From NCBI RefSeq assembly GCF_900184685.1, contig NZ_FXXL01000007.1, forward strand, positions 1,860,001 through 1,924,000: DNA of 64,000 nucleotides, read 5' to 3'. Shown one piece after another: positions 1 through 64,000 of this stretch. Each line of letters starts with the position of its first letter. Positions within the stretch are counted from its first letter, which is position 1. Below the pieces are notes generated by a model. That model searched no databases. It was not told where the DNA came from and saw only the letters and a list, made by a program, of their open reading frames with translations. The DNA is from Butyricimonas sp. Marseille-P3923 (lineage in GTDB: Bacteria > Bacteroidota > Bacteroidia > Bacteroidales > Marinifilaceae). A program made the translations under genes and the position numbers.

Positions 1-788
1 GCGTTGCACTGGCGTGCCATAGCGTAAGCCTTATCATAGCATTTAGCCCAAATATCTTTACGAAGTTCCTCGTCATTCACTTCGTGACAGTAAACCCGTT
101 TCTCTTTACCGACAGCCGCAGCCAATTCCTCTTGCACCCGACAATGCTCTTTTATTGCCTCATGAGCGAAGATAATAGCCTCCAGCATCTCTTTCTCGGA
201 CACCTCGTTCATCTCACCCTCCACCATCATAATATTCTCGTAAGTAGCGGCAACCATAATATCCAAATCAGCCGTCGCCAACTGGCTTCTGGTCGGGTTA
301 ATCACCAACTCGCCATCCACACGGGCTACACGAACTTCGGAAATCGGTCCGTGGAAAGGAATATCACTCACGGCAATAGCGGCAGATGCTGCCAATCCTG
401 CCAAACAATCCGGCATCGTCTCGGCATCGCCCGAATACAATGTTACCTGCACGAAAGTCTCGGCATGGTAATCATCCGGGAACAAGGGACGCAACGCGCG
501 GTCTATCAAACGGGATACCAGAATCTCGTAATCGGAACTTCTTCCCTCCCTGCGAGTAAATCCTCCCGGGAAACGTCCCAGAGAAGCGAACTTTTCTTTA
601 TAATCCACGGACAAAGGCATAAAGTCCACGTCCGGACCTGCATCCTGTGCAGAAACAACCGTAGCCAGAAGCATCGTATCGCCCATCTTCAACATAACAG
701 CCCCATCGGCTTGTTTGGCGAGCTTCCCGGTCTCTAGCGTAATTACCCTACCATCTTTCAGGGTAATGCTTTTTTCAATTACATTCAT
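1..788 (-). CDS. pnp: Polynucleotide phosphorylase, N-terminal part (cut by window edge)
   Basis: The minus strand reads open from an ATG at 788 to the left edge (262 codons). It begins [22 protein letters not shown] and contains the RNase PH-fold signature around '[13 protein letters not shown]' and '[14 protein letters not shown]', both typical of PNPase. The enzyme degrades RNA 3' to 5' by phosphorolysis in the cytoplasm and is usually a homotrimer. The second RNase PH core and the KH/S1 RNA-binding domains lie outside the window. It follows rpsO on the same strand, the classic rpsO-pnp order, but a strong terminator lies between them, so pnp probably also has its own promoter. The gene is incomplete here only because the window ends. 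Confidence 0.97.
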
Positions 789-870
789 AGAAATAATAAT
801 ACTGTTAAAATATAAAACATTTTAACGGAATTCTTTAAGATAAAAGGAGGAGGAGGGGAGGATTTTAATA

Positions 871-899
871 AAAAGACGCTCCGGGTAACCCGGAGCGTC
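871..899 (-). terminator. rpsO terminator
   Basis: An 11-bp perfect GC-rich stem (875-885 with 889-899, three-base loop) is followed on the minus strand by TTTT and an AT-rich tail. It lies 11 bases past the rpsO stop codon and so separates rpsO from pnp. Confidence 0.9.
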
Positions 900-909
900 C
901 GGTATGTAA

Positions 910-1179
910 TTACTTACGTAAATTCAATGCTTTCACGATAGCACGATATCTCTCGATATCTTTCTTCTTCATGTAATCAAGCAACGCTCTACGTTTTCCA
1001 ACCAATTTAATCAAAGATCTTTGAGTAGCGAAATCTTTGTGGTTTTTCTTTAAATGCTCGGTCAAATGAGCGATACGGTAGGAAAATAAAGCTACTTGTG
1101 ACTCAACAGAGCCGGTATCTTTATTAGACTTCCCGTACTGTGAAAAAAGTTCTTCTTTCTTTTCTGATGTCAAATACAT
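910..1179 (-). CDS. rpsO: 30S ribosomal protein S15
   Basis: This encodes an 89-residue protein starting MYLTSEKKEELFSQYG, the usual length for S15. It contains the conserved 'DTGSVESQVALFSYRIAHLTEHL' region and the 'LVGKRRALLDYMKKKD' motif that contact 16S rRNA helices. S15 is a primary binder in the central domain of the 30S subunit. A longer reading from 1230 is possible, but the promoter -7 element at 1220-1227 places the transcript start below that, so the ATG at 1179 is chosen. pnp follows downstream. Confidence 0.98.
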   Translation of the reverse strand: MYLTSEKKEELFSQYGKSNKDTGSVESQVALFSYRIAHLTEHLKKNHKDFATQRSLIKLVGKRRALLDYMKKKDIERYRAIVKALNLRK

Positions 1180-1219
1180 GATGTTCAGTTCTTTAAATTT
1201 AAAAATTATTTTAACGCCG

Positions 1220-1227
1220 CAAAGATA
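1220..1227 (-). promoter_or_regulatory. rpsO promoter -7 element
   Basis: TATCTTTG on the minus strand matches the Bacteroidota -7 consensus TAnnTTTG. It sits about 40 bases before the rpsO ATG. Confidence 0.65.
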
Positions 1228-1269
1228 CACTTTATTCCGACATCAAACAATCTTTTCCATCCCTTTTTG

Positions 1270-1277
1270 TATTTTTG
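1270..1277 (+). promoter_or_regulatory. Promoter -7 element for the DUF1573 gene
   Basis: TATTTTTG matches TAnnTTTG exactly and lies 19 bases before the ATG at 1297. It therefore argues against the upstream in-frame start at 1267. No clear -33 TTTG is visible. Confidence 0.6.
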
Positions 1278-1296
1278 TACTCAAAATTACAACGAC

Positions 1297-2001
1297 ATGA
1301 GCAGAAAAGGGAAAACACTAATATACTTCATCATGCTATTCATTCCGGCTCTCGCGTTCGGACAGAAAGCCAAGATCGCGTTCGAGAAAAACACGATCGA
1401 CGCAGGTCTGGTACAGGAAACCGGAGGAAAAATCACGTATAACTTCAAATTCGTGAACAAGGGCAAAGCACCGTTACTAATAAAATACGTAGAAACGACT
1501 TGTGGATGTACTGTTCCAAAATGGAACCGCCGTCCGATCCTGCCACAGGACAGCGGAACCATCTCCGTGGTCTTCAACCCGAAAGACCGTCCCGGTACCT
1601 TCTCCAAGAAAATTATCGTGTACACCAATGGTAACCCGCCCAATCTTGTCTTAAAATTAAACGGAGAAGTCGTGGGCAAACCCGCGGACATAGATAAAGA
1701 ATATCCCTTCACAGCGGGAGAGTTACGCGTCAACACGGACACCATCTCCATAAACCAATTAAAAACAAAACAACAAATCGTGAATATGATCAATACCGGC
1801 AAAAAAAATATATCCATTACATCCATCGTCAAACCCGACTACCTAGAAGTAGATTACACCCCCTTCACCATGGAGAAAGGAATGATCGGCAACCTCATCA
1901 TCCGCTACACCGGAAACGAGAACACCGCGTTCTCTCCCGCCGATCGACTTGTAATCCGAACCAGTCAAGGCGAGAGCTTTAGCTTCTCCCTTGTTTATTA
2001 A
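1297..2001 (+). CDS. DUF1573 domain exported protein
   Basis: The product has 234 residues and begins with a Sec-type signal peptide (MSRKGK, then a hydrophobic stretch ending ...ALAFGQ). An Ig-like DUF1573 domain follows, with the hallmark 'TTCGCTVP' cysteine motif and 'I.VVFNPKDRPGTFSKKI'. DUF1573 proteins are abundant in Bacteroidota and their function is unknown; the fold resembles ASPM-SPD-2-Hydin domains. A second beta-rich half has lost the cysteine motif. The start at 1297 is chosen because of the promoter at 1270-1277. The mutS2 gene starts 36 bp downstream, so the two may be co-transcribed. Confidence 0.85.
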   Translation: MSRKGKTLIYFIMLFIPALAFGQKAKIAFEKNTIDAGLVQETGGKITYNFKFVNKGKAPLLIKYVETTCGCTVPKWNRRPILPQDSGTISVVFNPKDRPGTFSKKIIVYTNGNPPNLVLKLNGEVVGKPADIDKEYPFTAGELRVNTDTISINQLKTKQQIVNMINTGKKNISITSIVKPDYLEVDYTPFTMEKGMIGNLIIRYTGNENTAFSPADRLVIRTSQGESFSFSLVY

Positions 2002-2002
2002 T

Positions 2003-2036
2003 CATTTTCAATTTTGCATTTTCAATTTTCAATTAG
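2003..2036. repeat. AT-rich 'TTTTCAATTTTCAATT' spacer repeat
   Basis: A tandem of CATTTTCAATTTT-like units fills the gap between the DUF1573 gene and mutS2. A nearly identical tract lies at 13373-13408, before hpt. See the repeat-family finding. Confidence 0.6.
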
Positions 2037-2037
2037 T

Positions 2038-4518
2038 ATGGTTTATCCTGAAAATTTCGAGACAAAAATAAAATTCGACAAAATAAGACAACTTATCAGC
2101 AACAACAGCCTGAGTGACATGGGACGTGAGCTGGTAGACAATATCACGTTTTCATCCGACGCGGATTGGATTCGCACCTCACTCTCCGAAACGGCGGAAT
2201 TTATACGCATCTGTCAGGAAGAAGAGAATTTCCCGGTATCTTATTATCACGATGCCCGTCCTTTTCTCGCTCGCGTAAGAGTCGAAGGGCTATTTCTGGA
2301 AATAAACGAACTGGTAATACTAAAAAACTCGCTGGAATCATTGAACGCCATTACCCGTTTTTTCAACAACAAACAGGAACAATACCCTTCACTGGTCGCT
2401 CGTGCCGGGGACATACGTGTATTCCCGTATATATTGCAGCGTCTGGATTCCATCGTTTCCAAATTCGGCACGATAAAAGACTCCGCCTCCCCTGCCCTCG
2501 CGAATATCCGGCATAGTATCACAAAAAAACAATCCGGAATATCCCGCCGCATGCAAGCCTTATTGCAGAAAGCACAGGAAGAGGGCTGGGCAGACAAAGA
2601 CACGAACATATCCATCCGTGACGGCAGAATGGTTATTCCCGTTCCCGCCGCCTACAAACGAAAAATAAACGGTATCGTGCATGATGAATCGACAACCGGA
2701 AAAACATCATATATCGAACCCACGGAAATCATCGAAACCAACAACGAAATCCGGGAGTTGCAGCTAGAAGAAAAACGGGAAATCACCCGTATCCTCCGCC
2801 AGTTCGCGGATGACATACGTCCCTATATCGACGACTTGATCCCGGCATACGATTTCATGGCTTTCGTGGACTTCGTTCGCTCGAAAGCACTTTTCGCCAT
2901 TCGGGTAAACGCCATCGTACCCGTTTTCGAGAATCGTCCCGAGATGTTATGGTACAAGGCAAAACATCCCCTGTTATACCTTAGTTTAAAAGCCAACGGC
3001 AAGGAAGTCGTACCTCTGGATATCGAGATCAACGAGGAACAACGTATCGTCCTAATCTCCGGCCCTAACGCCGGGGGTAAATCCGTTTGCTTGCAAACCG
3101 CCGGACTCTTGCAGTACATGTTCCAATGCGGCATTCCCGTACCCGTGGAAGAATCGAGTAAATTCGGGATATTCCGCAAGATACTTATTGACATGGGTGA
3201 CGAACAATCACTCGAAAACGATTTGAGTACGTATAGCTCCCATCTGGTGAACATGAAAAATTTCGTGCGTTACGCGTCAGACGATACATTAATCCTAATC
3301 GACGAGTTCGGAACGGGCACGGAACCCATGCTGGGAGGAGCCATTGCAGAAGCAATACTGAACGCTTTGAACCAGAACCAAGTGAAAGGAGTTATCACTA
3401 CCCACTATACTAACTTGAAGCACTTTGCCTCCTCTGCCCCGGGCATCGTGAACGGTGCCATGTTATACGATTCCCACCGGATGCTTCCCTTGTTCCAATT
3501 GGAAATCGGCAAACCGGGTTCCTCTTTCGCGTTCGAGATAGCCAAGAAAATAGGGCTCCCGAAGGAGATTCTCGACGATGCCGCCGGCAAAATCGGGGAA
3601 GACAGGGTCAACTTCGACAAGCACTTGAAAGAAATCCTACGGGACAAACGGTACTGGGAAGAAAAACGGAAACGCATTCACGACAACGAAAAACGCCTCG
3701 AGGAAGTGCTGGAGCGTTACAAGAAAGAACTGGATGATGCTTCCAAATTAAGAAAAGAGATCATCAAGGAAGCGCAGGAAAAAGCAAAGGAAATCATATC
3801 CGGTGCAAACAGTACGATAGAGAGAACCATCCGGGAAATCAAGGAAAGCCAAGCAGAAAAAGAGCAAACGAAATTGGCAAAGGCTGCCTTTGAAGAAGAA
3901 AAACAACGCCTACTCGCGGAAGAACAAGGCGAAGAAGAACGTCTTCAAAAGAAAATCGAGAAACTGAAGAACCGGGAAAAGAAACGTCAAGAACGGGGAA
4001 AACAACCGCAAACCGCCACGCCGGAACAAGAAACCCGAAAAACACTCGCGCTCAATAAAGGAGATCTCGTGCAACTCGACAATAAAGCTATCGGCGAAAT
4101 TATCGAAATCAATGATAAAAGCGCCGTGATTGCCCTAGGCGGACTGATGACAACCGTGAAAACGGAACGTCTAACGAAAGTATCCAACAGCGTGGCAAAG
4201 AAAATAACACAAAGCAAGCCGAGGCAAAGCACCTCGTCCTATCTGGAAAACATCAGCCAGAAACGCATGGACTTCAAGCCGGAAATTGACGTCCGCGGGT
4301 TGCGGGGGGACGAGGCTCTCATGAAAGTAGCCGAATTTATAGACTCGGCTGTCATGCTGAACATGAAAGACTTGCGTATCCTGCACGGGACGGGTACCGG
4401 TGCCCTTCGGCAGATTATCAGGGATTACTTGAGAACGAATCCCGTCGTCGGTCATTGCGGGGACGAACACGTGCAAATGGGAGGCTCAGGAATCACGGTT
4501 GTCAAACTGGATATCTGA
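2038..4518 (+). CDS. mutS2: Endonuclease MutS2 / Smr-domain ATPase
   Basis: The product has 826 residues. The order is an N-terminal clamp/lever region, an ABC-type ATPase with Walker A 'GPNAGGKS' near residue 341 and Walker B 'LILIDEFGTGTEP', a long charged coiled coil (about residues 520-670), a KOW-like segment, and a C-terminal Smr nuclease domain with 'DVRGLRGDEAL' and 'ILHGTGTGALR'. It lacks the mismatch-recognition domain of MutS. MutS2 proteins act on branched DNA or on collided ribosomes, depending on the species; which applies here cannot be read from sequence. The start at 2038 (MVYPENFETK) matches the family better than an in-frame ATG at 2014 that lies within the repeat tract. 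Confidence 0.95.
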   Translation: MVYPENFETKIKFDKIRQLISNNSLSDMGRELVDNITFSSDADWIRTSLSETAEFIRICQEEENFPVSYYHDARPFLARVRVEGLFLEINELVILKNSLESLNAITRFFNNKQEQYPSLVARAGDIRVFPYILQRLDSIVSKFGTIKDSASPALANIRHSITKKQSGISRRMQALLQKAQEEGWADKDTNISIRDGRMVIPVPAAYKRKINGIVHDESTTGKTSYIEPTEIIETNNEIRELQLEEKREITRILRQFADDIRPYIDDLIPAYDFMAFVDFVRSKALFAIRVNAIVPVFENRPEMLWYKAKHPLLYLSLKANGKEVVPLDIEINEEQRIVLISGPNAGGKSVCLQTAGLLQYMFQCGIPVPVEESSKFGIFRKILIDMGDEQSLENDLSTYSSHLVNMKNFVRYASDDTLILIDEFGTGTEPMLGGAIAEAILNALNQNQVKGVITTHYTNLKHFASSAPGIVNGAMLYDSHRMLPLFQLEIGKPGSSFAFEIAKKIGLPKEILDDAAGKIGEDRVNFDKHLKEILRDKRYWEEKRKRIHDNEKRLEEVLERYKKELDDASKLRKEIIKEAQEKAKEIISGANSTIERTIREIKESQAEKEQTKLAKAAFEEEKQRLLAEEQGEEERLQKKIEKLKNREKKRQERGKQPQTATPEQETRKTLALNKGDLVQLDNKAIGEIIEINDKSAVIALGGLMTTVKTERLTKVSNSVAKKITQSKPRQSTSSYLENISQKRMDFKPEIDVRGLRGDEALMKVAEFIDSAVMLNMKDLRILHGTGTGALRQIIRDYLRTNPVVGHCGDEHVQMGGSGITVVKLDI

Positions 4519-4543
4519 AAAACACGCCAAACTAAAATAGTGG

Positions 4544-4575
4544 ACACGAGAGAACCAAATTTCTCTCGTGTTTAA
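4544..4575 (+). terminator. Probable mutS2 terminator
   Basis: An 11-bp perfect stem (4544-4554 with 4561-4571) lies 26 bases after the mutS2 stop. The trailing T run is weak. Confidence 0.6.
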
Positions 4576-4634
4576 GTCAAAATAAGTTAAATAATAAATA
4601 TATTTAATATACGTGACTTGTACTTGATTAATAT

Positions 4635-4678
4635 CAACTCCCATTCAATTCCCATTCAACTCCCATTCATCCCCTATT
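4635..4678. repeat. Array of 11-bp repeats, CAACTCCCATT type
   Basis: Three consecutive 11-mers (4635-4645, 4646-4656, 4657-4667) are CAACTCCCATT, CAATTCCCATT and CAACTCCCATT, followed by a decayed fourth unit. The rest of the 425-base gap between mutS2 and the HTH gene is AT-rich, with no other structure I can support. Comparable 11-bp periodicity occurs near 29,906 and 44,410. Confidence 0.7.
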
Positions 4679-4943
4679 ACAAAGGTTGAATAATAGAATT
4701 TAAATTGAATTTGAATAAAATTTAATAATAGCAAAATACATGGTATAACTATAGTCTATTCTAGCCCGATAACTGAATTGGACAGAAATTCACCTCGAAC
4801 AAGGAAGAAAAACTGTAAAAATTTTTTGACAAGAGTTTATCTTGCATTTTTGAAATAAGCATATACCAATATACAGTATTATCATGACCAATAATAATAA
4901 AGTTATTGATCATACCGTGAACACGGGAATTCTACATGAAAAA

Positions 4944-5300
4944 TCAACGACTTAAATCTTTCTTTTTTTCAAACATTTTTTGCATGATTCGGTCATATTC
5001 CATATCATCCAATTCCACTTCCAACATGACTTTCCGTTTGGAAGAAGTCGTTTGTAACTCATTCACACGGTCTGCACCAATAACTTTATTCTCCTCTCCT
5101 AAACACTCCGAAAATACGCGAAACAGATCGACATTCAACACCATGCAAATTTGATACAACAGATGTGTATCAATTGATTGACGCTTGAAAAGATTGTACA
5201 CAACTGTCCTCTCCTTATTAATCATCCGAGCGAATTGACTGATACTCAAACCACTCTTCTCAAATTCTTGCCTTATTATCTCTCCTATATCTAATTTCAT
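4944..5300 (-). CDS. XRE-family helix-turn-helix regulator
   Basis: This is a 118-residue protein. An XRE/Cro-type HTH spans about residues 6-62, with 'LSISQFARMINKERTVVYNLFKRQSIDTHLLYQI' covering the recognition helix. A 50-residue charged tail, rich in Lys/Glu, may mediate oligomerisation. It is divergent from the coiled-coil lipoprotein and barrel pair, with only 186 bases between them, so it could regulate that pair; that is inference from position. No ligand or partner domain is visible. Confidence 0.8.
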   Translation of the reverse strand: MKLDIGEIIRQEFEKSGLSISQFARMINKERTVVYNLFKRQSIDTHLLYQICMVLNVDLFRVFSECLGEENKVIGADRVNELQTTSSKRKVMLEVELDDMEYDRIMQKMFEKKKDLSR

Positions 5301-5377
5301 GGAATAAAAATACGAGAATTATACAGACAAAAGAACCGCCATCTGTATTATATAATCACAAAAATGTTGCACAATTC

Positions 5378-5408
5378 TTGCATAAGTAAATTTTATACCA
5401 TACTTTTG
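5378..5408 (+). promoter_or_regulatory. Promoter of the coiled-coil lipoprotein operon
   Basis: TTG at 5378-5380, a 20-base spacer and TACTTTTG at 5401-5408 match the Bacteroidota promoter well. The transcript would have a leader of about 70 bases. Confidence 0.75.
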
Positions 5409-5486
5409 TAAAGTTAATATAACAATTCACTTGTTATTGTATAAATAAACCTATAGAATTATTCAATGTTTAATAAAAAAAGTGTT

Positions 5487-7658
5487 ATGAGAAAAATTGG
5501 TTTACTAGTTGTTTTAATAACTATGGTAATGTTCTCTTGCGTGGACGACAAAGAATCTGCAACAGTTGAACAAATGCGTACGGCAAAAACTGCATGGTTG
5601 CAAGCTCAAGCCGAAATGATAAAAGCACAAGGCGAAGCCCAAAAGATTTTAGCCGAAACAGAGAAATTAAAAGCGGAAAATGACGCCAAAAACGAGGCTG
5701 CACGTATCGAAATAGAGAAATTGAAAGCCCAAGCTGAAGCCGCGAAGACCGAAGCCGAGGCTGAACAAATCCGTGCAGAAATCGAGAGAATCAACCAAGA
5801 AGTGGAGCAAGCTCGTTTGGAATTCGAATACCAACAACGGTTGAACGAACTGGAATACCAAGTAGCCGAGGCAAAAGCCGCCTACAAATTACAAGAATTC
5901 CAAAACAAATTAAACCAAGCTATCATCGATGGCAAATTAAACTCGGGACTTATTGAAGTGTACAATCAATACACTTCAGCATTAAATAAGTTGCGCGGTG
6001 CAGAACTTAAAGTTTCCCAAAAACAACAGGAAATTGCCACGAAAGAGAAAACGATTAACAGCGGTTATGATGGCTACGTGAAAGGGCTGCAAACAGAAAT
6101 TGCCACAGCACAAAAAAATATCGAGGAGGCTAAAGCAGCACTGGAAACATGGATGGAAAACAACACAGATGTGACTAAAGACGAAGCATCTAAAAAAGTT
6201 GAAGAATTAAACGCCCAAAAAGAAGCGTTGGATAAAAAATACAGCGATTTAACCTTAAAATTAATCGACTTACAAGCCGACCAAAGCAAATTGCTTGCAG
6301 CGCTAGATGCAGCTAAAAAAAATCAAAGCAACGCTAACAATGCAAAAAACAAAGCTGGAGAAGAGCTAGAAAAGGCAACCCAAGCGTACGAGGATGCTGA
6401 AAATGGTCTAAATTCAGCTAAACAAGATATCATCAACGAGTTCCCGGAATTTGAATACGGGGTTACTACCAATATCGAGAAAAAACAAGCAGAGTTAGAA
6501 AAAGCAACCGCCGAAACGGCAAAAACATTAGCAGAAGCAAAGGTTGCTTTAGAAAAAGCAAAGACCAGTATTCCGGAATTATTCGCCACCAAAGAAAATG
6601 CTGAAAAAGCTGTTGAACCTATTCAAAAGGAAGCAGAAAGATTGACAAAAGAATTAGCTGAAGCAACGGAGGAAAAAGCTGTTTGCGAGGGGAAACAAGC
6701 TGCATTGAAAGAAAAAATGGAAACAGAAAAAGGCGTGTATGACAACCATCTCGCCGAAGTAAAACGGCTAACCGAGCTTTTAAAAGACGAGTCATTAAGT
6801 GCCGATGAAATCGCCGGATACCAAAGAGAGTTAAAAATCGCAGAGGAACTGGCAGCTGAAACAAAAATAACTTACGATGCCGCTAAAAAAGCACACGACG
6901 ACAACGAAGCCGCACTCAAAGAAGCAAAAGATAGCATCGAAGAGTTAAATAAAGAAATCGAGAAAAATGCAAAAACTTTAGCTGAAGCAGTGGTTGCAAT
7001 GGAAAAAGCCGAAAAGACTTACAACGACACGATGGAAGCCGTGAAAGAGGGCGGTGAATTGCAAAACAAGATCGCAATAGCGGAAAGTAACGCTAATAAC
7101 GCAGAAGAAGCTGAAGCTAATTTCAAAGAGAGACTAGAGGCTGCCAACAAAACTCTTACCGATTTCTTAGCTGATAAAGAAAAAGCAGAGAAAGCTTTTG
7201 CCACTGCCGAAGAAACTTTGGAAGCATCCGTAAAAGCTGTTGAAGATGCAGAAAAAGCAATAGAAGATTCTGAATACTCGGCTATCAAGAAAGAAAGAGA
7301 GAACATCAAGAGTGAAAAAGCTGTTTACGATGCCTTAATCACTGAATACGAGGAGTTAATCAATGATGGTTCTCTGACAGAGTACAAGGAAAGTATCGAA
7401 GCTAAAATCAAAGAGTGTAACGAAAATATCGCCACATACACTGAAACCATTGAGGAAAATCAAGCCCTAATCAAAGAATTCGAAGCAGCAGAAGAGGCTG
7501 AGAAAGACGAAATCGTTAATAGAGGTCATGAAACCTTGAGGAATGAAATTGCAATACTTGAACAAGAAATCAAGAACCTGCAAGAAATCATCGTATATAA
7601 CCAAGCAGAAGTTGACCGTTTGAAAGGAGTTATCGACTCTTTGGAAGAAGCCGAATAA
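5487..7658 (+). CDS. Long coiled-coil lipoprotein
   Basis: The product has 723 residues. A lipoprotein signal peptide ends in 'LITMVMFSC' and the mature protein starts CVDDKESATVEQ. The acidic residues just after Cys resemble the Bacteroidota lipoprotein export signal, so surface display is possible. Almost all the rest is Ala/Glu/Lys-rich heptad sequence, first without breaks (about residues 25-130) and then in several helical segments separated by short loops. No enzymatic motif is seen. A single extended helix of this length would far exceed the periplasm, so the chain must fold back, bundle or project outward. It shares a promoter with the barrel 62 bases downstream. A start at 5466 is also possible. 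The family is not one I can name. Confidence 0.8.
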   Translation: MRKIGLLVVLITMVMFSCVDDKESATVEQMRTAKTAWLQAQAEMIKAQGEAQKILAETEKLKAENDAKNEAARIEIEKLKAQAEAAKTEAEAEQIRAEIERINQEVEQARLEFEYQQRLNELEYQVAEAKAAYKLQEFQNKLNQAIIDGKLNSGLIEVYNQYTSALNKLRGAELKVSQKQQEIATKEKTINSGYDGYVKGLQTEIATAQKNIEEAKAALETWMENNTDVTKDEASKKVEELNAQKEALDKKYSDLTLKLIDLQADQSKLLAALDAAKKNQSNANNAKNKAGEELEKATQAYEDAENGLNSAKQDIINEFPEFEYGVTTNIEKKQAELEKATAETAKTLAEAKVALEKAKTSIPELFATKENAEKAVEPIQKEAERLTKELAEATEEKAVCEGKQAALKEKMETEKGVYDNHLAEVKRLTELLKDESLSADEIAGYQRELKIAEELAAETKITYDAAKKAHDDNEAALKEAKDSIEELNKEIEKNAKTLAEAVVAMEKAEKTYNDTMEAVKEGGELQNKIAIAESNANNAEEAEANFKERLEAANKTLTDFLADKEKAEKAFATAEETLEASVKAVEDAEKAIEDSEYSAIKKERENIKSEKAVYDALITEYEELINDGSLTEYKESIEAKIKECNENIATYTETIEENQALIKEFEAAEEAEKDEIVNRGHETLRNEIAILEQEIKNLQEIIVYNQAEVDRLKGVIDSLEEAE

Positions 7659-7675
7659 AAATACTGACGAACACA

Positions 7676-7700
7676 TCATCGGGCGTTAATCGCCCGATGA
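7676..7700 (+). other. Intra-operon stem-loop
   Basis: A perfect 10-bp stem (7676-7685 with 7691-7700, loop TTAAT) fills the gap between the lipoprotein and barrel genes. It lacks a T tract, so it more likely stabilises or sets the dose of the mRNA than terminates it. Confidence 0.65.
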
Positions 7701-7719
7701 AAACAAACACTATTCTAAT

Positions 7720-8472
7720 ATGTTAAAAAGAGTATTGACAATTGCCATCATCATGACGGGTTCGGTTCTGCTGGCGAATGCACAAGAGAAGCAAGAAGAT
7801 GTCACCCCGAAGAAAGGAGACAAGGCAGTTTCCTTGAACTTGGGCGTGGGTTCTTTTGTCGGCATGGAAGCCCCGGCTCCGAATCTAAGCAGCTACAATA
7901 TCTCTGCACCTCAAACCAGCTGGTTTGACAAACAGCTATCCTTGAACTTCGAGTTCAAATGGATGTTTGCAGAGAAATGGGCATTGAAAGCGATGGGAGG
8001 ATTCTCATTCAAAAACAACCCCGAGTACAAAGCCGTTCCCGGCAGTAGCACCGAGGGAAAATTTGAAGAAGGGGACGTCCCGGATTACAAATTCGTAACC
8101 TCGAAAGATAATTTGAAATATTCCGTGGTACTCGGGGCTGAACGTTACGTGAAAACCAAATACAATAAGTTATTTTTCCGCTACGGGGGTGAGTTCGGGT
8201 TTTCCTACGGACGCCAAACGGCAAAAGCCGACGACGAATCTTACTTGGGTAAATCCGTCGGGGAAGCATTCGGCTACCGGGTAGCCGGGGTGACCGGCTT
8301 CGATTATTTCGTTTCGAAAGCATTTTTCATTTCAATCGAAATACGCCCGTTGGCATACGACTACACGGTGTACAATATTCGCCCGCAAGTCGGATTAAAA
8401 CTTCTATCTTCAGACAGACACGGTATCGACTTTTTGTCTAACCCAATGTTGAAAATCGGATTCCGATTCTAA
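7720..8472 (+). CDS. Outer-membrane beta-barrel protein
   Basis: The product has 250 residues, with a signal peptide cleaved after '...LLANAQ'. Alternating-residue beta strands with aromatic girdles follow ('LSLNFEFKWMFAEKWALKAMGGFSF', 'FFRYGGEFGFSYGRQT'). The chain ends in Phe ('MLKIGFRF'), a BAM-type C-terminal signal. It resembles small OmpA/OMP_b-brl barrels of 8-10 strands. It lies directly behind the coiled-coil lipoprotein and probably in the same transcript, so the two may form a complex in the outer membrane; this is inference from synteny. A stem-loop terminator follows. Confidence 0.8.
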   Translation: MLKRVLTIAIIMTGSVLLANAQEKQEDVTPKKGDKAVSLNLGVGSFVGMEAPAPNLSSYNISAPQTSWFDKQLSLNFEFKWMFAEKWALKAMGGFSFKNNPEYKAVPGSSTEGKFEEGDVPDYKFVTSKDNLKYSVVLGAERYVKTKYNKLFFRYGGEFGFSYGRQTAKADDESYLGKSVGEAFGYRVAGVTGFDYFVSKAFFISIEIRPLAYDYTVYNIRPQVGLKLLSSDRHGIDFLSNPMLKIGFRF

Positions 8473-8521
8473 CAAATTATATTGCAACCAGAACGTACGG
8501 GAGTCTTTCCCGGGAGTAGCA

Positions 8522-8551
8522 GAGGATGTTTTGACACATCCTCGCTCTTTT
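8522..8551 (+). terminator. Terminator after the barrel gene
   Basis: An 8-bp stem GAGGATGT/ACATCCTC (8522-8529, 8536-8543) is followed by GCTCTTTTAT. The same stem sequence recurs in the hairpin after purE at 14647-14672. Confidence 0.7.
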
Positions 8552-8675
8552 ATATAAAATATAGCTGACAAAAGATTTTTTACAGGGAAAAGAGTAATAT
8601 TAATCTGACACGATACAGGCGGCAGAGTCACCATTTCGCAAACGAAATTCCCCAAAGCGATTATGTAGAATATTA

Positions 8676-8707
8676 TTTGTATTTCTAAATTAAATGTTAT
8701 AATTTTG
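8676..8707 (+). promoter_or_regulatory. Strong promoter with no gene directly behind it
   Basis: TTTG at 8676-8679, a 20-base spacer and TAATTTTG at 8700-8707 match the Bacteroidota consensus at both elements. Transcription should start near 8713, ahead of the unit at 8713-8886. Confidence 0.75.
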
Positions 8708-8712
8708 CGTCG

Positions 8713-8886
8713 TACGAGTGTTTAGCCTAGTTTTGAAAATATCATGTATCGGATTCCTTTCGAAAAGCCAAGTAGAAAGAGGTATTCATACATTTAAAAT
8801 ATTTGAAAATGCAACCAGCTCGGAGAGGCCGGACAACTCTTCGAGATATTGAAAGGGATACCGAGTGTATCCCTTTCTCCTTTTTT
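8713..8886 (+). ncRNA. Candidate small RNA or attenuated leader, about 170 nt
   Basis: This gene-free stretch is bounded by a consensus promoter and a strong intrinsic terminator. Visible structure: a 9-bp hairpin (8819-8827 with 8837-8845), and a 13-pair helix between 8749-8761 and 8851-8864 (one bulged A, one G-U). That helix is mutually exclusive with the terminator stem 8851-8861/8867-8877. This terminator/antiterminator arrangement would suit a riboswitch or attenuator for arginine deiminase downstream; a free-standing sRNA (6S-like, for example) is the alternative. I recognise no known Rfam fold. Confidence 0.55.
8851..8886 (+). terminator. Intrinsic terminator of the 8.7-kb RNA unit
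   Basis: A perfect 11-bp stem (8851-8861 with 8867-8877, loop CGAGT) is followed by TCCTTTTTT. Confidence 0.9.
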
Positions 8887-8963
8887 CTCCCGCCGTGCAT
8901 AATTATTTTCAGCTTTTGCATAATTATAGTGGTGATTTATAAGGTTTATCATTCATTATATCG

Positions 8964-8971
8964 TATTTTTG
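8964..8971 (+). promoter_or_regulatory. arcA promoter -7 element
   Basis: TATTTTTG matches TAnnTTTG and lies 24 bases before the ATG at 8996. It overlaps the alternative start at 8969, which is therefore unlikely. Confidence 0.6.
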
Positions 8972-8995
8972 TCATGTAATCAAAAAAACCAATTT

Positions 8996-10285
8996 ATGTC
9001 TAAGATTGTTGAGGTAAATGTTCAATCCGAAATCGGAAAACTGAATGGAGTTATCCTCCATACACCAGGCGAGGAGGTAGAAAACATGACTCCTGAAAAC
9101 GCTGAGAGAGCGCTCTACAGCGATATTTTAAATCTATCAATTGCACGAAAAGAATACAAACAGCTCAGTGAAGTCTTGGGTAAGATCACGAAAACTTATC
9201 AAGTAAGAGACTTGCTGACGAACATTTTAAAGGACGATGCCATCAAGTTGGAAGTGCTCAACCGCATCGAAAAAATAGAACCTTTTATCGCGGAAGAAAC
9301 ACCCAAAGGTTCGATCAAGGATAAATTATTGGATGAAGATGCAGAAGATTTAGCCCGTTTACTCATCGAAGGGGTGGAAATGAAACGGGACACGTTGACC
9401 AAATTCCTGAATAAAGATTGGTATGACCTGCGTCCGTTGCATAATTTCTTCTTCACTCGCGATGCATCCATGAGCATGTACAACGAGGTACTCATCGGCC
9501 GCATGGCAAATGCAGTACGTGATCGTGAAGCCGTGATTATGCAGTCTATTTTTGATTTCACCCCCGGGTTCAAAACACGCACCCTTAATTTGAACACGAC
9601 AAACGACCCCACCCGCAAATTAACAATCGAGGGAGGTGACGTTCTGATCGCTCGTGACGATATTTTAGTAATCGGTAACGGGGCACGTACCACCACTCGC
9701 GGTATCGATGCACTGATGTACAACTTCATCAACCGGAACGAAGATAAAGTACAACATATTCTGGTACAGGAATTACCCCATTCTCCGGAATCATTCATCC
9801 ACTTGGATATGGTATTTACCTTCTTGGATAAAGACAAATGTATGGTTTACGAGCCCCTGATTATGAGCCCGGGCAACTACCAGACCGTGCATATCAAGAT
9901 TCAACACGGCAAATTAATCAGTATCCGCAGGGAGAAAACCTTGTTACACGCGTTGAAAAAACTGGGAATGGACTTGGAGCCCGTGTATTGTGGCGGCGAG
10001 GACGAAACTTGGAACATGGAAAGAGAACAATGGCACAGTGGTGCAAACTTCTTCTGCGTGGCACCGGGTAAAGTCATCGGTTACGCTCGTAACAATTATA
10101 CCGTGGAAGCCATGAGCAACGCCGGGTTCGAGATTATCCGCGCTTGTGACGTGATTAGCAATAAAGTAGATTTAAAGAACTACAACAAATACATGCTTAC
10201 CATTGAAGGTTCGGAACTTCCCCGCGGAGGAGGAGGTGCCAGATGCATGACCATGCCGATCAACCGGGATGAAGTAGAGTGGTAA
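8996..10285 (+). CDS. arcA: Arginine deiminase
   Basis: The 429-residue product belongs to the guanidino-group-modifying superfamily. It starts 'MSKIVEVNVQSEIGKLNGVILHTPGEE' and ends with 'LPRGGGGARCMTMPI', which carries the nucleophilic Cys. Substrate-binding elements 'FTRDASM' and 'EGGDVLI' are present, with catalytic His/Glu candidates in 'ESFIHLDMVF'. It hydrolyses arginine to citrulline and ammonia, giving ATP through the deiminase pathway or countering acid. No ornithine carbamoyltransferase, carbamate kinase or antiporter lies nearby, so it is not in a classical arc operon. Upstream is the possible attenuator at 8713-8886, and a 19-bp perfect stem terminates it. Confidence 0.93.
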   Translation: MSKIVEVNVQSEIGKLNGVILHTPGEEVENMTPENAERALYSDILNLSIARKEYKQLSEVLGKITKTYQVRDLLTNILKDDAIKLEVLNRIEKIEPFIAEETPKGSIKDKLLDEDAEDLARLLIEGVEMKRDTLTKFLNKDWYDLRPLHNFFFTRDASMSMYNEVLIGRMANAVRDREAVIMQSIFDFTPGFKTRTLNLNTTNDPTRKLTIEGGDVLIARDDILVIGNGARTTTRGIDALMYNFINRNEDKVQHILVQELPHSPESFIHLDMVFTFLDKDKCMVYEPLIMSPGNYQTVHIKIQHGKLISIRREKTLLHALKKLGMDLEPVYCGGEDETWNMEREQWHSGANFFCVAPGKVIGYARNNYTVEAMSNAGFEIIRACDVISNKVDLKNYNKYMLTIEGSELPRGGGGARCMTMPINRDEVEW

Positions 10286-10286
10286 A

Positions 10287-10326
10287 GAAATGAAAAAAGC
10301 CTCCGAACGGAGGCTTTTTTCATTTC
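10287..10326. terminator. Bidirectional terminator between arcA and ubiE
   Basis: A 19-bp perfect inverted repeat (10287-10305 and 10308-10326) with A and T runs on either side of the GC stem serves both convergent genes. The ubiE stop codon (10320-10322) lies inside its right arm. Confidence 0.92.
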
Positions 10327-11012
10327 TCCCCGATATATAAACTGGCGATTCCGAACGTCAACCGTTGCTGAGAAACATTAGCATAACCGGAACGACGCAT
10401 GATTTCCAAGAACTTCTCTCCTTGAGGGAAAGCGAATACCGAAGCCGGCAAATACTCGTAAGCCTTCCGGTTACCGGAAATAATCCCTCCCACGAAAGGC
10501 AGTATATTTCTGAAATAAAAATTGTATAGCTGTTTCATAGGAAATCTTTCGGGCGTGGAAAATTCTAAAATAACCACCTTTCCCCCGGAACGCAACACCC
10601 GGCACATTTCCGTCAACCCCTGCTCCAAGTGCTCGAAGTTACGTACGCCGAAAGCCACTGTCACGGCATCAAAAGTATTATTCCCGAACGAAAGATTCTC
10701 ACTATCCCCGTACTGGAAATCGAGTTGGTCTGCCAGTCCCTTGTTTTTCGCTTTCTCACGGGCAACAACCAACATATTCTCGGATATATCCGCCCCAATC
10801 ACACGCTTCACGCCATGCTTCAACGCCTCGATAGAAAAATCACCCGTACCGCAAGCGATATCCAACACCAGCTCTTTCCGCCCGGCTCCTACCACTTTCA
10901 TCGCTTTTCTCCGCCAACGTTTATCAATCCCCATAGATAACAAGTGGTTCAACAAATCATACTTGGGGGCAATCCCGTTGAACATCTCCTGTACCTTTTC
11001 TTTCTTTGCCAT
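10320..11012 (-). CDS. ubiE: Demethylmenaquinone methyltransferase (UbiE/MenG)
   Basis: The product has 230 residues starting MAKKEKVQEMFNGIAPKYDLLNHLLSMG, the standard UbiE opening. SAM-binding motif I is 'VLDIACGTGDFS', followed by 'IGADISENML' and 'AVTVAFGVRNFEHLEQGL'. The enzyme makes the last C-methylation in menaquinone synthesis at the cytoplasmic membrane; in a menaquinone-only phylum MenG is the likely role. An in-frame ATG at 11048 would add a poorly conserved tail. The gene runs into the shared terminator with arcA. Confidence 0.95.
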   Translation of the reverse strand: MAKKEKVQEMFNGIAPKYDLLNHLLSMGIDKRWRRKAMKVVGAGRKELVLDIACGTGDFSIEALKHGVKRVIGADISENMLVVAREKAKNKGLADQLDFQYGDSENLSFGNNTFDAVTVAFGVRNFEHLEQGLTEMCRVLRSGGKVVILEFSTPERFPMKQLYNFYFRNILPFVGGIISGNRKAYEYLPASVFAFPQGEKFLEIMRRSGYANVSQQRLTFGIASLYIGEK

Positions 11013-11112
11013 TATTTTTTCATTTATTTCAACGGCGAAAATAATCAATTTTTAGCTTCTAAAACAATAACCGCCTGTATAACTCAAAACAAAACATGTA
11101 TAAAGTACACAC

Positions 11113-11152
11113 GAAAAAGTCGTGAGAACCCTTTGCAGAGAGTCCTCACGAC
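11113..11152 (-). terminator. Terminator of the YhiM-like gene
   Basis: The stem GTCGTGAG/CTCACGAC (11119-11126, 11145-11152) is followed on the minus strand by TTTTTCG. It lies 40 bases past the stop codon. Confidence 0.8.
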
Positions 11153-11191
11153 ACGAAATATAAACTCAAATCAAAACCTCCGAAAGTATAG

Positions 11192-12235
11192 TTATTTGCT
11201 CGATGTACCGCTTTCCAGAATACTGACAATTGAGAACAGGGAGAAGCATATCGCCCCTAAACCAATCAGTACACGCGAAGGTACAAAGAAAGCGTTATCC
11301 AGTGACGCCTCTTCAAAAAGGAAGGCTCCCAAGAAAAGAGCAAACAAAGCTGTCATGACCGGAATCAAAGGTATCCGGTTCGCCAATTTACATTCTTGAC
11401 GCCACACCTTTGCCAATAAAAGAACCTTACTGGAAATACTGAAACAAACCAGCCCGAGGCCAATCAAGATAAAACCGGTAGTATTCACGGGAGCCGCTGC
11501 AGCCAACAACTCTACAATTCCCCCTACAATACAGATAGTCCCCATGAAAAATACCAGTCTAGGCCAATTTTTTCTATCTTTTTCCCCGTAATCATTCCTG
11601 ATCTGACGGGAAATACTTGCAACCAAACCAATCAGACTCGTGCATATACAAGCCAAGCCCGCCATGACACTCCCGGCAACCAGATGGTCGCCCTCGGAAG
11701 CCCCGGACAACAAAACAATAGCCCATACCCATGCCACCAAAGCCAGCACGATAGTGATTCCAATCAGCGTGGATTCCGTCGTCGCTGAAAAACCTGCCGG
11801 GTTAATTTTATCGCTCGTCCCGTGGGAATTTCCCGGAATCAATGTAAATTTAGTCGATGAAGTCGCCGCCGTAGAGATACAACCGGCGATTAATGCCACC
11901 CCGCAAATCACGTGCCCCGGCACGAACATATTCTGCGGTTCCGCCATGTTCAACAAAGTGATCCCCCAAATCATAGTACCCAAGGCAAACAAATACCCCA
12001 TGGCAGGCAACAAATACTTCACCACAGGATTATACGTGTGGATCAACTGACGAATGATCGTGGCAGCCGTGGCATAAAGGGCTAAACAAAGAACTCCTAA
12101 TGAAAACACGACCGGCCCTGCCACCCAACGAGCTTCATCATTCCCGTAACCGAAAATATACCCCCCGAAAAAGAAGCAAATCAACGCCATCAATAAGGGA
12201 ATTAAACGAAACAAAACACTAATACCGTAATTCAT
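11192..12235 (-). CDS. YhiM-like inner-membrane protein (DUF2776)
   Basis: The 347-residue protein has about ten hydrophobic helices arranged as three repeating units, each with a 'GH/GS-V..G' motif. The C-terminal stretch 'LANRIPLIPV...FFVPSRVLIGLGAICFSLFSIVSILE' closely resembles what I recall of Escherichia coli YhiM, an inner-membrane protein linked to acid and stress survival. The biochemical activity is unknown. The start at 12235 (MNYGISVLF) aligns with YhiM; 12241 is also possible. The neighbour upstream is obg. Such similarity across phyla may reflect transfer, but that needs a phylogeny. Confidence 0.85.
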   Translation of the reverse strand: MNYGISVLFRLIPLLMALICFFFGGYIFGYGNDEARWVAGPVVFSLGVLCLALYATAATIIRQLIHTYNPVVKYLLPAMGYLFALGTMIWGITLLNMAEPQNMFVPGHVICGVALIAGCISTAATSSTKFTLIPGNSHGTSDKINPAGFSATTESTLIGITIVLALVAWVWAIVLLSGASEGDHLVAGSVMAGLACICTSLIGLVASISRQIRNDYGEKDRKNWPRLVFFMGTICIVGGIVELLAAAAPVNTTGFILIGLGLVCFSISSKVLLLAKVWRQECKLANRIPLIPVMTALFALFLGAFLFEEASLDNAFFVPSRVLIGLGAICFSLFSIVSILESGTSSK

Positions 12236-12318
12236 AAGCAATTCATTTTAATACCTATGCATATACGGCGATTAACATATTCGGTTAACCCGTTTCTTTG
12301 AAAATTATATTAAAAAAC

Positions 12319-13308
12319 CTAATCATTCAGTACCTTCCACAACATATCTTTCAACTCCGTGATGCCGCTTCCCGTGACGGAAGAAATAAAAACGTAAGGA
12401 ATATCCGGCAAGTCCTGTTCTATTTCCGCCATGAGTTCCCGGTCTATGAAATCGGACTTCGTGATTGCCAGCAATCTTCTTTTATCCAACAGTTCCGGAT
12501 TAAATTGCTTCAACTCGTTCAGCAATATCCGGTACTCCTCGTGAATGTCCTTACTATCACACGGCACCATAAATAATAATACCGAATTTCGCTCGATATG
12601 ACGCAAGAATCGCAATCCCAACCCTTTACCAAGGTGAGCCCCCTCAATGATACCGGGGATATCCGCCATAACAAAAGAACGATTATCCCGGTAATTCACG
12701 ATTCCCAAGTTCGGTACCAACGTTGTAAAAGGATAATTGGCAATCTCCGGTTTCGCTGCCGACACCACGGACAACAAGGTTGATTTTCCGGCATTCGGGA
12801 ATCCCACCAATCCCACGTCGGCAAGTACTTTCAACTCCATAATCACGGTACGCTCCACGCGCGGTTCCCCGGGTTGCGCATAACGAGGTGTCTGATTCGT
12901 GGCAGAGCGGAAATTCCAGTTTCCAAGACCACCACGTCCTCCGCGAACGGCAATAGCCGTTTCACCGTCTCGGGTAATCTCACAAACCGTTTCACCCGTG
13001 TCCGCATCCCGAGCCACTGTCCCGAGAGGCACGTCCACGATTACATCTTCCCCGTCCGCCCCTGTACACAAATTACCGCTTCCACTCTCCCCGTCGCCCG
13101 CGAACACGTGACGTTGGAATTTCAAGTGAATCAATGTCCAATAATTACGATTCCCACGCAAAATCACGTGACCGCCGCGTCCTCCATTTCCCCCGTCAGG
13201 CCCGCCTTTAGCGGAACGCTTATCCCGGTGCAAATGCATGGAACCCGGTCCACCGGCTCCGCTACGACAGAAAATTTTCACGTAATCGACAAAGTTCGTT
13301 GATGCCAT
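12319..13308 (-). CDS. obgE: GTPase Obg
   Basis: The product has 329 residues. The glycine-rich Obg fold (residues 1-158, with repeated 'GGxGG' turns such as '[14 protein letters not shown]') is followed by a GTPase with G1 'GFPNAGKS', G3 'DIPGI' and G4 'TKSD'. It ends soon after the G domain and lacks the extended C-terminal domain of some homologues. Obg associates with the 50S subunit and couples ribosome assembly to nutrient state. hpt lies 87 bases upstream on the same strand, with repeat tracts between. Confidence 0.96.
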
Positions 13309-13317
13309 CCTTTTTTA

Positions 13318-13408
13318 TTTTAGATTTATGATTTATGATTTTAGATTCCAAATTAAAAATGACATCATTCACTCGTCATTTTCAATTTTCAATTTTCAAC
13401 TTTCAATT
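13318..13408. repeat. Two AT-rich repeat tracts between obg and hpt
   Basis: 13318-13348 holds GATTTATGATTT-type units, and 13373-13408 holds TTTTCAATTTTCAATT-type units that run into the 3' end of hpt. Both belong to families that recur across the window. Confidence 0.6.
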
Positions 13409-13935
13409 GTATACAAGTCCGGTAGATTCCGTCCCAACCCATCGTAATCCAAACCTCGCCCGACCACAAAATCGTTCCCCAAGGCAATGCACGTGTAATC
13501 AAGAGTCAAGTCATACCTCAAAGCCCCCGGCTTATAAAACATAGCCGCGATCTTCACTTGTTTCGGGTTCCTCTCCTCCAACATACGCTTCAAGTATACC
13601 ATAGACTCTCCCGAATCTACCATATCTTCCAAAATCACGACAGTACGTCCGGCAATATCTTCTTTCAAACCTATCAAGTTCTGCACGTTTCTGGAAGAAG
13701 CAAGCCCGTCATACGAGGCAATCTTCACGAAACTGATTTCTGTCCCTTCCACCGTGATTTTCTTCAGCAAATCGGACACGAACATAAAAGCCCCGTTCAG
13801 AACACCAATAAACAAGGGAGATTCCCCCGCCAAATCCTTATTCATTTGTCGGGCAACCCGGTCTATCGCCTGCTCAATCTCCTCTGCCCCGATCAATAAC
13901 CGGAAATCCCGATCATGCAGTCTGATTGTTTTCAT
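13396..13935 (-). CDS. hpt: Hypoxanthine phosphoribosyltransferase
   Basis: The product has 179 residues. The PRPP-binding loop is 'VVILEDMVDSGESM', preceded by 'SFVKIASYDGLASS', and the C-terminal 'VVGRGLDYDGLGRNLPDLY' is typical of HPRT. It salvages hypoxanthine and guanine to IMP and GMP in the cytoplasm. It is divergent from purE, a de novo IMP-pathway gene, and their promoters overlap (13992-14009), hinting at joint control of salvage and synthesis. Confidence 0.95.
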   Translation of the reverse strand: MKTIRLHDRDFRLLIGAEEIEQAIDRVARQMNKDLAGESPLFIGVLNGAFMFVSDLLKKITVEGTEISFVKIASYDGLASSRNVQNLIGLKEDIAGRTVVILEDMVDSGESMVYLKRMLEERNPKQVKIAAMFYKPGALRYDLTLDYTCIALGNDFVVGRGLDYDGLGRNLPDLYTIES

Positions 13936-13991
13936 ATCACAAATATTTCTCCCGAATGACTGTTTTCCGTCTTCGGACTCGTTTTTTTATT

Positions 13992-14009
13992 TAACTTTGC
14001 GCAAAAGTA
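13992..14009. promoter_or_regulatory. Opposed overlapping promoters of purE and hpt
   Basis: TAACTTTG (13992-13999) reads toward purE and TACTTTTG (complement of 14002-14009) reads toward hpt. Both fit TAnnTTTG. The pair forms a near-palindrome centred on GCGC, so the two initiation sites should overlap by several bases and compete. Confidence 0.6.
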
Positions 14010-14038
14010 CAACTTTGAATTTAAAATCCGGTAAAAAT

Positions 14039-14545
14039 ATGGATCCAAAAGTAAGTATTATCATGGGTAGCACTTCTGATCTACCCGTTATGGAAAAAGC
14101 CGCGAAAGTATTGAATGACTTTTGCATACCTTTCGAAATCAATGCTCTTTCCGCTCACCGCACGCCGGCAGAAGTGGAAGCCTTCGCCAAAGGCGCTCGC
14201 GAACGGGGCATCGAAGTTATCATCGCCGGAGCCGGAATGGCAGCACACCTGCCGGGTGTTATCGCCGCCATGACTCCCGTCCCCGTTATCGGAGTACCCA
14301 TCAATGCCTCCCTCGACGGTATGGACGCCCTCTTGGCTATCGCCCAAATGCCCCCGGGCATCCCTGTCGCCACCACAGCCATCAACGGAGCCATGAACGC
14401 CGGAATATTGGCAGCACAGATTCTTGCCGTGGGTGACAATGCATTAAAAGCGAAAATCGTTGATTTCAAAGAATCCTTGAAAAAGAAAATCGTTGACGCC
14501 AACAATGAACTGGCAAAAGTAAAATACGATTACAAGACGAATTAA
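14039..14545 (+). CDS. purE: N5-carboxyaminoimidazole ribonucleotide mutase
   Basis: The 168-residue protein is class I PurE. It has 'IIMGSTSDLPVMEKA' at the N terminus (phosphate and carboxylate binding), the catalytic 'SAHRTP' and 'IAGAGMAAHLPG', and 'GVPINASLDGMDALLAIAQMPPGIPVAT'. It converts N5-CAIR to CAIR in purine synthesis and is an octamer in other bacteria. purK is not adjacent. The ATG at 14039 gives the standard MDPKVSIIMGS start; the frame stays open upstream through the promoter but should not be translated there. Confidence 0.96.
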   Translation: MDPKVSIIMGSTSDLPVMEKAAKVLNDFCIPFEINALSAHRTPAEVEAFAKGARERGIEVIIAGAGMAAHLPGVIAAMTPVPVIGVPINASLDGMDALLAIAQMPPGIPVATTAINGAMNAGILAAQILAVGDNALKAKIVDFKESLKKKIVDANNELAKVKYDYKTN

Positions 14546-14546
14546 G

Positions 14547-14672
14547 GAGGTGTGTTTTACACACCTCTAGTCTATAAAAGACGAACCTTCGGTTCATAAA
14601 TACTCTTGACTTTATGACATGATGGACTTTATAGACCTTACAGACCAGAGGATGTGTTTTGCCACATCCTCT
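14547..14672. repeat. Hairpin-rich palindromic repeat region after purE
   Basis: Three hairpins follow purE: 14547-14567 (8 bp), the GAACC/GGTTC hairpin near 14583-14596, and 14647-14672 (10 bp, AGAGGATGTG/CACATCCTCT). Between them is 'GACTTTATGACATGATGGACTTTATAGACC', of the same family as 63,740-63,903. The outer hairpins probably act as terminators. Confidence 0.6.
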
Positions 14673-14710
14673 TATTAATCGTACTTGATAAAATTCACAT
14701 TTTCCCCATT

Positions 14711-14745
14711 TTTATAAGTTATAACTTATAAATTTCATATCTTTG
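14711..14745 (+). promoter_or_regulatory. Promoter with a 22-bp perfect palindrome
   Basis: TATCTTTG at 14738-14745 is a consensus -7 element. The 22 bp at 14711-14732 (half-site TTTATAAGTTA) form a perfect palindrome over the spacer and upstream region, where an operator would block or recruit RNA polymerase. No regulator is known. Confidence 0.55.
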
Positions 14746-14796
14746 GATATGCGGCTCCAAAGCCGTCTTTCATACCAATAACCTAAACTTCCAAAG

Positions 14797-16854
14797 ATGT
14801 ATAGAGCAGTACTTTTCTGTATATTTCTATTCATGCTCCCTGCCATTCTTCACTCGCAGGAAATCACGGATATAGAGAAATTATTGCAAGACAATGACGT
14901 GGAAGCTTCCGAATCTTATTATGAAGATATCGTGGCAACCCTTTTGAATCTATCCACAAACCCTATAAATATTAATTCCGCATCTTTCGATAGCCTGAAA
15001 ATGCTCTTTTTCCTGTCAGATGCACAAATTGACAATTTACTGGAATTTCGGGAAAAGCATGGTGCTTTCATGCACCCGAACGAGATTCTATTGGTTACAG
15101 GTTTCGGCACTAGAGATCTAGAAAATATCAAACCCTTTATCCGCATCGGGGATTATACTCCCGGTACAACCCGCCTTCCCCGATTGCACCACGAGATACT
15201 GGCTCGCGTCAAAACCACACGCCCGAAACAAGCCGGTTACAAGCGATACAGCCGAGATGTATTCATTTATGAAAAAGATTACCTCACCAAAAAAAGAAAC
15301 CGTTTCCAAGGTCCGCCCGTAAGCACCTTGTTAAAATACAAAGCTACCGCCGGAAACCGCTGGCAAGGGGGTATCACCCTCGAAAACGACGCGGGAGAGA
15401 ATTATTTCACGAAAAACCAGAAAACCGGATTCGACTTTCTCTCCGCCCACCTCTGCTACACGCCCGGTAATACCATTCAAAAAATATGCGTCGGAGATTA
15501 TAAAATACAATGGGGACAAGGATTAATCGCGTGGGGCGGATTCTCTACCGGCAAATCATCCGCTTCACTGAGTAACGAAAAATCAGGAAACGGCATCATG
15601 CCCTACTTCTCCACCGACGAGAATCGCTTTCTCCGGGGTGGCGCCATCAGCCTACAACCTTTTCGGGATATGACAACAGAAATATTCATCTCCTACAAAA
15701 AGACCGACGGCAACCCGCTCGCCACGGATACCCTCACCCCGGAAGCCTTACGAACAGCCACACTCTATCAAACAGGTTATCACCGCAACGCACTGGAATC
15801 AGAGAAGAAACACACGCTGAAAGAATTTACGACCGGACTCTCCGCCCGCTTGAATCACCGCTACTTTCGAGCGGGGATACAAATTCTATATTACAATTTC
15901 ACCCCCGCTCTCACCATCGGGAAATCCACTTACCAGCAATACAACGACCGGGGACGCCATCGCACCCTCATCAGCATCGACTATAAAACGGGAGCCCGCC
16001 ACTGCTTTCTATTCGGGGAAATCGCCCGCGGCGACAATGGCTCATGGGCAACCATCAACGGATTGCGTTACACGGGTTTCCGCCCCGCGGCACTAAGCGT
16101 CATTTATCGCCGATACGATAAAGACTTCCGCTCCCATTATAACAGCGGATTCGCCGAATACTCGAATACCTCCAACGAAGAAGGCATATACGCGGGACTG
16201 GAATGTACACCTTTCCGCAACTTGAAACTTAACGCGTACTACGACCATTTCCGTTTCTTCGCACCCCGTTATCAAGCAACACTCCCCGGTTCCGGAAACG
16301 AGGTCACGGGTGAAGTCACCTACTCCCGTCCCCGCTGGGAATGTAACCTGCGTTTCAAACACGAGGGGAAACCGGAAGATTACAAAGCAGAAAAAATCAT
16401 CTCCGTCATCCGGACAAAACAAGAATACAGACTCCAATTCTCCTGCTCTTTCATAGAGTGCTTGAAACTACAAAGCCGCGCCACCTATGTCCGCTACGCG
16501 AAGCAAGAGAAAAAAGAGTCCGGTTTTCTCGTTTATCAAGACATTGCCTATACTTCCCGCGAAGAAAACGTTAAAGCCCAGTTTCGTTTGGCATACTTTG
16601 ATACAGACAGCTACAATGCCCGCGTATACGCCTATGAACATAACGTACTTTACGGGTATTCTTTCCCGGCATACCAAGAACGGGGCGTACGTTCCTACTT
16701 GAATCTGAATTGGAAACCCGTCCGCCGCGTCACGCTATACCTCAAAGCCGGCGTAATCTATTATCCGGACAAAACGATTATCAGCTCCTCTTTGACACAA
16801 GTGGACGACAACAAATTATTCGATTTTACTTTCCAAGTTCGAATCAGAATATAA
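14797..16854 (+). CDS. Exported helix-hairpin-helix protein, outer-membrane type
   Basis: The product has 685 residues and a signal peptide (MYRAVLFCIFLFMLPAILHSQ). A ComEA-like helix-hairpin-helix region spans about residues 50-115 ('PININSASFDSLKMLFFLSDAQIDNLLEFREKHGAF'). About 550 residues of alternating beta-strand sequence rich in Tyr, Arg and Gly follow, ending 'FDFTFQVRIRI'. The architecture suggests a periplasmic plug with HhH fold on an outer-membrane barrel. It is a known Bacteroidota arrangement of unknown role; DNA uptake has been assumed only from the ComEA-like part. It is transcribed alone from 14738 and converges on hisIE with 10 bases between stop codons. Confidence 0.75.
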   Translation: MYRAVLFCIFLFMLPAILHSQEITDIEKLLQDNDVEASESYYEDIVATLLNLSTNPININSASFDSLKMLFFLSDAQIDNLLEFREKHGAFMHPNEILLVTGFGTRDLENIKPFIRIGDYTPGTTRLPRLHHEILARVKTTRPKQAGYKRYSRDVFIYEKDYLTKKRNRFQGPPVSTLLKYKATAGNRWQGGITLENDAGENYFTKNQKTGFDFLSAHLCYTPGNTIQKICVGDYKIQWGQGLIAWGGFSTGKSSASLSNEKSGNGIMPYFSTDENRFLRGGAISLQPFRDMTTEIFISYKKTDGNPLATDTLTPEALRTATLYQTGYHRNALESEKKHTLKEFTTGLSARLNHRYFRAGIQILYYNFTPALTIGKSTYQQYNDRGRHRTLISIDYKTGARHCFLFGEIARGDNGSWATINGLRYTGFRPAALSVIYRRYDKDFRSHYNSGFAEYSNTSNEEGIYAGLECTPFRNLKLNAYYDHFRFFAPRYQATLPGSGNEVTGEVTYSRPRWECNLRFKHEGKPEDYKAEKIISVIRTKQEYRLQFSCSFIECLKLQSRATYVRYAKQEKKESGFLVYQDIAYTSREENVKAQFRLAYFDTDSYNARVYAYEHNVLYGYSFPAYQERGVRSYLNLNWKPVRRVTLYLKAGVIYYPDKTIISSSLTQVDDNKLFDFTFQVRIRI

Positions 16855-16864
16855 CAAACCGGAC

Positions 16865-17482
16865 TCACGCCCCTGTATGTCTTCCCCTCAACACCCGTTC
16901 CACATCTTCCAACCCGTACCCCTTGGCAATCAACAACACAATATAGTGATACATCAAATCCGCCGCCTCGTTCAAGAACAATTCTTCGTTGTCATCCTTC
17001 GCTTCAATCACCAGTTCAACGGCTTCCTCGCCCACTTTTTGAGCGACCTTGTTAATACCCTTGCCTATCAATCGTGCCGTGTACGATACCTCCGGAGAAT
17101 CATTTTTACGTTTTCGCAAATATTGTTGCAAATAATGCAGAAAATCACTCTCCCGGTTGACCTCGCCCCAACACGTGTCGCTCCCCGTGTGACAAGTAGG
17201 TCCGGCAGGTATCGCTTTCACCAACAACGAGTCATTATCACAATCAGCGAGTATCTCTTTCACGTGCAGAAAATTACCACTTTCCTCCCCCTTCGTCCAC
17301 AAGCGTTGACGGGAACGACTGAAAAAACACACTTTACCCGAATCCAACGTTTTCGCAACAGACTCCGCGTTCATGTACCCTTGCATCAATACTACCCGGG
17401 TTTCAGCATCTTGCACGATTGCCGGAATCAACCCGTTTACATCAAATTTCAATTTTTCCAATGCTATCATCTCTCTTTTCAT
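16865..17482 (-). CDS. hisIE: Bifunctional phosphoribosyl-AMP cyclohydrolase / PR-ATP pyrophosphatase
   Basis: The product has 205 residues. The N-terminal HisI domain contains 'VVLMQGYMNAESVAKT', 'SRSRQRLWTKGEESGN' and the zinc-binding 'CDNDSLL..PAGPTCHTG' cysteines. The C-terminal HisE domain contains 'KVGEEAVELVIEAKDDN..LFLNEAADLMYHYIVLL'. It catalyses steps two and three of histidine synthesis. It is the last gene of the his operon, starting at 17482 (MKREMIALEK) two bases after the hisF stop; 17470 is an alternative. Confidence 0.96.
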   Translation of the reverse strand: MKREMIALEKLKFDVNGLIPAIVQDAETRVVLMQGYMNAESVAKTLDSGKVCFFSRSRQRLWTKGEESGNFLHVKEILADCDNDSLLVKAIPAGPTCHTGSDTCWGEVNRESDFLHYLQQYLRKRKNDSPEVSYTARLIGKGINKVAQKVGEEAVELVIEAKDDNEELFLNEAADLMYHYIVLLIAKGYGLEDVERVLRGRHTGA

Positions 17483-17484
17483 TT

Positions 17485-18240
17485 TTAACGTACAACAATT
17501 CCTTTCTCTTTCAAATAACACTTCAACTCCGGTATCCCGACCTGTCCGAAATGGAATACCCCTGCCGCCAGCACGGCATCCGCCTGCCCGCGAACAAACG
17601 CGTCATAAAAATCCTCCATACACCCCGCTCCCCCGGATGCGATAACCGGAACCCGCACCATTTCACCCAGTCGAGCCACGGCATCGCAGGCAAAACCTTG
17701 ATGTGTCCCGTCATGGTCCATCGACGTGAACAAAATCTCACCCGCACCCCTCTCCTCTGCCTCCCGTGCCCACGAGAAAAGCTCCCGTTCCGTCGCCAAA
17801 CGACCGCCATGACTATATACCTGCCAACCATCCGCCCCTTGTTTCGCGTCAATCGCCACCACCACACACTGTCGCCCGAATGCCTCCGATAACCGATTAA
17901 TTAAACCGGGCTCAGTCAACACACTCGAATTTACAGACACCTTATCCGCACCTTTCCGCAACAACACCTCGACATCTTTTTCCGATGATATTCCTCCCCC
18001 CACGGTAAAAGGAATATTCACCGCACGAGCCACTCGTTCCACCCATTCCGCCATCGTCTTCCTCTTGTCACAACTCGCCGTTATATCCAAAAACACCAAT
18101 TCATCCGCCCCCTCTTTCGAATAACGCTCAGCCAGCTCCACGATGTCCCCCGCATCTCGTAAATTCTCGAAATTCACCCCTTTTACCGTCCTCCCGTCTT
18201 TTACATCCAGACAGGGAATTATTCTCTTTGCTAAAAACAT
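17485..18240 (-). CDS. hisF: Imidazole glycerol phosphate synthase, cyclase subunit
   Basis: The 251-residue (beta/alpha)8 barrel starts [24 protein letters not shown]. Catalytic Asp residues lie in 'CLDVKDG' and '[13 protein letters not shown]', and phosphate-binding loops include 'VGGGISS' and 'ASGGAG'. With HisH it converts PRFAR and glutamine-derived ammonia to IGP and AICAR. An 89-base repeat tract, rather than the usual overlap, separates it from hisA upstream. Confidence 0.97.
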
Positions 18241-18241
18241 A

Positions 18242-18352
18242 CCAATTTAAGATTTAAGATTTAAGATTTATGATTTATGATTCACGATTTATGATTTTTC
18301 CCACGAACTAATAATCGTAAATCGTAATTCATAAATCATAAATTAATTAGAT
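18242..18352. repeat. Inverted AT-rich repeat between hisF and hisA
   Basis: Repeated AAGATTT and GATTTATGATT units on the left are mirrored by AATCGTAAATC and AATCATAAATTA units on the right, so the spacer can fold into a long imperfect AT hairpin. The hisA stop codon lies inside the right arm. Confidence 0.65.
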
Positions 18353-19045
18353 TTTCCCTTCATACAACGCTTTCCCCACTATGACCTCTGTCACACCCGC
18401 ACCTGCCAACGCCTTCACGTTTTCTTTTGAACTCACTCCCCCGGAAGCAATCACCGTCAATTCCGGGAAACGGGTCACCAACTCCCGGTACAAAGGCAAT
18501 GCCACACCCGCCAACATCCCGTCCCGCTCTATATCCGTGCACATCAAATATTTCAACATGGGACGGTACCATTCTACCAATTCAAATACAGTTGTTTCCG
18601 TTCCGCGTTTCCACCCGTTGATATACACCCGCTCCCCGCGGACATCCGCACCTACAATCACCCGCTCCCGCCCGTATCGTTCCAACCACAGGGTAGTTTT
18701 CCGTCTATCCTGTTGTGCCATACTCCCCAAGCAAACAAATGAAGCCCCGGCATCAAACACCCGGCAAATATCATCCTCCCCTTTTATCCCACCACTAAAA
18801 TCCACCCGTAAACGTGTATGCTTACATATTCTTTCCAGCACATCGACATTCACGACACGAGAAGCCGCCGCCCCGTCCAAATCCACGAGATGCAACCTCT
18901 CCATTCCCGCCGCTTCAAAACGTCGTGCAGCCTCCAACGGGTCATCATGATAAACCTTACTCCTGTCATAATCTCCCTGCATCAAGCGCACACACCTCCC
19001 CCCGATAATATCTATCGCCGGAATAATCGTTATCTCCTTTTCCAT
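18347..19045 (-). CDS. hisA: ProFAR isomerase
   Basis: This is a 232-residue (beta/alpha)8 barrel from MEKEITIIPAIDIIGGRCVRLMQGDY. The catalytic Asp is in 'PAIDI' and the second in 'CTDIERDGML'; phosphate loops are 'DFSGGIKG' and 'ASGGVSS'. It isomerises the aminoaldose ProFAR to PRFAR. An in-frame ATG at 19057 overlaps the hisH stop and could be used by translational coupling; 19045 is preferred because it gives the usual N terminus. Confidence 0.95.
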   Translation of the reverse strand: MEKEITIIPAIDIIGGRCVRLMQGDYDRSKVYHDDPLEAARRFEAAGMERLHLVDLDGAAASRVVNVDVLERICKHTRLRVDFSGGIKGEDDICRVFDAGASFVCLGSMAQQDRRKTTLWLERYGRERVIVGADVRGERVYINGWKRGTETTVFELVEWYRPMLKYLMCTDIERDGMLAGVALPLYRELVTRFPELTVIASGGVSSKENVKALAGAGVTEVIVGKALYEGKI

Positions 19046-19050
19046 ATCAC

Positions 19051-19635
19051 TCACCATTTTAAAAAGTTCTCAAGTATTCGTACCCCCGTTTCAGCAGACT
19101 TCTCCGGATGAAATTGACATCCCCAGAAATTATCCTTCCGGATAGCGGCACTAAATTCCCGCTGATAATCACACGCCGCAATCGTATTTTCACACACGGG
19201 TACATAATAGGAATGCACGAAATAAACCCTCTCGCCCTCGTTCACTCCCGTAAACAACGGACTCCTCAACTCCCGAATCCCGTTCCATCCCATGTGCGGC
19301 ACCTTGCTCTCGCTCCCGAATTTCCGCACCCGTACAGGAAAAATACCCAACCCGTCCGTGTTCCCCTCGTCCGAAGCCTCACACATCAATTGCATCCCCA
19401 AACATATCCCCAGCACCGGTACCCGCAATGATGATATTACCGTATCCAGTCCACCCTCTTTCAATTGCCGCATCGCGGCAGCAGCCTGCCCCACCCCCGG
19501 GAATATAACCTTATCCGCCGCCCGTATCACTTCCGCATCGGCACTACACGCTACCTCATATCCCAACCGCCGCACCGCCGTTTCCACCGAGAATAAATTT
19601 CCCGCACCGTATTCTATGATAACAACCTTTCCCAT
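19051..19635 (-). CDS. hisH: Imidazole glycerol phosphate synthase, glutamine amidotransferase subunit
   Basis: The product has 194 residues and is a class I glutamine amidotransferase. It has 'IEYGAGNLFSV' at the start, the nucleophile in 'VPVLGICLGMQLM', and His/Glu in 'GCQFHPEKSA'. It supplies ammonia to HisF through a channel. The gene abuts hisA, and a repeat tract separates it from hisB upstream. Confidence 0.97.
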   Translation of the reverse strand: MGKVVIIEYGAGNLFSVETAVRRLGYEVACSADAEVIRAADKVIFPGVGQAAAAMRQLKEGGLDTVISSLRVPVLGICLGMQLMCEASDEGNTDGLGIFPVRVRKFGSESKVPHMGWNGIRELRSPLFTGVNEGERVYFVHSYYVPVCENTIAACDYQREFSAAIRKDNFWGCQFHPEKSAETGVRILENFLKW

Positions 19636-19742
19636 TTAAGATTTAAGATTTAAGATTTACGATTTATGATTAAAATATTAGTTCATGAAAAATTGAGAAA
19701 TTCCTCAATCAAAAATCTTCAATCATAAATCATCAATTAATC
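19636..19742. repeat. AT-rich repeat between hisB and hisH
   Basis: The tract starts with AAGATTT triple units and a GATTTATGATT unit, then the mirrored AATCATAAATCATCAATTAATC. It is the same family as 18242-18352. Confidence 0.6.
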
Positions 19743-20853
19743 AGTCTATTAAACTCTTCGTCGATGGCAACTCTCCCCCGTCCTTCTGTTCCACCGCCAC
19801 ACGCAAGCAACGCCCGAAAGCCTTAAAAATAGCCTCTATCGTGTGATGTGTATTCTCTCCCTTCGCCGTCACATGCAGGTTACACTTTGCCGTCTGGCAA
19901 AAGGAAGCGAAAAAGTGTTTGGTCATCTCTGTCGGGAAATCCCCCACGTACTCCCGGGTAAACGTCGCATTCCATTCCAACCACCCCCGTCCCCCGAAAT
20001 CAAGCAACACCTCCGCTTTCGCCTCATCCATGGGTAAAGCAAAACCGTACCGCCCAATCCCCTTCTTACTCCCCAACGCCTCGGCAAAACAACTCCCTAG
20101 CACGATAGCCGTATCCTCTATCGTGTGATGTTCATCGACCTGCAAGTCCCCCTTCACGGCAACAACCAAATCAATTTCCCCGTGGCGTGCAATCTGTTCC
20201 AACATATGGTCGAAAAAAGCCAATCCCGTCCGTACGTCCCCTTCTCCCGAACCATTCAGGTCAAGCGCAACCTTCACGTCCGTTTCTGCGGTCTTTCTTT
20301 CTTTTACTGCCCGGCGGCTGCCTTTTTTCAAAAAACGAACAATCCTTCCCCAAGAACCAGTACACAAAGCCACGGGTAACCCCTCCGGGACCTCCTCGCC
20401 CAAATAAATTCCCCGTATCCCCATGTTTTTCGCCAACTGCATATCCGTCACCCTATCCCCTATCACGTAAGAATACTCTCGCTCCAACCCATCACCCAAA
20501 TACTTCTCCACCATACCAATTCCCGGTTTTCGACAAGGGGAGCCCTCTTCCGGCATACTCTCGTCAATAAGAATCTCGTCAAACACCACGCCTTCACCCG
20601 CCAACGTCCGTAACATAAACTCATGGGGTGGCAAAAAAGCCTCCATCGGGAAACGCTCCGTCCCCAAGCCATCTTGGTTACTTACCATAACCAACCGATA
20701 ATCCGTATCCCTCGCCAACTCCCGCAAAGCCCCGATAACTCCCGGCACGAATTCCAATTTCGACATATTATCCACTTGAAAATCACCGGGCGGTTCCTTG
20801 ATAATCGTTCCATCCCTATCTATAAACAAAATCTTCTTCATACATCTTGTCAT
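19741..20853 (-). CDS. hisB: Bifunctional histidinol-phosphatase / IGP dehydratase
   Basis: The product has 370 residues. The N-terminal HAD phosphatase (about 1-165) has the DxD nucleophile in 'LFIDRDGTII', the Cys cluster near 'EGSPCRKPG' and 'VIGDRVTDMQLAKN'. The C-terminal IGP dehydratase (about 175-370) has the metal-binding motifs 'FFDHMLEQIARHG', 'DEHHTIEDTAIVLG' and 'NTHHTIEAIFKAFGRCL'. It does the dehydratase and phosphatase steps, so no separate hisN is needed. The ATG at 20853 overlaps the hisC stop as ATGA; 20841 (MKKILFID) is an alternative. Confidence 0.96.
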   Translation of the reverse strand: MTRCMKKILFIDRDGTIIKEPPGDFQVDNMSKLEFVPGVIGALRELARDTDYRLVMVSNQDGLGTERFPMEAFLPPHEFMLRTLAGEGVVFDEILIDESMPEEGSPCRKPGIGMVEKYLGDGLEREYSYVIGDRVTDMQLAKNMGIRGIYLGEEVPEGLPVALCTGSWGRIVRFLKKGSRRAVKERKTAETDVKVALDLNGSGEGDVRTGLAFFDHMLEQIARHGEIDLVVAVKGDLQVDEHHTIEDTAIVLGSCFAEALGSKKGIGRYGFALPMDEAKAEVLLDFGGRGWLEWNATFTREYVGDFPTEMTKHFFASFCQTAKCNLHVTAKGENTHHTIEAIFKAFGRCLRVAVEQKDGGELPSTKSLID

Positions 20854-21887
20854 CTAAAATCCTTTAATACCCGAATCAATAAATCATTCTCCTCCCTCGT
20901 CCCAATCGTGACGCGTAAGCCCCCCTCCAACCGGGGCGGAATATGCCGCACCCGGACAACCAGCCCGTGAGCCAACAAATAATCATACACTTCCCGATAA
21001 CGAGGCGTACACGCGAGTAAGAAATTCGCCTCCGAATCATACACCCGCTCAAAACACGCCATACCCCGCAATGCCACAAACACCCGCTCCCTCTCCCGTT
21101 TGATTTCCTCGACTCTCTCCCGGAACAAATCCACGTTCTTCAACGCCTCCAACGCCATTCGTTGCGTCACCGAACCGATATTATAAGGCGGCTTTACCTT
21201 ATTCAGATACTTCACCAATCCCGGTTCCGCCATACATATCCCTACACGCAATCCCGCCAGTCCCCACGCTTTCGACAACGTCTGCAACACCACGACATTC
21301 GGGCACTCTCCCCGTAAACTTGTTGCCGACGGCACATCCGCGAAGTCGATATACGCCTCATCGACCACTACCAACCCGTCAAACCGCAACGCAACTCGCC
21401 GAATCTCATCCAAGGGAATGACATTCCCCACCGGATTATTCGGGGTACAAAAGAAAATAATCTTTGTCCGTTCATCCACCCGCTCAAAGATACGCTCCCA
21501 TTCCGGCATAAAATCATCGTCCAGCACCAAGTTCCGCACCTCCGTGCCATTCACCCGGGCGCTCACCTCGTACATCGAATACCCCGGAGAAAACACGATT
21601 ATATTATCCCGTCCCGGTACACAAACCGTCCGTATCAACATATCAATCAACTCGTCACTCCCGTTCCCCAACACCAACCGTGACACATCCCCCCCCTTCA
21701 ACCGGGCAATCTGCTGTTTCAGTTCCCGCTGATACGGGTCCGGATAACGGTTATATTCCGACGCGAACGGATTCTCATTCGCGTCCAACAACACCGCCCC
21801 CGCTCCCTCGAACTCCCCGCGGGCACAAGAGTACGCCTCCAGTTCCCGTATATTCTCTCTTACCAAATTCTCAAACTCCATTTTCAT
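20850..21887 (-). CDS. hisC: Histidinol-phosphate aminotransferase
   Basis: The 345-residue fold type I PLP enzyme contains 'LDANENPF', 'NRYPDPYQRELK', 'LGNGSDELIDML', 'FCTPNNPVGN' and 'VVVDEAYIDF'. The PLP lysine is in 'TLSKAWGLAGLRVG', and the substrate-binding 'RHIPPRLEGGLRVTIGT' is near the end. It transaminates imidazole acetol phosphate with glutamate. The start is 21887 or 21881. A large palindromic spacer separates it from hisD. Confidence 0.97.
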   Translation of the reverse strand: MKMEFENLVRENIRELEAYSCARGEFEGAGAVLLDANENPFASEYNRYPDPYQRELKQQIARLKGGDVSRLVLGNGSDELIDMLIRTVCVPGRDNIIVFSPGYSMYEVSARVNGTEVRNLVLDDDFMPEWERIFERVDERTKIIFFCTPNNPVGNVIPLDEIRRVALRFDGLVVVDEAYIDFADVPSATSLRGECPNVVVLQTLSKAWGLAGLRVGICMAEPGLVKYLNKVKPPYNIGSVTQRMALEALKNVDLFRERVEEIKRERERVFVALRGMACFERVYDSEANFLLACTPRYREVYDYLLAHGLVVRVRHIPPRLEGGLRVTIGTREENDLLIRVLKDFR

Positions 21888-21892
21888 GTTTG

Positions 21893-22030
21893 TTTATAAA
21901 GTTTATAATGTTCGTAAAGTTTATAAAGTATTCCGGCAGCCTCGCTGCCGAGAACAAAGTCCCCATACAGCCCATAAACCTCATAAATCTTATGAACTTT
22001 ATGAACCTTATGAACTTTATAAACCTTACA
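21893..22030. repeat. Large palindromic repeat between hisD and hisC
   Basis: TTTATAAAGTTTATAATGTTCGTAAAG-like units on the left are mirrored by CTTTATGAACCTTATGAACTTTATAAACC on the right. In the middle is a GC hairpin, CGGCAGC/GCTGCCG, near 21932-21949. The same family occurs at 55,590, 63,740 and, degraded, at 14,570. Confidence 0.7.
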
Positions 22031-23306
22031 AACTTTCAACTCGAACCCTTACCGCATTCCCGTGCGCCGTCAAATTCTCGTTATCAGCCATCATCTCTAT
22101 CGTCTTCCCCAGATAAGCCAATCCCTCCGGGCGAATCTCTTGAAAACTAATCTTCTTCATAAAAGAATCTACCCCGACACCGCTATACGCCCGTGCATAC
22201 CCGTTCGTCGGCAACGTGTGATTCGTCCCCGAAGCATAATCCCCCGCACTCTCCGTCGAATAATTTCCCAAGAAAACAGAACCAGCATTCCGTATCCGCG
22301 GCACCCACGCCATGTAATCCTCCACACACAACATCAAGTGTTCCGGGGCATAAAGATTCGCCATCTCCACGCACTCCTCCCGACTGTTCAACACCACGTA
22401 CTTCGAACATTTCAACGCCATCTCCGCTATCGCCTTACGGGGCAATCTATCCAATTGCTCCCGCAACTCTCTTTCCACCTCTTCCACCAACCTCTCCACG
22501 CAAGTAACAAGCACCACCTGACTATCCGGGCCGTGTTCCGCCTGCGATAACAAATCCGCCGCCACAAAACGGGGACAGGCAGTTTCATCCGCCACAATCA
22601 TTAATTCCGACGGACCAGCCGGCATATCAATCGCCACCCCGTAACGCCCGACCATTTGTTTAGCCGCCGTCACGAAACGATTGCCCGGTCCGAAAATCTT
22701 ATCTACCCGAGGTATCGTCCCCGTCCCCAACGTCAAAGCGGCAATCGCCTGAATCCCCCCAACTTTATATACCCGACTCACGCCACAAAGCCTTGCCGTC
22801 CACAAAATCACCGGATTCACCCGTCCATCCTCTCCCGGCGGCGTACAAATCACAACCTCCCGACACCCGGCAATACGCGCAGGTATAGCCAACATCAACA
22901 CGGTCGAGAACAACGGCGCACTTCCTCCCGGCACATACAACCCCACACGCTCTATCGCTCTCGCCTCCTGCCAACAACGAAAACCGTTCGCATTCACGTA
23001 TTCATTAATACCCGGCAATTGCACCTCGTGAAACCGTTCTATATTCGCCTGCGCCACACCGATAGCCTCTTTCAAATCCACGGCTACCTCCCGGTCAGCA
23101 GCTTCAAACTCTTCGTTCGTTACCTCAAAATCAGCCATCTTCACCCTATCGAAATACCACGTGTACTTCTTCAACGCCTCATCCCCATCACGAGCCACCT
23201 CATCAAACACCGCCCGACACACCTTTTCCAAATCCTCTCCCTTATTTACCGGACGTTCCAAAACCTTCGCCCAATCTTCTCTTTTCGGATATAATATCTT
23301 ATTCAT
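22026..23306 (-). CDS. hisD: Histidinol dehydrogenase
   Basis: The 426-residue zinc enzyme contains 'PGGSAPLFSTVLMLAIPARIAG', 'GGIQAIAALTLGT', 'DKIFGPGNRFVTAAKQ', 'DMPAGPSELMIVADE' and the metal-ligand region 'AEHGPDSQ'. The C-terminal 'YASGTNHTLPTNGYARAYSGV' is also standard. It oxidises histidinol to histidine with two NAD+ and catalyses the final steps. It lies second in the operon, 82 bases after hisG, across another AT-rich spacer. Confidence 0.97.
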   Translation of the reverse strand: MNKILYPKREDWAKVLERPVNKGEDLEKVCRAVFDEVARDGDEALKKYTWYFDRVKMADFEVTNEEFEAADREVAVDLKEAIGVAQANIERFHEVQLPGINEYVNANGFRCWQEARAIERVGLYVPGGSAPLFSTVLMLAIPARIAGCREVVICTPPGEDGRVNPVILWTARLCGVSRVYKVGGIQAIAALTLGTGTIPRVDKIFGPGNRFVTAAKQMVGRYGVAIDMPAGPSELMIVADETACPRFVAADLLSQAEHGPDSQVVLVTCVERLVEEVERELREQLDRLPRKAIAEMALKCSKYVVLNSREECVEMANLYAPEHLMLCVEDYMAWVPRIRNAGSVFLGNYSTESAGDYASGTNHTLPTNGYARAYSGVGVDSFMKKISFQEIRPEGLAYLGKTIEMMADNENLTAHGNAVRVRVESL

Positions 23307-23354
23307 AACCTCATTACATTAATTTTACTACAAAAAAACGTCAGCTTGTGCGGC

Positions 23355-23395
23355 TGGAATCTAAAATCTAAAATCATCAAATCTAAAATCACTCT
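23355..23395. repeat. AT-rich repeat between hisG and hisD
   Basis: Several AATCTAAAATC units belong to the same AAATCTTAAATC family found at three other places. The tract runs into the 3' end of hisG. Confidence 0.55.
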
Positions 23396-24252
23396 ATCAT
23401 TTTTTCAATCGGCACCACCAGTATCCCCTCCGCTCCCGCGGCACGCAAGGCTCCTATCGACTCCCAAAACCGATTCTCGTTCACCACCGAATGAAGCGAG
23501 TACCACCCCTTCATCCTCAACGGCATCACGGTCGGACTTTTCACCCCCGGTAACACCCTGCAAATCTCTTCCAACTTATCCTCCGGAGCGTTCAACAAAA
23601 TATACTTGTTACATTTCGCCGCCAACACCGCTTTAATCCGAAACATCAATTGCTCCAACAACGTCCGTTTCTCCTCGTCCAAATTCGGGTTCGCCACCAA
23701 AACAGCAGTAGACTTGAATAACGTGTAAACCTCCGTCAACCCGTTTTTGAAAAGCGTACTCCCCGAACTCACGATATCACAAATCGCATCCGCCAACCCA
23801 ATCCCCGGCGCAATCTCCACCGACCCTGTAATCACGTGAGTCTCTGCCTGTATGTTATTCTGCTGTAAAAAATCATTCAATGTATTCGGGTACGACGTCG
23901 CAATCTTCTTCCCCTGCAACCACTCCAATCCCGTGAACTCCTCCGACTTCGGAATCGCTATCGACACCCGACACCCGGAAAAGCCCAAATCCAACAACTT
24001 CAATACATTCGCCCGTTTCTCTATTATCGTGTTCTCCCCGATAATCGCCACGTCAACCACCCCATCCTCCACGTAATGAGGGATATCCGAATTTCGTAAA
24101 TAAAGCACCTCCAACGGGAAATTAGAGGCCTGTGCCATCAACTGCTCTTTTCCGTTATTAATGGAAATACCACACTCTTTCAACAATTCGAGGGAATCCT
24201 CGTTCAAACGTCCTGACTTCTGAATCGCGACTTTCAATTTTACCATCTTCAT
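23389..24252 (-). CDS. hisG: ATP phosphoribosyltransferase, long form
   Basis: The 287-residue product is the long form. The catalytic domains include 'VAIQKSGRLNEDSLELL', 'DVAIIGENTI' and the PRPP site 'CDIVSSGSTLFKNGL'. The C-terminal ACT-like regulatory domain (about 215-287) contains 'LPGVKSPTVMPLR', the histidine feedback site in relatives. It commits ATP and PRPP to histidine synthesis. It is the first structural gene after the leader and attenuator; 24246 is an alternative start. Confidence 0.97.
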   Translation of the reverse strand: MKMVKLKVAIQKSGRLNEDSLELLKECGISINNGKEQLMAQASNFPLEVLYLRNSDIPHYVEDGVVDVAIIGENTIIEKRANVLKLLDLGFSGCRVSIAIPKSEEFTGLEWLQGKKIATSYPNTLNDFLQQNNIQAETHVITGSVEIAPGIGLADAICDIVSSGSTLFKNGLTEVYTLFKSTAVLVANPNLDEEKRTLLEQLMFRIKAVLAAKCNKYILLNAPEDKLEEICRVLPGVKSPTVMPLRMKGWYSLHSVVNENRFWESIGALRAAGAEGILVVPIEKMIE

Positions 24253-24300
24253 TTGATTTTATCGTCGCTCTGAATCCGGAAAGGCTATGTATGATATCGA

Positions 24301-24341
24301 AAAAAACAAAACGAGCCCGCCTGATTCAGGCGAGCTCGTTT
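24301..24341 (-). terminator. his attenuator terminator
   Basis: On the minus strand a 16-pair stem (24326-24341 with 24309-24324, one G-U, tiny loop) is followed by TTTTGTTTTTT. It lies between the leader peptide and hisG, so it must be read through for the operon to be expressed. Confidence 0.92.
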
Positions 24342-24413
24342 ATACTTTCTTTATCTCTAATTACAGCACAACAGCATCATCTCACCTGAAAACAGTGATG
24401 GCAATGATGATGC
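24325..24413 (-). promoter_or_regulatory. his attenuator: antiterminator and pre-emptor pairings
   Basis: Segment 24381-24390 (RNA UUCAGGUGAG) can pair over 10 bases with 24325-24334 (CUCGCCUGAA), which is the 5' arm of the terminator. Segment 24374-24381 (GAUGAUGC) can pair with the histidine codons at 24406-24413 (GCAUCAUC). A ribosome stalled on His codons would block the second pairing and free the antiterminator. This is the classical amino-acid attenuation logic, read directly from sequence. Confidence 0.85.
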
Positions 24414-24436
24414 ATATGATGTAACGTACTATTCAT
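24377..24436 (-). CDS. hisL: his operon leader peptide
   Basis: A 19-residue open frame, MNSTLHHMHHHCHHCFQVR, contains seven histidines within ten codons (residues 6-14). It starts about 15 bases after the predicted transcript start and ends in TGA before the attenuator hairpins. Its role is to sense charged tRNA-His by ribosome stalling. It is far too short to be found by length-based gene calling. Confidence 0.92.
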   Translation of the reverse strand: MNSTLHHMHHHCHHCFQVR

Positions 24437-24457
24437 ATTTTTGTCTTTTTCGTGCTG

Positions 24458-24488
24458 CAAATATAAGAACTAAAAATTATTCCGCAAA
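24458..24488 (-). promoter_or_regulatory. his operon promoter
   Basis: On the minus strand, TTTG (24485-24488), a 19-base spacer and TATATTTG (24458-24465) match both Bacteroidota elements. The -33 element lies inside the last codons of the upstream lipoprotein gene. Confidence 0.85.
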
Positions 24489-25514
24489 TTTCTGCATGAA
24501 TTTTTCAACTGACTGAGGCAATACCATTACTGCTGGTGCAGGAACTTCTTCTACATAAGGAACTAGATGCAAACCGATTTCGGTTTCATTGCTATTCTCA
24601 ATAAGATCTACTATCATTGTCACCATTGAAGTCGCAAGTTCTTTGTATTCTCCTAACTGTTCCCCAAAACTTTCCAATAAAGAAGGTAGCATTTTCACGA
24701 CAGGTAGCATCATTTCTTTATTTACATATATATCAACACCATCATCTGTCTTTCTCATCAACAAAGGTAATCCCTCATTTGCAGCAGCAGCCAATTGAAG
24801 CAAAGGATTCACCGATTCTGCACGCCCAACATTAGATTGCTTAGGAGAAGTTGCATCAGCAATAATTCCATTAATATTTAAAGCAATGTACAATTTATTA
24901 TCAACAACATTATATAATGCCATTCCTTCAGGCGAATCTCCATAGATAGGAGTTCCACTAGTTAACAATTCATCTATATTTGTCACATATCGAGCAATAA
25001 TATTACCATCATCCTTTAACGTCAACTGCGGCAACATCACCGGAAGTAACTGTCCTATATTACCAATAAATTCTTTAAAATCGTCTATCGGCATCGGACT
25101 TCCTAAAAAATCAACGGACTCTTGATCCGTATCCAAATTAAAAACTAAAGAAGTAACACTCCATTTAGCCGTCATTGAAGATTTCATCTTCGCTATCAAA
25201 TTCAAACTCAACTTATCTCCGCTAATAGTTCCATCAAGAGTTACTTCCCGATTTGTATTAGTATTATTACCCATAATCTTATCCCCTGCACGAGTGACTG
25301 CAAACACTGTTTCAGCCTCTCCCGGCAATGCTTTTTTCACTGTCAAAACTGCACCATCCAAAACAGCCTCTTTACCCGAAAGAACAAAATCACCAAGAGA
25401 AAGAGATAAATTTTCTCCGTTGTAAGTTACTGCTTTCTTATCATCATCGTCATCACTACAAGCAGTAAATAATGCCATCCCTAAAATCAACAACCATAAA
25501 AACCGATTTTTCAT
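24477..25514 (-). CDS. DUF4925-like lipoprotein A
   Basis: The 345-residue lipoprotein has a signal ending 'GMALFTAC' and the mature start CSDDDDDKK, an acidic run of the kind that directs lipoproteins to the cell surface in this phylum. An N-terminal beta-rich domain of about 100 residues is followed by a helical domain with 'LLPVMLPQLTLKDDGNIIARY'. The second domain pattern ('LYIALNINGIIADA') is shared with the divergent protein B at 25851. I take the family to be DUF4925 by memory of its layout; the function is unknown. Its last codons contain the his promoter. Confidence 0.7.
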   Translation of the reverse strand: MKNRFLWLLILGMALFTACSDDDDDKKAVTYNGENLSLSLGDFVLSGKEAVLDGAVLTVKKALPGEAETVFAVTRAGDKIMGNNTNTNREVTLDGTISGDKLSLNLIAKMKSSMTAKWSVTSLVFNLDTDQESVDFLGSPMPIDDFKEFIGNIGQLLPVMLPQLTLKDDGNIIARYVTNIDELLTSGTPIYGDSPEGMALYNVVDNKLYIALNINGIIADATSPKQSNVGRAESVNPLLQLAAAANEGLPLLMRKTDDGVDIYVNKEMMLPVVKMLPSLLESFGEQLGEYKELATSMVTMIVDLIENSNETEIGLHLVPYVEEVPAPAVMVLPQSVEKFMQKFAE

Positions 25515-25858
25515 ACTTCATTAAATATTAATTAGACATCTTTTTATAACCAAACGTGCTATCAACAAACCTTCGTTTATTACGCCACGTAGCTATTTAC
25601 CCAGCAAAAAACGTGCAATTTTAATCAGAAGTTACAAGTGATTTGCAATTTTAACACTTCAAGATTCACAGATGTTTAATTATCACCTCTTTAAAAATTT
25701 AAAAATTCAACAAATTATAGCCATATAGTGCCATACTTCTTTTTGATTTTACTTGAAAAATATTTATTCATACGCTATTAATAAACGAAGGTTTATTGAT
25801 ATTACACAAATTTGATTATAAAAAGATGTCTAATTAATATTTAATGAAGTATGAAAAA
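25507..25858. repeat. 43-bp perfect inverted repeat flanking a divergent intergenic region
   Basis: Bases 25507-25549 are the exact reverse complement of 25816-25858. Each copy carries the start codon and about 35 leader bases of one lipoprotein gene. A second mirrored block of 16 bp (25567-25582 and 25779-25794, core AAACCTTCGTTT) lies further in. Each side also has a CAnnTTTG box (25807-25814 on the right) as the likely -7 element. The remaining middle, about 195 bp, is not symmetric and has no gene. Confidence 0.9.
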
Positions 25859-27128
25859 CAAATTTCTTTTATTACTATTTCTAGGAATAACATTCTTATA
25901 TTCCTGTAGCGACGATGACGACAAACCGCTAATTCCACCCGCAGATATAAATACAATCTTTGGTAGCGGAGAATCCGTTTTAAAAATGACCTATAGTGGA
26001 GTTGAATTACAAGGGAAACAAGTGACCTTTAACACTCAAGATAATAAAACAGCTACACTAACTCTAAAAGATATCATTCCGGGCAAAACGGAAATGACAA
26101 TCAGTAACATTCAACTCATCGAGGGAAACGAAATGTACACGTTCGAAGGTTCTACTTCTATAAGTAGAAGTATCGAATCACAAGGCAATATTTCCTATAG
26201 TGGGTCAGTAAAGAAAGGGGAATTAACCCTTAATCTAAATGTTTCCTTTACAGACCCTGCCAATTTAGTCAAAACATACACCTTAACCGATTACGTGAAA
26301 GACAAACTCACGTACCAATGGAATGGCAAATCAAACACTATAGCCAGTTGCGTGGCGGGAGCCCTACACGTGGATTGGGTTGCCCAAGACGAAAATAACG
26401 AATATGGAATTGCTTACGGGAAATCGTACCGCGCAATAGGAAGTATTATTTTACCCCAGATATTACAATCTATAACATTCAATGCGGACGGTAATATTCT
26501 AGCAAGTTACTACACCGGAGCAAATGAAATAACATTCAAACCACTTTGGTTTGCAATAGTTCCTACCGCAGAACAAGTGAAGGCTCTTATACCATCTAAC
26601 GATTGGACTAATTCTCCCCTGAATCTCGCATTTTGGTTCATGAAAGATGAGAAAGTCTATGTAAAACTTAATATTGCCAATATTATCACGCAAGCAATGG
26701 CTGATAACCAAACTTCAACATTATCAGAAAGTAGCTTTGACCTTTCCAGTATCATCAATACTATACTTCAAGCTGATGCTGCAACTATCAAAACCATCAT
26801 AAAGCAGTTTGCTAATATCGACATCAGTTCTATTAGTGATGAATCCATCAACACTTTACTCAAGTGGGTTAATACCGGATTCCCTCTAAACATAAAACAA
26901 GAAGAAAATCACACCTGCCTCTATCTTGACAAAGAGGCTCTGGAACCTTTGCTAAAACCAAGCGACCCCAGTGATCCCACGTCAGCTGATATAATAAAAA
27001 TATGGGATATACTAACAACAGCCGGAATTATGCCAAGCCAATATGCACAAGCGAAACTATTAATTCAATACCTACCTCAATACTGGTCTATTACCGAAAG
27101 TATTGGAATTGGTTTAGATTTAAAATAA
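25851..27128 (+). CDS. DUF4925-like lipoprotein B
   Basis: The 425-residue lipoprotein has the signal 'GITFLYSC' and mature start CSDDDDKPL. A beta-rich N-terminal domain ('LTLKDIIPGKTEMTISNIQLIEGNEMYTFEGS') is followed by a helical C-terminal domain with 'IILPQILQSITFNADGNILASYYTG', which mirrors the related stretch in protein A. It is divergent from A, with identical leader sequences. Diet-glycan or surface roles are possible but not shown by any motif. A shared terminator separates it from the convergent gene at 27188. Confidence 0.7.
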   Translation: MKNKFLLLLFLGITFLYSCSDDDDKPLIPPADINTIFGSGESVLKMTYSGVELQGKQVTFNTQDNKTATLTLKDIIPGKTEMTISNIQLIEGNEMYTFEGSTSISRSIESQGNISYSGSVKKGELTLNLNVSFTDPANLVKTYTLTDYVKDKLTYQWNGKSNTIASCVAGALHVDWVAQDENNEYGIAYGKSYRAIGSIILPQILQSITFNADGNILASYYTGANEITFKPLWFAIVPTAEQVKALIPSNDWTNSPLNLAFWFMKDEKVYVKLNIANIITQAMADNQTSTLSESSFDLSSIINTILQADAATIKTIIKQFANIDISSISDESINTLLKWVNTGFPLNIKQEENHTCLYLDKEALEPLLKPSDPSDPTSADIIKIWDILTTAGIMPSQYAQAKLLIQYLPQYWSITESIGIGLDLK

Positions 27129-27140
27129 TAGAATAAAATA

Positions 27141-27176
27141 AAACTCCCGGCACCTATCAGATACCGGGAGTTTTTT
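27141..27176. terminator. Bidirectional terminator
   Basis: The stem AAACTCCCGG/CCGGGAGTTT (27141-27150, 27164-27173) has T-rich tails on both strands and lies between two convergent genes. Confidence 0.88.
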
Positions 27177-27187
27177 ATAATATTATT

Positions 27188-28726
27188 TTATTCTCCAAGA
27201 ACCTCTAAATTCTTCACCCACAACGTACTTCCCGGAGCCCCGCGATAAGCATCACCTTCGCTACTTGAAGTACAAACAATGGCTAATTTATATTTTTTAT
27301 TCGGATCATACGTACCTTTACCAGTTTCTTCAAACTTCAGTTCCTTACTGGTAAAATTCGCCTCTCCCTCGCTTGTCAAAGAAGCCACCATAATTATCTT
27401 ACTATCCGGGTCTTTAATCGTATTACCGTCTAAATAATCATCATACGAATCAACCTCGAACAAATAAGCGGCTATCGAACATTTATCCACTATATCCGGA
27501 AACTCCGTGACTGTAACTTTTGTACTTAAACCACTTCCCGTAGAAGTCGTTTCATAGAATTTTTCACCTGCCGTGTATTTATACGTCACTTTCAACGTCG
27601 TCGGCTTCATCCGGTAAGGCACACCGAAATGCGTACTCTTTAACGTGTTCGTGGCGTTCAAAACAAAAGAACCGGTAAACAACGTTCCCGCTGTTGATTT
27701 AGGAATAACAACTCCAAACAAACTTGAACCTTCCGTGTCTTTCGTGTCAATCTTGGCAGCCCCTTCATCCTCGTCATATACCACGAAGAAAGAATCGATC
27801 TTTTTCATATTCATAAGGTATACTCCCGCTTGATTCGACGTCGCCATAAACAACGGTTCTTGGAAAGTATATTTCCCCGAAGTCACGTCCACCCATTGCG
27901 TCATATCAAAACCGAAATAATACTCTCCAGTGAAAGCAACTGTTACCTTCATCCCTAGGGCATCAATATCCAGATTCATCGTCATCGTGGAACCATTGAT
28001 AGCTCCCTTCACGTCCAATGTCACTTCTCCCACGATATCCAAATCGATTTTGCATCCTTCCGCGCTGAATCCGTACACGTCACCCCTCTTCACGAGCGTC
28101 ACTCCGTCCAGCTTAATATCACCCAACTGCAGATCCTCCCCAAGCCCGAAATTATCAATATTCAAACAGAAAACATTCGGTTCTTCCGTCTCGGTCTTCG
28201 TGATATACACTTGTTGCTCTATCGTCACCGGTGCCGGCAAGTTCCCGGCAGTAATCTTCATCTCGCCCTTATACCTAGCCCCGATAAATTGTTCCGGCTC
28301 AACGGACTCTCCCGCTATCTCCTTTATCGACACGATTGCCGTCAATACATCGTTATCCACGGTTCCATCCACGGACACCTCGTAACCGCTCACGTTATCG
28401 GCATGCTTACCACTTAATGTTGCAACGTACGAACTCCGGCTAGCCGTGTTAAATTGGGCATTAGGAATAATAAATTCTTCGACACCGGGTACAATATTCG
28501 TCAATTTCAAAGAAACCGTGTTGTCCGCCTCCTTTAGAACATGGATTTTTGCATTTGCATCCGCATCTTTCCCGTCCACCTTCACGCTCAACTTATCCGA
28601 TGCATACTCCCCGATAACATCTTCAAGGACTGGCGGAATATCCGGCTTTTTCTTATCATCACTACATGACATCAAGAAACCCAGTACACTCACGAATGTG
28701 CATAAAAACAAAAATTTTCTTCTCAT
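27188..28726 (-). CDS. Large Bacteroidales lipoprotein with C-terminal PCMD-like domain
   Basis: The 512-residue lipoprotein has the signal 'SVLGFLMSC' and mature start CSDDKKKPD. An N-terminal region (about 30-130) resembles the first domain of lipoproteins A and B ('VSLKLTNIVPGVEEFIIPNAQF'). A middle beta domain follows, then about 240 C-terminal residues ending 'AYRGAPGSTLWVKNLEVLGE', the pattern I associate with PCMD (putative carbohydrate metabolism) domains. The shared N-terminal module ties the three neighbouring lipoproteins together. No catalytic residues can be named. Confidence 0.65.
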   Translation of the reverse strand: MRRKFLFLCTFVSVLGFLMSCSDDKKKPDIPPVLEDVIGEYASDKLSVKVDGKDADANAKIHVLKEADNTVSLKLTNIVPGVEEFIIPNAQFNTASRSSYVATLSGKHADNVSGYEVSVDGTVDNDVLTAIVSIKEIAGESVEPEQFIGARYKGEMKITAGNLPAPVTIEQQVYITKTETEEPNVFCLNIDNFGLGEDLQLGDIKLDGVTLVKRGDVYGFSAEGCKIDLDIVGEVTLDVKGAINGSTMTMNLDIDALGMKVTVAFTGEYYFGFDMTQWVDVTSGKYTFQEPLFMATSNQAGVYLMNMKKIDSFFVVYDEDEGAAKIDTKDTEGSSLFGVVIPKSTAGTLFTGSFVLNATNTLKSTHFGVPYRMKPTTLKVTYKYTAGEKFYETTSTGSGLSTKVTVTEFPDIVDKCSIAAYLFEVDSYDDYLDGNTIKDPDSKIIMVASLTSEGEANFTSKELKFEETGKGTYDPNKKYKLAIVCTSSSEGDAYRGAPGSTLWVKNLEVLGE

Positions 28727-28887
28727 AACTGATCATTTGTTTGTTAATAACTTATGGAACAAATTCCTAGGTTTTCTTTTACAACAAAGACCAAGCCCGC
28801 GTTACAAATTATCGCCTCTATCTCCGCAACAGAATAAGAATTAACATGTCTATTCCCGCAAATATAAAAATTAACACTTTATTTCAC

Positions 28888-28895
28888 TACCTTTG
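28888..28895 (+). promoter_or_regulatory. Promoter -7 element of the RluA-type gene
   Basis: TACCTTTG matches TAnnTTTG exactly and lies 29 bases before the ATG at 28925. Confidence 0.65.
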
Positions 28896-28924
28896 TTTCG
28901 GATTAACGGCTAAAAAATAAACAT

Positions 28925-29806
28925 ATGAAATCCCATTACCCGGCCCCGCGAAGCAGAAGCTTCGAAGTCAAAGAGGAGAATACTCTCATGCCTTTCTTGT
29001 TACAAGCTCTGCACGACCAAAGTAGAACTACCGTGAAATCACTACTCGCTCACAGACTTGTACAAGTGAACAACCGCCCGACCACACAATTTGACACACG
29101 TCTGAATCCGGGCGATACGGTCACCGTCGGCATGAACAAAACGGCAGCCCCTTTCCACCACCCGATGTTGACCATCCTGCATGAAGATGATGATTTAATC
29201 GTCGCTGAAAAAGCGAGCGGCCTGCTCTCCATGGGAACGGAACGGGACAAGACGAAAACAGCGTATCATATATTGAACGATTATGTGAAAAACAAAAATC
29301 CCCGAAACCACATTTTCATCCTTCACCGTCTGGATAAAGAAACATCCGGAATCATGATGTTCGCAAAGAACGCGAAAGTACAGGAAAAGCTACAAAAAGA
29401 CTGGAATAACATGATTCTGGAACGAAAATACGTGGCTATCATCGAGGGCTGCCCGCGACAAGAGCACGGGCAAATAAAATCATACATATCAGAAAACCGA
29501 GCCTTTGTCGTTCACTCCTCCAAAGACGGCAAACTGGCAATCACGAACTACACCGTATTAAAATCCGACAGGCAATTCTCGCTCGTCGAATTGGATCTAG
29601 AAACCGGTCGCAAGAACCAAATCAGAGTACACATGCAGGAGATAGGACATCCGGTCACCGGGGATAAAAAATACGGTGCCATGAAGAATCCTTTGCGCCG
29701 CTTGGCATTGCACGCCTTCAAGCTCCATTTCATTCACCCCGTCACCGGAAAAGAAATGAATTTTGAAACTCCCGTACCCGCCAAGTTCACCGCCTTATTC
29801 AAATAA
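28925..29806 (+). CDS. RluA-family pseudouridine synthase
   Basis: The 293-residue enzyme has an N-terminal S4-like RNA-binding segment ('SRTTVKSLLAHRLVQVNNRP') and a RluA catalytic domain with the nucleophilic Asp in 'ILHRLDKETSGIMMFAK'. 'LDLETGRKNQIRVHMQEIGHPVTGDKKYGA' is also present. It isomerises specific uridines in rRNA or tRNA. Which position is modified cannot be told from sequence, so no RluC/D label is given. It is transcribed alone. Confidence 0.92.
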   Translation: MKSHYPAPRSRSFEVKEENTLMPFLLQALHDQSRTTVKSLLAHRLVQVNNRPTTQFDTRLNPGDTVTVGMNKTAAPFHHPMLTILHEDDDLIVAEKASGLLSMGTERDKTKTAYHILNDYVKNKNPRNHIFILHRLDKETSGIMMFAKNAKVQEKLQKDWNNMILERKYVAIIEGCPRQEHGQIKSYISENRAFVVHSSKDGKLAITNYTVLKSDRQFSLVELDLETGRKNQIRVHMQEIGHPVTGDKKYGAMKNPLRRLALHAFKLHFIHPVTGKEMNFETPVPAKFTALFK

Positions 29807-29844
29807 AAGAGCGACACGAGAATTAACAACCCTATTTCAAGGGA

Positions 29845-29999
29845 CGACCTACCTTTTCGGACGGATTTAGAGTGGCTTTTGGGCGGATTGTAGGCGGCAT
29901 CGCCTACTATTCGCCCACGCACTACCCACACTTCGCCCACGTTTTAACAGATTGTAAACAGGCACGCTACTCGCATGCCATTCGCACACCCAAGCAACA
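29845..29999. repeat. GC-rich hairpin and 11-bp periodic tract between rluA-type gene and hutU
   Basis: The gap of about 320 bases has a nested hairpin: GGGCG/CGCCC (29881-29885, 29912-29916) outside and GTAGGCG/CGCCTAC inside. Units of 11 bp such as CGCCCACGCAC, TACCCACACTT and CGCCCACGTTT (about 29911-29943) follow. On the left, G-rich units of the same spacing form a mirror image. No open frame is credible here. Confidence 0.55.
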
Positions 30000-30070
30000 A
30001 AAAAGCAACCAGAAACCTATTCCCGGCAAATCGGGTATAAAAGGGGTTATTCTGCATGTACTTATCCCTT

Positions 30071-30110
30071 GAAAACAAAACGGGGAATGCCCGTGAAAAG
30101 CATTCCCCGT
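30071..30110 (-). terminator. hutU terminator
   Basis: The 10-bp stem ACGGGGAATG/CATTCCCCGT (30080-30089, 30101-30110) is followed on the minus strand by TTTTGTTTTC. Confidence 0.88.
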
Positions 30111-30129
30111 CGATATCAAAATATTATGA

Positions 30130-32139
30130 CTAAAACAACGATTCTATTAACTGGTCATCAGCGTAGTTCGGCAACGTCACTTTCAGATTCGGATTTGCCT
30201 CCATCGCACGTTTGATAGCGAACACGGCACCCTCGTTACGCGCCCAGCTACGACGAGAAATTCCGTTATTCACGTCCCAGAACAACATGCTCTTCAGACG
30301 TCTGTCGCTATCGGCAGAACCATCCAACAACATCCCGAAACCGCCGTTAATCACTTCTCCCCAACCTACACCGCCACCATTGTGAATGGATACCCAAGTC
30401 GCACCGCGGAAAGAATCCCCGATCACGTTCTGGATTGCCATATCGGCAGTGAAACGAGAACCGTCGTATATATTGGACGTTTCGCGATAAGGAGAATCCG
30501 TACCGGACACGTCATGATGGTCTCGTCCCAAAATCACGGGAGCGGATATCTCACCGGCAGCAATAGCCTTGTTGAAAGCCTCGGCAATTTTGATACGTCC
30601 CTCCGCATCCGCGTACAGGATACGGGCTTGAGAGCCGACCACCAAATGATTTTCCATCGCCGCCTTGATCCAACGGATATTATCCGCCATCTGTTGTTGT
30701 ATCTCTTTCGGGGAATGAGTCATGATCTCTTCCAACACACGAGCCGCGATCTCGTCGGTCTTAGCCAAATCCTTCGGGTCGCCACTGGAACATACCCAAC
30801 GGAACGGGCCGAACCCGTAATCGAAACACATTGGTCCCATGATGTCCTGCACGTAAGACGGGTATTTGAAATCACCGTTCGGTTTCAAAATATCCGCACC
30901 CGCGCGGGAAGACTCCAACAAGAACGCGTTCCCGTAATCAAAGAAATAAGTATTGAAACGAGCCACGCATTTATTGATAGCCGCCACGTGACGACGCAAA
31001 GATTCCTGTACCTTCTGTTTAAACAGTTCGGGTTCTTCCGCCATCATACGATTGGCATCCTCGAAACTAACGCCCGCGGGATAATACCCACCCGCCCAAG
31101 GATTGTGCAAAGAAGTCTGGTCGGAACCTAACTCGACAGGAATATCTCCTTCCGCGAAATGTTCCCAAACATCCACGATATTACCTTGGAAAGCGATAGA
31201 AACAACTTCTTTCTTCTCGCGAGCAACTTTCACGCGCTCCACCAACTTATCCAAATCATCAAATACCTCATCCACCCAACCTTGAGAATGGCGAGTATGT
31301 GTCGCTTTCGGGTTAATTTCGGCAGTGATACTGATGCAACCGGCTATATTTCCGGCTTTCGGCTGTGCCCCGGACATACCGCCCAACCCGGCAGTGATAA
31401 ACAATTTCCCGGCAAGTCCCTCGCCATGCTTGGAAATCTTGCGACCTGCATTCAAAACCGTGATCGTCGTACCGTGCACGATACCCTGCGGTCCGATATA
31501 CATGAATGAACCGGCAGTCATCTGCCCGTATTGAGAAACTCCCAGAGCGTTGAAACGTTCCCAATCATCCGGTTTGGAATAGTTCGGAATAACCATACCG
31601 TTGGTCACAACCACACGGGGAGCATCCTTGTGAGAGGGATACAATCCCATCGGATGACCGGAATACAACACCAGCGTCTGCTCGTCCGTCATTTCCGACA
31701 GATACTTCATCGCCAGACGATACTGCGCCCAGTTTTGGAACACGGCACCATTCCCCCCGTAAGTAATCAACTCGTGAGGATGTTGCGCCACGGCATAATC
31801 CAAATTATTGCTCATCATCAACATAATCCCCGCGGCTTGCAAACTCTTGTGCGGATAATCATTGATATTACGAGCGAACATTTTGTAGTCGGGACGGAAA
31901 CGGTACATGTAAATACGCCCGTATTTTTCCAACTCCTCGGCAAATTCCGGGGCTAACACGGCGTGATGTTTCGGGTCAAAATACCGCAAGGCATTACGAA
32001 TCGCTAATTTTTTCTCTTCTTTCGTGAGAATATCTTTCCGCTTGGGAGCATGGTTGATCTCCGGCTCGTACGTTTTGGGAGCCGGTAACTCCGCCGGGAT
32101 ACCTTCCCGGATTGATTGTTGAAACTCTTGTAATGTCAT
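30130..32139 (-). CDS. hutU: Urocanate hydratase
   Basis: The 669-residue product is the longer Bacteroidota form of urocanase. It has an N-terminal extension before 'LRYFDPKHHAVLAPEFAEEL', the NAD-binding 'TAGLGGMSGAQPKAGNIAG' and the active-site region 'MGPMCFDYGFGPFRWVCSSG'. It converts urocanate to imidazolonepropionate in histidine breakdown. The rest of the hut pathway is not in the window. It lies about 6 kb from the histidine biosynthesis operon, so synthesis and degradation genes are neighbours but not co-transcribed. Confidence 0.95.
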   Translation of the reverse strand: MTLQEFQQSIREGIPAELPAPKTYEPEINHAPKRKDILTKEEKKLAIRNALRYFDPKHHAVLAPEFAEELEKYGRIYMYRFRPDYKMFARNINDYPHKSLQAAGIMLMMSNNLDYAVAQHPHELITYGGNGAVFQNWAQYRLAMKYLSEMTDEQTLVLYSGHPMGLYPSHKDAPRVVVTNGMVIPNYSKPDDWERFNALGVSQYGQMTAGSFMYIGPQGIVHGTTITVLNAGRKISKHGEGLAGKLFITAGLGGMSGAQPKAGNIAGCISITAEINPKATHTRHSQGWVDEVFDDLDKLVERVKVAREKKEVVSIAFQGNIVDVWEHFAEGDIPVELGSDQTSLHNPWAGGYYPAGVSFEDANRMMAEEPELFKQKVQESLRRHVAAINKCVARFNTYFFDYGNAFLLESSRAGADILKPNGDFKYPSYVQDIMGPMCFDYGFGPFRWVCSSGDPKDLAKTDEIAARVLEEIMTHSPKEIQQQMADNIRWIKAAMENHLVVGSQARILYADAEGRIKIAEAFNKAIAAGEISAPVILGRDHHDVSGTDSPYRETSNIYDGSRFTADMAIQNVIGDSFRGATWVSIHNGGGVGWGEVINGGFGMLLDGSADSDRRLKSMLFWDVNNGISRRSWARNEGAVFAIKRAMEANPNLKVTLPNYADDQLIESLF

Positions 32140-32344
32140 TATAATTATATTTTACTATCTATTATTTCAATAACCACACGGCATACAAACTAGTACCGCT
32201 ATCATCCGATTTTCAGCGTATAGCCTACTTATCAGTTCGCTAAATTAATACATTCCAATGGTTTTTTCCATTAATTGAGGCATTTTTTTGCTATACGCTT
32301 TCAAATCATTCACTACAACATCTCGTAATAAAGAGATAAAACAC

Positions 32345-32352
32345 TACTTTTG
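32345..32352 (+). promoter_or_regulatory. Promoter -7 element of the DUF2027-Smr gene
   Basis: TACTTTTG matches TAnnTTTG and lies 21 bases before the ATG at 32374. Confidence 0.65.
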
Positions 32353-32373
32353 TAGGACAAAAAAGCACATATC

Positions 32374-33375
32374 ATGAATGTAAGAATAGGAGATATCGTT
32401 CGGTTTATATCCGAAAAATTAGAAGGAAAAGTAACGGGCATCATAGATAATAACACGGTAAACGTGTTCTGTGACGAATATGGTTTCGAGATACCCGCCT
32501 CGACCAATGACCTTGTCGTGATACACACGGATTCTGCCCCGGTAAACAAAATCAACGAATCACCCGCGGTAAAACAAAAAAACGTGGTGATGCAATCAGC
32601 CGATACAGTCTACCTTGCATTCGTACCCGAGAACTTCAATGATCTCACGGGTAGCCGTTTCGACATTTATCTCGTGAACGATACCACGCAGACAAGCTTG
32701 TATTCCATTTCGTTCCATGACGGGGAAAAATACACCGGTATCACGGCAGGCAACAGCAATCCGGACACCACTTACCTGATTGGTAATTATTCATTGAAAG
32801 AACTGGACAACATCAAAGGAATTCATGTACAAGCCGTCTTTTATCAAAAGGGTGTTCACCAGTTGAGAAACGCCATAGACTCGCAAATCAAGATCGTGCC
32901 CGCCAACCTCTGCAAAACGGGGGCATACAAGCATACCCGCTGGTTCAACACGATCACCTTGCTACGCCCGCTTGACAAAGAAAGCATTGTTAAAGAAGAA
33001 GGTCTGGAAGTTATCCCGGAGCAATTCTTGGAGAAAGCCGCTCCAAAACCGGAAGACAAACAACACGAACGTCCCCATAAACAAATGGTCGGCAACATAC
33101 TTGAAGTAGACCTCCACATTAGCCAGTTACTGGAAACCACTGCCGGAATGGATAATAAAGATATGTTGGAGTACCAAATGGACGTTTTTCACAAGACACT
33201 GGAAGAATATAAACTGCGGCGGGGTATGAAAATCGTGTTCATACACGGAAAAGGCGACGGCGTGTTAAGACAACGCATTCTCTGGGAACTGCAAACCAAA
33301 TACAAACGGTTCAACCATCAGGATGCCTCTTTCAAACAATACGGTTACGGGGCTACAATGGTCACGATCAAGTAA
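32374..33375 (+). CDS. DUF2027 and Smr domain protein
   Basis: The 333-residue protein begins with a KOW/Tudor-like start ('VRIGDIVRFISEKLEGKVTGIIDNNTVNVFCDEYGFEIPA'), then a beta-sandwich DUF2027 domain to about residue 200. A C-terminal Smr domain from about 245 has 'EVDLHISQL' and 'VFIHGKGDGVLRQRI'. Smr domains act on nucleic acids as nucleases or binders. It is the second Smr protein in the window after MutS2. Its role is unknown. Confidence 0.85.
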   Translation: MNVRIGDIVRFISEKLEGKVTGIIDNNTVNVFCDEYGFEIPASTNDLVVIHTDSAPVNKINESPAVKQKNVVMQSADTVYLAFVPENFNDLTGSRFDIYLVNDTTQTSLYSISFHDGEKYTGITAGNSNPDTTYLIGNYSLKELDNIKGIHVQAVFYQKGVHQLRNAIDSQIKIVPANLCKTGAYKHTRWFNTITLLRPLDKESIVKEEGLEVIPEQFLEKAAPKPEDKQHERPHKQMVGNILEVDLHISQLLETTAGMDNKDMLEYQMDVFHKTLEEYKLRRGMKIVFIHGKGDGVLRQRILWELQTKYKRFNHQDASFKQYGYGATMVTIK

Positions 33376-33439
33376 ATTGTATATTAAAGGAATATCAAAA
33401 CAATCCCGTATTTCATCAGAAATCAATTGGGGATTAAAA

Positions 33440-33473
33440 AAAAGCTGTTCGAATATTATTTCAAACAGCTTTT
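33440..33473. terminator. Bidirectional terminator
   Basis: The 10-bp stem AAAAGCTGTT/AACAGCTTTT (33440-33449, 33464-33473) with A and T runs lies between convergent genes. Confidence 0.88.
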
Positions 33474-33514
33474 CTATTTTATTACAAGACGATTCTATTC
33501 AATGGTTAGAATAT

Positions 33515-34474
33515 TCACGCGTTCAATTCGCCCAAATAACGTTCCACGTCAATAGCGGCACGGCAACCGGTTCCGGCAGCAGCGATACCTTGACGATACG
33601 TCGGGTCCATCACGTCACCGGCAGCAAATACCCCGGGAACATTTGTCTTGCAAGACTTACCCTCGGTGATGATATACCCTTGTTCATCCAACTCGATGAA
33701 TTTCTTGAATACATCCGTGTTCGGGGTATGACCGATAGCCAAAAAGAATCCGTCGATTTTGATTTCTTTGGTTGCCTCTTCCGGGGTACCTTTTTTGTAC
33801 ACAAGACGAGCTCCCTCTACACCCATATCAGAACCGAGTAACTCCAACGTGTTGTGCTCGAACAATACTTCGATGTTCTTAGTGTTAAACACACGTGCCT
33901 GCATAGCTTTTGAAGCTCTCAAGTAATTCTTACGAACGATCAAATATACCTTACGACACAATCCGGCCAAATAAGTAGCCTCCTCGCAAGCAGTGTCACC
34001 ACCACCTACCACTGCAACATCTTTCCCGCGATAGAAAAACCCGTCACAAGTAGCACAAGCGCTCACCCCGGCTCCCCGGAACGCTTCTTCCGACGGCAAT
34101 CCCAAATATTTAGCCGTAGCACCCGTGGCGATAATCACGGCATCAGCCTCGATTACTTTTTCCCCGTCAACCGTCACTTTATGAGGATGCCCGGAAAAAT
34201 CCACATCACTCACGATACCGAAACGGATATCCGTACCGAAACGCTCGGCTTGTTTTCTCATATCCTCCATCATCACCGGTCCGGTAACACCTTCCGGGTA
34301 CCCCGGGAAGTTTTCTACTTCGGTTGTGGTCGTCAACTGCCCACCCATTTGTATTCCCGTGTAAAGCACCGGGTTCAAATTAGCTCTTGAAGCATATATC
34401 GCGGCAGTGTATCCGGCAGGTCCTGAACCTATGATCAAACACTTAACTCTTTCTATTGCATTTTCTGTAGACAT
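33515..34474 (-). CDS. trxB: Thioredoxin reductase
   Basis: The 319-residue flavoprotein has an FAD-binding 'IIGSGPAGYTAAIYASRANL', redox-active 'CATCDGFFYRG' (CxxC), NADPH-binding 'VVGGGDTACEEATYLA' and a C-terminal FAD motif 'GVFAAGDVMDPTYRQGIAAAGTGCRAA'. It reduces thioredoxin with NADPH in the cytoplasm. Its promoter at 34526-34555 overlaps the start of the tRNA-Pro region but points the other way. Confidence 0.96.
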   Translation of the reverse strand: MSTENAIERVKCLIIGSGPAGYTAAIYASRANLNPVLYTGIQMGGQLTTTTEVENFPGYPEGVTGPVMMEDMRKQAERFGTDIRFGIVSDVDFSGHPHKVTVDGEKVIEADAVIIATGATAKYLGLPSEEAFRGAGVSACATCDGFFYRGKDVAVVGGGDTACEEATYLAGLCRKVYLIVRKNYLRASKAMQARVFNTKNIEVLFEHNTLELLGSDMGVEGARLVYKKGTPEEATKEIKIDGFFLAIGHTPNTDVFKKFIELDEQGYIITEGKSCKTNVPGVFAAGDVMDPTYRQGIAAAGTGCRAAIDVERYLGELNA

Positions 34475-34525
34475 AAATTATTCCTTTTATTAATTTACAA
34501 TGTATCTATTCCACGTAACGATTCG

Positions 34526-34555
34526 CAAAGTTACCAAAAAAAATTGTACCTCCAA
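34526..34555 (-). promoter_or_regulatory. trxB promoter
   Basis: On the minus strand, TTG (34553-34555), a 19-base spacer and TAACTTTG (34526-34533) fit the Bacteroidota consensus. Confidence 0.7.
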
Positions 34556-34682
34556 TCTTTTCCACCCCACTCTTTTTTCTCCCCGCAATTCTCTGAAAGC
34601 CTACACCATAAGCGATATTTACATTTTTTTTCGCATCAACGTGCATCATTACAAAAATTCTTACTATATTTGCATCCGAATT

Positions 34683-34759
34683 CGGGATGTAGCTCAGCCC
34701 GGTAGAGTCCACGTCTGGGGGGCGTGTTGTCGCAGGTTCAAATCCTGTCATCCCGACCA
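34683..34759 (+). tRNA. tRNA-Pro (GGG)
   Basis: The 77-nt cloverleaf has acceptor stem CGGGATG/CATCCCG, anticodon stem CACGT/GCGTG and loop CTGGGGG, so the anticodon is GGG. The T arm contains GGTTCAAATCC. CCA is encoded at 34757-34759. The 3' half, from 34715, is the attachment site of the adjacent element and is duplicated at 41259. The other two tRNA genes in this window lack encoded CCA, so here it was probably supplied by the inserted element. Confidence 0.96.
34715..34757. repeat. attL: tRNA-Pro 3' half
   Basis: The 43 bases are identical to 41259-41301. They run from the anticodon loop to the first C after the discriminator base. Confidence 0.93.
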
Positions 34760-34776
34760 CTGAGCATCAGGCAATT

Positions 34777-34805
34777 AGAGAGGTTTAAAAGACCTCTCTT
34801 TTTTA
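34777..34805 (+). terminator. tRNA-Pro terminator supplied by the element
   Basis: The 8-bp stem AGAGAGGT/ACCTCTCT (34777-34784, 34792-34799) is followed by a T run. It lies beyond attL, so it belongs to the element; the original host terminator is probably the hairpin at 41306-41344. Confidence 0.85.
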
Positions 34806-34808
34806 TTG

Positions 34809-34851
34809 CGATTAAACATTCATTAAACTTTTCGGGTAACTTAATACGAAC
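34809..34851 (+). repeat. Left arm-type repeat of the element
   Basis: The 20-base CGATTAAACATTCATTAAAC (34809-34828) and the following AACTTAATAC block recur in the same orientation at 41131-41173. Direct repeats inside both ends are typical arm sites for tyrosine integrases. The gap from here to 35076 has no gene I can support. Confidence 0.7.
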
Positions 34852-35075
34852 CAATACCAATCACCACACGATATCTTTTGGCATTTATTGGAATTATTAC
34901 CCGGCTTTATTCAATTTTACAGGGTAGCTATAACTCTTTTTATTATACCCACGCCACACACACATCAATCACGCTTTATCACACCCACACATATTCTCTT
35001 TTACCATAGTAGGAGCAACTACCTCTGCCATGTACCCATTTTTGTCTTCTAATAGCCTCGTATAGCTAATAAAAA

Positions 35076-35103
35076 TTGTAGCTAGTAATATTACTAGCTA
35101 CAA
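35076..35103 (-). terminator. 28-bp perfect palindrome, terminator of the MORN lipoprotein gene
   Basis: The 28 bases are perfectly self-complementary around TAATATTA. On the minus strand ATTTTTATT follows, so termination of the gene at 35249 is the simplest role. The centre includes the nonamer TAATATTAC, known from eukaryotic rolling-circle virus origins; this may be coincidence. Confidence 0.7.
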
Positions 35104-35248
35104 CATTATTTTGTCTATTAGACCCGTAATCCTTCAGCTTATTATTCTATAATTTTTAAGACATGAAATATATTAAAATATCATTTCCCCTAAAATATAA
35201 CTCCTATTAGAATAAAAGTTTTCATGCATACGATCCCCAAAAGGTCAT

Positions 35249-36235
35249 TTACAGTCGGTTGGAATACAAAAATTTATTTGCAATTTTAATCGTTTTATAA
35301 ACATTGCCATTAATCAAAATTTTACACTTTATATTTGCTTGCCCTACACCAGCTGGATTTTTCCAACCAACATCACTTTTTACACTTAATTGTCGAGAAA
35401 TATTAGGTTGCAAAGGCGTTTCCCATGTACGTTGAAAATAATAACTTTCATTAGACCATTCCTCATCATTAGAAGTAAATATTCCCGTTATTGTTATTTC
35501 CTCCTTTAAAGGTTTATCAGTTATATTCTTAAATTTCAAAATAATCATAGGCTGATATAAAATTTGATTATGACGATTATCAACGTACTCGTAGTACCCT
35601 GTTTTATATTGAATCAATTCCAAACATTCAATTATAGGAACAATTTTATTTCCATTAACGTCAAACTTATATGATTTTACTTCTTTCCCATTTTCATACA
35701 ATATTTCTTTTGTTTGTTTACCATTACTATAATATTTAGCAACTCCATCCAATACTCCATCCTTATAGTTCATTTCCGTTTCCAGTCCATTGTATTTATC
35801 ATAAGACTGGAAAAGACCATTAAGTTTATCATCTTTTAAATAAAACTTCGCTTTAATTTTTCTACTAGGGTAATACATTCTATATTCCCCCTCAAGCTTT
35901 CCATGTTTTAAATCACATTCTCCAATTAAAACATGTTCTTTACTATAATCTATAACATTATACGCAACCCCATTTCTAATTATTGTTTCGCGAATAATTT
36001 CGTCATCATGGAAAAATTCTTGAATTTGGGTTTTAAGTATCCCTGTTACTTTTTCTTGGCTATTTTTAAAAACATAGATATTAGTACTATCTAACATTAT
36101 ATCGTCACTACTCAAAGTTTTATCCTCGTTTAAAACTTTGTCAACATTCGATGTCTTATTATTATCCGTAGTTTTATGCCTAGAATTACAACAAGTAAAT
36201 GTAATAATAAATAGAATCAACCATACATTTTTCAT
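35249..36235 (-). CDS. Lipoprotein with MORN-like (YwqK-type) repeats
   Basis: The 328-residue lipoprotein is element-borne, with signal MKNVWLILFIITFTC and mature start CNSRHK. Residues about 100-190 hold MORN-like repeats ('GKLEGEYRMYYPSRKIKAKFYLKDDKLNGLFQSYDKYNGLETEMNYKDGVLDGVAKYYSNGKQ') of the kind labelled YwqK-family antitoxin. The C-terminal 130 residues form an unknown beta domain. The antitoxin label is inherited from databases and is not evidence of a toxin pair here; no partner toxin is recognised, though the neighbouring lipoprotein is a candidate to test. The start at 36235 avoids an unlikely leader before the signal peptide. Confidence 0.7.
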   Translation of the reverse strand: MKNVWLILFIITFTCCNSRHKTTDNNKTSNVDKVLNEDKTLSSDDIMLDSTNIYVFKNSQEKVTGILKTQIQEFFHDDEIIRETIIRNGVAYNVIDYSKEHVLIGECDLKHGKLEGEYRMYYPSRKIKAKFYLKDDKLNGLFQSYDKYNGLETEMNYKDGVLDGVAKYYSNGKQTKEILYENGKEVKSYKFDVNGNKIVPIIECLELIQYKTGYYEYVDNRHNQILYQPMIILKFKNITDKPLKEEITITGIFTSNDEEWSNESYYFQRTWETPLQPNISRQLSVKSDVGWKNPAGVGQANIKCKILINGNVYKTIKIANKFLYSNRL

Positions 36236-36296
36236 ACTTTTCGATTTTTCGTTCACAAATCATCTATAATATATTCTCATTGTTTTATTGGGATCG

Positions 36297-36839
36297 TTAT
36301 TTTTTATTCTTTTCCCAATAATGACTTTTAGGGTACATATAAATGTCTATACCATTCATATATTCTTTTTGAACTATGTAACCGGGACACCCAACCATCG
36401 TGAGATCACTTGCATATAACAAACCTGTTTCTACTGCCTTTTTCATTATACTATTATAAAGTTGTACTGGAATTACTCGTCCTCTATGAGTAGGGTTTAC
36501 AATAGTAATATTGACCCCTAAAACATCTTCGCCCGTTAAACAAACACGATCAACAACTATAAATACAAAAGTCAAAGAATCACTAAAAGTATATTCCCAT
36601 TTCTTCACTTTATCTCCACTTTCCATCTCTATTACAGATTCCTTCAATCCCATAGCTTTACAAAGCTTCTCTGAAGTATCTTCCAAATTAATATCGCCCC
36701 CTCTTAACTTATCATAAAAATTATTCATAATTTGCACAGACGACGCCGTCAGATTCTCTGTTGTTAATTGCTTTTTTTCTTCACATGAAACAACCATACA
36801 TAAAAACATAACAATAATAACTAGAGCAAGATTTCTCAT
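36297..36839 (-). CDS. Small element-borne lipoprotein
   Basis: The 180-residue product has a signal ending 'MFLCMVVSC' and mature start CEEKKQLTT. The remainder is alpha/beta with no motif I recognise; 'GCPGYIVQKEYMNGIDIYMYP' near the end contains one Cys. It lies 61 bases upstream of the MORN-repeat lipoprotein on the same strand, so the pair may be one transcript and one cargo unit. Confidence 0.6.
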   Translation of the reverse strand: MRNLALVIIVMFLCMVVSCEEKKQLTTENLTASSVQIMNNFYDKLRGGDINLEDTSEKLCKAMGLKESVIEMESGDKVKKWEYTFSDSLTFVFIVVDRVCLTGEDVLGVNITIVNPTHRGRVIPVQLYNSIMKKAVETGLLYASDLTMVGCPGYIVQKEYMNGIDIYMYPKSHYWEKNKK

Positions 36840-37736
36840 AACACGAAATATTATCCCCCTAGCCCCAACGGGATTTTACACAAAAAGAAAGCGTGAGGCT
36901 GTTAGGATTATCTGTTTTAGAGGTTCTGGACAAACCCATCACACGAGATAAAACGACACCCCACGCAAACCATGTATATAATGAATATATATATACGGCA
37001 AGCATGAACGTTTGTATCGCCAATCCCCGTGTGATTCGAAATTGTCCAGATTTCTAAAAACGGGATAAAGCTAAACGCTTTCTATAACCAGTATGTCACC
37101 GATAAATTACTTTATCAGCACGACAAATATAGTTAATTTTCAACGTTTCACAAACGTTTTTGGGGTGTCGTGGAACAAATTTATATAAAACTTGACACTC
37201 AACAAGATTTTAGGCAAAATACTCCGATGAGGCTATCAAATTATTTACTTATTCTTTTACTTACTACCCCGTTATCACCATACCCCCACCAACATAACCG
37301 CTATCAATAAACACGTTAATCTCCCGTATACCATACACTTGAAACTCTTACTACTCCTTATTATACTTACAACATGGCACTCATTACCCGCCTCATCACC
37401 CTATTATACCATTCATTGACTTGTATCCCCATTACTCTTTCTTTTTTAGACACCCTCTATAAAAGTATCCACCCCCTTTATTTCCTTGTTACTATAATTC
37501 TTCTATTAGGCTCTATTAGACAATCATTTTTATTAGGGAATAACAACATCGTTGTAATCCTGTTATTCCCTGTACGGCTCTATTTCACTCCTTATTCTAT
37601 TTACTAGAATGTATCATCCCGTATTACCATAGCGTTCATTACCCCACACCCACCTAAACTCTATTCCTCTTTTAGCCCTCTACAGCCACCAACACCACTT
37701 CTCTGAATAAGCAATCCGCCCGGTTATTTACAATCT
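36840..37736. other. Gene-free region of the element with many inverted repeats; candidate replication origin
   Basis: Seen here: CTGGACAA and ATCACACG (36926-36945) mirrored at 37028-37049; ACGACACCCCA (36953-36963) mirrored at 37161-37171; the AACGTTT-cac-AAACGTT hairpin at 37142-37158 with a further ACGTTTG near 37008; an AT-only alternating stretch near 36973-36993; and the AGGGAATAACA/TGTTATTCCCT stem at 37535-37571. The position beside the replication gene suggests an origin. A 77-codon hydrophobic frame at 37374-37607 is not convincing as a gene. Confidence 0.5.
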
Positions 37737-38723
37737 CTAAGTTTTCTCGTAAGCATCCGAAGATTCCTCGTACATCCACGTTAGGTAATCTTCAATCTTT
37801 TTCGTGAGTTCCGGTATAAGGTCAGACGGCGTCATGTAATCTTGATAACGTGCAAGAGCATTCCGAAGACGATCTTGTAATCTCTTGTGATATTGACGGT
37901 CTTCCTCCCGTGGATTTTCTCTATGCTTGAATACTTGTCCCTTGATAAATTCAGGGATATTAACAAAAGTGTTAGCAAGACAAATACACCAATCTTCCAT
38001 GTCCCTCTGCGTTTTTATTTGCTCAAAGGTAATGTTTAGGACACTATCTGGTATTTTTTTTATATCCTCGTAACACCCGAACCATTCAGACACGAACCCC
38101 CAATAAATATCTTTGTTATACAAATCACACGCTTTAAGCCCCCTACCAAACATTTGTCGAATCTTCTTTTTACCAAACCGCACCTCGTACCTTAACAAAT
38201 TTTTCTTCTCCCTCTCCGGCAGAGAACATCTTTCTCGCTTGGGGCGATGATGATTCTTCTGCCGGAGTTCATCCGTTTTATCATAGAAGCGTAATACCGT
38301 ACCTCTTTTTGAAAAATATTTAGTACCCTCCCAATTATTCGTACTGTACGTGTCTAAAGTCTTCATCTTTTGAATATAAAGTTCTGGTGACTTTTCCATC
38401 TCAAAATTTTCAGCGATATCCACGACTAATACATCAGCCTTCTCCATGGGTAGTCCCAATAGACGACTTAAATTTTGTATTATTTTTCGCACCTGCATCA
38501 AAGTGAGAGTAGGGGGATTACCTTTTCGCTGAAACTTATGAAAACTCCCTATACACCTAACCCTATTCTCTGTTACAGATATCCTTAACCCCTCGTAATA
38601 CCCGCACCCACCAACCATTCTAGTAAATTCACAAGTTTGCTCTATTTTACGTAGGACATTACTACATTTAAACTCATCACCAAAATATTCTTTATCTAGC
38701 TCTAGCCATATAGTATCATACAT
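37737..38723 (-). CDS. Phage/plasmid replication protein, gpII/CRI-like
   Basis: The 328-residue protein starts MYDTIWLELDKEYFG. The order of motifs, 'GSFHKFQRKGNPPTLTL', a conserved Asp in 'DVLVVDIAENF', 'TVLRFYDKTDEL' and 'LLRYEVRFGKKKIRQMFG', resembles the replication initiators of filamentous phages (gene II/X, Phage_CRI). Such proteins nick one strand and drive rolling-circle replication. It is about 80 residues shorter than phage fd gpII. The gene-free, repeat-rich region lies directly downstream. Assignment is by pattern memory, not alignment. 38732 is an alternative start. Confidence 0.72.
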   Translation of the reverse strand: MYDTIWLELDKEYFGDEFKCSNVLRKIEQTCEFTRMVGGCGYYEGLRISVTENRVRCIGSFHKFQRKGNPPTLTLMQVRKIIQNLSRLLGLPMEKADVLVVDIAENFEMEKSPELYIQKMKTLDTYSTNNWEGTKYFSKRGTVLRFYDKTDELRQKNHHRPKRERCSLPEREKKNLLRYEVRFGKKKIRQMFGRGLKACDLYNKDIYWGFVSEWFGCYEDIKKIPDSVLNITFEQIKTQRDMEDWCICLANTFVNIPEFIKGQVFKHRENPREEDRQYHKRLQDRLRNALARYQDYMTPSDLIPELTKKIEDYLTWMYEESSDAYEKT

Positions 38724-38782
38724 AACGGTCAATTTTATTTGTATACAAACCCCGTATACATTCGTTGGTTATTATAGTTAAT

Positions 38783-39568
38783 TTATTTTCGAGCCGCCAA
38801 TTGCCCGTCCATTTGCTTTATAAACTCGTCATTGGTTTCTTGCCGCCGGGTTGTCATCCATGCAAATATATCCTCACGACGGAACACAAGTTTGCGTCCA
38901 TTATTACCAGAACGGCAACACGGCATATCACCCCTAGCGGTTAATTTATAAACCGTGTTCTTTTTGTAGCCTGTAATTTCACAACACACGTCCACCCCAA
39001 ACACCTCGGGGCATTCTATTACCCTTTTTTGAGGTCTATTAGCGTCCTGTACCTCGTTACACCGTTTAGGTGACACCACCTTAAGGGCATCTCTAATTGC
39101 TGCCCGTAACGCTCTAATTTGACCTAGTGCCAAATCTTCCCATTGAGTTTTTAAAAACTCGAAATCATCTAACGCCCAAGCGCTAGTTATTGCGTCTTGA
39201 TGATTCCCGTCAATAAAACCGAGTCTTTCTATTGCCTTGTACAAGTAATCCACCGTCAACCCTGTTTTACCCTCTTTTATTAATAATTCTTCCTTGAAAA
39301 ACAAGTCGTCCAAGTACTCGGGGTCACGATTCAATTTGCCCCGGTTAAATTCATCCACCCGTTTTTCATAGGTTGAAATAAAGTAGGAGTCATTCCACCC
39401 CGTAATGGCTGTTTCAACCTCTTTCAACGCTTGTTGAAGCGCTTCTTTACCCCCACGTGCCAGATTTTCTACGTAACCTAGTAAATCTCTCTCGTGTAAT
39501 TCTCGTTCTTCCCCCTTGAGTAATATTTTGATAACATCGCTCAAGGGCATACTAAAATCAGTATCCAT
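38783..39568 (-). CDS. Excisionase-like protein with C-terminal helix-turn-helix
   Basis: The 261-residue protein has an N-terminal 170 residues that are helical, charged and not recognised. Residues about 188-243 ('FGVDVCCEITGYKKNTVYKLTARGDMPCCRSGNNGRKLVFRREDIFAWM') form a MerR/excisionase-type winged HTH (HTH_17). It lies 12 bases after the integrase gene on the same strand, so it probably acts as recombination directionality factor or as regulator of the replication gene. Confidence 0.7.
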   Translation of the reverse strand: MDTDFSMPLSDVIKILLKGEERELHERDLLGYVENLARGGKEALQQALKEVETAITGWNDSYFISTYEKRVDEFNRGKLNRDPEYLDDLFFKEELLIKEGKTGLTVDYLYKAIERLGFIDGNHQDAITSAWALDDFEFLKTQWEDLALGQIRALRAAIRDALKVVSPKRCNEVQDANRPQKRVIECPEVFGVDVCCEITGYKKNTVYKLTARGDMPCCRSGNNGRKLVFRREDIFAWMTTRRQETNDEFIKQMDGQLAARK

Positions 39569-39580
39569 TTATTTATGTTA

Positions 39581-40828
39581 TTATAATAATTCTGCTACTT
39601 TATCAACCACACTTGTTTCAAAACTATCAAGATACACGTTTGTTGTTTCAAGATTAGTGTGCCCCAATACTTGACTAATTACTTCCCGGGATACACTCTG
39701 GTTTTGTAGTGTCATAGCCATAGTATGCCTACTCACGTAACTGGTTAAAGGAAGACGTTCAATACCCAATGTTTTACCTAACTTTTTCAAATTCTTATTA
39801 TAGCGAACGTATCTTGAACGTATATGGTTATATAACTGTTCTCCACGATAATCTTTTGTTATCACGGGTACAAGATAATTTCCCACAAGAGGCGTGTTTA
39901 CTTTAAACCAATCTAAAATCTCTCTTATTGTTTCCGTTATAGGAATCTTTATTGTCTTTACACCTCTTTGATTTTTTATTTTCTGCCGTTTATAAACAAT
40001 ATGTTCCCCTGTTTCCAATTTTTCTATATTCTGGGTTGTCAATGTTGCCATATCTATAAAACTAATACCAAAGCAATAATAGGAGAACAAAAACAATCGT
40101 CGGGTGTATTCCATCGTGTAGTCTTCTTGGTAAGAATTTTTTGCAAGCGTCAAATCTTCCGACAATAAATACCTCTTGCGTGTTTCTTCCTCCAAACTAC
40201 TTATTTCAAATCCCCCGTTACCAAAAGGATAGGTTGTTCGAGAAGCTTCATTATCCTTTATTGCCTTGTTCAGTAAGGCTCGTAGGGTTTTCAAGTAATA
40301 TTTTCGTGTATTACCACAACATCTATCTTTTTCCAAGGCAACATTGAAAGCGTTTACATACTTTAAATCAATTTCTTGAAACAATCGCTCGTTAATTTTT
40401 TTATCATATTTCCCCAACACGTGGAGAGTTCGTTCATAAGCTTTTGCGTTACCTATATGATTCGTTTCTTTCAAAATCCCGATATGCTTTAGGAAATAAT
40501 CATACACTTTACCTCTTTTGGATACACCTAAAAATTGTTCTTCAAACTGGTTTAAAGTCCAATCAACCCGACCTTCCGTAAATTTTCGTAACAAGCTATC
40601 TTTCCTTTCCTCGTAGTGAGTAAGTAAAGCGTTATATTTTTCATAGTTAGGAGTTGCACGTTTATCCTTTTTATAGCGTGCAGCTTCCTCGTTCCATTGG
40701 TCTTCCCTTGCATACATATCCAACGATATATATTTCAATTTTCTATTTTTTGTAATCCGTAGACAAACAGGATACAAACCATCACGCTTCACGTTACTCT
40801 TGTAGAGCAAAAATTTAAATGTTGCCAT
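39581..40828 (-). CDS. int: Tyrosine recombinase / integrase
   Basis: The 415-residue product begins MATFKFLLYKSNVKRDGLYPVCLRITK, the Bacteroidota integrase N-terminal arm-binding domain. A SAM-like core-binding domain (about 100-200) and a catalytic domain follow. Catalytic residues visible are Arg in 'YTRRLFLFSYYCFG', 'SRHTMAM' (HxxR region), His in 'VLGHTNLETTNVY' and the nucleophile Tyr in 'TNVYLDSF'. It lies beside attR, as expected for an element that uses the tRNA-Pro site. The start at 40828 fits the family; an upstream in-frame ATG at 40924 is less likely. Confidence 0.93.
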   Translation of the reverse strand: MATFKFLLYKSNVKRDGLYPVCLRITKNRKLKYISLDMYAREDQWNEEAARYKKDKRATPNYEKYNALLTHYEERKDSLLRKFTEGRVDWTLNQFEEQFLGVSKRGKVYDYFLKHIGILKETNHIGNAKAYERTLHVLGKYDKKINERLFQEIDLKYVNAFNVALEKDRCCGNTRKYYLKTLRALLNKAIKDNEASRTTYPFGNGGFEISSLEEETRKRYLLSEDLTLAKNSYQEDYTMEYTRRLFLFSYYCFGISFIDMATLTTQNIEKLETGEHIVYKRQKIKNQRGVKTIKIPITETIREILDWFKVNTPLVGNYLVPVITKDYRGEQLYNHIRSRYVRYNKNLKKLGKTLGIERLPLTSYVSRHTMAMTLQNQSVSREVISQVLGHTNLETTNVYLDSFETSVVDKVAELL

Positions 40829-41130
40829 ATTATTTATTGTATTAGCATTCGCACTATTTATTTTCTTTACGACAAAAGTTACAAATAAGTTGTTACACCT
40901 GTAAAAGTATTTGTTTGCAAACAAACAACAATGAAAAACCTAGACTTTTCTCCATAAAAATATAGATTAAAACATCTAATAATCAATTCAATAACACACA
41001 AACATCTCTTTACACAAAGAATTATACCCTATTTTACACACTTCAAAAAAGTCAAAATTTATTTACTTTTTCCATGTTACAAAATTTTGTCTTTTTACAG
41101 CGATGCCAATATTCCCAAACAATAAAAGTT

Positions 41131-41173
41131 CGATTAAACATTCATTAAACATTTCATCCAACTTAATACTAAC
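41131..41173 (+). repeat. Right arm-type repeat of the element
   Basis: This is an exact copy of the 20 bases at 34809-34828 plus the AACTTAATAC block, 109 bases inside attR. The rest of 40829-41258 (430 bases) holds the integrase promoter region and AT-rich sequence without a gene. Confidence 0.7.
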
Positions 41174-41258
41174 AAAGGTCTTATTAAAGCGAATCAACAC
41201 AAACACAAAATACAGATTTACAACTAAATACGACTTAATACAATTTATCTTTCTACAG

Positions 41259-41301
41259 CTGGGGGGCGTGTTGTCGCAGGTTCAAATCCTGTCATCCCGA
41301 C
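41259..41301. repeat. attR: duplicated tRNA-Pro 3' half
   Basis: 43 bases identical to 34715-34757. There is no 5' half of a tRNA before it, so it is not a second tRNA gene. Confidence 0.95.
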
Positions 41302-41305
41302 AGAA

Positions 41306-41344
41306 AGCGGTTTAGTAAATTGAAAAACAATTTATTAAACCGCT
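41306..41344 (+). terminator. Original host terminator of tRNA-Pro
   Basis: A 17-pair stem (41306-41322 with 41328-41344, one G-U) directly follows attR. Before integration it would have ended the tRNA-Pro transcript. Confidence 0.75.
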
Positions 41345-41586
41345 TCCCCATTTTACAGCCGGGACAAGAACGGGACAAGATAATATTACATATATTTCTT
41401 TGCATACTTACAACTGATGCGAGAGAGCAAAAAAAAATGACAAATAACGAAAAAACACGAATTGACGAGATCGTTTCCTCCCCCCCCACAACTTTACACG
41501 GGGTCAGGCCTGAAGAGTTGGGATTTCCGCCACTGTAGACGCGGATTCGACTTTCGTTGTTGGCATAACTAAAAGTTTTAAGAATT

Positions 41587-41672
41587 AAAAAAAAGAGAGG
41601 CAGTCGCTACCAGCAACATCAACCAAAATTGATAAGTCTCGCGGTTTGCACCCGTACGCTGCCTCTATATTA
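41587..41672 (-). ncRNA. Candidate small structured RNA or orphan terminator
   Basis: On the minus strand, AGAGGCAG (41659-41666) pairs with CTGCCTCT (41596-41603) around a 55-base interior that contains an ATCAA/TTGAT hairpin, and eight T follow. A separate terminator at 41792-41811 already ends the gene upstream, so this unit may have its own promoter (TATCTATG-like box near 41724). The rest of 41345-41835 shows no credible gene. Confidence 0.4.
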
Positions 41673-41785
41673 TAAGAATACTTCTTTGCATGAATACTTT
41701 GATTTAATGTTGTTGGTAGTGCATAGATAAGAAAAGAACCGGAACCTATTGCAATTTGTCTCTAAATTTACTCCATTTTTTACAC

Positions 41786-41811
41786 AAAAATCCCGCCATT
41801 CTCATGGCGGG
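41786..41811 (-). terminator. Terminator of the DUF5053 gene
   Basis: The 8-bp stem CCCGCCAT/ATGGCGGG (41792-41799, 41804-41811) is followed on the minus strand by ATTTTTGTG. Confidence 0.85.
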
Positions 41812-41835
41812 TTTCCCTCTAAAGTTGTAAAAGTT

Positions 41836-42273
41836 TCAGAGATGCTCTATGACCAGAGCCGTACGTTTAATATTATTACTCAAATCGAGTAACGCATTCA
41901 ATAATATCTTTTTTTCATCTGCAGTAAACTGCACTTCTTTATTCCTAATCTTCAGACCATTTATACGCTGACTTAACCACGAGCGACTTTTACCAAAATA
42001 ATGTCGGGCAACATAAGACCATGAAATAGATTCATATATCCCATCCAAATAGGCACGTAACGTGTCGTCATACACTTTCTCTGCCTGCTCACAGGCTTTA
42101 GCAGCACCATCAATAAATGCTTTGGCGAGAACCTTACGATCTCCTGTTGACTTCGAAGCAACAAATGCCTCCATCTCTTCACGAAACTCACGTTCCTCTT
42201 CCCCGGAAGAAAGAACCATAAACTTCGCTTTCATCTGCTCCAATTCATTGTTCAATTTTTCGTAATTTGCCAT
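41836..42273 (-). CDS. DUF5053 protein
   Basis: The 145-residue protein is mostly helical. The conserved stretch 'SWSYVARHYFGKSRSWLSQRINGLKIRNKEVQFTADEKKILLNALLDLS' includes a probable DNA-binding helix-turn-helix ('ARHYFGKSRSWLSQRING'). I recall this family (DUF5053) from small accessory loci in Bacteroides; its function is unknown. A 56-codon gene lies 59 bases upstream on the same strand. Both sit just outside the tRNA-Pro element and may be relics of an older insertion. Confidence 0.75.
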   Translation of the reverse strand: MANYEKLNNELEQMKAKFMVLSSGEEEREFREEMEAFVASKSTGDRKVLAKAFIDGAAKACEQAEKVYDDTLRAYLDGIYESISWSYVARHYFGKSRSWLSQRINGLKIRNKEVQFTADEKKILLNALLDLSNNIKRTALVIEHL

Positions 42274-42332
42274 ATCTTAAACATTTTAAATTGTAAAGTT
42301 TCTTTGGGACACCCCAAAAGGGTGTCCTGTTT

Positions 42333-42503
42333 TTAACCTTTCAACCGAAGTAAAACAATCAAACGATCTAAATGAAAGTCAATCGCTCTCTCCAGTTCTC
42401 CTTCTGACATATCTTTCAACAAGATATCCCAGTAAAGAGCATAGAACTTGAGATTTCTCATCTCATGTTCTATTCGAGCCTTTAGCTCTTGGTCTGAAAA
42501 CAT
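42333..42503 (-). CDS. Small protein of 56 residues, unknown
   Basis: The minus-strand frame reads MFSDQELKARIEHEMRNLKF and ends '...DRLIVLLRLKG'. It is amphipathic, helical and rich in charge, and too short for most gene callers. A GGACACC/GGTGTCC hairpin (42307-42327) lies between it and the DUF5053 gene. Position and composition suggest the two are a pair. No family is recognised. Confidence 0.5.
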   Translation of the reverse strand: MFSDQELKARIEHEMRNLKFYALYWDILLKDMSEGELERAIDFHLDRLIVLLRLKG

Positions 42504-42640
42504 TCAAAGAAACTTTTACACTACAAATATAGATAAACATTTGTTTATCACAAAACATTTGTCGAATTATTTTTATGAATTTGCTATTTTTTCTATCATA
42601 GTCAATAATACCGCACACCACGAAAGCGTAAGATTATCAA

Positions 42641-43156
42641 TCAATTCATTTCACTCCGCGCACTTTTAATAGCCCTTTTCAACGAAGACCGGACGACGAG
42701 TCCGTGAAAAGGACGAATCACAAAGAAATAAACTTTCCCCAACCGGTTATTATACTTCACGAGAGTATTCACGTAAACGCTCTTGCTGTCACCTACCCGA
42801 ACCGAGATATACGCTTCCAGATGCTTATCTTTCATCAACATCACGGTTTCCCGTTCATCCTTTGCCAGCATTTCAATAAAATGATACTTTCCGCCATTAC
42901 GTATACAACGTTTGAACTCTTCAAGACTATCTCCTTCCGCCCCTTTCAACCCAACAAATCTCACGAGGAAATTACGCAACTTGAAAAGAACATTCACCCA
43001 CTCCGGCATATCCGTCCAAAAACGAACCATCAAATCATCGGGTGCAATTGAAATGTTTTCACTCGATATCACACGGAACGAATCTTTATAATCCGCTGGA
43101 AAATATTTCACGGTAAGACTATCGGCTGGGATTTCACTCTTTTTTACTTTCATCAT
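42641..43156 (-). CDS. DUF2867-like protein
   Basis: The 171-residue protein has the pattern of DUF2867 ('DSFRVISSENISIAPDDLMVRFWTDMPEWVNVLFKLRNFLVRFVGLKG' and 'VYFFVIRPFHGLVVRSSLKRA'). In other bacteria this domain follows NAD(P)-binding domains; here it stands alone. Function unknown. The start is 43156 or 43153. Confidence 0.65.
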   Translation of the reverse strand: MMKVKKSEIPADSLTVKYFPADYKDSFRVISSENISIAPDDLMVRFWTDMPEWVNVLFKLRNFLVRFVGLKGAEGDSLEEFKRCIRNGGKYHFIEMLAKDERETVMLMKDKHLEAYISVRVGDSKSVYVNTLVKYNNRLGKVYFFVIRPFHGLVVRSSLKRAIKSARSEMN

Positions 43157-43288
43157 GTCATAATCATTTCACGAAAATACACATTCCCTCCTACAAAAAT
43201 CACTCCTTATGAATAAATTCACGACTAAAAAATTGATTTTGTACCATTTTTCTCAAACCTTTACACTATTCAACTAAAAAATGGTACC

Positions 43289-43354
43289 ATGAAAAAGATC
43301 ATATTCCTGATTGTTGTTCTATTCAACATCGAAAAACTAGAGAAAAACAGCTGA
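43289..43354 (+). pseudogene. Very short exported-peptide frame, probably a gene remnant
   Basis: This 21-codon frame starts MKKIIFLIVVLFNIE, like a signal peptide, then stops. An 11-bp inverted repeat (43241-43251 and 43277-43287) precedes the ATG. It is most likely the truncated 5' end of a lost gene; a functional small hydrophobic peptide is possible. Confidence 0.3.
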
Positions 43355-43395
43355 CATTGACAGATATCAGCTGCTCCAAACTCATCAACGCACCC

Positions 43396-44253
43396 CTATT
43401 CCACCGGGATATAAACCTCTGTCACCAAATCCTCCGGTTTCACGTGATCCGGATGATTCAAATACTTCTCGAAACCGGGAGTATTCCCTAGTTTGTATCC
43501 CCTTTCGGGTATCCATTTCAGATAGATAGTGTCATAAACAGCATGAAGATTCGAGTACGGTCCCCGGTAACGGAATATGGCATACTTTCCACCGGCGACC
43601 TCTTTCACCCCGACTTCTCCTTTCGGTTTCCCGACACGAGGCAACGCCAAGCATACATCCGTACGTAACTTATCCGGTTCCGTCACTTTCGGATCATCGT
43701 GATATATACAAAGATGCCCGATTTCCGGCGCAAAAAGATTCTCCTCCCGCACGTGATTCCACAAACGTTGCCACGCGGCGCAATAATCCAGATTAACATA
43801 CGCTCCCACCAGTCGCACGTAAATCACTTGCTGGGGAGCCAGCACTTTTTCCTCTATTTCCAACGGTAAATCCGGTCTTAATTCAATAGGTTTCATAATC
43901 GTGTAATTTTTATTTTTACGGTATTGATTCGGTGAAATACCATAAAACAGTCTGAAACTCTTTGATAACGACGAGGGAACGTCATACCCCACCCGGAAAG
44001 CAATATCCTGTACGGGTAATTCGGAGTAGCGCAATAATCGAGCTGCAGTCTCGACACGCATCCTCGTGATGAAAGCCCCGATCGGTTCACCCAAAAAAGC
44101 CCGCACGATCCGGTGGAAATGCCAAGGTGAAAAACCGGACATCTCAGACAAGATACCCAAGTCGATATTCTCACCCAAATGATTGTTGATATACTCCACG
44201 ATCACGTTGATCCGTTTCACGTATTCCTCCTTTGTCGATAACTTTTGTTCCAT
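43396..44253 (-). CDS. AraC-family regulator with GyrI-like effector domain
   Basis: The 285-residue protein has an N-terminal AraC double HTH (about 10-115, with 'LSEMSGFSPWHFHRIVRAFLGEPIGAFI' and 'VQDIAFRVGYDVPSSLSKSFRLFYGISPNQYRK'). A GyrI-like/SOUL-type ligand domain (about 128-285) has 'VIYVRLVGAYVNLDYCAAWQRLW' and 'GKYAIFRYRGPYSNLHAVYDTIYLKWIPERGYKL'. This is the Rob/SoxS-like layout, inverted in none of its domains. GyrI-like domains bind hydrophobic cationic compounds in relatives. Its own promoter lies at 44273-44280. Confidence 0.88.
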   Translation of the reverse strand: MEQKLSTKEEYVKRINVIVEYINNHLGENIDLGILSEMSGFSPWHFHRIVRAFLGEPIGAFITRMRVETAARLLRYSELPVQDIAFRVGYDVPSSLSKSFRLFYGISPNQYRKNKNYTIMKPIELRPDLPLEIEEKVLAPQQVIYVRLVGAYVNLDYCAAWQRLWNHVREENLFAPEIGHLCIYHDDPKVTEPDKLRTDVCLALPRVGKPKGEVGVKEVAGGKYAIFRYRGPYSNLHAVYDTIYLKWIPERGYKLGNTPGFEKYLNHPDHVKPEDLVTEVYIPVE

Positions 44254-44272
44254 AGTTTTTTGTATTTCAACG

Positions 44273-44280
44273 CAAAAATA
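44273..44280 (-). promoter_or_regulatory. Promoter -7 element of the AraC/GyrI gene
   Basis: TATTTTTG on the minus strand matches TAnnTTTG and lies 20 bases before the ATG. Confidence 0.6.
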
Positions 44281-44408
44281 ACCACCAAAAACAAGACGGA
44301 CTTTTCCCGGATTGCTAAATTACAAACGATAGCCGGATTCTTTAGAAATAAATAGGAAAACCCTCACCATTCATACTACAAGCTAAAAGGAACTTTCACT
44401 CATACAAG

Positions 44409-44472
44409 AAGTTGGTTGGGTGATACTTCTATCATACACCCATCACACTTCTATGAAACTCCTATCAGCATA
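44409..44472. repeat. 11-bp periodic tract
   Basis: Successive 11-mers GGTGATACTTC, TATCATACACC, CATCACACTTC, TATGAAACTCC and TATCAGCATAG share a YAT..A.ACNYC pattern. They fill part of the 346-base gap before the flavin-domain gene. Nothing else is seen in the gap except the terminator at 44547. Confidence 0.5.
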
Positions 44473-44546
44473 GTAAAGCATTGATTATAAACAGATTTTC
44501 CAAAAATTCTATTCTCAATCAAATGTATTTTATACCTTTTATAAAT

Positions 44547-44576
44547 AAAAGGCACCCGTGGGAAATGATGCCTTTT
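44547..44576 (-). terminator. Terminator of the pyridoxamine oxidase-like gene
   Basis: The 8-bp stem AAAAGGCA/TGCCTTTT (44547-44554, 44569-44576) with a T-rich tail on the minus strand lies 24 bases past the stop. Confidence 0.8.
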
Positions 44577-44599
44577 ACCCTCCAATTCGTTTAGTTTGT

Positions 44600-45013
44600 C
44601 TACAGTTCAGCGTGTTCGAACTTAAAATCAAGCCAATAAGTAGCCCGCTTTGCCGTAAACTTCAACACGCAATAAGTGGGGTCATCCTTTCCGCCGGGGA
44701 AATGCTGGATAAACCAATCCTGCCATAACGCGTCTTTCTCCGCCTTGTCGGTAACAACCTCGATATCTCCGGTCAGCACGACACTATTGATTTCCTTCTG
44801 GAAACACACTCCCGCTTTCGGGTTCACCTCAAAATGTTTTGTTTTCTCGGAATAGGTTCCCGTCGAGAACCAGATCGTGGTAATTCCCTCGTTTTTCACC
44901 TTGGACATGGGTACCGGACGGGGATAACCATTCTCGTCCACGGATGCCAGCACCACGCTATCACACTGTTCCAACAATAATTCCGCCTTACGTTTTAATT
45001 CTTCCATTTTCAA
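44600..45013 (-). CDS. Pyridoxamine 5'-phosphate oxidase-like flavin protein
   Basis: The 137-residue split-barrel protein has 'SVVLASVDENGYPRPVPMSKV', 'TTIWFSTGTYSEKTKHFEVNPKAGVCF' and a Trp-rich C-terminal 'RATYWLDFKFEH'. It resembles general stress protein 26 and the PNPOx-like group, which bind FMN or F420; the substrate is unknown. A consensus -7 box (TATATTTG, 45035-45042) precedes it. Start 45013 or 45007. Confidence 0.82.
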   Translation of the reverse strand: MKMEELKRKAELLLEQCDSVVLASVDENGYPRPVPMSKVKNEGITTIWFSTGTYSEKTKHFEVNPKAGVCFQKEINSVVLTGDIEVVTDKAEKDALWQDWFIQHFPGGKDDPTYCVLKFTAKRATYWLDFKFEHAEL

Positions 45014-45081
45014 TACATTTAAAAATTATACTTGCAAATATAAGAGAGGGAACACTCTAATCTCTTGTAAAAAATCGACTT

Positions 45082-45891
45082 TTACCCGTCTAAATATGTA
45101 ATCGGAATACCTTTCGGCAAAGAGGCAAACACGGAAGGCGGACTTCCGGACAATCGCTTGAATTCTTTTACCAGATGCGACTGATCATAATAACCACAAT
45201 CTATCGCCACGGAGAAAAGATTGTCACGAGTTACTTGACGCAACACATCCATGGTGCGGCGAAATCTCACGATACGGGTATATTCTTTCGGGGTATACCC
45301 GGTCGCGTGCTTAAAACGACGTTCAAAATGCCGTTGACACAAACAAACTTGCTCCATGAGTTCCCGCACGGGAATTTTTCCATCCGCTTGATGCATCAAC
45401 CCGACCGCCCGCACCACCTGCTTATCCACCTCCCCGGAATAACGTAAACAAAACAACAAATATCTCTCGATTATCAGCAAACGTTCCTTCAAGGTGTTCT
45501 TCTCCCTCAAAATTGCAGCAAAACCAGCGTTAAACAAAACATCCAAATCCGGTAGAAACACCCGCTGATCGGTAAACTCACTCATGGGAATCTTCGTGAA
45601 AACGGTCAACCCACAGGGAGTAAACCTCACCCCGATCAAGTGTATCATCTCGGAACAAACCTGCAATTCGGAATACGCCCGCATGGGACCGACAAAATAA
45701 GCCTGCATACCTCCTATCTTCATCCCGTTTTGATCTGCCAAGTTAGCCGACTCATCCAGATTAAATATAAAATCAGTACACCCGTCCGGCAAAATTTTAA
45801 TGCGCTCCTCCGGCTCTAACGTACCCTCCATCACCCAATACTTATCTATATAGGGTGCCAATATTTCATGAGGCTGATATTCTTTATACAT
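45082..45891 (-). CDS. AraC-family regulator with DUF6597-type sensor domain
   Basis: The 269-residue protein has an N-terminal DUF6597 domain ('YIDKYWVMEGT', 'ILPDGCTDFIFNL', 'HLIGVRFTPCGLTVFTKIP'). A C-terminal AraC HTH (about 165-265) has 'VCLCQRHFERRFKHATGYTPKEYTRIVRFRRTMDVL' and 'FSVAIDCGYYDQSHLVKEFKRLSGSPPSVF'. It follows the PNPOx-like gene's promoter region and may regulate it. A TAGATTTG box at 45923-45930 is its likely -7 element. Confidence 0.88.
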   Translation of the reverse strand: MYKEYQPHEILAPYIDKYWVMEGTLEPEERIKILPDGCTDFIFNLDESANLADQNGMKIGGMQAYFVGPMRAYSELQVCSEMIHLIGVRFTPCGLTVFTKIPMSEFTDQRVFLPDLDVLFNAGFAAILREKNTLKERLLIIERYLLFCLRYSGEVDKQVVRAVGLMHQADGKIPVRELMEQVCLCQRHFERRFKHATGYTPKEYTRIVRFRRTMDVLRQVTRDNLFSVAIDCGYYDQSHLVKEFKRLSGSPPSVFASLPKGIPITYLDG

Positions 45892-46133
45892 CGGTTGGTC
45901 TATATATCGGTTTCTCCAAAAACAAATCTACACAAAAAAATCCGGACTATCCACATGATTCCACGCCAATACTGGGGAGAAATTCCACACGTGAGGCAAT
46001 TAATTCCCCATATTCCACAATATCACGAATCGACACATTCGCTGTATATCAGTCATTTAAATATAATAAAATACAATGGCATACCAGTTGTTTTATTTAA
46101 GACATAGAATAAAACATCAAAAACAAAAAAACT

Positions 46134-47012
46134 ATGAGAACGTTTATCTTTTTAACGATTAGTCTGTTTTCTATCGCTTTTCTGGGCAGTTGCGTGGAAA
46201 GTTCACAAAAATATAAATCAGCGTTAGCGAAAATTGATTCACTACAAGCCATCAGCAACACTCAAGGCGATGAAATGGAGAAATTACTGACCGATCTGAA
46301 TGACATTTCAGCCGGAATGCAATCTATCCGAGAAGCGGAACATATTCTTGCTGTTGAAGCACAAAGCGACAGCAAGAGTAACAAGAGCAAAGCACAAATC
46401 ACCGCTTTAAAGAATGACGTGCAAGCCTTGGCAGACGCTATTGAAGGTTACAAGACTCAAATAGCCAAGTTGGAAAAATCCAACAAAAGCCAATCGGCAC
46501 AATTCAAGAAATTGATCGCCGGACTGAACGAAGAATTGGCTATCCGCGACCAAAAACTCAACGAACTCAACCAAGTTCTCGCCGCAAGAGAGAAAGAACT
46601 GGGTATCAAAACGAAACAAATTGCAGAATTGAATCAAAACGTGGAGAACCTGCAACAAGAATCAACCTCTCAAAAAGAAACGATCTCTCAACAGGATCAA
46701 ACGATGAACACCGTTCACTACTTGTTAGGTTCCAGAAAAAACCTGAGAGATGCCAACGTGATCACACGGCAAGGAATCTTTTGCCCGCCAATCGTATCCA
46801 CCCAAGCACAAAACGCTGCATTCGTGGACGGTGATATGCGCGAGTTGACCACGATAGCGTTGAACTCCAAGAAAGCAAAAATCCTTTCCGTTCACCCAAG
46901 CGATTCATACGCCGTGGAAGAGGGAAACGACGGTATGCAAACCTTGAAAATCAGCAACCCGAGTGCATTCTGGAAACAAACCAAATACTTGGTAGTGATG
47001 ATTAACGAGTAA
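46134..47012 (+). CDS. Coiled-coil lipoprotein, medium length
   Basis: The 292-residue lipoprotein has a signal ending 'SIAFLGSC' and mature start CVESSQKYKSALAKIDSLQ. Residues about 25-190 form a continuous coiled coil ('ALADAIEGYKTQIAKLEKSNKSQSAQFKKLIAGLNEELAIRDQKLNEL'). A compact beta-rich C-terminal domain of about 95 residues follows ('HYLLGSRKNLRDANVITRQGIF'). The coil-then-domain layout resembles periplasmic tethers seen widely in Bacteroidota; no function is known. A hairpin near 47050-47085 ends it. Confidence 0.75.
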   Translation: MRTFIFLTISLFSIAFLGSCVESSQKYKSALAKIDSLQAISNTQGDEMEKLLTDLNDISAGMQSIREAEHILAVEAQSDSKSNKSKAQITALKNDVQALADAIEGYKTQIAKLEKSNKSQSAQFKKLIAGLNEELAIRDQKLNELNQVLAAREKELGIKTKQIAELNQNVENLQQESTSQKETISQQDQTMNTVHYLLGSRKNLRDANVITRQGIFCPPIVSTQAQNAAFVDGDMRELTTIALNSKKAKILSVHPSDSYAVEEGNDGMQTLKISNPSAFWKQTKYLVVMINE

Positions 47013-47145
47013 CTTCAAATTCACACACTCATATACACACAACACACACAGGCAAGGTGCTCCGGATTCTCCGGGGCATCTTTTTTTTATTTGCATCTTC
47101 TCGTATTTTTTCAGAACTTTGTACACGACACGAAAAGAAAAGACT

Positions 47146-47886
47146 ATGAAAATGCTCCTTCTCATCTCATTATGCATGTTTATGGAAAACGAACCGGATT
47201 TCGTGAAGCAACAAAAAAAATATCCCCGCGTGCGGAATGCTTACCAAGAAAAAGAAACTTTGTTAAGACAACGATTACAAGATGCAGGGTTATCGTTTGA
47301 CAATATACATATCCTTATCACGGCTTATAAACAGGAAGAGAGCTTGACGGTCTACGCTAAAGCACCTAAAGACTCCGTGTACAAGAAAATCACGACCTAT
47401 CGCATCTGCGCCCGCTCCGGTCGCTTAGGCCCTAAACGCCGCCAAGGTGATCTCCAAGTACCGGAAGGCTTCTATCACATCAGCCATTTCAACCCTGCCA
47501 GCAATTACCACCTTTCACTGATGATAAACTACCCGAACCGGTCGGACAGACTGAAGAGCAAAGCATCAAACCTCGGGGGAAGTATTTGCATTCACGGCAA
47601 TTGTGTCACGATCGGATGTCTCCCGATGACCGATAATCATATTAAAGAGATATACCTGTACGCCGTGCAGGCACGTCAGAACGGGCAAAAGAATATCCCC
47701 GTCTATATATTCCCTTTCAAATTCTCGGACAAGAACGTGGTGCGATACAGGGAAACCTACAAAGCGTATCCCGACTTGCTTGACTTCTGGGACAATCTGC
47801 GTTCCGGACACGATCTGTTTATCAAAGACTTAAAAGAATTGAATGTTTCCGTCGACCGCCTTGGTAATTATCTATTCGCGAAATAG
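47146..47886 (+). CDS. YafK-like L,D-transpeptidase family protein
   Basis: The 246-residue protein has a short hydrophobic signal (MKMLLLISLCMF). Its YkuD-fold catalytic motif is 'GGSICIHGNCVTIGCLPMTD', with His and Cys spaced as in the YafK (DpaA) group. 'VPEGFYHISHFNPASNYHLSLMINYPN' is a conserved substrate-side loop. Members cut or form links between peptidoglycan and partner proteins in the periplasm; which reaction applies here is not readable. The start at 47146 is chosen because the ATG at 47119 would put a charged stretch before the signal. Confidence 0.85.
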   Translation: MKMLLLISLCMFMENEPDFVKQQKKYPRVRNAYQEKETLLRQRLQDAGLSFDNIHILITAYKQEESLTVYAKAPKDSVYKKITTYRICARSGRLGPKRRQGDLQVPEGFYHISHFNPASNYHLSLMINYPNRSDRLKSKASNLGGSICIHGNCVTIGCLPMTDNHIKEIYLYAVQARQNGQKNIPVYIFPFKFSDKNVVRYRETYKAYPDLLDFWDNLRSGHDLFIKDLKELNVSVDRLGNYLFAK

Positions 47887-47944
47887 AATAACCTATCCTT
47901 AAAATCACTACCTTAGCGTGCAATTACAAAAAGGAGAAAGCAAT

Positions 47945-48784
47945 ATGCTATTTAACAAGAACGAACAAAAACTTTCCCCGGAAATCGAGGAAAAACTGAA
48001 ATACTATCGTCGTCAGGGACACGTCGTTCCTCCCCGGAAAATCATTAAAAATGCAGAACAGATAGAAGGTATCCGGGAGAGTGCCAAGATCAATACCGCC
48101 GTGCTTGACCACGTGGCGGCACATATCCACGAGGGAATGTCCACCGAAGACATCAACACGCTGGTCTACGATTTCACCGTGGCACACGGGGCTATCCCGG
48201 CACCGTTGAATTACGAGGGATTTCCCAAAAGCGTGTGCACCTCGATCAACGAGGAAGTTTGCCACGGCATCCCGAGCAAAGACGTAATTCTGCGCGACGG
48301 GGATATTATCAACGTCGATGTTTCCACCATCTATAACGGTTACTTTTCCGACGCCTCCCGTATGTTCATGATTGGCAACGTTTCGGAAGCCAAACAGCGC
48401 CTAGTGCAAGTCACGAAAGAATGTCTTGAAAGAGGAATCGAGGCTACCAAACCATGGGGATTCCTCGGTGACATCGGTGCCGTCATCCAAGCCCACGCCG
48501 AAAACAACGGTTATACCGTGGTACGGGAATTTTGCGGGCACGGGGTAGGACTGAAATTCCACGAGATACCCGAAGTGGAACACGTGGGACGCAAAGGCAC
48601 GGGAATGCTCCTCGTACCCGGCATGATTTTTACCATTGAACCCATGATTAACATGGGAAAAGCGGATATATTCATAGACGAGGAGAACGATTGGACAGTC
48701 ATTACCGAAGACGAACAACCGTCCGCCCAATGGGAAAATACCGTCTTGATCACCGAAACGGGAATAGAAATATTAACATGGTAA
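47945..48784 (+). CDS. map: Methionine aminopeptidase, type I
   Basis: The 279-residue product starts MLFNKNEQKLSPEIEEKLKYYRRQG. It carries a short N-terminal zinc-free extension and the pita-bread fold. Metal ligands are Asp in 'NVDVSTIYNGYFSDASR', His in 'CGHGVGLKFHE', and Glu in 'TIEPMIN' and 'WENTVLITETG'. It removes initiator Met in the cytoplasm. A Shine-Dalgarno-like AAAGGAG lies eight bases before the ATG, unusual for this phylum, and fixes the start at 47945. The helicase gene begins 10 bases after the stop. Confidence 0.95.
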   Translation: MLFNKNEQKLSPEIEEKLKYYRRQGHVVPPRKIIKNAEQIEGIRESAKINTAVLDHVAAHIHEGMSTEDINTLVYDFTVAHGAIPAPLNYEGFPKSVCTSINEEVCHGIPSKDVILRDGDIINVDVSTIYNGYFSDASRMFMIGNVSEAKQRLVQVTKECLERGIEATKPWGFLGDIGAVIQAHAENNGYTVVREFCGHGVGLKFHEIPEVEHVGRKGTGMLLVPGMIFTIEPMINMGKADIFIDEENDWTVITEDEQPSAQWENTVLITETGIEILTW

Positions 48785-48794
48785 GCTCCTACAC

Positions 48795-50699
48795 ATGGCT
48801 TCCGAACAGATAGACTCCCCGCTCGTCGACTTACTCCGGCAATACAAGTTATTGCAACAGGAATACGAATGCGAGAAGGAGATGTTTTATCAACAAACCC
48901 AACGAGCCGGAATACCGAAACGTATCCGGCAAGGCGTGTGTTGGTACCCGGTAGCCCCCAGACGAAGCTACTACAACTCGTTAAACCAGTTGGTCGTTGA
49001 GATCAATCGTGACGAGAATGACGAAACGGAACACAATTTCGAATACGGTCGTCCGGTTTGCTTTTTCAAGTTTGACGATGCCGGGCAATTACGCTATTTC
49101 AATTTCTCGGCAACTATCAGCTACGTGCACGAGAACACGATGCTGGTCGCGTTGCCTCATCCCGATGCCTTGCTGGACGTACAAAACGCCCGCAAATTGG
49201 GCGTTCAATTGTATTTCGACGGTACTTCATACAAGACCATGTTTGCCGCGTTGACCGAAGTCATGGAAGCAAAGAACAACCGTTTGGCACACTTGCGGGA
49301 AGTACTTCTCGGCGGCATCACCCCGCAACAACGAGAAATTCTCCCGACACGCCTCATGTGGCTGAACCCTTCGCAGGAAAAAGCGGTCAATCGGGTACTC
49401 CGTGCCAAGGAAGTTGCCGTCGTACACGGTCCCCCCGGAACGGGCAAAACGACAACCCTAGTAGAAGCCGTGTACGAAACACTGCGTCGGGAAAACCAAG
49501 TACTGGTATGCGCCCAAAGCAACACGGCAGTAGACTGGATAGCCGAGAAGTTAGTAGACCGGGGGGTAAACGTCATGCGAATCGGTAACCCGACACGGGT
49601 AAACGACAAAATGCTCGCGTTCACGTACGAACGCCGGTTCGAATCACACCCCTCCTACCCGACGTTACGCTCCGTCCGAAGTGCCATACGGGAAGCAATA
49701 GCTCGAGTCAAACGCTTGAAAGGAAACAAAAAAGAATCGGAACGCTCCCGCTTAAATCGCCTGCGTGATCAAGCCATTGAACTGGAAATCAAAATCGACG
49801 CCCAACTCTTCGGGGAAGCCCGCGTGATAGCCTGCACTCTAGTAGGTTCCGCAAACAAGATATTGAACGGGAAAACATTTTCCACCCTTTTTATCGACGA
49901 GGCGGCACAAGCCCTCGAAGCCGCTTGCTGGATAGCTATCACCAAAGCCAACCGAGTCGTATTTGCCGGAGATCATTACCAACTCCCGCCCACGATCAAA
50001 TGTATCGAGGCGGCACGAGGCGGATTAGACCGGACTTTGATACAAAAAATTTCCCGACGGAAACCGGAAACTGTTTCCATGCTCGAAATCCAATACCGGA
50101 TGCACGAGGACATCATGCATTTCCCGTCAAAATGGTTCTACCGGGGACGCCTGCAAGCCGCTCCCGAGGTGAGCCACCGCAATATCCTCGAGTTCGACAC
50201 CCCCGTCGAGTGGTTCGACACGGCACGACTCGAACTTTCGGAAGACCGCGTAAACGAAACCTTCGGGCGCATCAACAAGCCGGAGGCAGAATTATTGGTA
50301 CAACAATTACAAGAGTATATCGAGAAAATCGGGATAGAACGAGTTTTAGACGAAAGAATTGACTTCGGACTAATCTCTCCATACCGGGTGCAAGTGCAAT
50401 ACATCCGCCAACTCATCAAGCACAACCGCTTCTTTCATCCCTTGAAACGCCTTATTACCATTCACACCGTCGACGGTTTCCAAGGTCAAGAACGGGATGT
50501 CATTCTCATCAGCCTCGTCCGTGCCAACGAAGACGGCAACATCGGGTTTCTCAATGACCTGCGTCGCATGAATGTCGCTATCACCCGGGCCCGCATGAAA
50601 CTTATCATACTCGGCGATGCCCCAACCCTCACCCGCCACGCTTTCTACAAAGCATTGTATGAATATATCGGGGAGAGAGGGAAAATAATCAATCTATAA
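48795..50699 (+). CDS. SF1 DNA/RNA helicase, IGHMBP2/Dna2-like
   Basis: The 634-residue helicase has Walker A 'VVHGPPGTGKTTTLVEAV', motif Ia 'LVCAQSNTAVDWIAEKL', Walker B 'LFIDEAAQALE', motif III 'VFAGDHYQLPPT', motif IV 'SMLEIQYRMHEDIM', motif V 'IHTVDGFQGQERDVILISLVRAN' and motif VI 'RRMNVAITRARMKLI'. The N-terminal 190 residues resemble the oligonucleotide-binding stalk region of SF1B (Upf1-like) helicases. It is probably co-transcribed with map. The specific nucleic acid substrate is unknown. Confidence 0.92.
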   Translation: MASEQIDSPLVDLLRQYKLLQQEYECEKEMFYQQTQRAGIPKRIRQGVCWYPVAPRRSYYNSLNQLVVEINRDENDETEHNFEYGRPVCFFKFDDAGQLRYFNFSATISYVHENTMLVALPHPDALLDVQNARKLGVQLYFDGTSYKTMFAALTEVMEAKNNRLAHLREVLLGGITPQQREILPTRLMWLNPSQEKAVNRVLRAKEVAVVHGPPGTGKTTTLVEAVYETLRRENQVLVCAQSNTAVDWIAEKLVDRGVNVMRIGNPTRVNDKMLAFTYERRFESHPSYPTLRSVRSAIREAIARVKRLKGNKKESERSRLNRLRDQAIELEIKIDAQLFGEARVIACTLVGSANKILNGKTFSTLFIDEAAQALEAACWIAITKANRVVFAGDHYQLPPTIKCIEAARGGLDRTLIQKISRRKPETVSMLEIQYRMHEDIMHFPSKWFYRGRLQAAPEVSHRNILEFDTPVEWFDTARLELSEDRVNETFGRINKPEAELLVQQLQEYIEKIGIERVLDERIDFGLISPYRVQVQYIRQLIKHNRFFHPLKRLITIHTVDGFQGQERDVILISLVRANEDGNIGFLNDLRRMNVAITRARMKLIILGDAPTLTRHAFYKALYEYIGERGKIINL

Positions 50700-50733
50700 A
50701 TTGACACCCCAACTTCAATAATTCCAAACAAAA

Positions 50734-50758
50734 AGAGGGCCGTGGAAATCAGCCCTCT
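50734..50758. terminator. Terminator between helicase and flavodoxin genes
   Basis: The 7-bp stem AGAGGGC/GCCCTCT (50734-50740, 50752-50758) is followed on the minus strand by TTTTTG. It serves fldA and probably also the convergent helicase gene. Confidence 0.82.
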
Positions 50759-50780
50759 AATTCAACAACAACAACTAGAC

Positions 50781-51287
50781 TCAACAAATCACTTGTTTTA
50801 AATTACTAACCCAAGTATCTATTCTTTTATCTGTCAACTCGGACTCGTTCGCCTCGTCCAACGGTAATCCCACGAAACGACCGTCCACGCACGCGACAGA
50901 ATCATCATAACTATACCCGTCAGCATCCACGCTACCGATAAACTCACATCCTGTCCCTTGAAGTTCATTGTAAATGATACCGATTGCATCACAGAAAGAA
51001 CCACCAAACGACATACCGTCCCCGCAACCGAATATCGCAACCATCTTGCCGGACAAATTCTTACCTTTCAACTTATCGAGAAAAACACCCCAATCATCCT
51101 GCAACTCACCGATTCCCCAAGTTGAACTACCCAACAACAAAACATCATATTTATCCACTTCGTCCACTTTCGTGTTACCCACGTTAAACACGTTTGTTGT
51201 ACCCAAGCGGGAAGCAATCGCTTCCGCGACTCCTTCTGTTGCCCCGGTCGTGGAGCCATAAAATATTCCTATCGTTTTCATCTTCAT
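50781..51287 (-). CDS. fldA: Flavodoxin
   Basis: The 168-residue long-chain flavodoxin has the FMN phosphate loop 'IFYGSTTGATEGVAEAI' and isoalloxazine loops near 'LGSSTWGIGELQDDWGVFLD' and 'FGCGDGMSFGGSFCDAIG'. It is a soluble low-potential electron carrier. The start is 51287 (MKMKTIGIF) or 51281, and a TATCTTTG promoter element lies at 51308-51315. Confidence 0.95.
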   Translation of the reverse strand: MKMKTIGIFYGSTTGATEGVAEAIASRLGTTNVFNVGNTKVDEVDKYDVLLLGSSTWGIGELQDDWGVFLDKLKGKNLSGKMVAIFGCGDGMSFGGSFCDAIGIIYNELQGTGCEFIGSVDADGYSYDDSVACVDGRFVGLPLDEANESELTDKRIDTWVSNLKQVIC

Positions 51288-51307
51288 CTTTCTTTTTTGT
51301 TCATGAC

Positions 51308-51315
51308 AAAGATAC
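51308..51315 (-). promoter_or_regulatory. fldA promoter -7 element
   Basis: TATCTTTG on the minus strand, 20 bases before the ATG. Confidence 0.65.
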
Positions 51316-51395
51316 CCCCTTCCACAACCCCGTGAAATCCCTATAAATAGCTAAATTTTACCGGCACTATCCCTACATGGCGGTAGTTGTCCGTT

Positions 51396-53579
51396 TTAAA
51401 GCAAAAGCAACCCGTATTCCCGAAGCACTTGCATTTCCTTACCATACCAAAACGACAGGAAATCCTCGTGAATAGCCGTTTCGTAATCCAGACAAAAATC
51501 TTTCAGCAAATAAGGCTCTCCAACATCCGCGCTTATCCGGGAAAAGATATCATGCAGAAAAACGGCAGTTTCTTTCTTTATCTTCAAATGAATATCCCGC
51601 GTAGTATCATGGAGCGTCAACACGATTTTCCCCTTTTTCACGATCTCCGCACCGAACTCGACCTCTCCCCCGATCCAATACAAACGCCGAGGATATAAAT
51701 TCTCCACAGATTCGCTCGCCTCCATTTGCTGTTCCACGAAACGAGGCGATACACTTGAAACAGGAATTTTAAAATCAAACCATTTCTGCAAGGGTAAATC
51801 AAACCCCACGCCTCGCATATAATTATATAAAGAATGACTCAAACCGTCACCCAACCGTTCATGATCACCTCCCTCCAAATCCTCGAAAGCCACATCATTG
51901 CGGGCAAACCCACCGAAAGGCGGTCCCGTCACCCGTGTACCGAAAAGCCCCGGTGCCTGTCCGACCGGGCTATGCGCCGTCATGGCAAAACGATGCCAGA
52001 AACCGGATTGAATCAACCCACGCTCAAACATCTGCCGCACGACTTCCAGCGAATCGACCGTTTCTCTCGCGGTCTCCGAGGGGAAACCGTACATCAAATA
52101 AGTATGCACCATAATTCCGGCTCGTGTAAAATGATCCGTCGTCCGTATCAATTGAGGCAATGTCACACCTTTATTGATCAATGCCAACACCCGTTCGGAT
52201 GCCACTTCGACCCCGCCCGACACGGCGATACAGCCCGATGCCTTCAATAACCTGCATAAATCCGCCGTGAAAGCCCGCTCGAAACGGATATTCCCCCACC
52301 ACACGACAGTCAAACGCCGCCTCAATATCTCCAATGCCATTTCCCGCAACAACATAGGAGGTGCCGCCTCGTCCACGAAATGAAAACCGCCCTCCCCCGT
52401 CTGTTCCGTCATTCTCTCCATCCTGTCCACGATAGTTTTCACCTCGTTCGGTTCGTAGCGTCGGATATAGTCCAACGTACCGTCGCAAAAGCTACACTTT
52501 CCCCAATAACACCCGTGAGCCAATGTCAATTTATTCCATCTCCCGTCACTCCATAACTTATGCATCGGGTTAATTATCTCGATCACGGAAATATACCGAT
52601 CGAGGAACAACCCCGAATAATCGGGAATCCCGACTTCCCTTTGAGGAATAATCGCCGCCGCAACATCGTCGTGATACACCACACTCCCGTCCTGTAACAT
52701 AAACGTACGCACCAACCCGCTCTCGTCCAACCCTCCCCGCACGTGTTCAATCAAACGTGAAATCGGCAACTCCCCGTCATCCAACAATAAATAATCGGTA
52801 TACGCGAAGAAACGGGCATCTGTCAGCGAACGCAATTCCGTGTTGGCAAAACCGCCTCCCATGGCAACCGTCACCCCGGGATAATGCTTTTTAATCCATT
52901 CCCCGCATCGCAAAGCACTGTACAAATTCCCCGGAAAAGGAATAGTCACCGCCACGATATCCGGGTGATAAGCCTCCATTTTCTCGGTCAGCAATCCCGT
53001 GAGATATCTATCCGTGAAACTCAACGGCTTTGCCAGCTCGGCAGCCAACTCATCAAACGATGAAGCCGAACGTCCCAAATGCTCAGCATAACGGCTGAAT
53101 CCGAAATTCCCGTCCACGGATTCTTTCAAGAAATCCGACAAGTCTTCCAGATATAGCGTCGCCAGATAGCGGGCTTTATCTTCCATCCCCATCATCCCGA
53201 ATGCCCATTCCATATCCTCCGTCTGCCCGAATCTCCCCGCTCTCGGCAAAAAACTTTCTTCACATATCGAATAAGCCAACGTGCGGTTCTTCCCTTGTAA
53301 AAAAGCAATCACCGCATCAATCGTGCGGGTATACTCTTTCCTCAAAGCATAAATCCGCTTTCCATTGTTTGATAAAGACTGTTCCCCCGCCTTCTCGAAA
53401 AGTTCCGTCAATCCCCGGGAAGAAAATATACCCAAAATAACCTCCAGACTCAAATCAACCTGTGCGGTCGGGATTCCCCTCGTGTTCAGGAAACCTTTCA
53501 AGTACATCATCGAGGGATATGGCGTGTTCAATTGCGTGAACGGAGGTGTCACTAACAACACCGGGGAAGAATTATTCAT
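51396..53579 (-). CDS. B12-binding-domain radical SAM protein
   Basis: The 727-residue protein has an N-terminal cobalamin-binding-like Rossmann region ('SPVLLVTPPFTQLNTPYPSMMYLKGFLNTRG' and 'DIVAVTIPFPGNLYSALRCGEWIKKHYPGVTVAMGGG'). A radical SAM core near residue 360 has the cysteines of 'AHGCYWGKCSFCDGTLDY', with four rather than three residues between the first two Cys. 'YLMYGFPSETARETVDSL' is the typical TIM-barrel motif. The C-terminal 200 residues are not recognised. The substrate is unknown. The promoter at 53601-53608 rules out the ATG at 53603, so 53579 (MNNSSPVLL) is preferred; 53585 or 53588 remain possible. Confidence 0.85.
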   Translation of the reverse strand: MNNSSPVLLVTPPFTQLNTPYPSMMYLKGFLNTRGIPTAQVDLSLEVILGIFSSRGLTELFEKAGEQSLSNNGKRIYALRKEYTRTIDAVIAFLQGKNRTLAYSICEESFLPRAGRFGQTEDMEWAFGMMGMEDKARYLATLYLEDLSDFLKESVDGNFGFSRYAEHLGRSASSFDELAAELAKPLSFTDRYLTGLLTEKMEAYHPDIVAVTIPFPGNLYSALRCGEWIKKHYPGVTVAMGGGFANTELRSLTDARFFAYTDYLLLDDGELPISRLIEHVRGGLDESGLVRTFMLQDGSVVYHDDVAAAIIPQREVGIPDYSGLFLDRYISVIEIINPMHKLWSDGRWNKLTLAHGCYWGKCSFCDGTLDYIRRYEPNEVKTIVDRMERMTEQTGEGGFHFVDEAAPPMLLREMALEILRRRLTVVWWGNIRFERAFTADLCRLLKASGCIAVSGGVEVASERVLALINKGVTLPQLIRTTDHFTRAGIMVHTYLMYGFPSETARETVDSLEVVRQMFERGLIQSGFWHRFAMTAHSPVGQAPGLFGTRVTGPPFGGFARNDVAFEDLEGGDHERLGDGLSHSLYNYMRGVGFDLPLQKWFDFKIPVSSVSPRFVEQQMEASESVENLYPRRLYWIGGEVEFGAEIVKKGKIVLTLHDTTRDIHLKIKKETAVFLHDIFSRISADVGEPYLLKDFCLDYETAIHEDFLSFWYGKEMQVLREYGLLLL

Positions 53580-53600
53580 AATCATCATTTTATACTTAAA

Positions 53601-53608
53601 CAAATGTA
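53601..53608 (-). promoter_or_regulatory. Promoter -7 element of the radical SAM gene
   Basis: TACATTTG on the minus strand matches TAnnTTTG. The transcript should begin near 53595. Confidence 0.65.
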
Positions 53609-53699
53609 CGCTTTTTTTATTCTAAGCCAAAATTTAGGATGTATCACATTTTTTTTATAATTTGGCAAACAATAAAAATAACTAACAATTTTGACTATC

Positions 53700-54209
53700 A
53701 TGAGTAAAAAAGAAAAAAGTATCGAACTACTAAACAGGGCGGTAGGCGATGAATTGCTTGCTGTACACCAGTACATGTATTTCCATTTCCGTTGCGATGA
53801 TATGGGGTATGACTTATTATCCGGTCTTTTCAAACGTACCGCCATTCAAGAAATGATGCACGTGGAGCAACTTGCCGAGCGTATCCTGTTCTTGAAAGGG
53901 GAAGTTGAAATGAAAGTTTCCGGCGACGTGAAGAAAATCCACGAACCCAAAGAGATGCTGGAACTCGCTACCGCCATGGAAGTCGGCAGCGTGAACGATT
54001 ATAACGCTTGGGCAAAAGAATGCGCTGAAAACGCTGATGCCGTATCAAAGAAATTATTTGAAGCTTTGGTAGCCGAGGAAGAAGTTCATCAAGACCAATA
54101 CGAAACAGAATTGGACAACCTTGAGAAATTCGGGGCTAACTATTTGGCTTTACAATCCGTTGAACGCAGTAAAAGTGTGGCCACTGGGACTGCTCCCAAG
54201 GGAGAATAA
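53700..54209 (+). CDS. bfr: Bacterioferritin-like protein
   Basis: The 169-residue four-helix protein has 'LLNRAVGDELLAVHQYMYFHFRCDDMGYDLLSGLFKRTAIQEMMHVEQLAERILFL'. The Glu and Glu..His di-iron ligands are visible, with the second set in 'LVAEEEVHQDQYETE'. It stores or detoxifies iron in the cytoplasm. Met52-type haem ligation cannot be confirmed by eye. The ATG at 53700 (MSKKEKSIELL) is the family start. It shares a terminator with ndh downstream. Confidence 0.9.
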   Translation: MSKKEKSIELLNRAVGDELLAVHQYMYFHFRCDDMGYDLLSGLFKRTAIQEMMHVEQLAERILFLKGEVEMKVSGDVKKIHEPKEMLELATAMEVGSVNDYNAWAKECAENADAVSKKLFEALVAEEEVHQDQYETELDNLEKFGANYLALQSVERSKSVATGTAPKGE

Positions 54210-54218
54210 CTTACAAGA

Positions 54219-54245
54219 AAAAGCGACTCAGAACGGGTCGCTTTT
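54219..54245. terminator. Bidirectional terminator between bfr and ndh
   Basis: The 9-bp stem AAAAGCGAC/GTCGCTTTT (54219-54227, 54237-54245) has T runs on both strands. The ndh stop codon lies in the loop. Confidence 0.88.
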
Positions 54246-55526
54246 CTTTATTTCCGGTTTTACCAGAATCCTCAAAGACTGATCGTAAGTAACGTAACTC
54301 CACATCCAGTTGATCAGAATAAAAAGACGGTTCTTCACCCCAACGATACTCATCAAGTGAACCAACAACCACAACAGCCAAGCGAAGAATCCCCGGAAAC
54401 GCACCTTGGATAATTCCGCCACGGCATCGTTTCTCCCGATTGTAGCCATAGAACCTTTATTCTTGTATTTAAAAGGACGAAGGGGTTTGCCCTTGATCAT
54501 ACTTCGTAAATTATTTGCCAGTAAACCGGCTTGCTGTATCGAGGGTTGCACCACTTGAGGGTGCCCGTTGGGATAATCCGTGGTAATCATCAATGCCGTA
54601 TCGCCCAACGCGAACACATCAGCCATTCCCTTTACCCGGTTAAACTCATCCACGAGCAATCGATTTCCCCGCCCGTAAGCTTCTCGCGGCAGTCCCGGCA
54701 AACTATTCGCCTTTACCCCGGCTACCCAAAAGACATTATTTGTCACGATCTGCTGCCCGTCAACAAAGGTCAACTTCTCCCCGTCATACTCCTTTACCAA
54801 CTTTTTCAACAAAATCTCCACGTGCATACTTGACAGACTACGGGCAACCTCCAACGAGGACTTTTCCGAAAAAGCGTTCAACAAACGCTCACCCCCATCT
54901 ACCAAAAGAATCCTCATCTCATCCCAATCCAATTCCGGGTAGTCTTTCGGGAGCATAAACTTTTTCATCTCCGCCAACGCCCCGGCAAGCTCGATACCGG
55001 TAGCCCCACCCCCGACAATAACGAATGTCAACCACCGTTTACGAGTATCATCATCCGCACTATTCAATGCTTTCTCGAAACTCTCGATCACCCGGTTACG
55101 ATTGAACAAAGCATCCGACGTTGTTTTCAACTGCATCGTCCGATCCGCCAAAGTAGAGTCACCAAAGAAATTTGTACCTGCACCCGTGGCTATCACCAGA
55201 TAATCATAAGAAATCTTACCTATTGATGTTTCTATACAATTCTTTTCCGAAACCACTTTCTCTACCGTGCACATCCGAATGTGGAAATCATGACGATACT
55301 TGAATATCTTCCGGAAAGGAAAAGAAATCGCACTGGGCTCTATCCCCGAAGTAGCCACTTGGTACAATAAAGGCTGAAAAAGATGATAATTGTTTTTATC
55401 CAACAACACCACTTGAAAATCACGATCATTCAATTTACGAGCCAATTTCAACCCTCCGAAACCTCCACCCACGATCACAACCCGTTTCTTTGTTCCCTGA
55501 TCCGGGATATTACTAATTGCATCCAT
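54228..55526 (-). CDS. ndh: Type II NADH:quinone oxidoreductase
   Basis: The 432-residue flavoprotein has the FAD motif 'VVIVGGGFGGLKLARKL', 'LFQPLLYQVATSGIEPSAI' and the NADH motif 'FVIVGGGATGIELAGALAEM'. A C-terminal amphipathic membrane segment contains 'VRFRGFFAWLLWLLVHLMSIVGVKNRLFILINWMW'. It oxidises NADH and reduces menaquinone at the inner membrane without pumping ions. It is followed by a terminator, with a palindromic repeat upstream of its start. Confidence 0.93.
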   Translation of the reverse strand: MDAISNIPDQGTKKRVVIVGGGFGGLKLARKLNDRDFQVVLLDKNNYHLFQPLLYQVATSGIEPSAISFPFRKIFKYRHDFHIRMCTVEKVVSEKNCIETSIGKISYDYLVIATGAGTNFFGDSTLADRTMQLKTTSDALFNRNRVIESFEKALNSADDDTRKRWLTFVIVGGGATGIELAGALAEMKKFMLPKDYPELDWDEMRILLVDGGERLLNAFSEKSSLEVARSLSSMHVEILLKKLVKEYDGEKLTFVDGQQIVTNNVFWVAGVKANSLPGLPREAYGRGNRLLVDEFNRVKGMADVFALGDTALMITTDYPNGHPQVVQPSIQQAGLLANNLRSMIKGKPLRPFKYKNKGSMATIGRNDAVAELSKVRFRGFFAWLLWLLVHLMSIVGVKNRLFILINWMWSYVTYDQSLRILVKPEIKKSDPF

Positions 55527-55589
55527 AATTACAACTTATTTTCACAGTTGTACGAATAGATGCTAAGAAACGTTGCGTTATATTTTGGT

Positions 55590-55631
55590 TTATAAAGTTC
55601 ATAAGATTTATAAACCTTATGAACTTTATAA
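55590..55631. repeat. 16-bp palindromic repeat between porin gene and ndh
   Basis: The arms TTATAAAGTTCATAAG and CTTATGAACTTTATAA (55590-55605, 55616-55631) pair perfectly around a 10-base loop. It is the simplest copy of the TTTATAAAGTTCATAAGG family. Confidence 0.8.
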
Positions 55632-55635
55632 CTTA

Positions 55636-57090
55636 TTAAAACCGGTAAGCCAATCCAATGGAAGGAGTAAATGCCGTGGATTTATACTTTCCACCAAACG
55701 TATCTATTACCCCCGGCGTAACCACATTTTCATAGGAATATTTCGCGTTCTTACTGAAACCTTGTATATACAAAAATGCCAAATCTATTTGCAAATTCTT
55801 ATATGGTTCAAAAGTCAACCCGGCGGAAAAACCCAATTTATTCATTCCGGGAGTTTCCGGATTGTAAAAGTTTTTACGAATCGGACTTTGGTCATAATAA
55901 ATTCCTGCTCGAAGATCCAATCGCTCTGTTGCTTTATAGCTCGCTCCAATTCGATAGGTCATCGTCGTTTTGTAATTTTTTTCCGCCTTGATCGGTTTAA
56001 TTCCTAATTCAGCCTCGTTAAAATAAACATTTAAAGAATCATACGCGTTCCAACCTACCAATTGCAGATCCAACGCTAACTCCCAACGATCCGTGGGACG
56101 ATAACTTACACCGAGTGTAGTGTTGGAAGGTAAAGGCAATTCCGCATGAAAAGAACCTTGATCATATTTCGGGATCGAAATATTGGGTATATCAACACCC
56201 GCTCCTGCCAACATCTCACCATACTTGGAAAGTAACAACTCCATCTGTCCGAACATATTTTCAATATTCCGGTTGGAATAGGTTAATTCAGCATCTCCCT
56301 CTTTTACCCGCATCTTAATCTTTGAACGATAAGACAACCCTACTGTCACCTTATCACAAATATCATACATGATACCCACGTTAAAGCCTACCCTCATATG
56401 GGCGTTCCCCTCTAAACGAGCATAAGCCGGTGGTACAGTCGTATTTTTCATTAAACCTATAATATTTTGTATAGCCTCCTTTTCTGTTTCGGAAATAGGA
56501 AGATGAGGCAAAAGCGAACCTAATTTTTCTTCCATCGTATTCCCCAAGCCTTGAAAATCCTTCACACTCATTAATCCGCGGGAAAGATTCACGTTACCCC
56601 AAGCCAATTGCAAACCGACACCGATACTCAACTTATCCGTGATCTTATATGAAAGCGTGGGTTGTATTACATAGGACTTTAAACTAATATCCTGAATCAA
56701 CGACGCACCTTCCCAATGCTTCGGCCATTTCAAGGAACTCCCGTAAGGAGTCGTCAAACTGATACCCGCTGCCAGATTATCATATATCTTAAATCCCGCG
56801 TAAGCGTATAATGGCGTACTCACCGGGTTATCCGTTTTAGCGGAATATCCCGCATTACTATATTTCGCTTTTGCCATCACGGCTGAAATTCCAAGTGAAA
56901 AATCCATATTTGTTTTCAAGAACACCAACCCTGCCGGATTGAAATGCATACTCTCTGCCCCCAACTTCATCCCGACGCCCACGTGTCCCATTCCGGTCTG
57001 TTTCGTGCTCAACAAATTTACTTGATATCCCTCGGCAAAAACCGACAGGCTCAACATACAAGTCATTACCAATACGACTAATTTCTTCAT
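55636..57090 (-). CDS. FadL/OmpP1-family outer-membrane transporter
   Basis: The 484-residue barrel has a signal peptide (MKKLVVLVMTCMLSLSVFAEG) and the FadL start 'YQVNLLSTKQTGMGHVGVGMKLGAESMHFNPAGLVFL', which forms the hatch. 14-strand-like beta sequence follows, ending 'FTPSIGLAYRF' with the C-terminal Phe. FadL/TodX members pass hydrophobic compounds through the outer membrane. A TATTTTTG box lies at 57164-57171. Confidence 0.92.
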   Translation of the reverse strand: MKKLVVLVMTCMLSLSVFAEGYQVNLLSTKQTGMGHVGVGMKLGAESMHFNPAGLVFLKTNMDFSLGISAVMAKAKYSNAGYSAKTDNPVSTPLYAYAGFKIYDNLAAGISLTTPYGSSLKWPKHWEGASLIQDISLKSYVIQPTLSYKITDKLSIGVGLQLAWGNVNLSRGLMSVKDFQGLGNTMEEKLGSLLPHLPISETEKEAIQNIIGLMKNTTVPPAYARLEGNAHMRVGFNVGIMYDICDKVTVGLSYRSKIKMRVKEGDAELTYSNRNIENMFGQMELLLSKYGEMLAGAGVDIPNISIPKYDQGSFHAELPLPSNTTLGVSYRPTDRWELALDLQLVGWNAYDSLNVYFNEAELGIKPIKAEKNYKTTMTYRIGASYKATERLDLRAGIYYDQSPIRKNFYNPETPGMNKLGFSAGLTFEPYKNLQIDLAFLYIQGFSKNAKYSYENVVTPGVIDTFGGKYKSTAFTPSIGLAYRF

Positions 57091-57163
57091 ACAATCTACT
57101 TTACATTATTACTCTACTATTCTTCTATAAAATAAAAGATAGTTATTTTTAAAATTAAAGGCA

Positions 57164-57171
57164 CAAAAATA
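57164..57171 (-). promoter_or_regulatory. Promoter -7 element of the FadL-type gene
   Basis: TATTTTTG on the minus strand, about 74 bases before the ATG. Confidence 0.55.
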
Positions 57172-57223
57172 ACATTCGCCTCCTCAAGTTGTTTCTACTT
57201 TACGGTATGCAATAAAAATTGGT

Positions 57224-57231
57224 TACCTTTG
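57224..57231 (+). promoter_or_regulatory. Promoter -7 element of the S4 gene
   Basis: TACCTTTG matches TAnnTTTG, 19 bases before the ATG at 57251. Confidence 0.65.
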
Positions 57232-57250
57232 TACCCAAAATCTATACGCC

Positions 57251-57457
57251 ATGATAACCTTTGAAATAGACACCGAATACATTGAATTAATAAAATTACT
57301 GAAAGCCACCCGCGTAGCCGAAAGCGGTGCGATGGCAAAGATTCTTGTCGAAAACGGAGAAGTCACTCGCAACGGAGAACCGGAATCCCGTAAACGGGCA
57401 AAAATAACGAAAGGCGAAATCATCACCGCCCTCGGACAAAGCATTAAAGTGATATAA
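57251..57457 (+). CDS. S4-domain RNA-binding protein, YbcJ-like
   Basis: The 68-residue protein is a single S4 domain: 'TEYIELIKLLKATRVAESGAMAKILVENGEVTRNGEPESRKRAKITKGEII'. Conserved features are the Gly/Ala pair in 'ESGAMAK' and 'VNGE'-like turns. Such proteins (YbcJ in Escherichia coli) bind structured RNA; the target is unknown. It is transcribed alone and ends in a CGACTGT/ACAGTCG hairpin near 57467-57484. Confidence 0.88.
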   Translation: MITFEIDTEYIELIKLLKATRVAESGAMAKILVENGEVTRNGEPESRKRAKITKGEIITALGQSIKVI

Positions 57458-57508
57458 CAAAGAAGCCGACTGTAAAAACAGTCGACTCCCTCGATATACT
57501 CAAAACAA

Positions 57509-59476
57509 TCATTTTTTATGTTTGTACCACTCTTTATTTTCTTCCCCGAACGATGACGCCCATTTCGAAAATTGCGGGTAAATCACATCAATTCTCTTTC
57601 CCTCGTCTTTACTCTTCAAATCTAACGATTCGTTAATAATATGTATCGCGAAAGGGAAATTATTATCCGAAACAAAATAAATTCCTTTCTCCGGATCAGA
57701 CAAATCATGCCCGTAATGCAACAATTTCGTGTCCATCAAATCGGTCGGTTTGTAATTCGGCAAATGCACTTCGTGCCCCCGTCCCTCGTTCGTATTCACG
57801 ATAATAAAAGGATTATAAGGAGGTAACTCCAGTTCATTCGTCTTCGTGGGCACATTCAATGTCATCTTTACCGTGAACGTTCTCTGATCCTCCGGGGCAT
57901 TTATCACATCCAAAGCACTGTCAAATAAAATAATCGTGGCATCATTCGGTTGTGCACTCTCAAGTCCTTTTGCGTCCTTAGCGAAATGAGATTGCCCCGG
58001 GTAAGTGGTTTCAACACTCATACTACCAACTTTATACTTTCTAAACCCGTACTGATACCCGAAACCACTCTGCAATTGTGCCCCGACATTTTTCACTGTC
58101 CACGAGTCCTCTACCCGAACCAACAAATTACCTTTATTCAAAAAATGCTTTATACGATATTCAACCACCATATCATTCATATCATAATCGCCTTGATACG
58201 GCCAAATATCTTCATAAGCCAAAGTTCCCTCGTAAGTCATGGAATATACCACGCTCCCGTCATTCGGGAATTCATCATCCACATCCGGGACTCCATCATT
58301 ATCTGTATCCGTCATATCCTTACCGTCCGGCATACTTCCGTCATTATATTCCACGTGGTCATCATCCGCGTCAATGGAAAAAATAAAATCACGATACACG
58401 GGTGATGAATTAAAATTCTGATCCTCAAGTCCCACGTAACGCACTTTTGTATTGGGATCACGCACGATAATCGTGTGGCTGCGTTGTTCTGTATTCAAAC
58501 TTGTATTCGAGAACCCAATAGAACGTCCGCGTGCAACATCCACTACCGTATGATTATTAGCGTCGTATCCTCCCGCCAGAATAAACCACCCGATCGTCAC
58601 TCCCGCTGGGAAAGTTTCACTCCACTCCTGCTTTACCTCATCCCAATATTTAAGCCGCACGTTATCTCCCAACTGCAAACCACCTTTTTCGGGGAATGTT
58701 GCATTCGGGAAAAGGATAATTCTCTGCACTTCTTCCGCTGTCTGTGGCGGGTTGTTTGTCGAGTAATAATAATATCCGACCGTATTCGTACGGGTATTCC
58801 CGGAATTATTGATAACCACGACATCCACCGTTGCCCCATCCTTTATCACGTTCAAGTTCGCCTCACTATTTTTCACGATATAATCACTCACGTTTGAATC
58901 ATCCATCTTCAACGTCGCATTCAACATGATTAAACCGTCTACCGAAATATCTTTTTTTCCGCCCAGATTGGAAGGAACACCTTTATCATTCCAAGTCATA
59001 CCATCTATCACCTTCATGCCTACCGGATAAGTCGAATGCACGTACCCGTCCTCTCCTGCCCGGGATACCATACTTCTTCCTCTTGAAACCTCCAACGTCT
59101 TCACCATAGGCACGGCTATACTCGCCGAATATAAATAAATCTCATTCACGTAAGTCGGTACTTGAACCGTCTCCGAATACTCGCCATTTTCATCCGTGAA
59201 CCCTCTGAATAACGGTTTCAGATTTTCTTTTTTCACCGTCCTCCCATTTATCGTATCCACGGGATACTCCGCGTAGGCCTCAAAAAACACCTCGTACCCT
59301 TTCGGTACATCATACTTCACCTCTGCCGTCAATTTATTTGCCGTACGGAAATCAAAATAATCACCGGAACCTTCAGGAGCCTCTTTTTTCGACAAATCCT
59401 TATCAACGCATCCCGCCAATAAAAACAACGAGGCAATAATTCCCCAAACAAACACCATTCTAAAATTCATAATCAA
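57509..59476 (-). CDS. LruC-domain lipoprotein
   Basis: The 655-residue lipoprotein has a signal ending 'SLFLLAGC' and mature start CVDKDLSKKE. An N-terminal beta domain of about 200 residues is followed by a middle region. A calcium-binding-like 'DTDNDGVPDVDDEFPND' repeat (near 410) then leads to the C-terminal LruC/DUF4842 domain with 'GTLAYEDIWPYQGDYDMNDMVVEYRIKHF'. It is probably a surface lipoprotein; the function is unknown. A TACATTTG box at 59500-59507 is its promoter element. Confidence 0.85.
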   Translation of the reverse strand: MIMNFRMVFVWGIIASLFLLAGCVDKDLSKKEAPEGSGDYFDFRTANKLTAEVKYDVPKGYEVFFEAYAEYPVDTINGRTVKKENLKPLFRGFTDENGEYSETVQVPTYVNEIYLYSASIAVPMVKTLEVSRGRSMVSRAGEDGYVHSTYPVGMKVIDGMTWNDKGVPSNLGGKKDISVDGLIMLNATLKMDDSNVSDYIVKNSEANLNVIKDGATVDVVVINNSGNTRTNTVGYYYYSTNNPPQTAEEVQRIILFPNATFPEKGGLQLGDNVRLKYWDEVKQEWSETFPAGVTIGWFILAGGYDANNHTVVDVARGRSIGFSNTSLNTEQRSHTIIVRDPNTKVRYVGLEDQNFNSSPVYRDFIFSIDADDDHVEYNDGSMPDGKDMTDTDNDGVPDVDDEFPNDGSVVYSMTYEGTLAYEDIWPYQGDYDMNDMVVEYRIKHFLNKGNLLVRVEDSWTVKNVGAQLQSGFGYQYGFRKYKVGSMSVETTYPGQSHFAKDAKGLESAQPNDATIILFDSALDVINAPEDQRTFTVKMTLNVPTKTNELELPPYNPFIIVNTNEGRGHEVHLPNYKPTDLMDTKLLHYGHDLSDPEKGIYFVSDNNFPFAIHIINESLDLKSKDEGKRIDVIYPQFSKWASSFGEENKEWYKHKK

Positions 59477-59499
59477 TCCTATTTAGTCATACTTCGATA

Positions 59500-59507
59500 C
59501 AAATGTA
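59500..59507 (-). promoter_or_regulatory. Promoter -7 element of the LruC gene
   Basis: TACATTTG on the minus strand matches TAnnTTTG, 24 bases before the ATG. Confidence 0.6.
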
Positions 59508-59552
59508 CGACATATTTCTCATTTTATATTTATCGCGACAAAGTATTTTTAT

Positions 59553-59770
59553 TCAAACCATTAGACGTACACGATACACAACCACGACCAACACGACAGC
59601 AATTACCACGCCACCCCACACGATCCACACCCAACTCCCAACTCCACTCTTTTTGACCTCATCGACACTTGTATTTTGCTCCAGACCTCTTTTTTCACCG
59701 GTAGTCAACTTTACCTTCGTCGTATCCTGATCAGTAACTTTCTCTTTTAGACGGATTCTAGTGTCTATTT
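59553..59770 (-). pseudogene. Open frame with a transmembrane segment but no start codon
   Basis: The minus strand is open from about 59872 to a stop at 59553, with no ATG. Its second half reads like protein: a Lys/Asp/Thr-rich stretch 'KEKVTDQDTTKVKLTTGEKR', then one strong hydrophobic helix before 'YRVRLMV'. It could be the 3' remnant of a small membrane protein. The short plus-strand frame over 59503-59730 is Thr-rich and unconvincing. Confidence 0.3.
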
Positions 59771-59783
59771 CTACAAATCTATC

Positions 59784-59867
59784 ATGACGATAAAGAACAT
59801 GAGCCCGATGACCGAGGCGGAGATCATAGCCGCCCGAAAAAACATGGAAAGCAGGATAAACCCGTGA
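59784..59867 (+). CDS. Short frame overlapping the next by GTGA, possible gene fragment
   Basis: The 27-codon frame contains MTEAEIIAARKNMESRINP, which has natural-looking composition. Its TGA stop overlaps the GTG start of the next frame as GTGA, a common sign of translational coupling. It may be the tail of a lost gene whose partner follows. Confidence 0.3.
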   Translation: MTIKNMSPMTEAEIIAARKNMESRINP

Positions 59868-60112
59868 GTAGCTTCATGTTTCTGGTAAACGTGAAAGAAG
59901 CCCTCGGTTACACGCACGAGCAAACTCTCGACAGCAGCTACGCACTGATCACCGGAATGTTGCAGGAATACGCCTACATGTGCAACGAACGCAACAAACT
60001 CCTGTACGGCGACGAGGAGGATGAAGACTACCCCTTCGAGTGGGTGGAACTCGTCAATTTCACCACGGGTAAAACAAAACGCTTGACAGTTTATCACCAT
60101 CAAGCGTTTTTC
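59864..60112 (+). pseudogene. Acidic protein fragment, possibly prophage-derived
   Basis: From GTG 59864 or ATG 59876 the frame reads 'NVKEALGYTHEQTLDSSYALI', then 'MLQEYAYMCNERNKLLYGDEEDEDYPFEWVELVNFTTGKTKRL', after which it runs through a terminator and antisense through tRNA-Leu and tRNA-Gln to a stop at 60292. The first 70 residues look real. The rest cannot be, so the true 3' end has probably been lost. Length and layout recall small paired phage structural genes, but I do not recognise the family. Confidence 0.35.
60078..60108. terminator. tRNA-Leu terminator, usable on both strands
   Basis: The 9-bp stem AACGCTTGA/TCAAGCGTT (60078-60086, 60100-60108) has T runs on either side. Confidence 0.85.
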
Positions 60113-60114
60113 TG

Positions 60115-60198
60115 TACCCAGAACAAGACTCGAACTTGCACAGCCGTACGGCCACTAGTCCCTGAAACTAGCGTGTCTACCGATTCCACCACCTGGGC
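60115..60198 (-). tRNA. tRNA-Leu (CAG)
   Basis: The 84-nt class II tRNA has a long variable arm (stem around GGCCGTACGGCT). The anticodon stem CTAGT/ACTAG encloses TTCAGGG, giving anticodon CAG. The T arm GTTCGAGTC and acceptor GCCCAGG/TCTGGGT are present. CCA is not encoded. Confidence 0.93.
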
Positions 60199-60220
60199 AT
60201 TGTATCTAAGAACTTCGGAC

Positions 60221-60249
60221 AAAAAACCTTGCAACTCCCTGCTGCAAGG
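60221..60249 (-). terminator. tRNA-Gln terminator
   Basis: The 7-bp stem CCTTGCA/TGCAAGG (60227-60233, 60243-60249) is followed on the minus strand by TTTTTTG. Confidence 0.85.
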
Positions 60250-60262
60250 CTTCTCTTTTTTG

Positions 60263-60333
60263 TTGTCCCACAAGGATTCGAACCTTGACTGACAGAACCA
60301 AAATCTGCTGTGCTACCATTACACAATGGGACA
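60263..60333 (-). tRNA. tRNA-Gln (TTG)
   Basis: The 71-nt tRNA has acceptor TGTCCCA/TGGGACA, anticodon stem GCAGA/TCTGT around TTTTGGT (anticodon TTG), and T arm GGTTCGAATCC. CCA is not encoded. Confidence 0.94.
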
Positions 60334-60518
60334 ATCGTCATGTCAATTCAACAAGTATTTTGTTTTTTGACGCTGCAAATGTATAGCAATTTTTCATTTC
60401 ACCAAAACAAAATGCGGAAAAATTAAAAGAAAATTGCTATTTTCGTGCGGTTGAAAAGGAACAAATTTAGGATATCCTTGATTACTAATAAGAAATATAA
60501 ATTCAAAGAAGGAGAAGC

Positions 60519-63500
60519 ATGTGCAACATTAAAAATCACCCCACGTTAAGTTACAGGTTGATCAATAATGTCACCGGATGGGTGGCGTTCGTGATAGCCA
60601 GTATCACTTACATTCTCACGGTAGAACCGACAGCCAGCTTATGGGACTGCGGCGAGTTCATCACAACGTCAGTCGGATTACAGGTAGGACACCCTCCCGG
60701 GGCACCTTTCTTTATGATTGTTTCGCGACTGTTCGCCATTTTTGCCCCGTCCCCGGAAACACAGGCTTACATGATTAATATTATGTCGGCGTTATGTTCG
60801 GGCTTCACGATACTGTTCCTGTTCTGGACAATCACGCATCTGGCCAAGAAAGTGGTGATTAAAAAAGATGGAGAATGTACCATGGGACAATTATACGCTA
60901 TCATGGGTGCGGGTCTGATCGGTGCGCTATGCTACACGTTCTCGGACACGTTCTGGTTCTCCGCCGTGGAAGGCGAGGTATATGCCATGTCGTCCCTGTT
61001 CACGGCTGTCGTGTTCTGGGCGATCCTGAAATGGGAGAACGTGGCGTTCCAACCGTACGCCAATCGCTGGCTTGTATTCATCGCTTACATGATCGGGCTT
61101 TCCATCGGGGTTCACTTGTTGAACTTGCTGGTAATTCCCGCCATCGTGTTTATCTACTATTTCAAGAAATACGAAACGACGAAATGGGGTGTGATCAAAG
61201 CTGCCGCTTTATCCTGCGTGATCCTCGGGACTATCCTGTGGGGTGTGATCCCGTACGTGATCATTATCGGCGGATGGTTCGAACTACTGTTCGTCAACAG
61301 CATGGGGCTACCTTTCAACACGGGAGTAGTTGTCTACGCTATCCTTCTAATTAGCGGACTTGCTTACGGTATATATTACACGTTGAAACACAATCACACG
61401 ATCGTCAACACGATCCTGACCTGTTTCGTGGTCATGTTGATCGGCTACTCCTCCTACGCCATGGTGGTTATCCGGTCGGTCAGCAACCCTCCCATCGACG
61501 AGAACAGCCCGGATAACGTGTTCGCACTCCTTTCTTATATAAGCCGCGACCAGTACGGGCAGGAACCGTTGATCTACGGACCTTATTACAACGCCCCGGT
61601 CATTGCCGTGGAAGAAGGCGGTCCGATCTATTACCAGAACGAGAAAACCGGGAAATACGATGTCGTGGGACACAAGACCGAGGTGAAATACGATCCTCAT
61701 TTTTGTACCATCCTGCCGCGTATGTACAGTACCGCGCGTGACCCGCAGTCTTACATCGAATGGGTGGGATTACCCGCCGGCCCCACGTACTCGGTAGACG
61801 GACAAAACCGTCAAAAACCGACTTTCGGGCAAAATTTGAAATTCATGTTCCGTTATCAGCTCGGGCACATGTACCTGAGGTATTTCATGTGGAACTTCTC
61901 CGGAAGACAAAATGATATTCAAGGACACGGTGATTTCCGTTACGGGAACTGGATCACGGGCATTCCTTTCGTCGACAATATGCTGGTCGGCGACCAAAGC
62001 ATGATGCCCGACACGTTGAAGCACGACAAGGCAAACAACAAATATTACATGCTTCCTTTTATCCTCGGGTTACTGGGTATGTTCTACCAGTACCAGCGGG
62101 GAAAACAGGGAAAGAAAGACTTCTGGGTGGTTATGCTGCTCTTCTTCCTCACGGGTATCGCCATCGTGCTTTACTTGAACCAATATCCTTATCAACCGCG
62201 TGAACGGGATTACGCTTACGCCGGATCATTCTACGCATTTGCCATCTGGGTAGGATTCGGGGTACTCTACCTTTGGGAACTTCTCCAAAAGAGAATGGAT
62301 TCCCGCAAAGCTGCCATCGCGGTAACGGCAGTTTGCCTGTTCGCCGTACCGGTGAACATGGCGGCGCAAAACTGGGACGACCATGACCGCAGCGGACGTT
62401 ACGCGGTGATCGCGCATGCCAAAAACTACTTGAGCACCTGCGCCCCGAACGCCATACTGTTCACTTACGGGGACAATGACACCTTCCCGTTATGGTACGC
62501 CCAAGAGGTGGAAGGCTTCCGCCGGGACGTGCGCATCGTGAATTTGAGTTTGCTTGCCGGGGACTGGTATATCGACCAGATGAAACGGAAAGCCTACGAA
62601 TCACCGGGGGTACCGATCTCTTTCACGAAAGACCAATATCATTACGGGGTACGCGACTTCGTGGCTATCGAAGAGAGAACCGACAAGCCATTCAGCATCG
62701 CCGAAGTGATGAATTTCGTCGGTCAGGACGGTGCGGAATACAAGACGAACCGCTATCAAGGCGAACCGTTAAATTATATCCCCACCCGGAGCCTTTATCT
62801 CCCCGTGGACAAAGAGAAAGTTCTCGCCAACGGAACCGTGCAACCGGAAGATGCAGACGAGATCGTGGACAGAGTGGAAATCAAGCTGACAGGCAACTCA
62901 CTGAATAAATCCCAACTCATGGTACTCGACATTCTGGCTGCCAATAACTGGGAACGGCCTGTATATTTCGGTATCGGCATGGGACAGGACAGCTACATGG
63001 GCTTTGACAAATACTTCCAGCTGGAAGGTGCCGGCTACCGCGTGGTACCGATCAAGACGGAAAACAAGGATGCATATTACGAGTTCGGTCGCATCAACTC
63101 GAACGTGTTGTATGACAATTTGATGAATAAGTTTGTCTGGGGAAATATCAATGACCCGAAAGTAAATATCGACCATTTCCACGACAATACCATTGCCGTG
63201 ATGAAATACCGGAATACTTTCTTGCGTCTTGCCCAGAAACTGGTGGAAGAAGCCGTAAACGAAAGTACAGTACTCGGTGACTCCACGATAAGTGAAATCG
63301 TAGACTCCTCGAAGATGCAGGAAGCCGTCAAAGTACTGGATAAATCACTGGAAGAAATTCCGCTTTACCAAGTTCCGGCAGATTATTTCTTGATCTATTA
63401 TATCCCGATCTATTACACGGCGGGAGAAAACGAGAAAGCAAACGATCTGGCATGGGCTTTGGCACTGGATAACGCTCAAACGTTAAGATATATCCAATCT

Positions 63501-63713
63501 CTATCCGCCAACCGCAGGCAAATGCTTAACCGGGACGAACGAAACAGCATGCAGATACTGCAAATGTTGATCGGATGGGCAAGAAGCAGCGGCGAGGAAG
63601 TTTTCGCACAAGAAATACAAACCATGGTGGAAAACACGCTGACCGGGAAACCGATCACCAGTAACCGGGTGAATAAAAACTTCCCGATAGACAGTAAAAT
63701 GAATAAACAATAA
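60519..63713 (+). CDS. DUF2723 multi-pass membrane protein, O-mannosyltransferase-like
   Basis: The 1064-residue protein has about ten to twelve transmembrane helices in residues 20-620 and a C-terminal soluble region of about 400 residues. The N-terminal 'TYILTVEPTASLWDCGEFITTSVGLQVGHPPGAPFFMIVSRLF' carries the acidic DCGE motif typical of DUF2723. GT-C-type glycosyltransferases put catalytic acids in this first periplasmic loop. 'YPYQPRERDYAYAGSFYAFAIW' and 'ANAILFTYGDNDTFPLWYAQEVEGFRRDVRIVNLSLL' are also conserved. It may glycosylate exported proteins, but that is inference from the fold class. GGAGAAG lies just before the ATG. Confidence 0.9.
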   Translation: MCNIKNHPTLSYRLINNVTGWVAFVIASITYILTVEPTASLWDCGEFITTSVGLQVGHPPGAPFFMIVSRLFAIFAPSPETQAYMINIMSALCSGFTILFLFWTITHLAKKVVIKKDGECTMGQLYAIMGAGLIGALCYTFSDTFWFSAVEGEVYAMSSLFTAVVFWAILKWENVAFQPYANRWLVFIAYMIGLSIGVHLLNLLVIPAIVFIYYFKKYETTKWGVIKAAALSCVILGTILWGVIPYVIIIGGWFELLFVNSMGLPFNTGVVVYAILLISGLAYGIYYTLKHNHTIVNTILTCFVVMLIGYSSYAMVVIRSVSNPPIDENSPDNVFALLSYISRDQYGQEPLIYGPYYNAPVIAVEEGGPIYYQNEKTGKYDVVGHKTEVKYDPHFCTILPRMYSTARDPQSYIEWVGLPAGPTYSVDGQNRQKPTFGQNLKFMFRYQLGHMYLRYFMWNFSGRQNDIQGHGDFRYGNWITGIPFVDNMLVGDQSMMPDTLKHDKANNKYYMLPFILGLLGMFYQYQRGKQGKKDFWVVMLLFFLTGIAIVLYLNQYPYQPRERDYAYAGSFYAFAIWVGFGVLYLWELLQKRMDSRKAAIAVTAVCLFAVPVNMAAQNWDDHDRSGRYAVIAHAKNYLSTCAPNAILFTYGDNDTFPLWYAQEVEGFRRDVRIVNLSLLAGDWYIDQMKRKAYESPGVPISFTKDQYHYGVRDFVAIEERTDKPFSIAEVMNFVGQDGAEYKTNRYQGEPLNYIPTRSLYLPVDKEKVLANGTVQPEDADEIVDRVEIKLTGNSLNKSQLMVLDILAANNWERPVYFGIGMGQDSYMGFDKYFQLEGAGYRVVPIKTENKDAYYEFGRINSNVLYDNLMNKFVWGNINDPKVNIDHFHDNTIAVMKYRNTFLRLAQKLVEEAVNESTVLGDSTISEIVDSSKMQEAVKVLDKSLEEIPLYQVPADYFLIYYIPIYYTAGENEKANDLAWALALDNAQTLRYIQSLSANRRQMLNRDERNSMQILQMLIGWARSSGEEVFAQEIQTMVENTLTGKPITSNRVNKNFPIDSKMNKQ

Positions 63714-63736
63714 AAAGGGGAATTTTCCCCTTTTTA
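63713..63736 (+). terminator. Terminator of the DUF2723 gene
   Basis: The 9-bp stem AAAAAGGGG/CCCCTTTTT (63713-63721, 63728-63736) begins at the stop codon. Confidence 0.88.
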
Positions 63737-63739
63737 TCA

Positions 63740-63903
63740 GTCGAAAGTCTATAAAGTCCATGAGGTCTATAAGGTCACGGGTGTCCTTCGGACTATATCA
63801 ACGGCAATAAAATTGCCGTTATAGCAAAGCGCCCGCAGGAGCCATGGACTTTCGACTTTATGGACCTTACAGACCTTACGAACTTTATTAACTTTATAAA
63901 CTA
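63740..63903. repeat. Long palindromic repeat region before prfB
   Basis: GTCGAAAGTCTATAAAGTCC-like units on the left are mirrored by GGACTTTCGACTTTATGGACC on the right. Inside is an AACGGCAA/TTGCCGTT hairpin. The right edge carries AACTTTATTAACTTTATAAAC, of the same family as 55590-55631. Confidence 0.7.
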
Positions 63904-63911
63904 AAAATACA

Positions 63912-64000
63912 ATGATCACGATCGACCATATTAAAGAGCTGGCAGAGAGAGGTGAAGCATTGAGGAGGTATCTTTGACATAGATGGTAAAAAGGTACAAC
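63912..64000 (+). CDS. prfB: Peptide chain release factor 2, start only, with programmed frameshift
   Basis: The frame from 63912 reads MITIDHIKELAERGEALRRYL and meets TGA at 63975-63977. A +1 shift at CTT-TGA-C continues as DIDGKKVQ, which is the RF2 sequence. RF2 recognises UGA and UAA, and low RF2 promotes the shift, so the gene regulates itself. The helix start and the LDIDGK junction are typical. The window ends after the eighth shifted codon. The palindromic region upstream probably contains its promoter, but I see no consensus box. Confidence 0.93.
63963..63978 (+). promoter_or_regulatory. prfB +1 frameshift site
   Basis: The internal Shine-Dalgarno AGGAGG (63963-63968) is three bases before CTT TGA C (63972-63978), the canonical RF2 shift signal. 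Confidence 0.93.

Follow-up and report, generated by a model that had tools for sequence, protein, structure and literature searches.

The his attenuators of Escherichia coli and Salmonella combine a leader peptide with His codons, alternative RNA helices and a terminator placed before hisG, with the translating ribosome as sensor, and the E. coli trp attenuator works through four segments that pair as 1:2, 2:3 or 3:4. For the Bacteroidota, precedents are fewer. According to the openly available texts, leader genes have been surveyed at large, in a paper that cites Lopatovskaya 2010 (PMC4833913); Bacteroid-trp (RF01692) is a cis-regulatory candidate in Bacteroidetes (PMC2864571); and long 5' UTRs of Bacteroides thetaiotaomicron contain short ORFs reminiscent of leader peptides (PMC7366714). 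In 2021, clues to leader-peptide attenuation were described before amino-acid operons of Flavobacterium psychrophilum, where an element 5' of hisG is conserved in other Flavobacteriaceae genera and has no Rfam hit (PMC9723704). The element analyzed here shares its position, its conservation and its lack of an Rfam match, while the hisG section of the main text of that paper is silent on mechanism and anatomy, on any spread outside the family and on a downstream segment (PMC9723704). It is the one direct precedent in the openly available main texts that we searched. A first reading of our locus, made from the sequence only, had called such control little studied in this phylum; given the flavobacterial element and Bacteroid-trp, it is not wholly new (PMC9723704; PMC2864571).

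The window, by which we mean the whole stretch of 64,000 nucleotides that was analyzed, is part of a 5.3-Mb genome, and among the loci fetched the nearest named hisG, 95% identical to that of the window, belongs to Butyricimonas synergistica. The operon runs in the order hisG, hisD, hisC and hisB, all on the minus strand, and the leader lies 5' of hisG on the same strand (Table 1). The sequence-only reading had placed the attenuator at the right coordinates and had left out its strand, which is minus.

Table 1. Features of the his operon and its leader in the window (position 1 is the first letter of the window).
Feature	Coordinates	Strand	Evidence or detail
hisG	23389..24252	-	TIGR00070, TIGR03455
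hisD	22026..23306	-	TIGR00069
hisC	20850..21887	-	TIGR01141
hisB, bifunctional	19741..20853	-	NF003937
-33 element TTTG	24488-24485	-	sequence; Bacteroidota-type promoter TTTG-N19-TAnnTTTG
-7 element TATATTTG	24465-24458	-	sequence; spacer to -33 element is 19
Leader ORF MNSTLHHMHHHCHHCFQVR, then stop	24436-24377	-	19 codons, 7 His; frame conserved among relatives
Segment 1 (His codons), partner of segment 2	24400..24425	-	MFE fold; core probability 0.99 without ribosome
1:2 core, 8 bp	GCATCATC 24413-24406 with GATGATGC 24381-24374	-	sequence, fold
Segment 2, antiterminator 5' strand	24381..24390	-	in last leader codons; sequence, fold, relatives
Antiterminator 2:3, 10 bp	TTCAGGTGAG 24390-24381 with CTCGCCTGAA 24334-24325	-	sequence, fold
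TTGTGCT, 5' strand of second antiterminator helix	24365..24371	-	fold; paired in 88.8% of cells across 15 relatives
AGTATAA, partner of TTGTGCT	24340..24346	-	fold, close alignment
Segment 3, common to antiterminator, terminator and segment 5 pairing	24325..24334	-	fold, close alignment
Intrinsic terminator hairpin 3:4	24341-24309	-	15 pairs, loop AAT (3 nt), then tail TGTTTTTT
Segment 5, interrupted complement of terminator apex 24334-24316	24265..24285	-	duplex -20.5 kcal/mol

The leader is preceded by TTTG-N19-TATATTTG, a predicted promoter that matches the Bacteroidota consensus TTTG/TAnnTTTG. The motif is enriched before the leaders of relatives: among 211 leaders, 136 have TAnnTT(T/C)G in the 70 nt before their start (20.2 in shuffles), and 94 have it together with TTG 17-23 nt farther upstream (2.8 in shuffles). 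A sigma-70 scan of the window did not list the his leader promoter, which is of another type. The leader ORF encodes a 19-residue peptide with seven His, in agreement with the sequence-only reading, and the His codons are interspersed, the early ones being codons 6, 7, 9, 10 and 11, followed by 13. Across the 211 leaders, CAT occurs 870 times and CAC 157 times, and both are used in 109, which is what a coding constraint, rather than a purely RNA one, would lead one to expect. Since the choice of leaders favored ATG starts, the 209 ATG starts among the 211 are not independent evidence.

The 140-nt leader RNA folds at -49.9 kcal/mol, compared to -29.7 +/- 3.3 kcal/mol when shuffled (z -6.1), and none of 200 shuffles was as low. 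The 8-bp pairing of the His codons and the 10-bp antiterminator, both proposed before, were located at exactly those lengths, and the antiterminator energy in the window was equaled by 11 of 2000 shuffles. The terminator hairpin and its T run were likewise found, although the hairpin has 15 pairs and not the 16 first counted, since a 16th would leave a loop of 1 nt. By sequence, the 1:2, 2:3 and 3:4 helices are mutually exclusive. Two elements were absent from the sequence-only reading: segment 5, downstream of the terminator, and a TTGTGCT:AGTATAA helix that extends the antiterminator in the fold, in which no pair changed on both sides in an alignment of 15 relatives.

We infer an order of events that includes stalling, an effect on termination and a response to histidine. 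RNA polymerase would initiate at the TTTG/TAnnTTTG promoter, after which a ribosome would begin the His-rich leader. When His-tRNA is ample, the ribosome would reach the stop codon and mask segment 2, so that 3:4 forms and transcription terminates before hisG, giving a short leader RNA predicted to extend from about 24450 to about 24302. When His-tRNA is scarce, the ribosome would stall at an early His codon (6, 7, 9, 10 or 11, and less well 13) with segment 1 masked, leaving segment 2 free to pair with segment 3, and hisGDCB would be transcribed. Without translation of the leader, 1:2 would form and transcription would end.

We modeled the ribosome with an assumed cover of 13 nt downstream from the start of the A-site codon, on RNA synthesized as far as the terminator loop. 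The predicted antiterminator probability was 0.94-0.95 for a ribosome with His codon 6, 7, 9, 10 or 11 in its A site; it was 0.65 on codon 13 and 0 from codon 14 onward, while the fold without a ribosome gave 1:2 at 0.99 and the antiterminator at 0. Modeled stalls at codons 5, 8 and 12 were as effective as those at His codons (0.93-0.95), so specificity must lie in codon identity. At equilibrium, folds of the full-length RNA always favor the terminator (0.94-0.97), and antitermination must therefore be kinetic, with the choice made during transcription. The locus has the parts of a ribosome-dependent attenuator, namely a short His-rich leader ORF, an intrinsic terminator before the first structural gene and an antiterminator that excludes the terminator and, in the model, is free under a stall at the regulatory codons.

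The sequence-only reading had equated this with enterobacterial his attenuation, which holds for the logic, while the parts form a simpler, trp-like layout of four segments. Compared to the his attenuator of E. coli and Salmonella, the window has no Rfam match at threshold, interspersed His codons, a Bacteroidota promoter and four segments; its antiterminator strand lies in the last leader codons, and a segment 5 occurs in many relatives. The E. coli trp attenuator has the same four-segment logic as the window, and differs in the amino acid, in the position of segment 2, which here falls within the last leader codons, and in segment 5.

Relatives were sampled as 327 loci (58 from searches of the own genome, order and family, 80 named, 120 further stretches, a phylum sample of 29, and 40 chosen from it). 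This set is not random, since the lists were ranked by hisG similarity and the named set is the best 80. Genomes without a hisG match numbered 147 of 294 in the order, 12 of 56 in the family and 34 of 247 in the phylum, and of the hisG-matching genomes 11 of 147 in the order and about 140 of 213 in the phylum were left out of the later steps. Defining a His-cluster ORF by an ATG start, 6-40 aa, at least 3 His in 8 residues and a position within 250 nt upstream of hisG, we found one in 261 of 317 non-redundant loci, compared to 4.8 (at most 9) in dinucleotide shuffles, 3 in the reverse complement and 15 in the reversed sequence. Clusters of at least 4 His in 8 were present in 221 of the 317, with 0 in 10 shuffled sets, 1 in the reverse complement and 4 in the reversed sequence.

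A leader followed by a terminator was found in 258 of the 320 loci for which 200 nt or more of upstream sequence was available, a count that omits the repeat leaders L059-L063 and two short loci, and 62 of the 320 were without the pair. By group, the pair was present in 6/6 loci of the window's own genus, 37/38 of the remaining family, 108/133 of the remaining order, 66/74 of the other named loci, 27/29 of the phylum sample and 4/10 of the others. By hisG identity, it was seen in 10 of 22 loci at 41-48% and in 0 of 8 near 30%. Some of these misses are probably leaders under the threshold: by eye, L097 and L125 each have a His-Thr-His leader, the clear leader of L152 is followed by an imperfect terminator, and several loci at 41-48% hisG identity have His-rich ORFs, mostly with GTG starts. 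In L051 there are two tandem His-rich leaders with terminators, at about -372 and -180 from hisG, and L023 and L167 have a second His-rich ORF farther upstream.

The antiterminator recurs less uniformly. Among 252 leaders with terminators, 140 have a 2:3 helix with 9 pairs or more when one mismatch is allowed, compared to 27.6 for shuffled leaders and 54.1 for unrelated arms; at 10 pairs or more the counts were 85, 7.2 and 22.8. The sequence-only reading had staked its case on the conservation of the His-rich frame and the pairings in relatives, and the case withstood the comparison on these counts for the frame and for 2:3. The helix starts within the leader ORF in 118 of the 140, mostly in the last codons, and many of the leaders in relatives end in QVR or QAR, which can be explained by the last codons doubling as the antiterminator RNA strand. 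In all 140, 2:3 begins at least 13 nt past the first His codon, so that a ribosome stalled on this codon would not obstruct the helix. By energy, the antiterminator surpassed all 50 shuffles in 96 of 211 loci of an earlier set, and in only 59 did it surpass every one of up to 25 unrelated arms.

In the other 112 of the 252 loci, 2:3 of at least 9 pairs was not found. By arm, these were 35/45 unclassed, 10/17 TTTGCA, 9/11 CTTGCA/CTGCA, 11/47 CTTACC/CTTGCC, 26/89 GTTTGA/GTCTGA and 21/43 CCTG. Loci with TTTGCA or CTTGCA/CTGCA arms, such as L021, L155, L172 and L254, have a His leader and a terminator, and mostly no clear antiterminator helix. Covariation was measured in a close alignment of 15 of 19 prepared stretches (L035, L039, L040 and L041 were excluded, and L152 has no terminator call), which vary little and reach no further than the family. 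There, 1:2 was paired in 87.2% of cells and its covariation score did not exceed that of shuffles (0.094 versus 0.097), although both-side changes were seen at 3 pairs versus 0.9. For 2:3 the excess was slight (0.075 versus 0.059 shuffled), and 3:4 did better than both, with 9 cells changed on both sides versus 3.6 shuffled. The flavobacterial alignment holds 36 of 58 sequences, and its downstream region is poorly aligned, so no pair counts were taken from it.

Many loci also have a segment 5, complementary to the terminator apex, between the terminator and hisG. In the window, its duplex energy with the terminator apex was matched by 7 of 2000 shuffles, and the longest stretch has 9 pairs, which by itself is not rare. 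Of the 146 loci with a spacing of 30-69 nt, 47 have 12 pairs or more, one mismatch being allowed, compared to 1.8 in shuffles and 1.7 in unrelated downstream regions, and a weaker signal was seen at 9 or more pairs (91 versus 27.8 and 27.7). Taking one locus per distinct apex type, 27 of 100 had at least 12 pairs versus 0.8 shuffled. The pairing energy lay in the best 5% against swapped regions in 35/37 loci of the window's family, 40/70 of flavobacterial type and 22/76 of the rest; in those remaining 76 the median rank was 0.44, meaning no signal in most. With the match anchored on the arm only, 215 of 348 loop positions paired with segment 5 versus 170.9 +/- 6.8 when swapped, and the whole loop was paired in 27 of 83. 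In 80 loci selected for having 10 pairs or more, coverage centers on the loop (0.99) and is about 0.9 for the innermost bases of segments 3 and 4. Ten of the 11 trp and phe leaders described below were compared, and 0 of 10 had 9 pairs or more; their spacers are mostly short (13-32 nt, one 60). We found no description of such an element in the openly available main texts searched, and segment 5 is new as far as those searches show.

Since segment 5 is transcribed after the terminator, it should not decide the termination of its own transcript. Lying 5' of hisG, it could pair with the terminator apex in read-through mRNA or with the released leader RNA. Our best guess, far less certain than attenuation, is that it tunes how hisG is translated, be it in cis or in trans. 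Somewhat short of an even bet, we suggest that many Bacteroidota his leaders are three-way switches, in which segment 3 and the loop can be taken by segment 2 for read-through, by segment 4 for termination or by segment 5, the last coupling attenuation to hisG translation by either route.

The cis route, on which segment 5 of the read-through mRNA is a competitor for segment 3 and the loop and thereby sets hisG translation, is the stronger of the specific readings and still on the unlikely side. It fits the overlap between the targets of segments 5 and 2, and the position of segment 5: in the 87 loci with 10 pairs or more, the median distance from its 3' end to hisG is 12 nt (quartiles 9-17). 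It also fits the near absence of segment 5 where the terminator is less than 30 nt from hisG (9 or more pairs in 4 of 89), a figure that partly reflects the shorter sequence available there. With the apex:5 fold forced, 26 of 80 loci stayed no more than 3 kcal/mol above their best fold, although the median cost was 5.1 kcal/mol. Against it, the predicted opening of the hisG start is nearly equal between states (0.53 versus 0.55, 81 loci), and apex:5 opens the region from -12 to +12 more, not less (0.69 versus 0.59 with the terminator), so folding does not support a simple lock on the hisG start.

Direct pairing of segment 5 with the hisG start was also considered and occurs in some flavobacterial loci, while overall it is only modestly above swaps: in 148 loci, the observed and swapped counts were 63 and 54.4 at 9 pairs, 41 and 28.1 at 10, 22 and 14.4 at 11, and 15 and 6.7 at 12. 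Six loci (L003, L014, L015, L192, L276 and L283) have a terminator loop similar to the hisG start (TGAGTAAA or TGAGTAT, compare ATGAGTAAA), which allows their segment 5 to pair with the region of the start codon too; this is not general. In L141, L144, L145, L057 and L140, a stretch of ACCCATGAT type located 5' of segment 5 pairs with the hisG start region (ATCATGGGT) over 9 to 11 pairs.

Attenuators can also give rise to RNAs that act in trans, as with rnTrpL. The terminated his leader RNA could similarly act as an antisense RNA on the mRNA of its own operon through segment 5, and the complementarity is centered on the terminator loop, which the finished hairpin exposes. Rli51 is described as a trans-acting RNA derived from an attenuator in the available text (PMC11394854). 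Nevertheless, cis pairing accounts for the same complementarity and 66 of the 146 suitably spaced loci lack 10 pairs, and we regard the trans route as less probable than the cis route.

That segment 5 is instead the decayed copy of a duplicated terminator is highly improbable. The tandem leader and terminator in L051 are in keeping with duplication, but stretches with 8 or more matches (one mismatch allowed, Watson-Crick only) are far more frequent in reverse complement (63/148) than in direct orientation (13/148), and the loop bases covary with segment 5 as described above. A weaker indication is that the loop with 3 bases on each side is at least 80% exact in only 3 of 148 loci (0 direct). 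A direct terminator copy was therefore rejected, since the matches are complementary.

Two further alternatives concern attenuation itself. A lipoprotein-like ORF (24477-25514, minus strand) is unmatched in NCBIfam at E 0.001. Its end falls within the his promoter region, and the his terminator may also stop its transcript. That the hairpin is a mere terminator of this gene and the His ORF incidental is very improbable: the ORF ends 136 nt before the terminator and the scan gave no minus-strand terminator-like site between them, but the His ORF and terminator occur together before hisG in 258 of 320 loci and clusters of at least 4 His in 8 never arose in shuffles.

A riboswitch or T box that senses histidine or tRNA directly, for which translation would not be needed, could likewise have a structured 5' leader with a terminator. 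T boxes of his genes are named for Firmicutes and Actinobacteria in the available text (PMC9413887). At the Rfam gathering score, the window has only three matches, all tRNAs elsewhere and none at the leader, and there was none in 20 loci (13 his, including the window's own, and 7 trpE). The best weak match at the leader is Thr_leader, with 26.3 bits compared to a threshold of 55. The His_leader model, which we take to be RF00514, had no match in the window, none to E 10 in 24200-24560 and none in the 13 his loci, and the T-box model had none in the window, nor to E 10 in 24200-24560. We dropped direct sensing, which is no more probable than an upstream terminator, on the strength of these Rfam results and of the mixing of CAT and CAC with the frame kept. 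Ribosome-mediated transcription attenuation is thus our reading of the window's his leader, with a probability of about 0.9, a figure that leaves the role of segment 5 aside. Judged by these sequence tests, it is very likely a genuine attenuator, widespread in the phylum and partly foreshadowed in print.

Attenuation is probably not confined to his in the class. Leaders with at least two Trp codons precede trpE in 8 of 11 strongly matching loci (25 fetched), with two or three Trp codons each (L338-L340, L342-L344, L346 and L356), and Phe-rich leaders precede pheA in 3 of 9 loci (L332, L334 and L335, with Phe runs). All of these trpE and pheA leaders are followed, by eye, by T-tailed hairpins, while ilvD had a leader candidate in 1 of the 8 loci examined (11 fetched). 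Bacteroid-trp gave no gathering-score match at the his leader or at the 7 trpE loci; it resembles the present case as a Bacteroidetes cis-regulator, and the trpE loci here have Trp-codon leaders. In the window's own genome, pheA (PF00800), the N-terminal part of trpE (PF04715) and ilvD (TIGR00110) were unmatched at E 0.001 while the his genes are present, and the organism may be auxotrophic for several amino acids.

Members of this phylum naturally lack Shine-Dalgarno sequences in their mRNA, according to the available texts (PMC6847099; PMC9976891). Our findings indicate that classical attenuation, which requires a ribosome close behind RNA polymerase, is a common form of his control in the phylum, and the his leader would offer a native assay for transcription-translation coupling in Bacteroidota. 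Altogether, these leaders point to a family that goes unrecognized at threshold in the Rfam copy we used, and segment 5 is a testable addition to the textbook mechanism.
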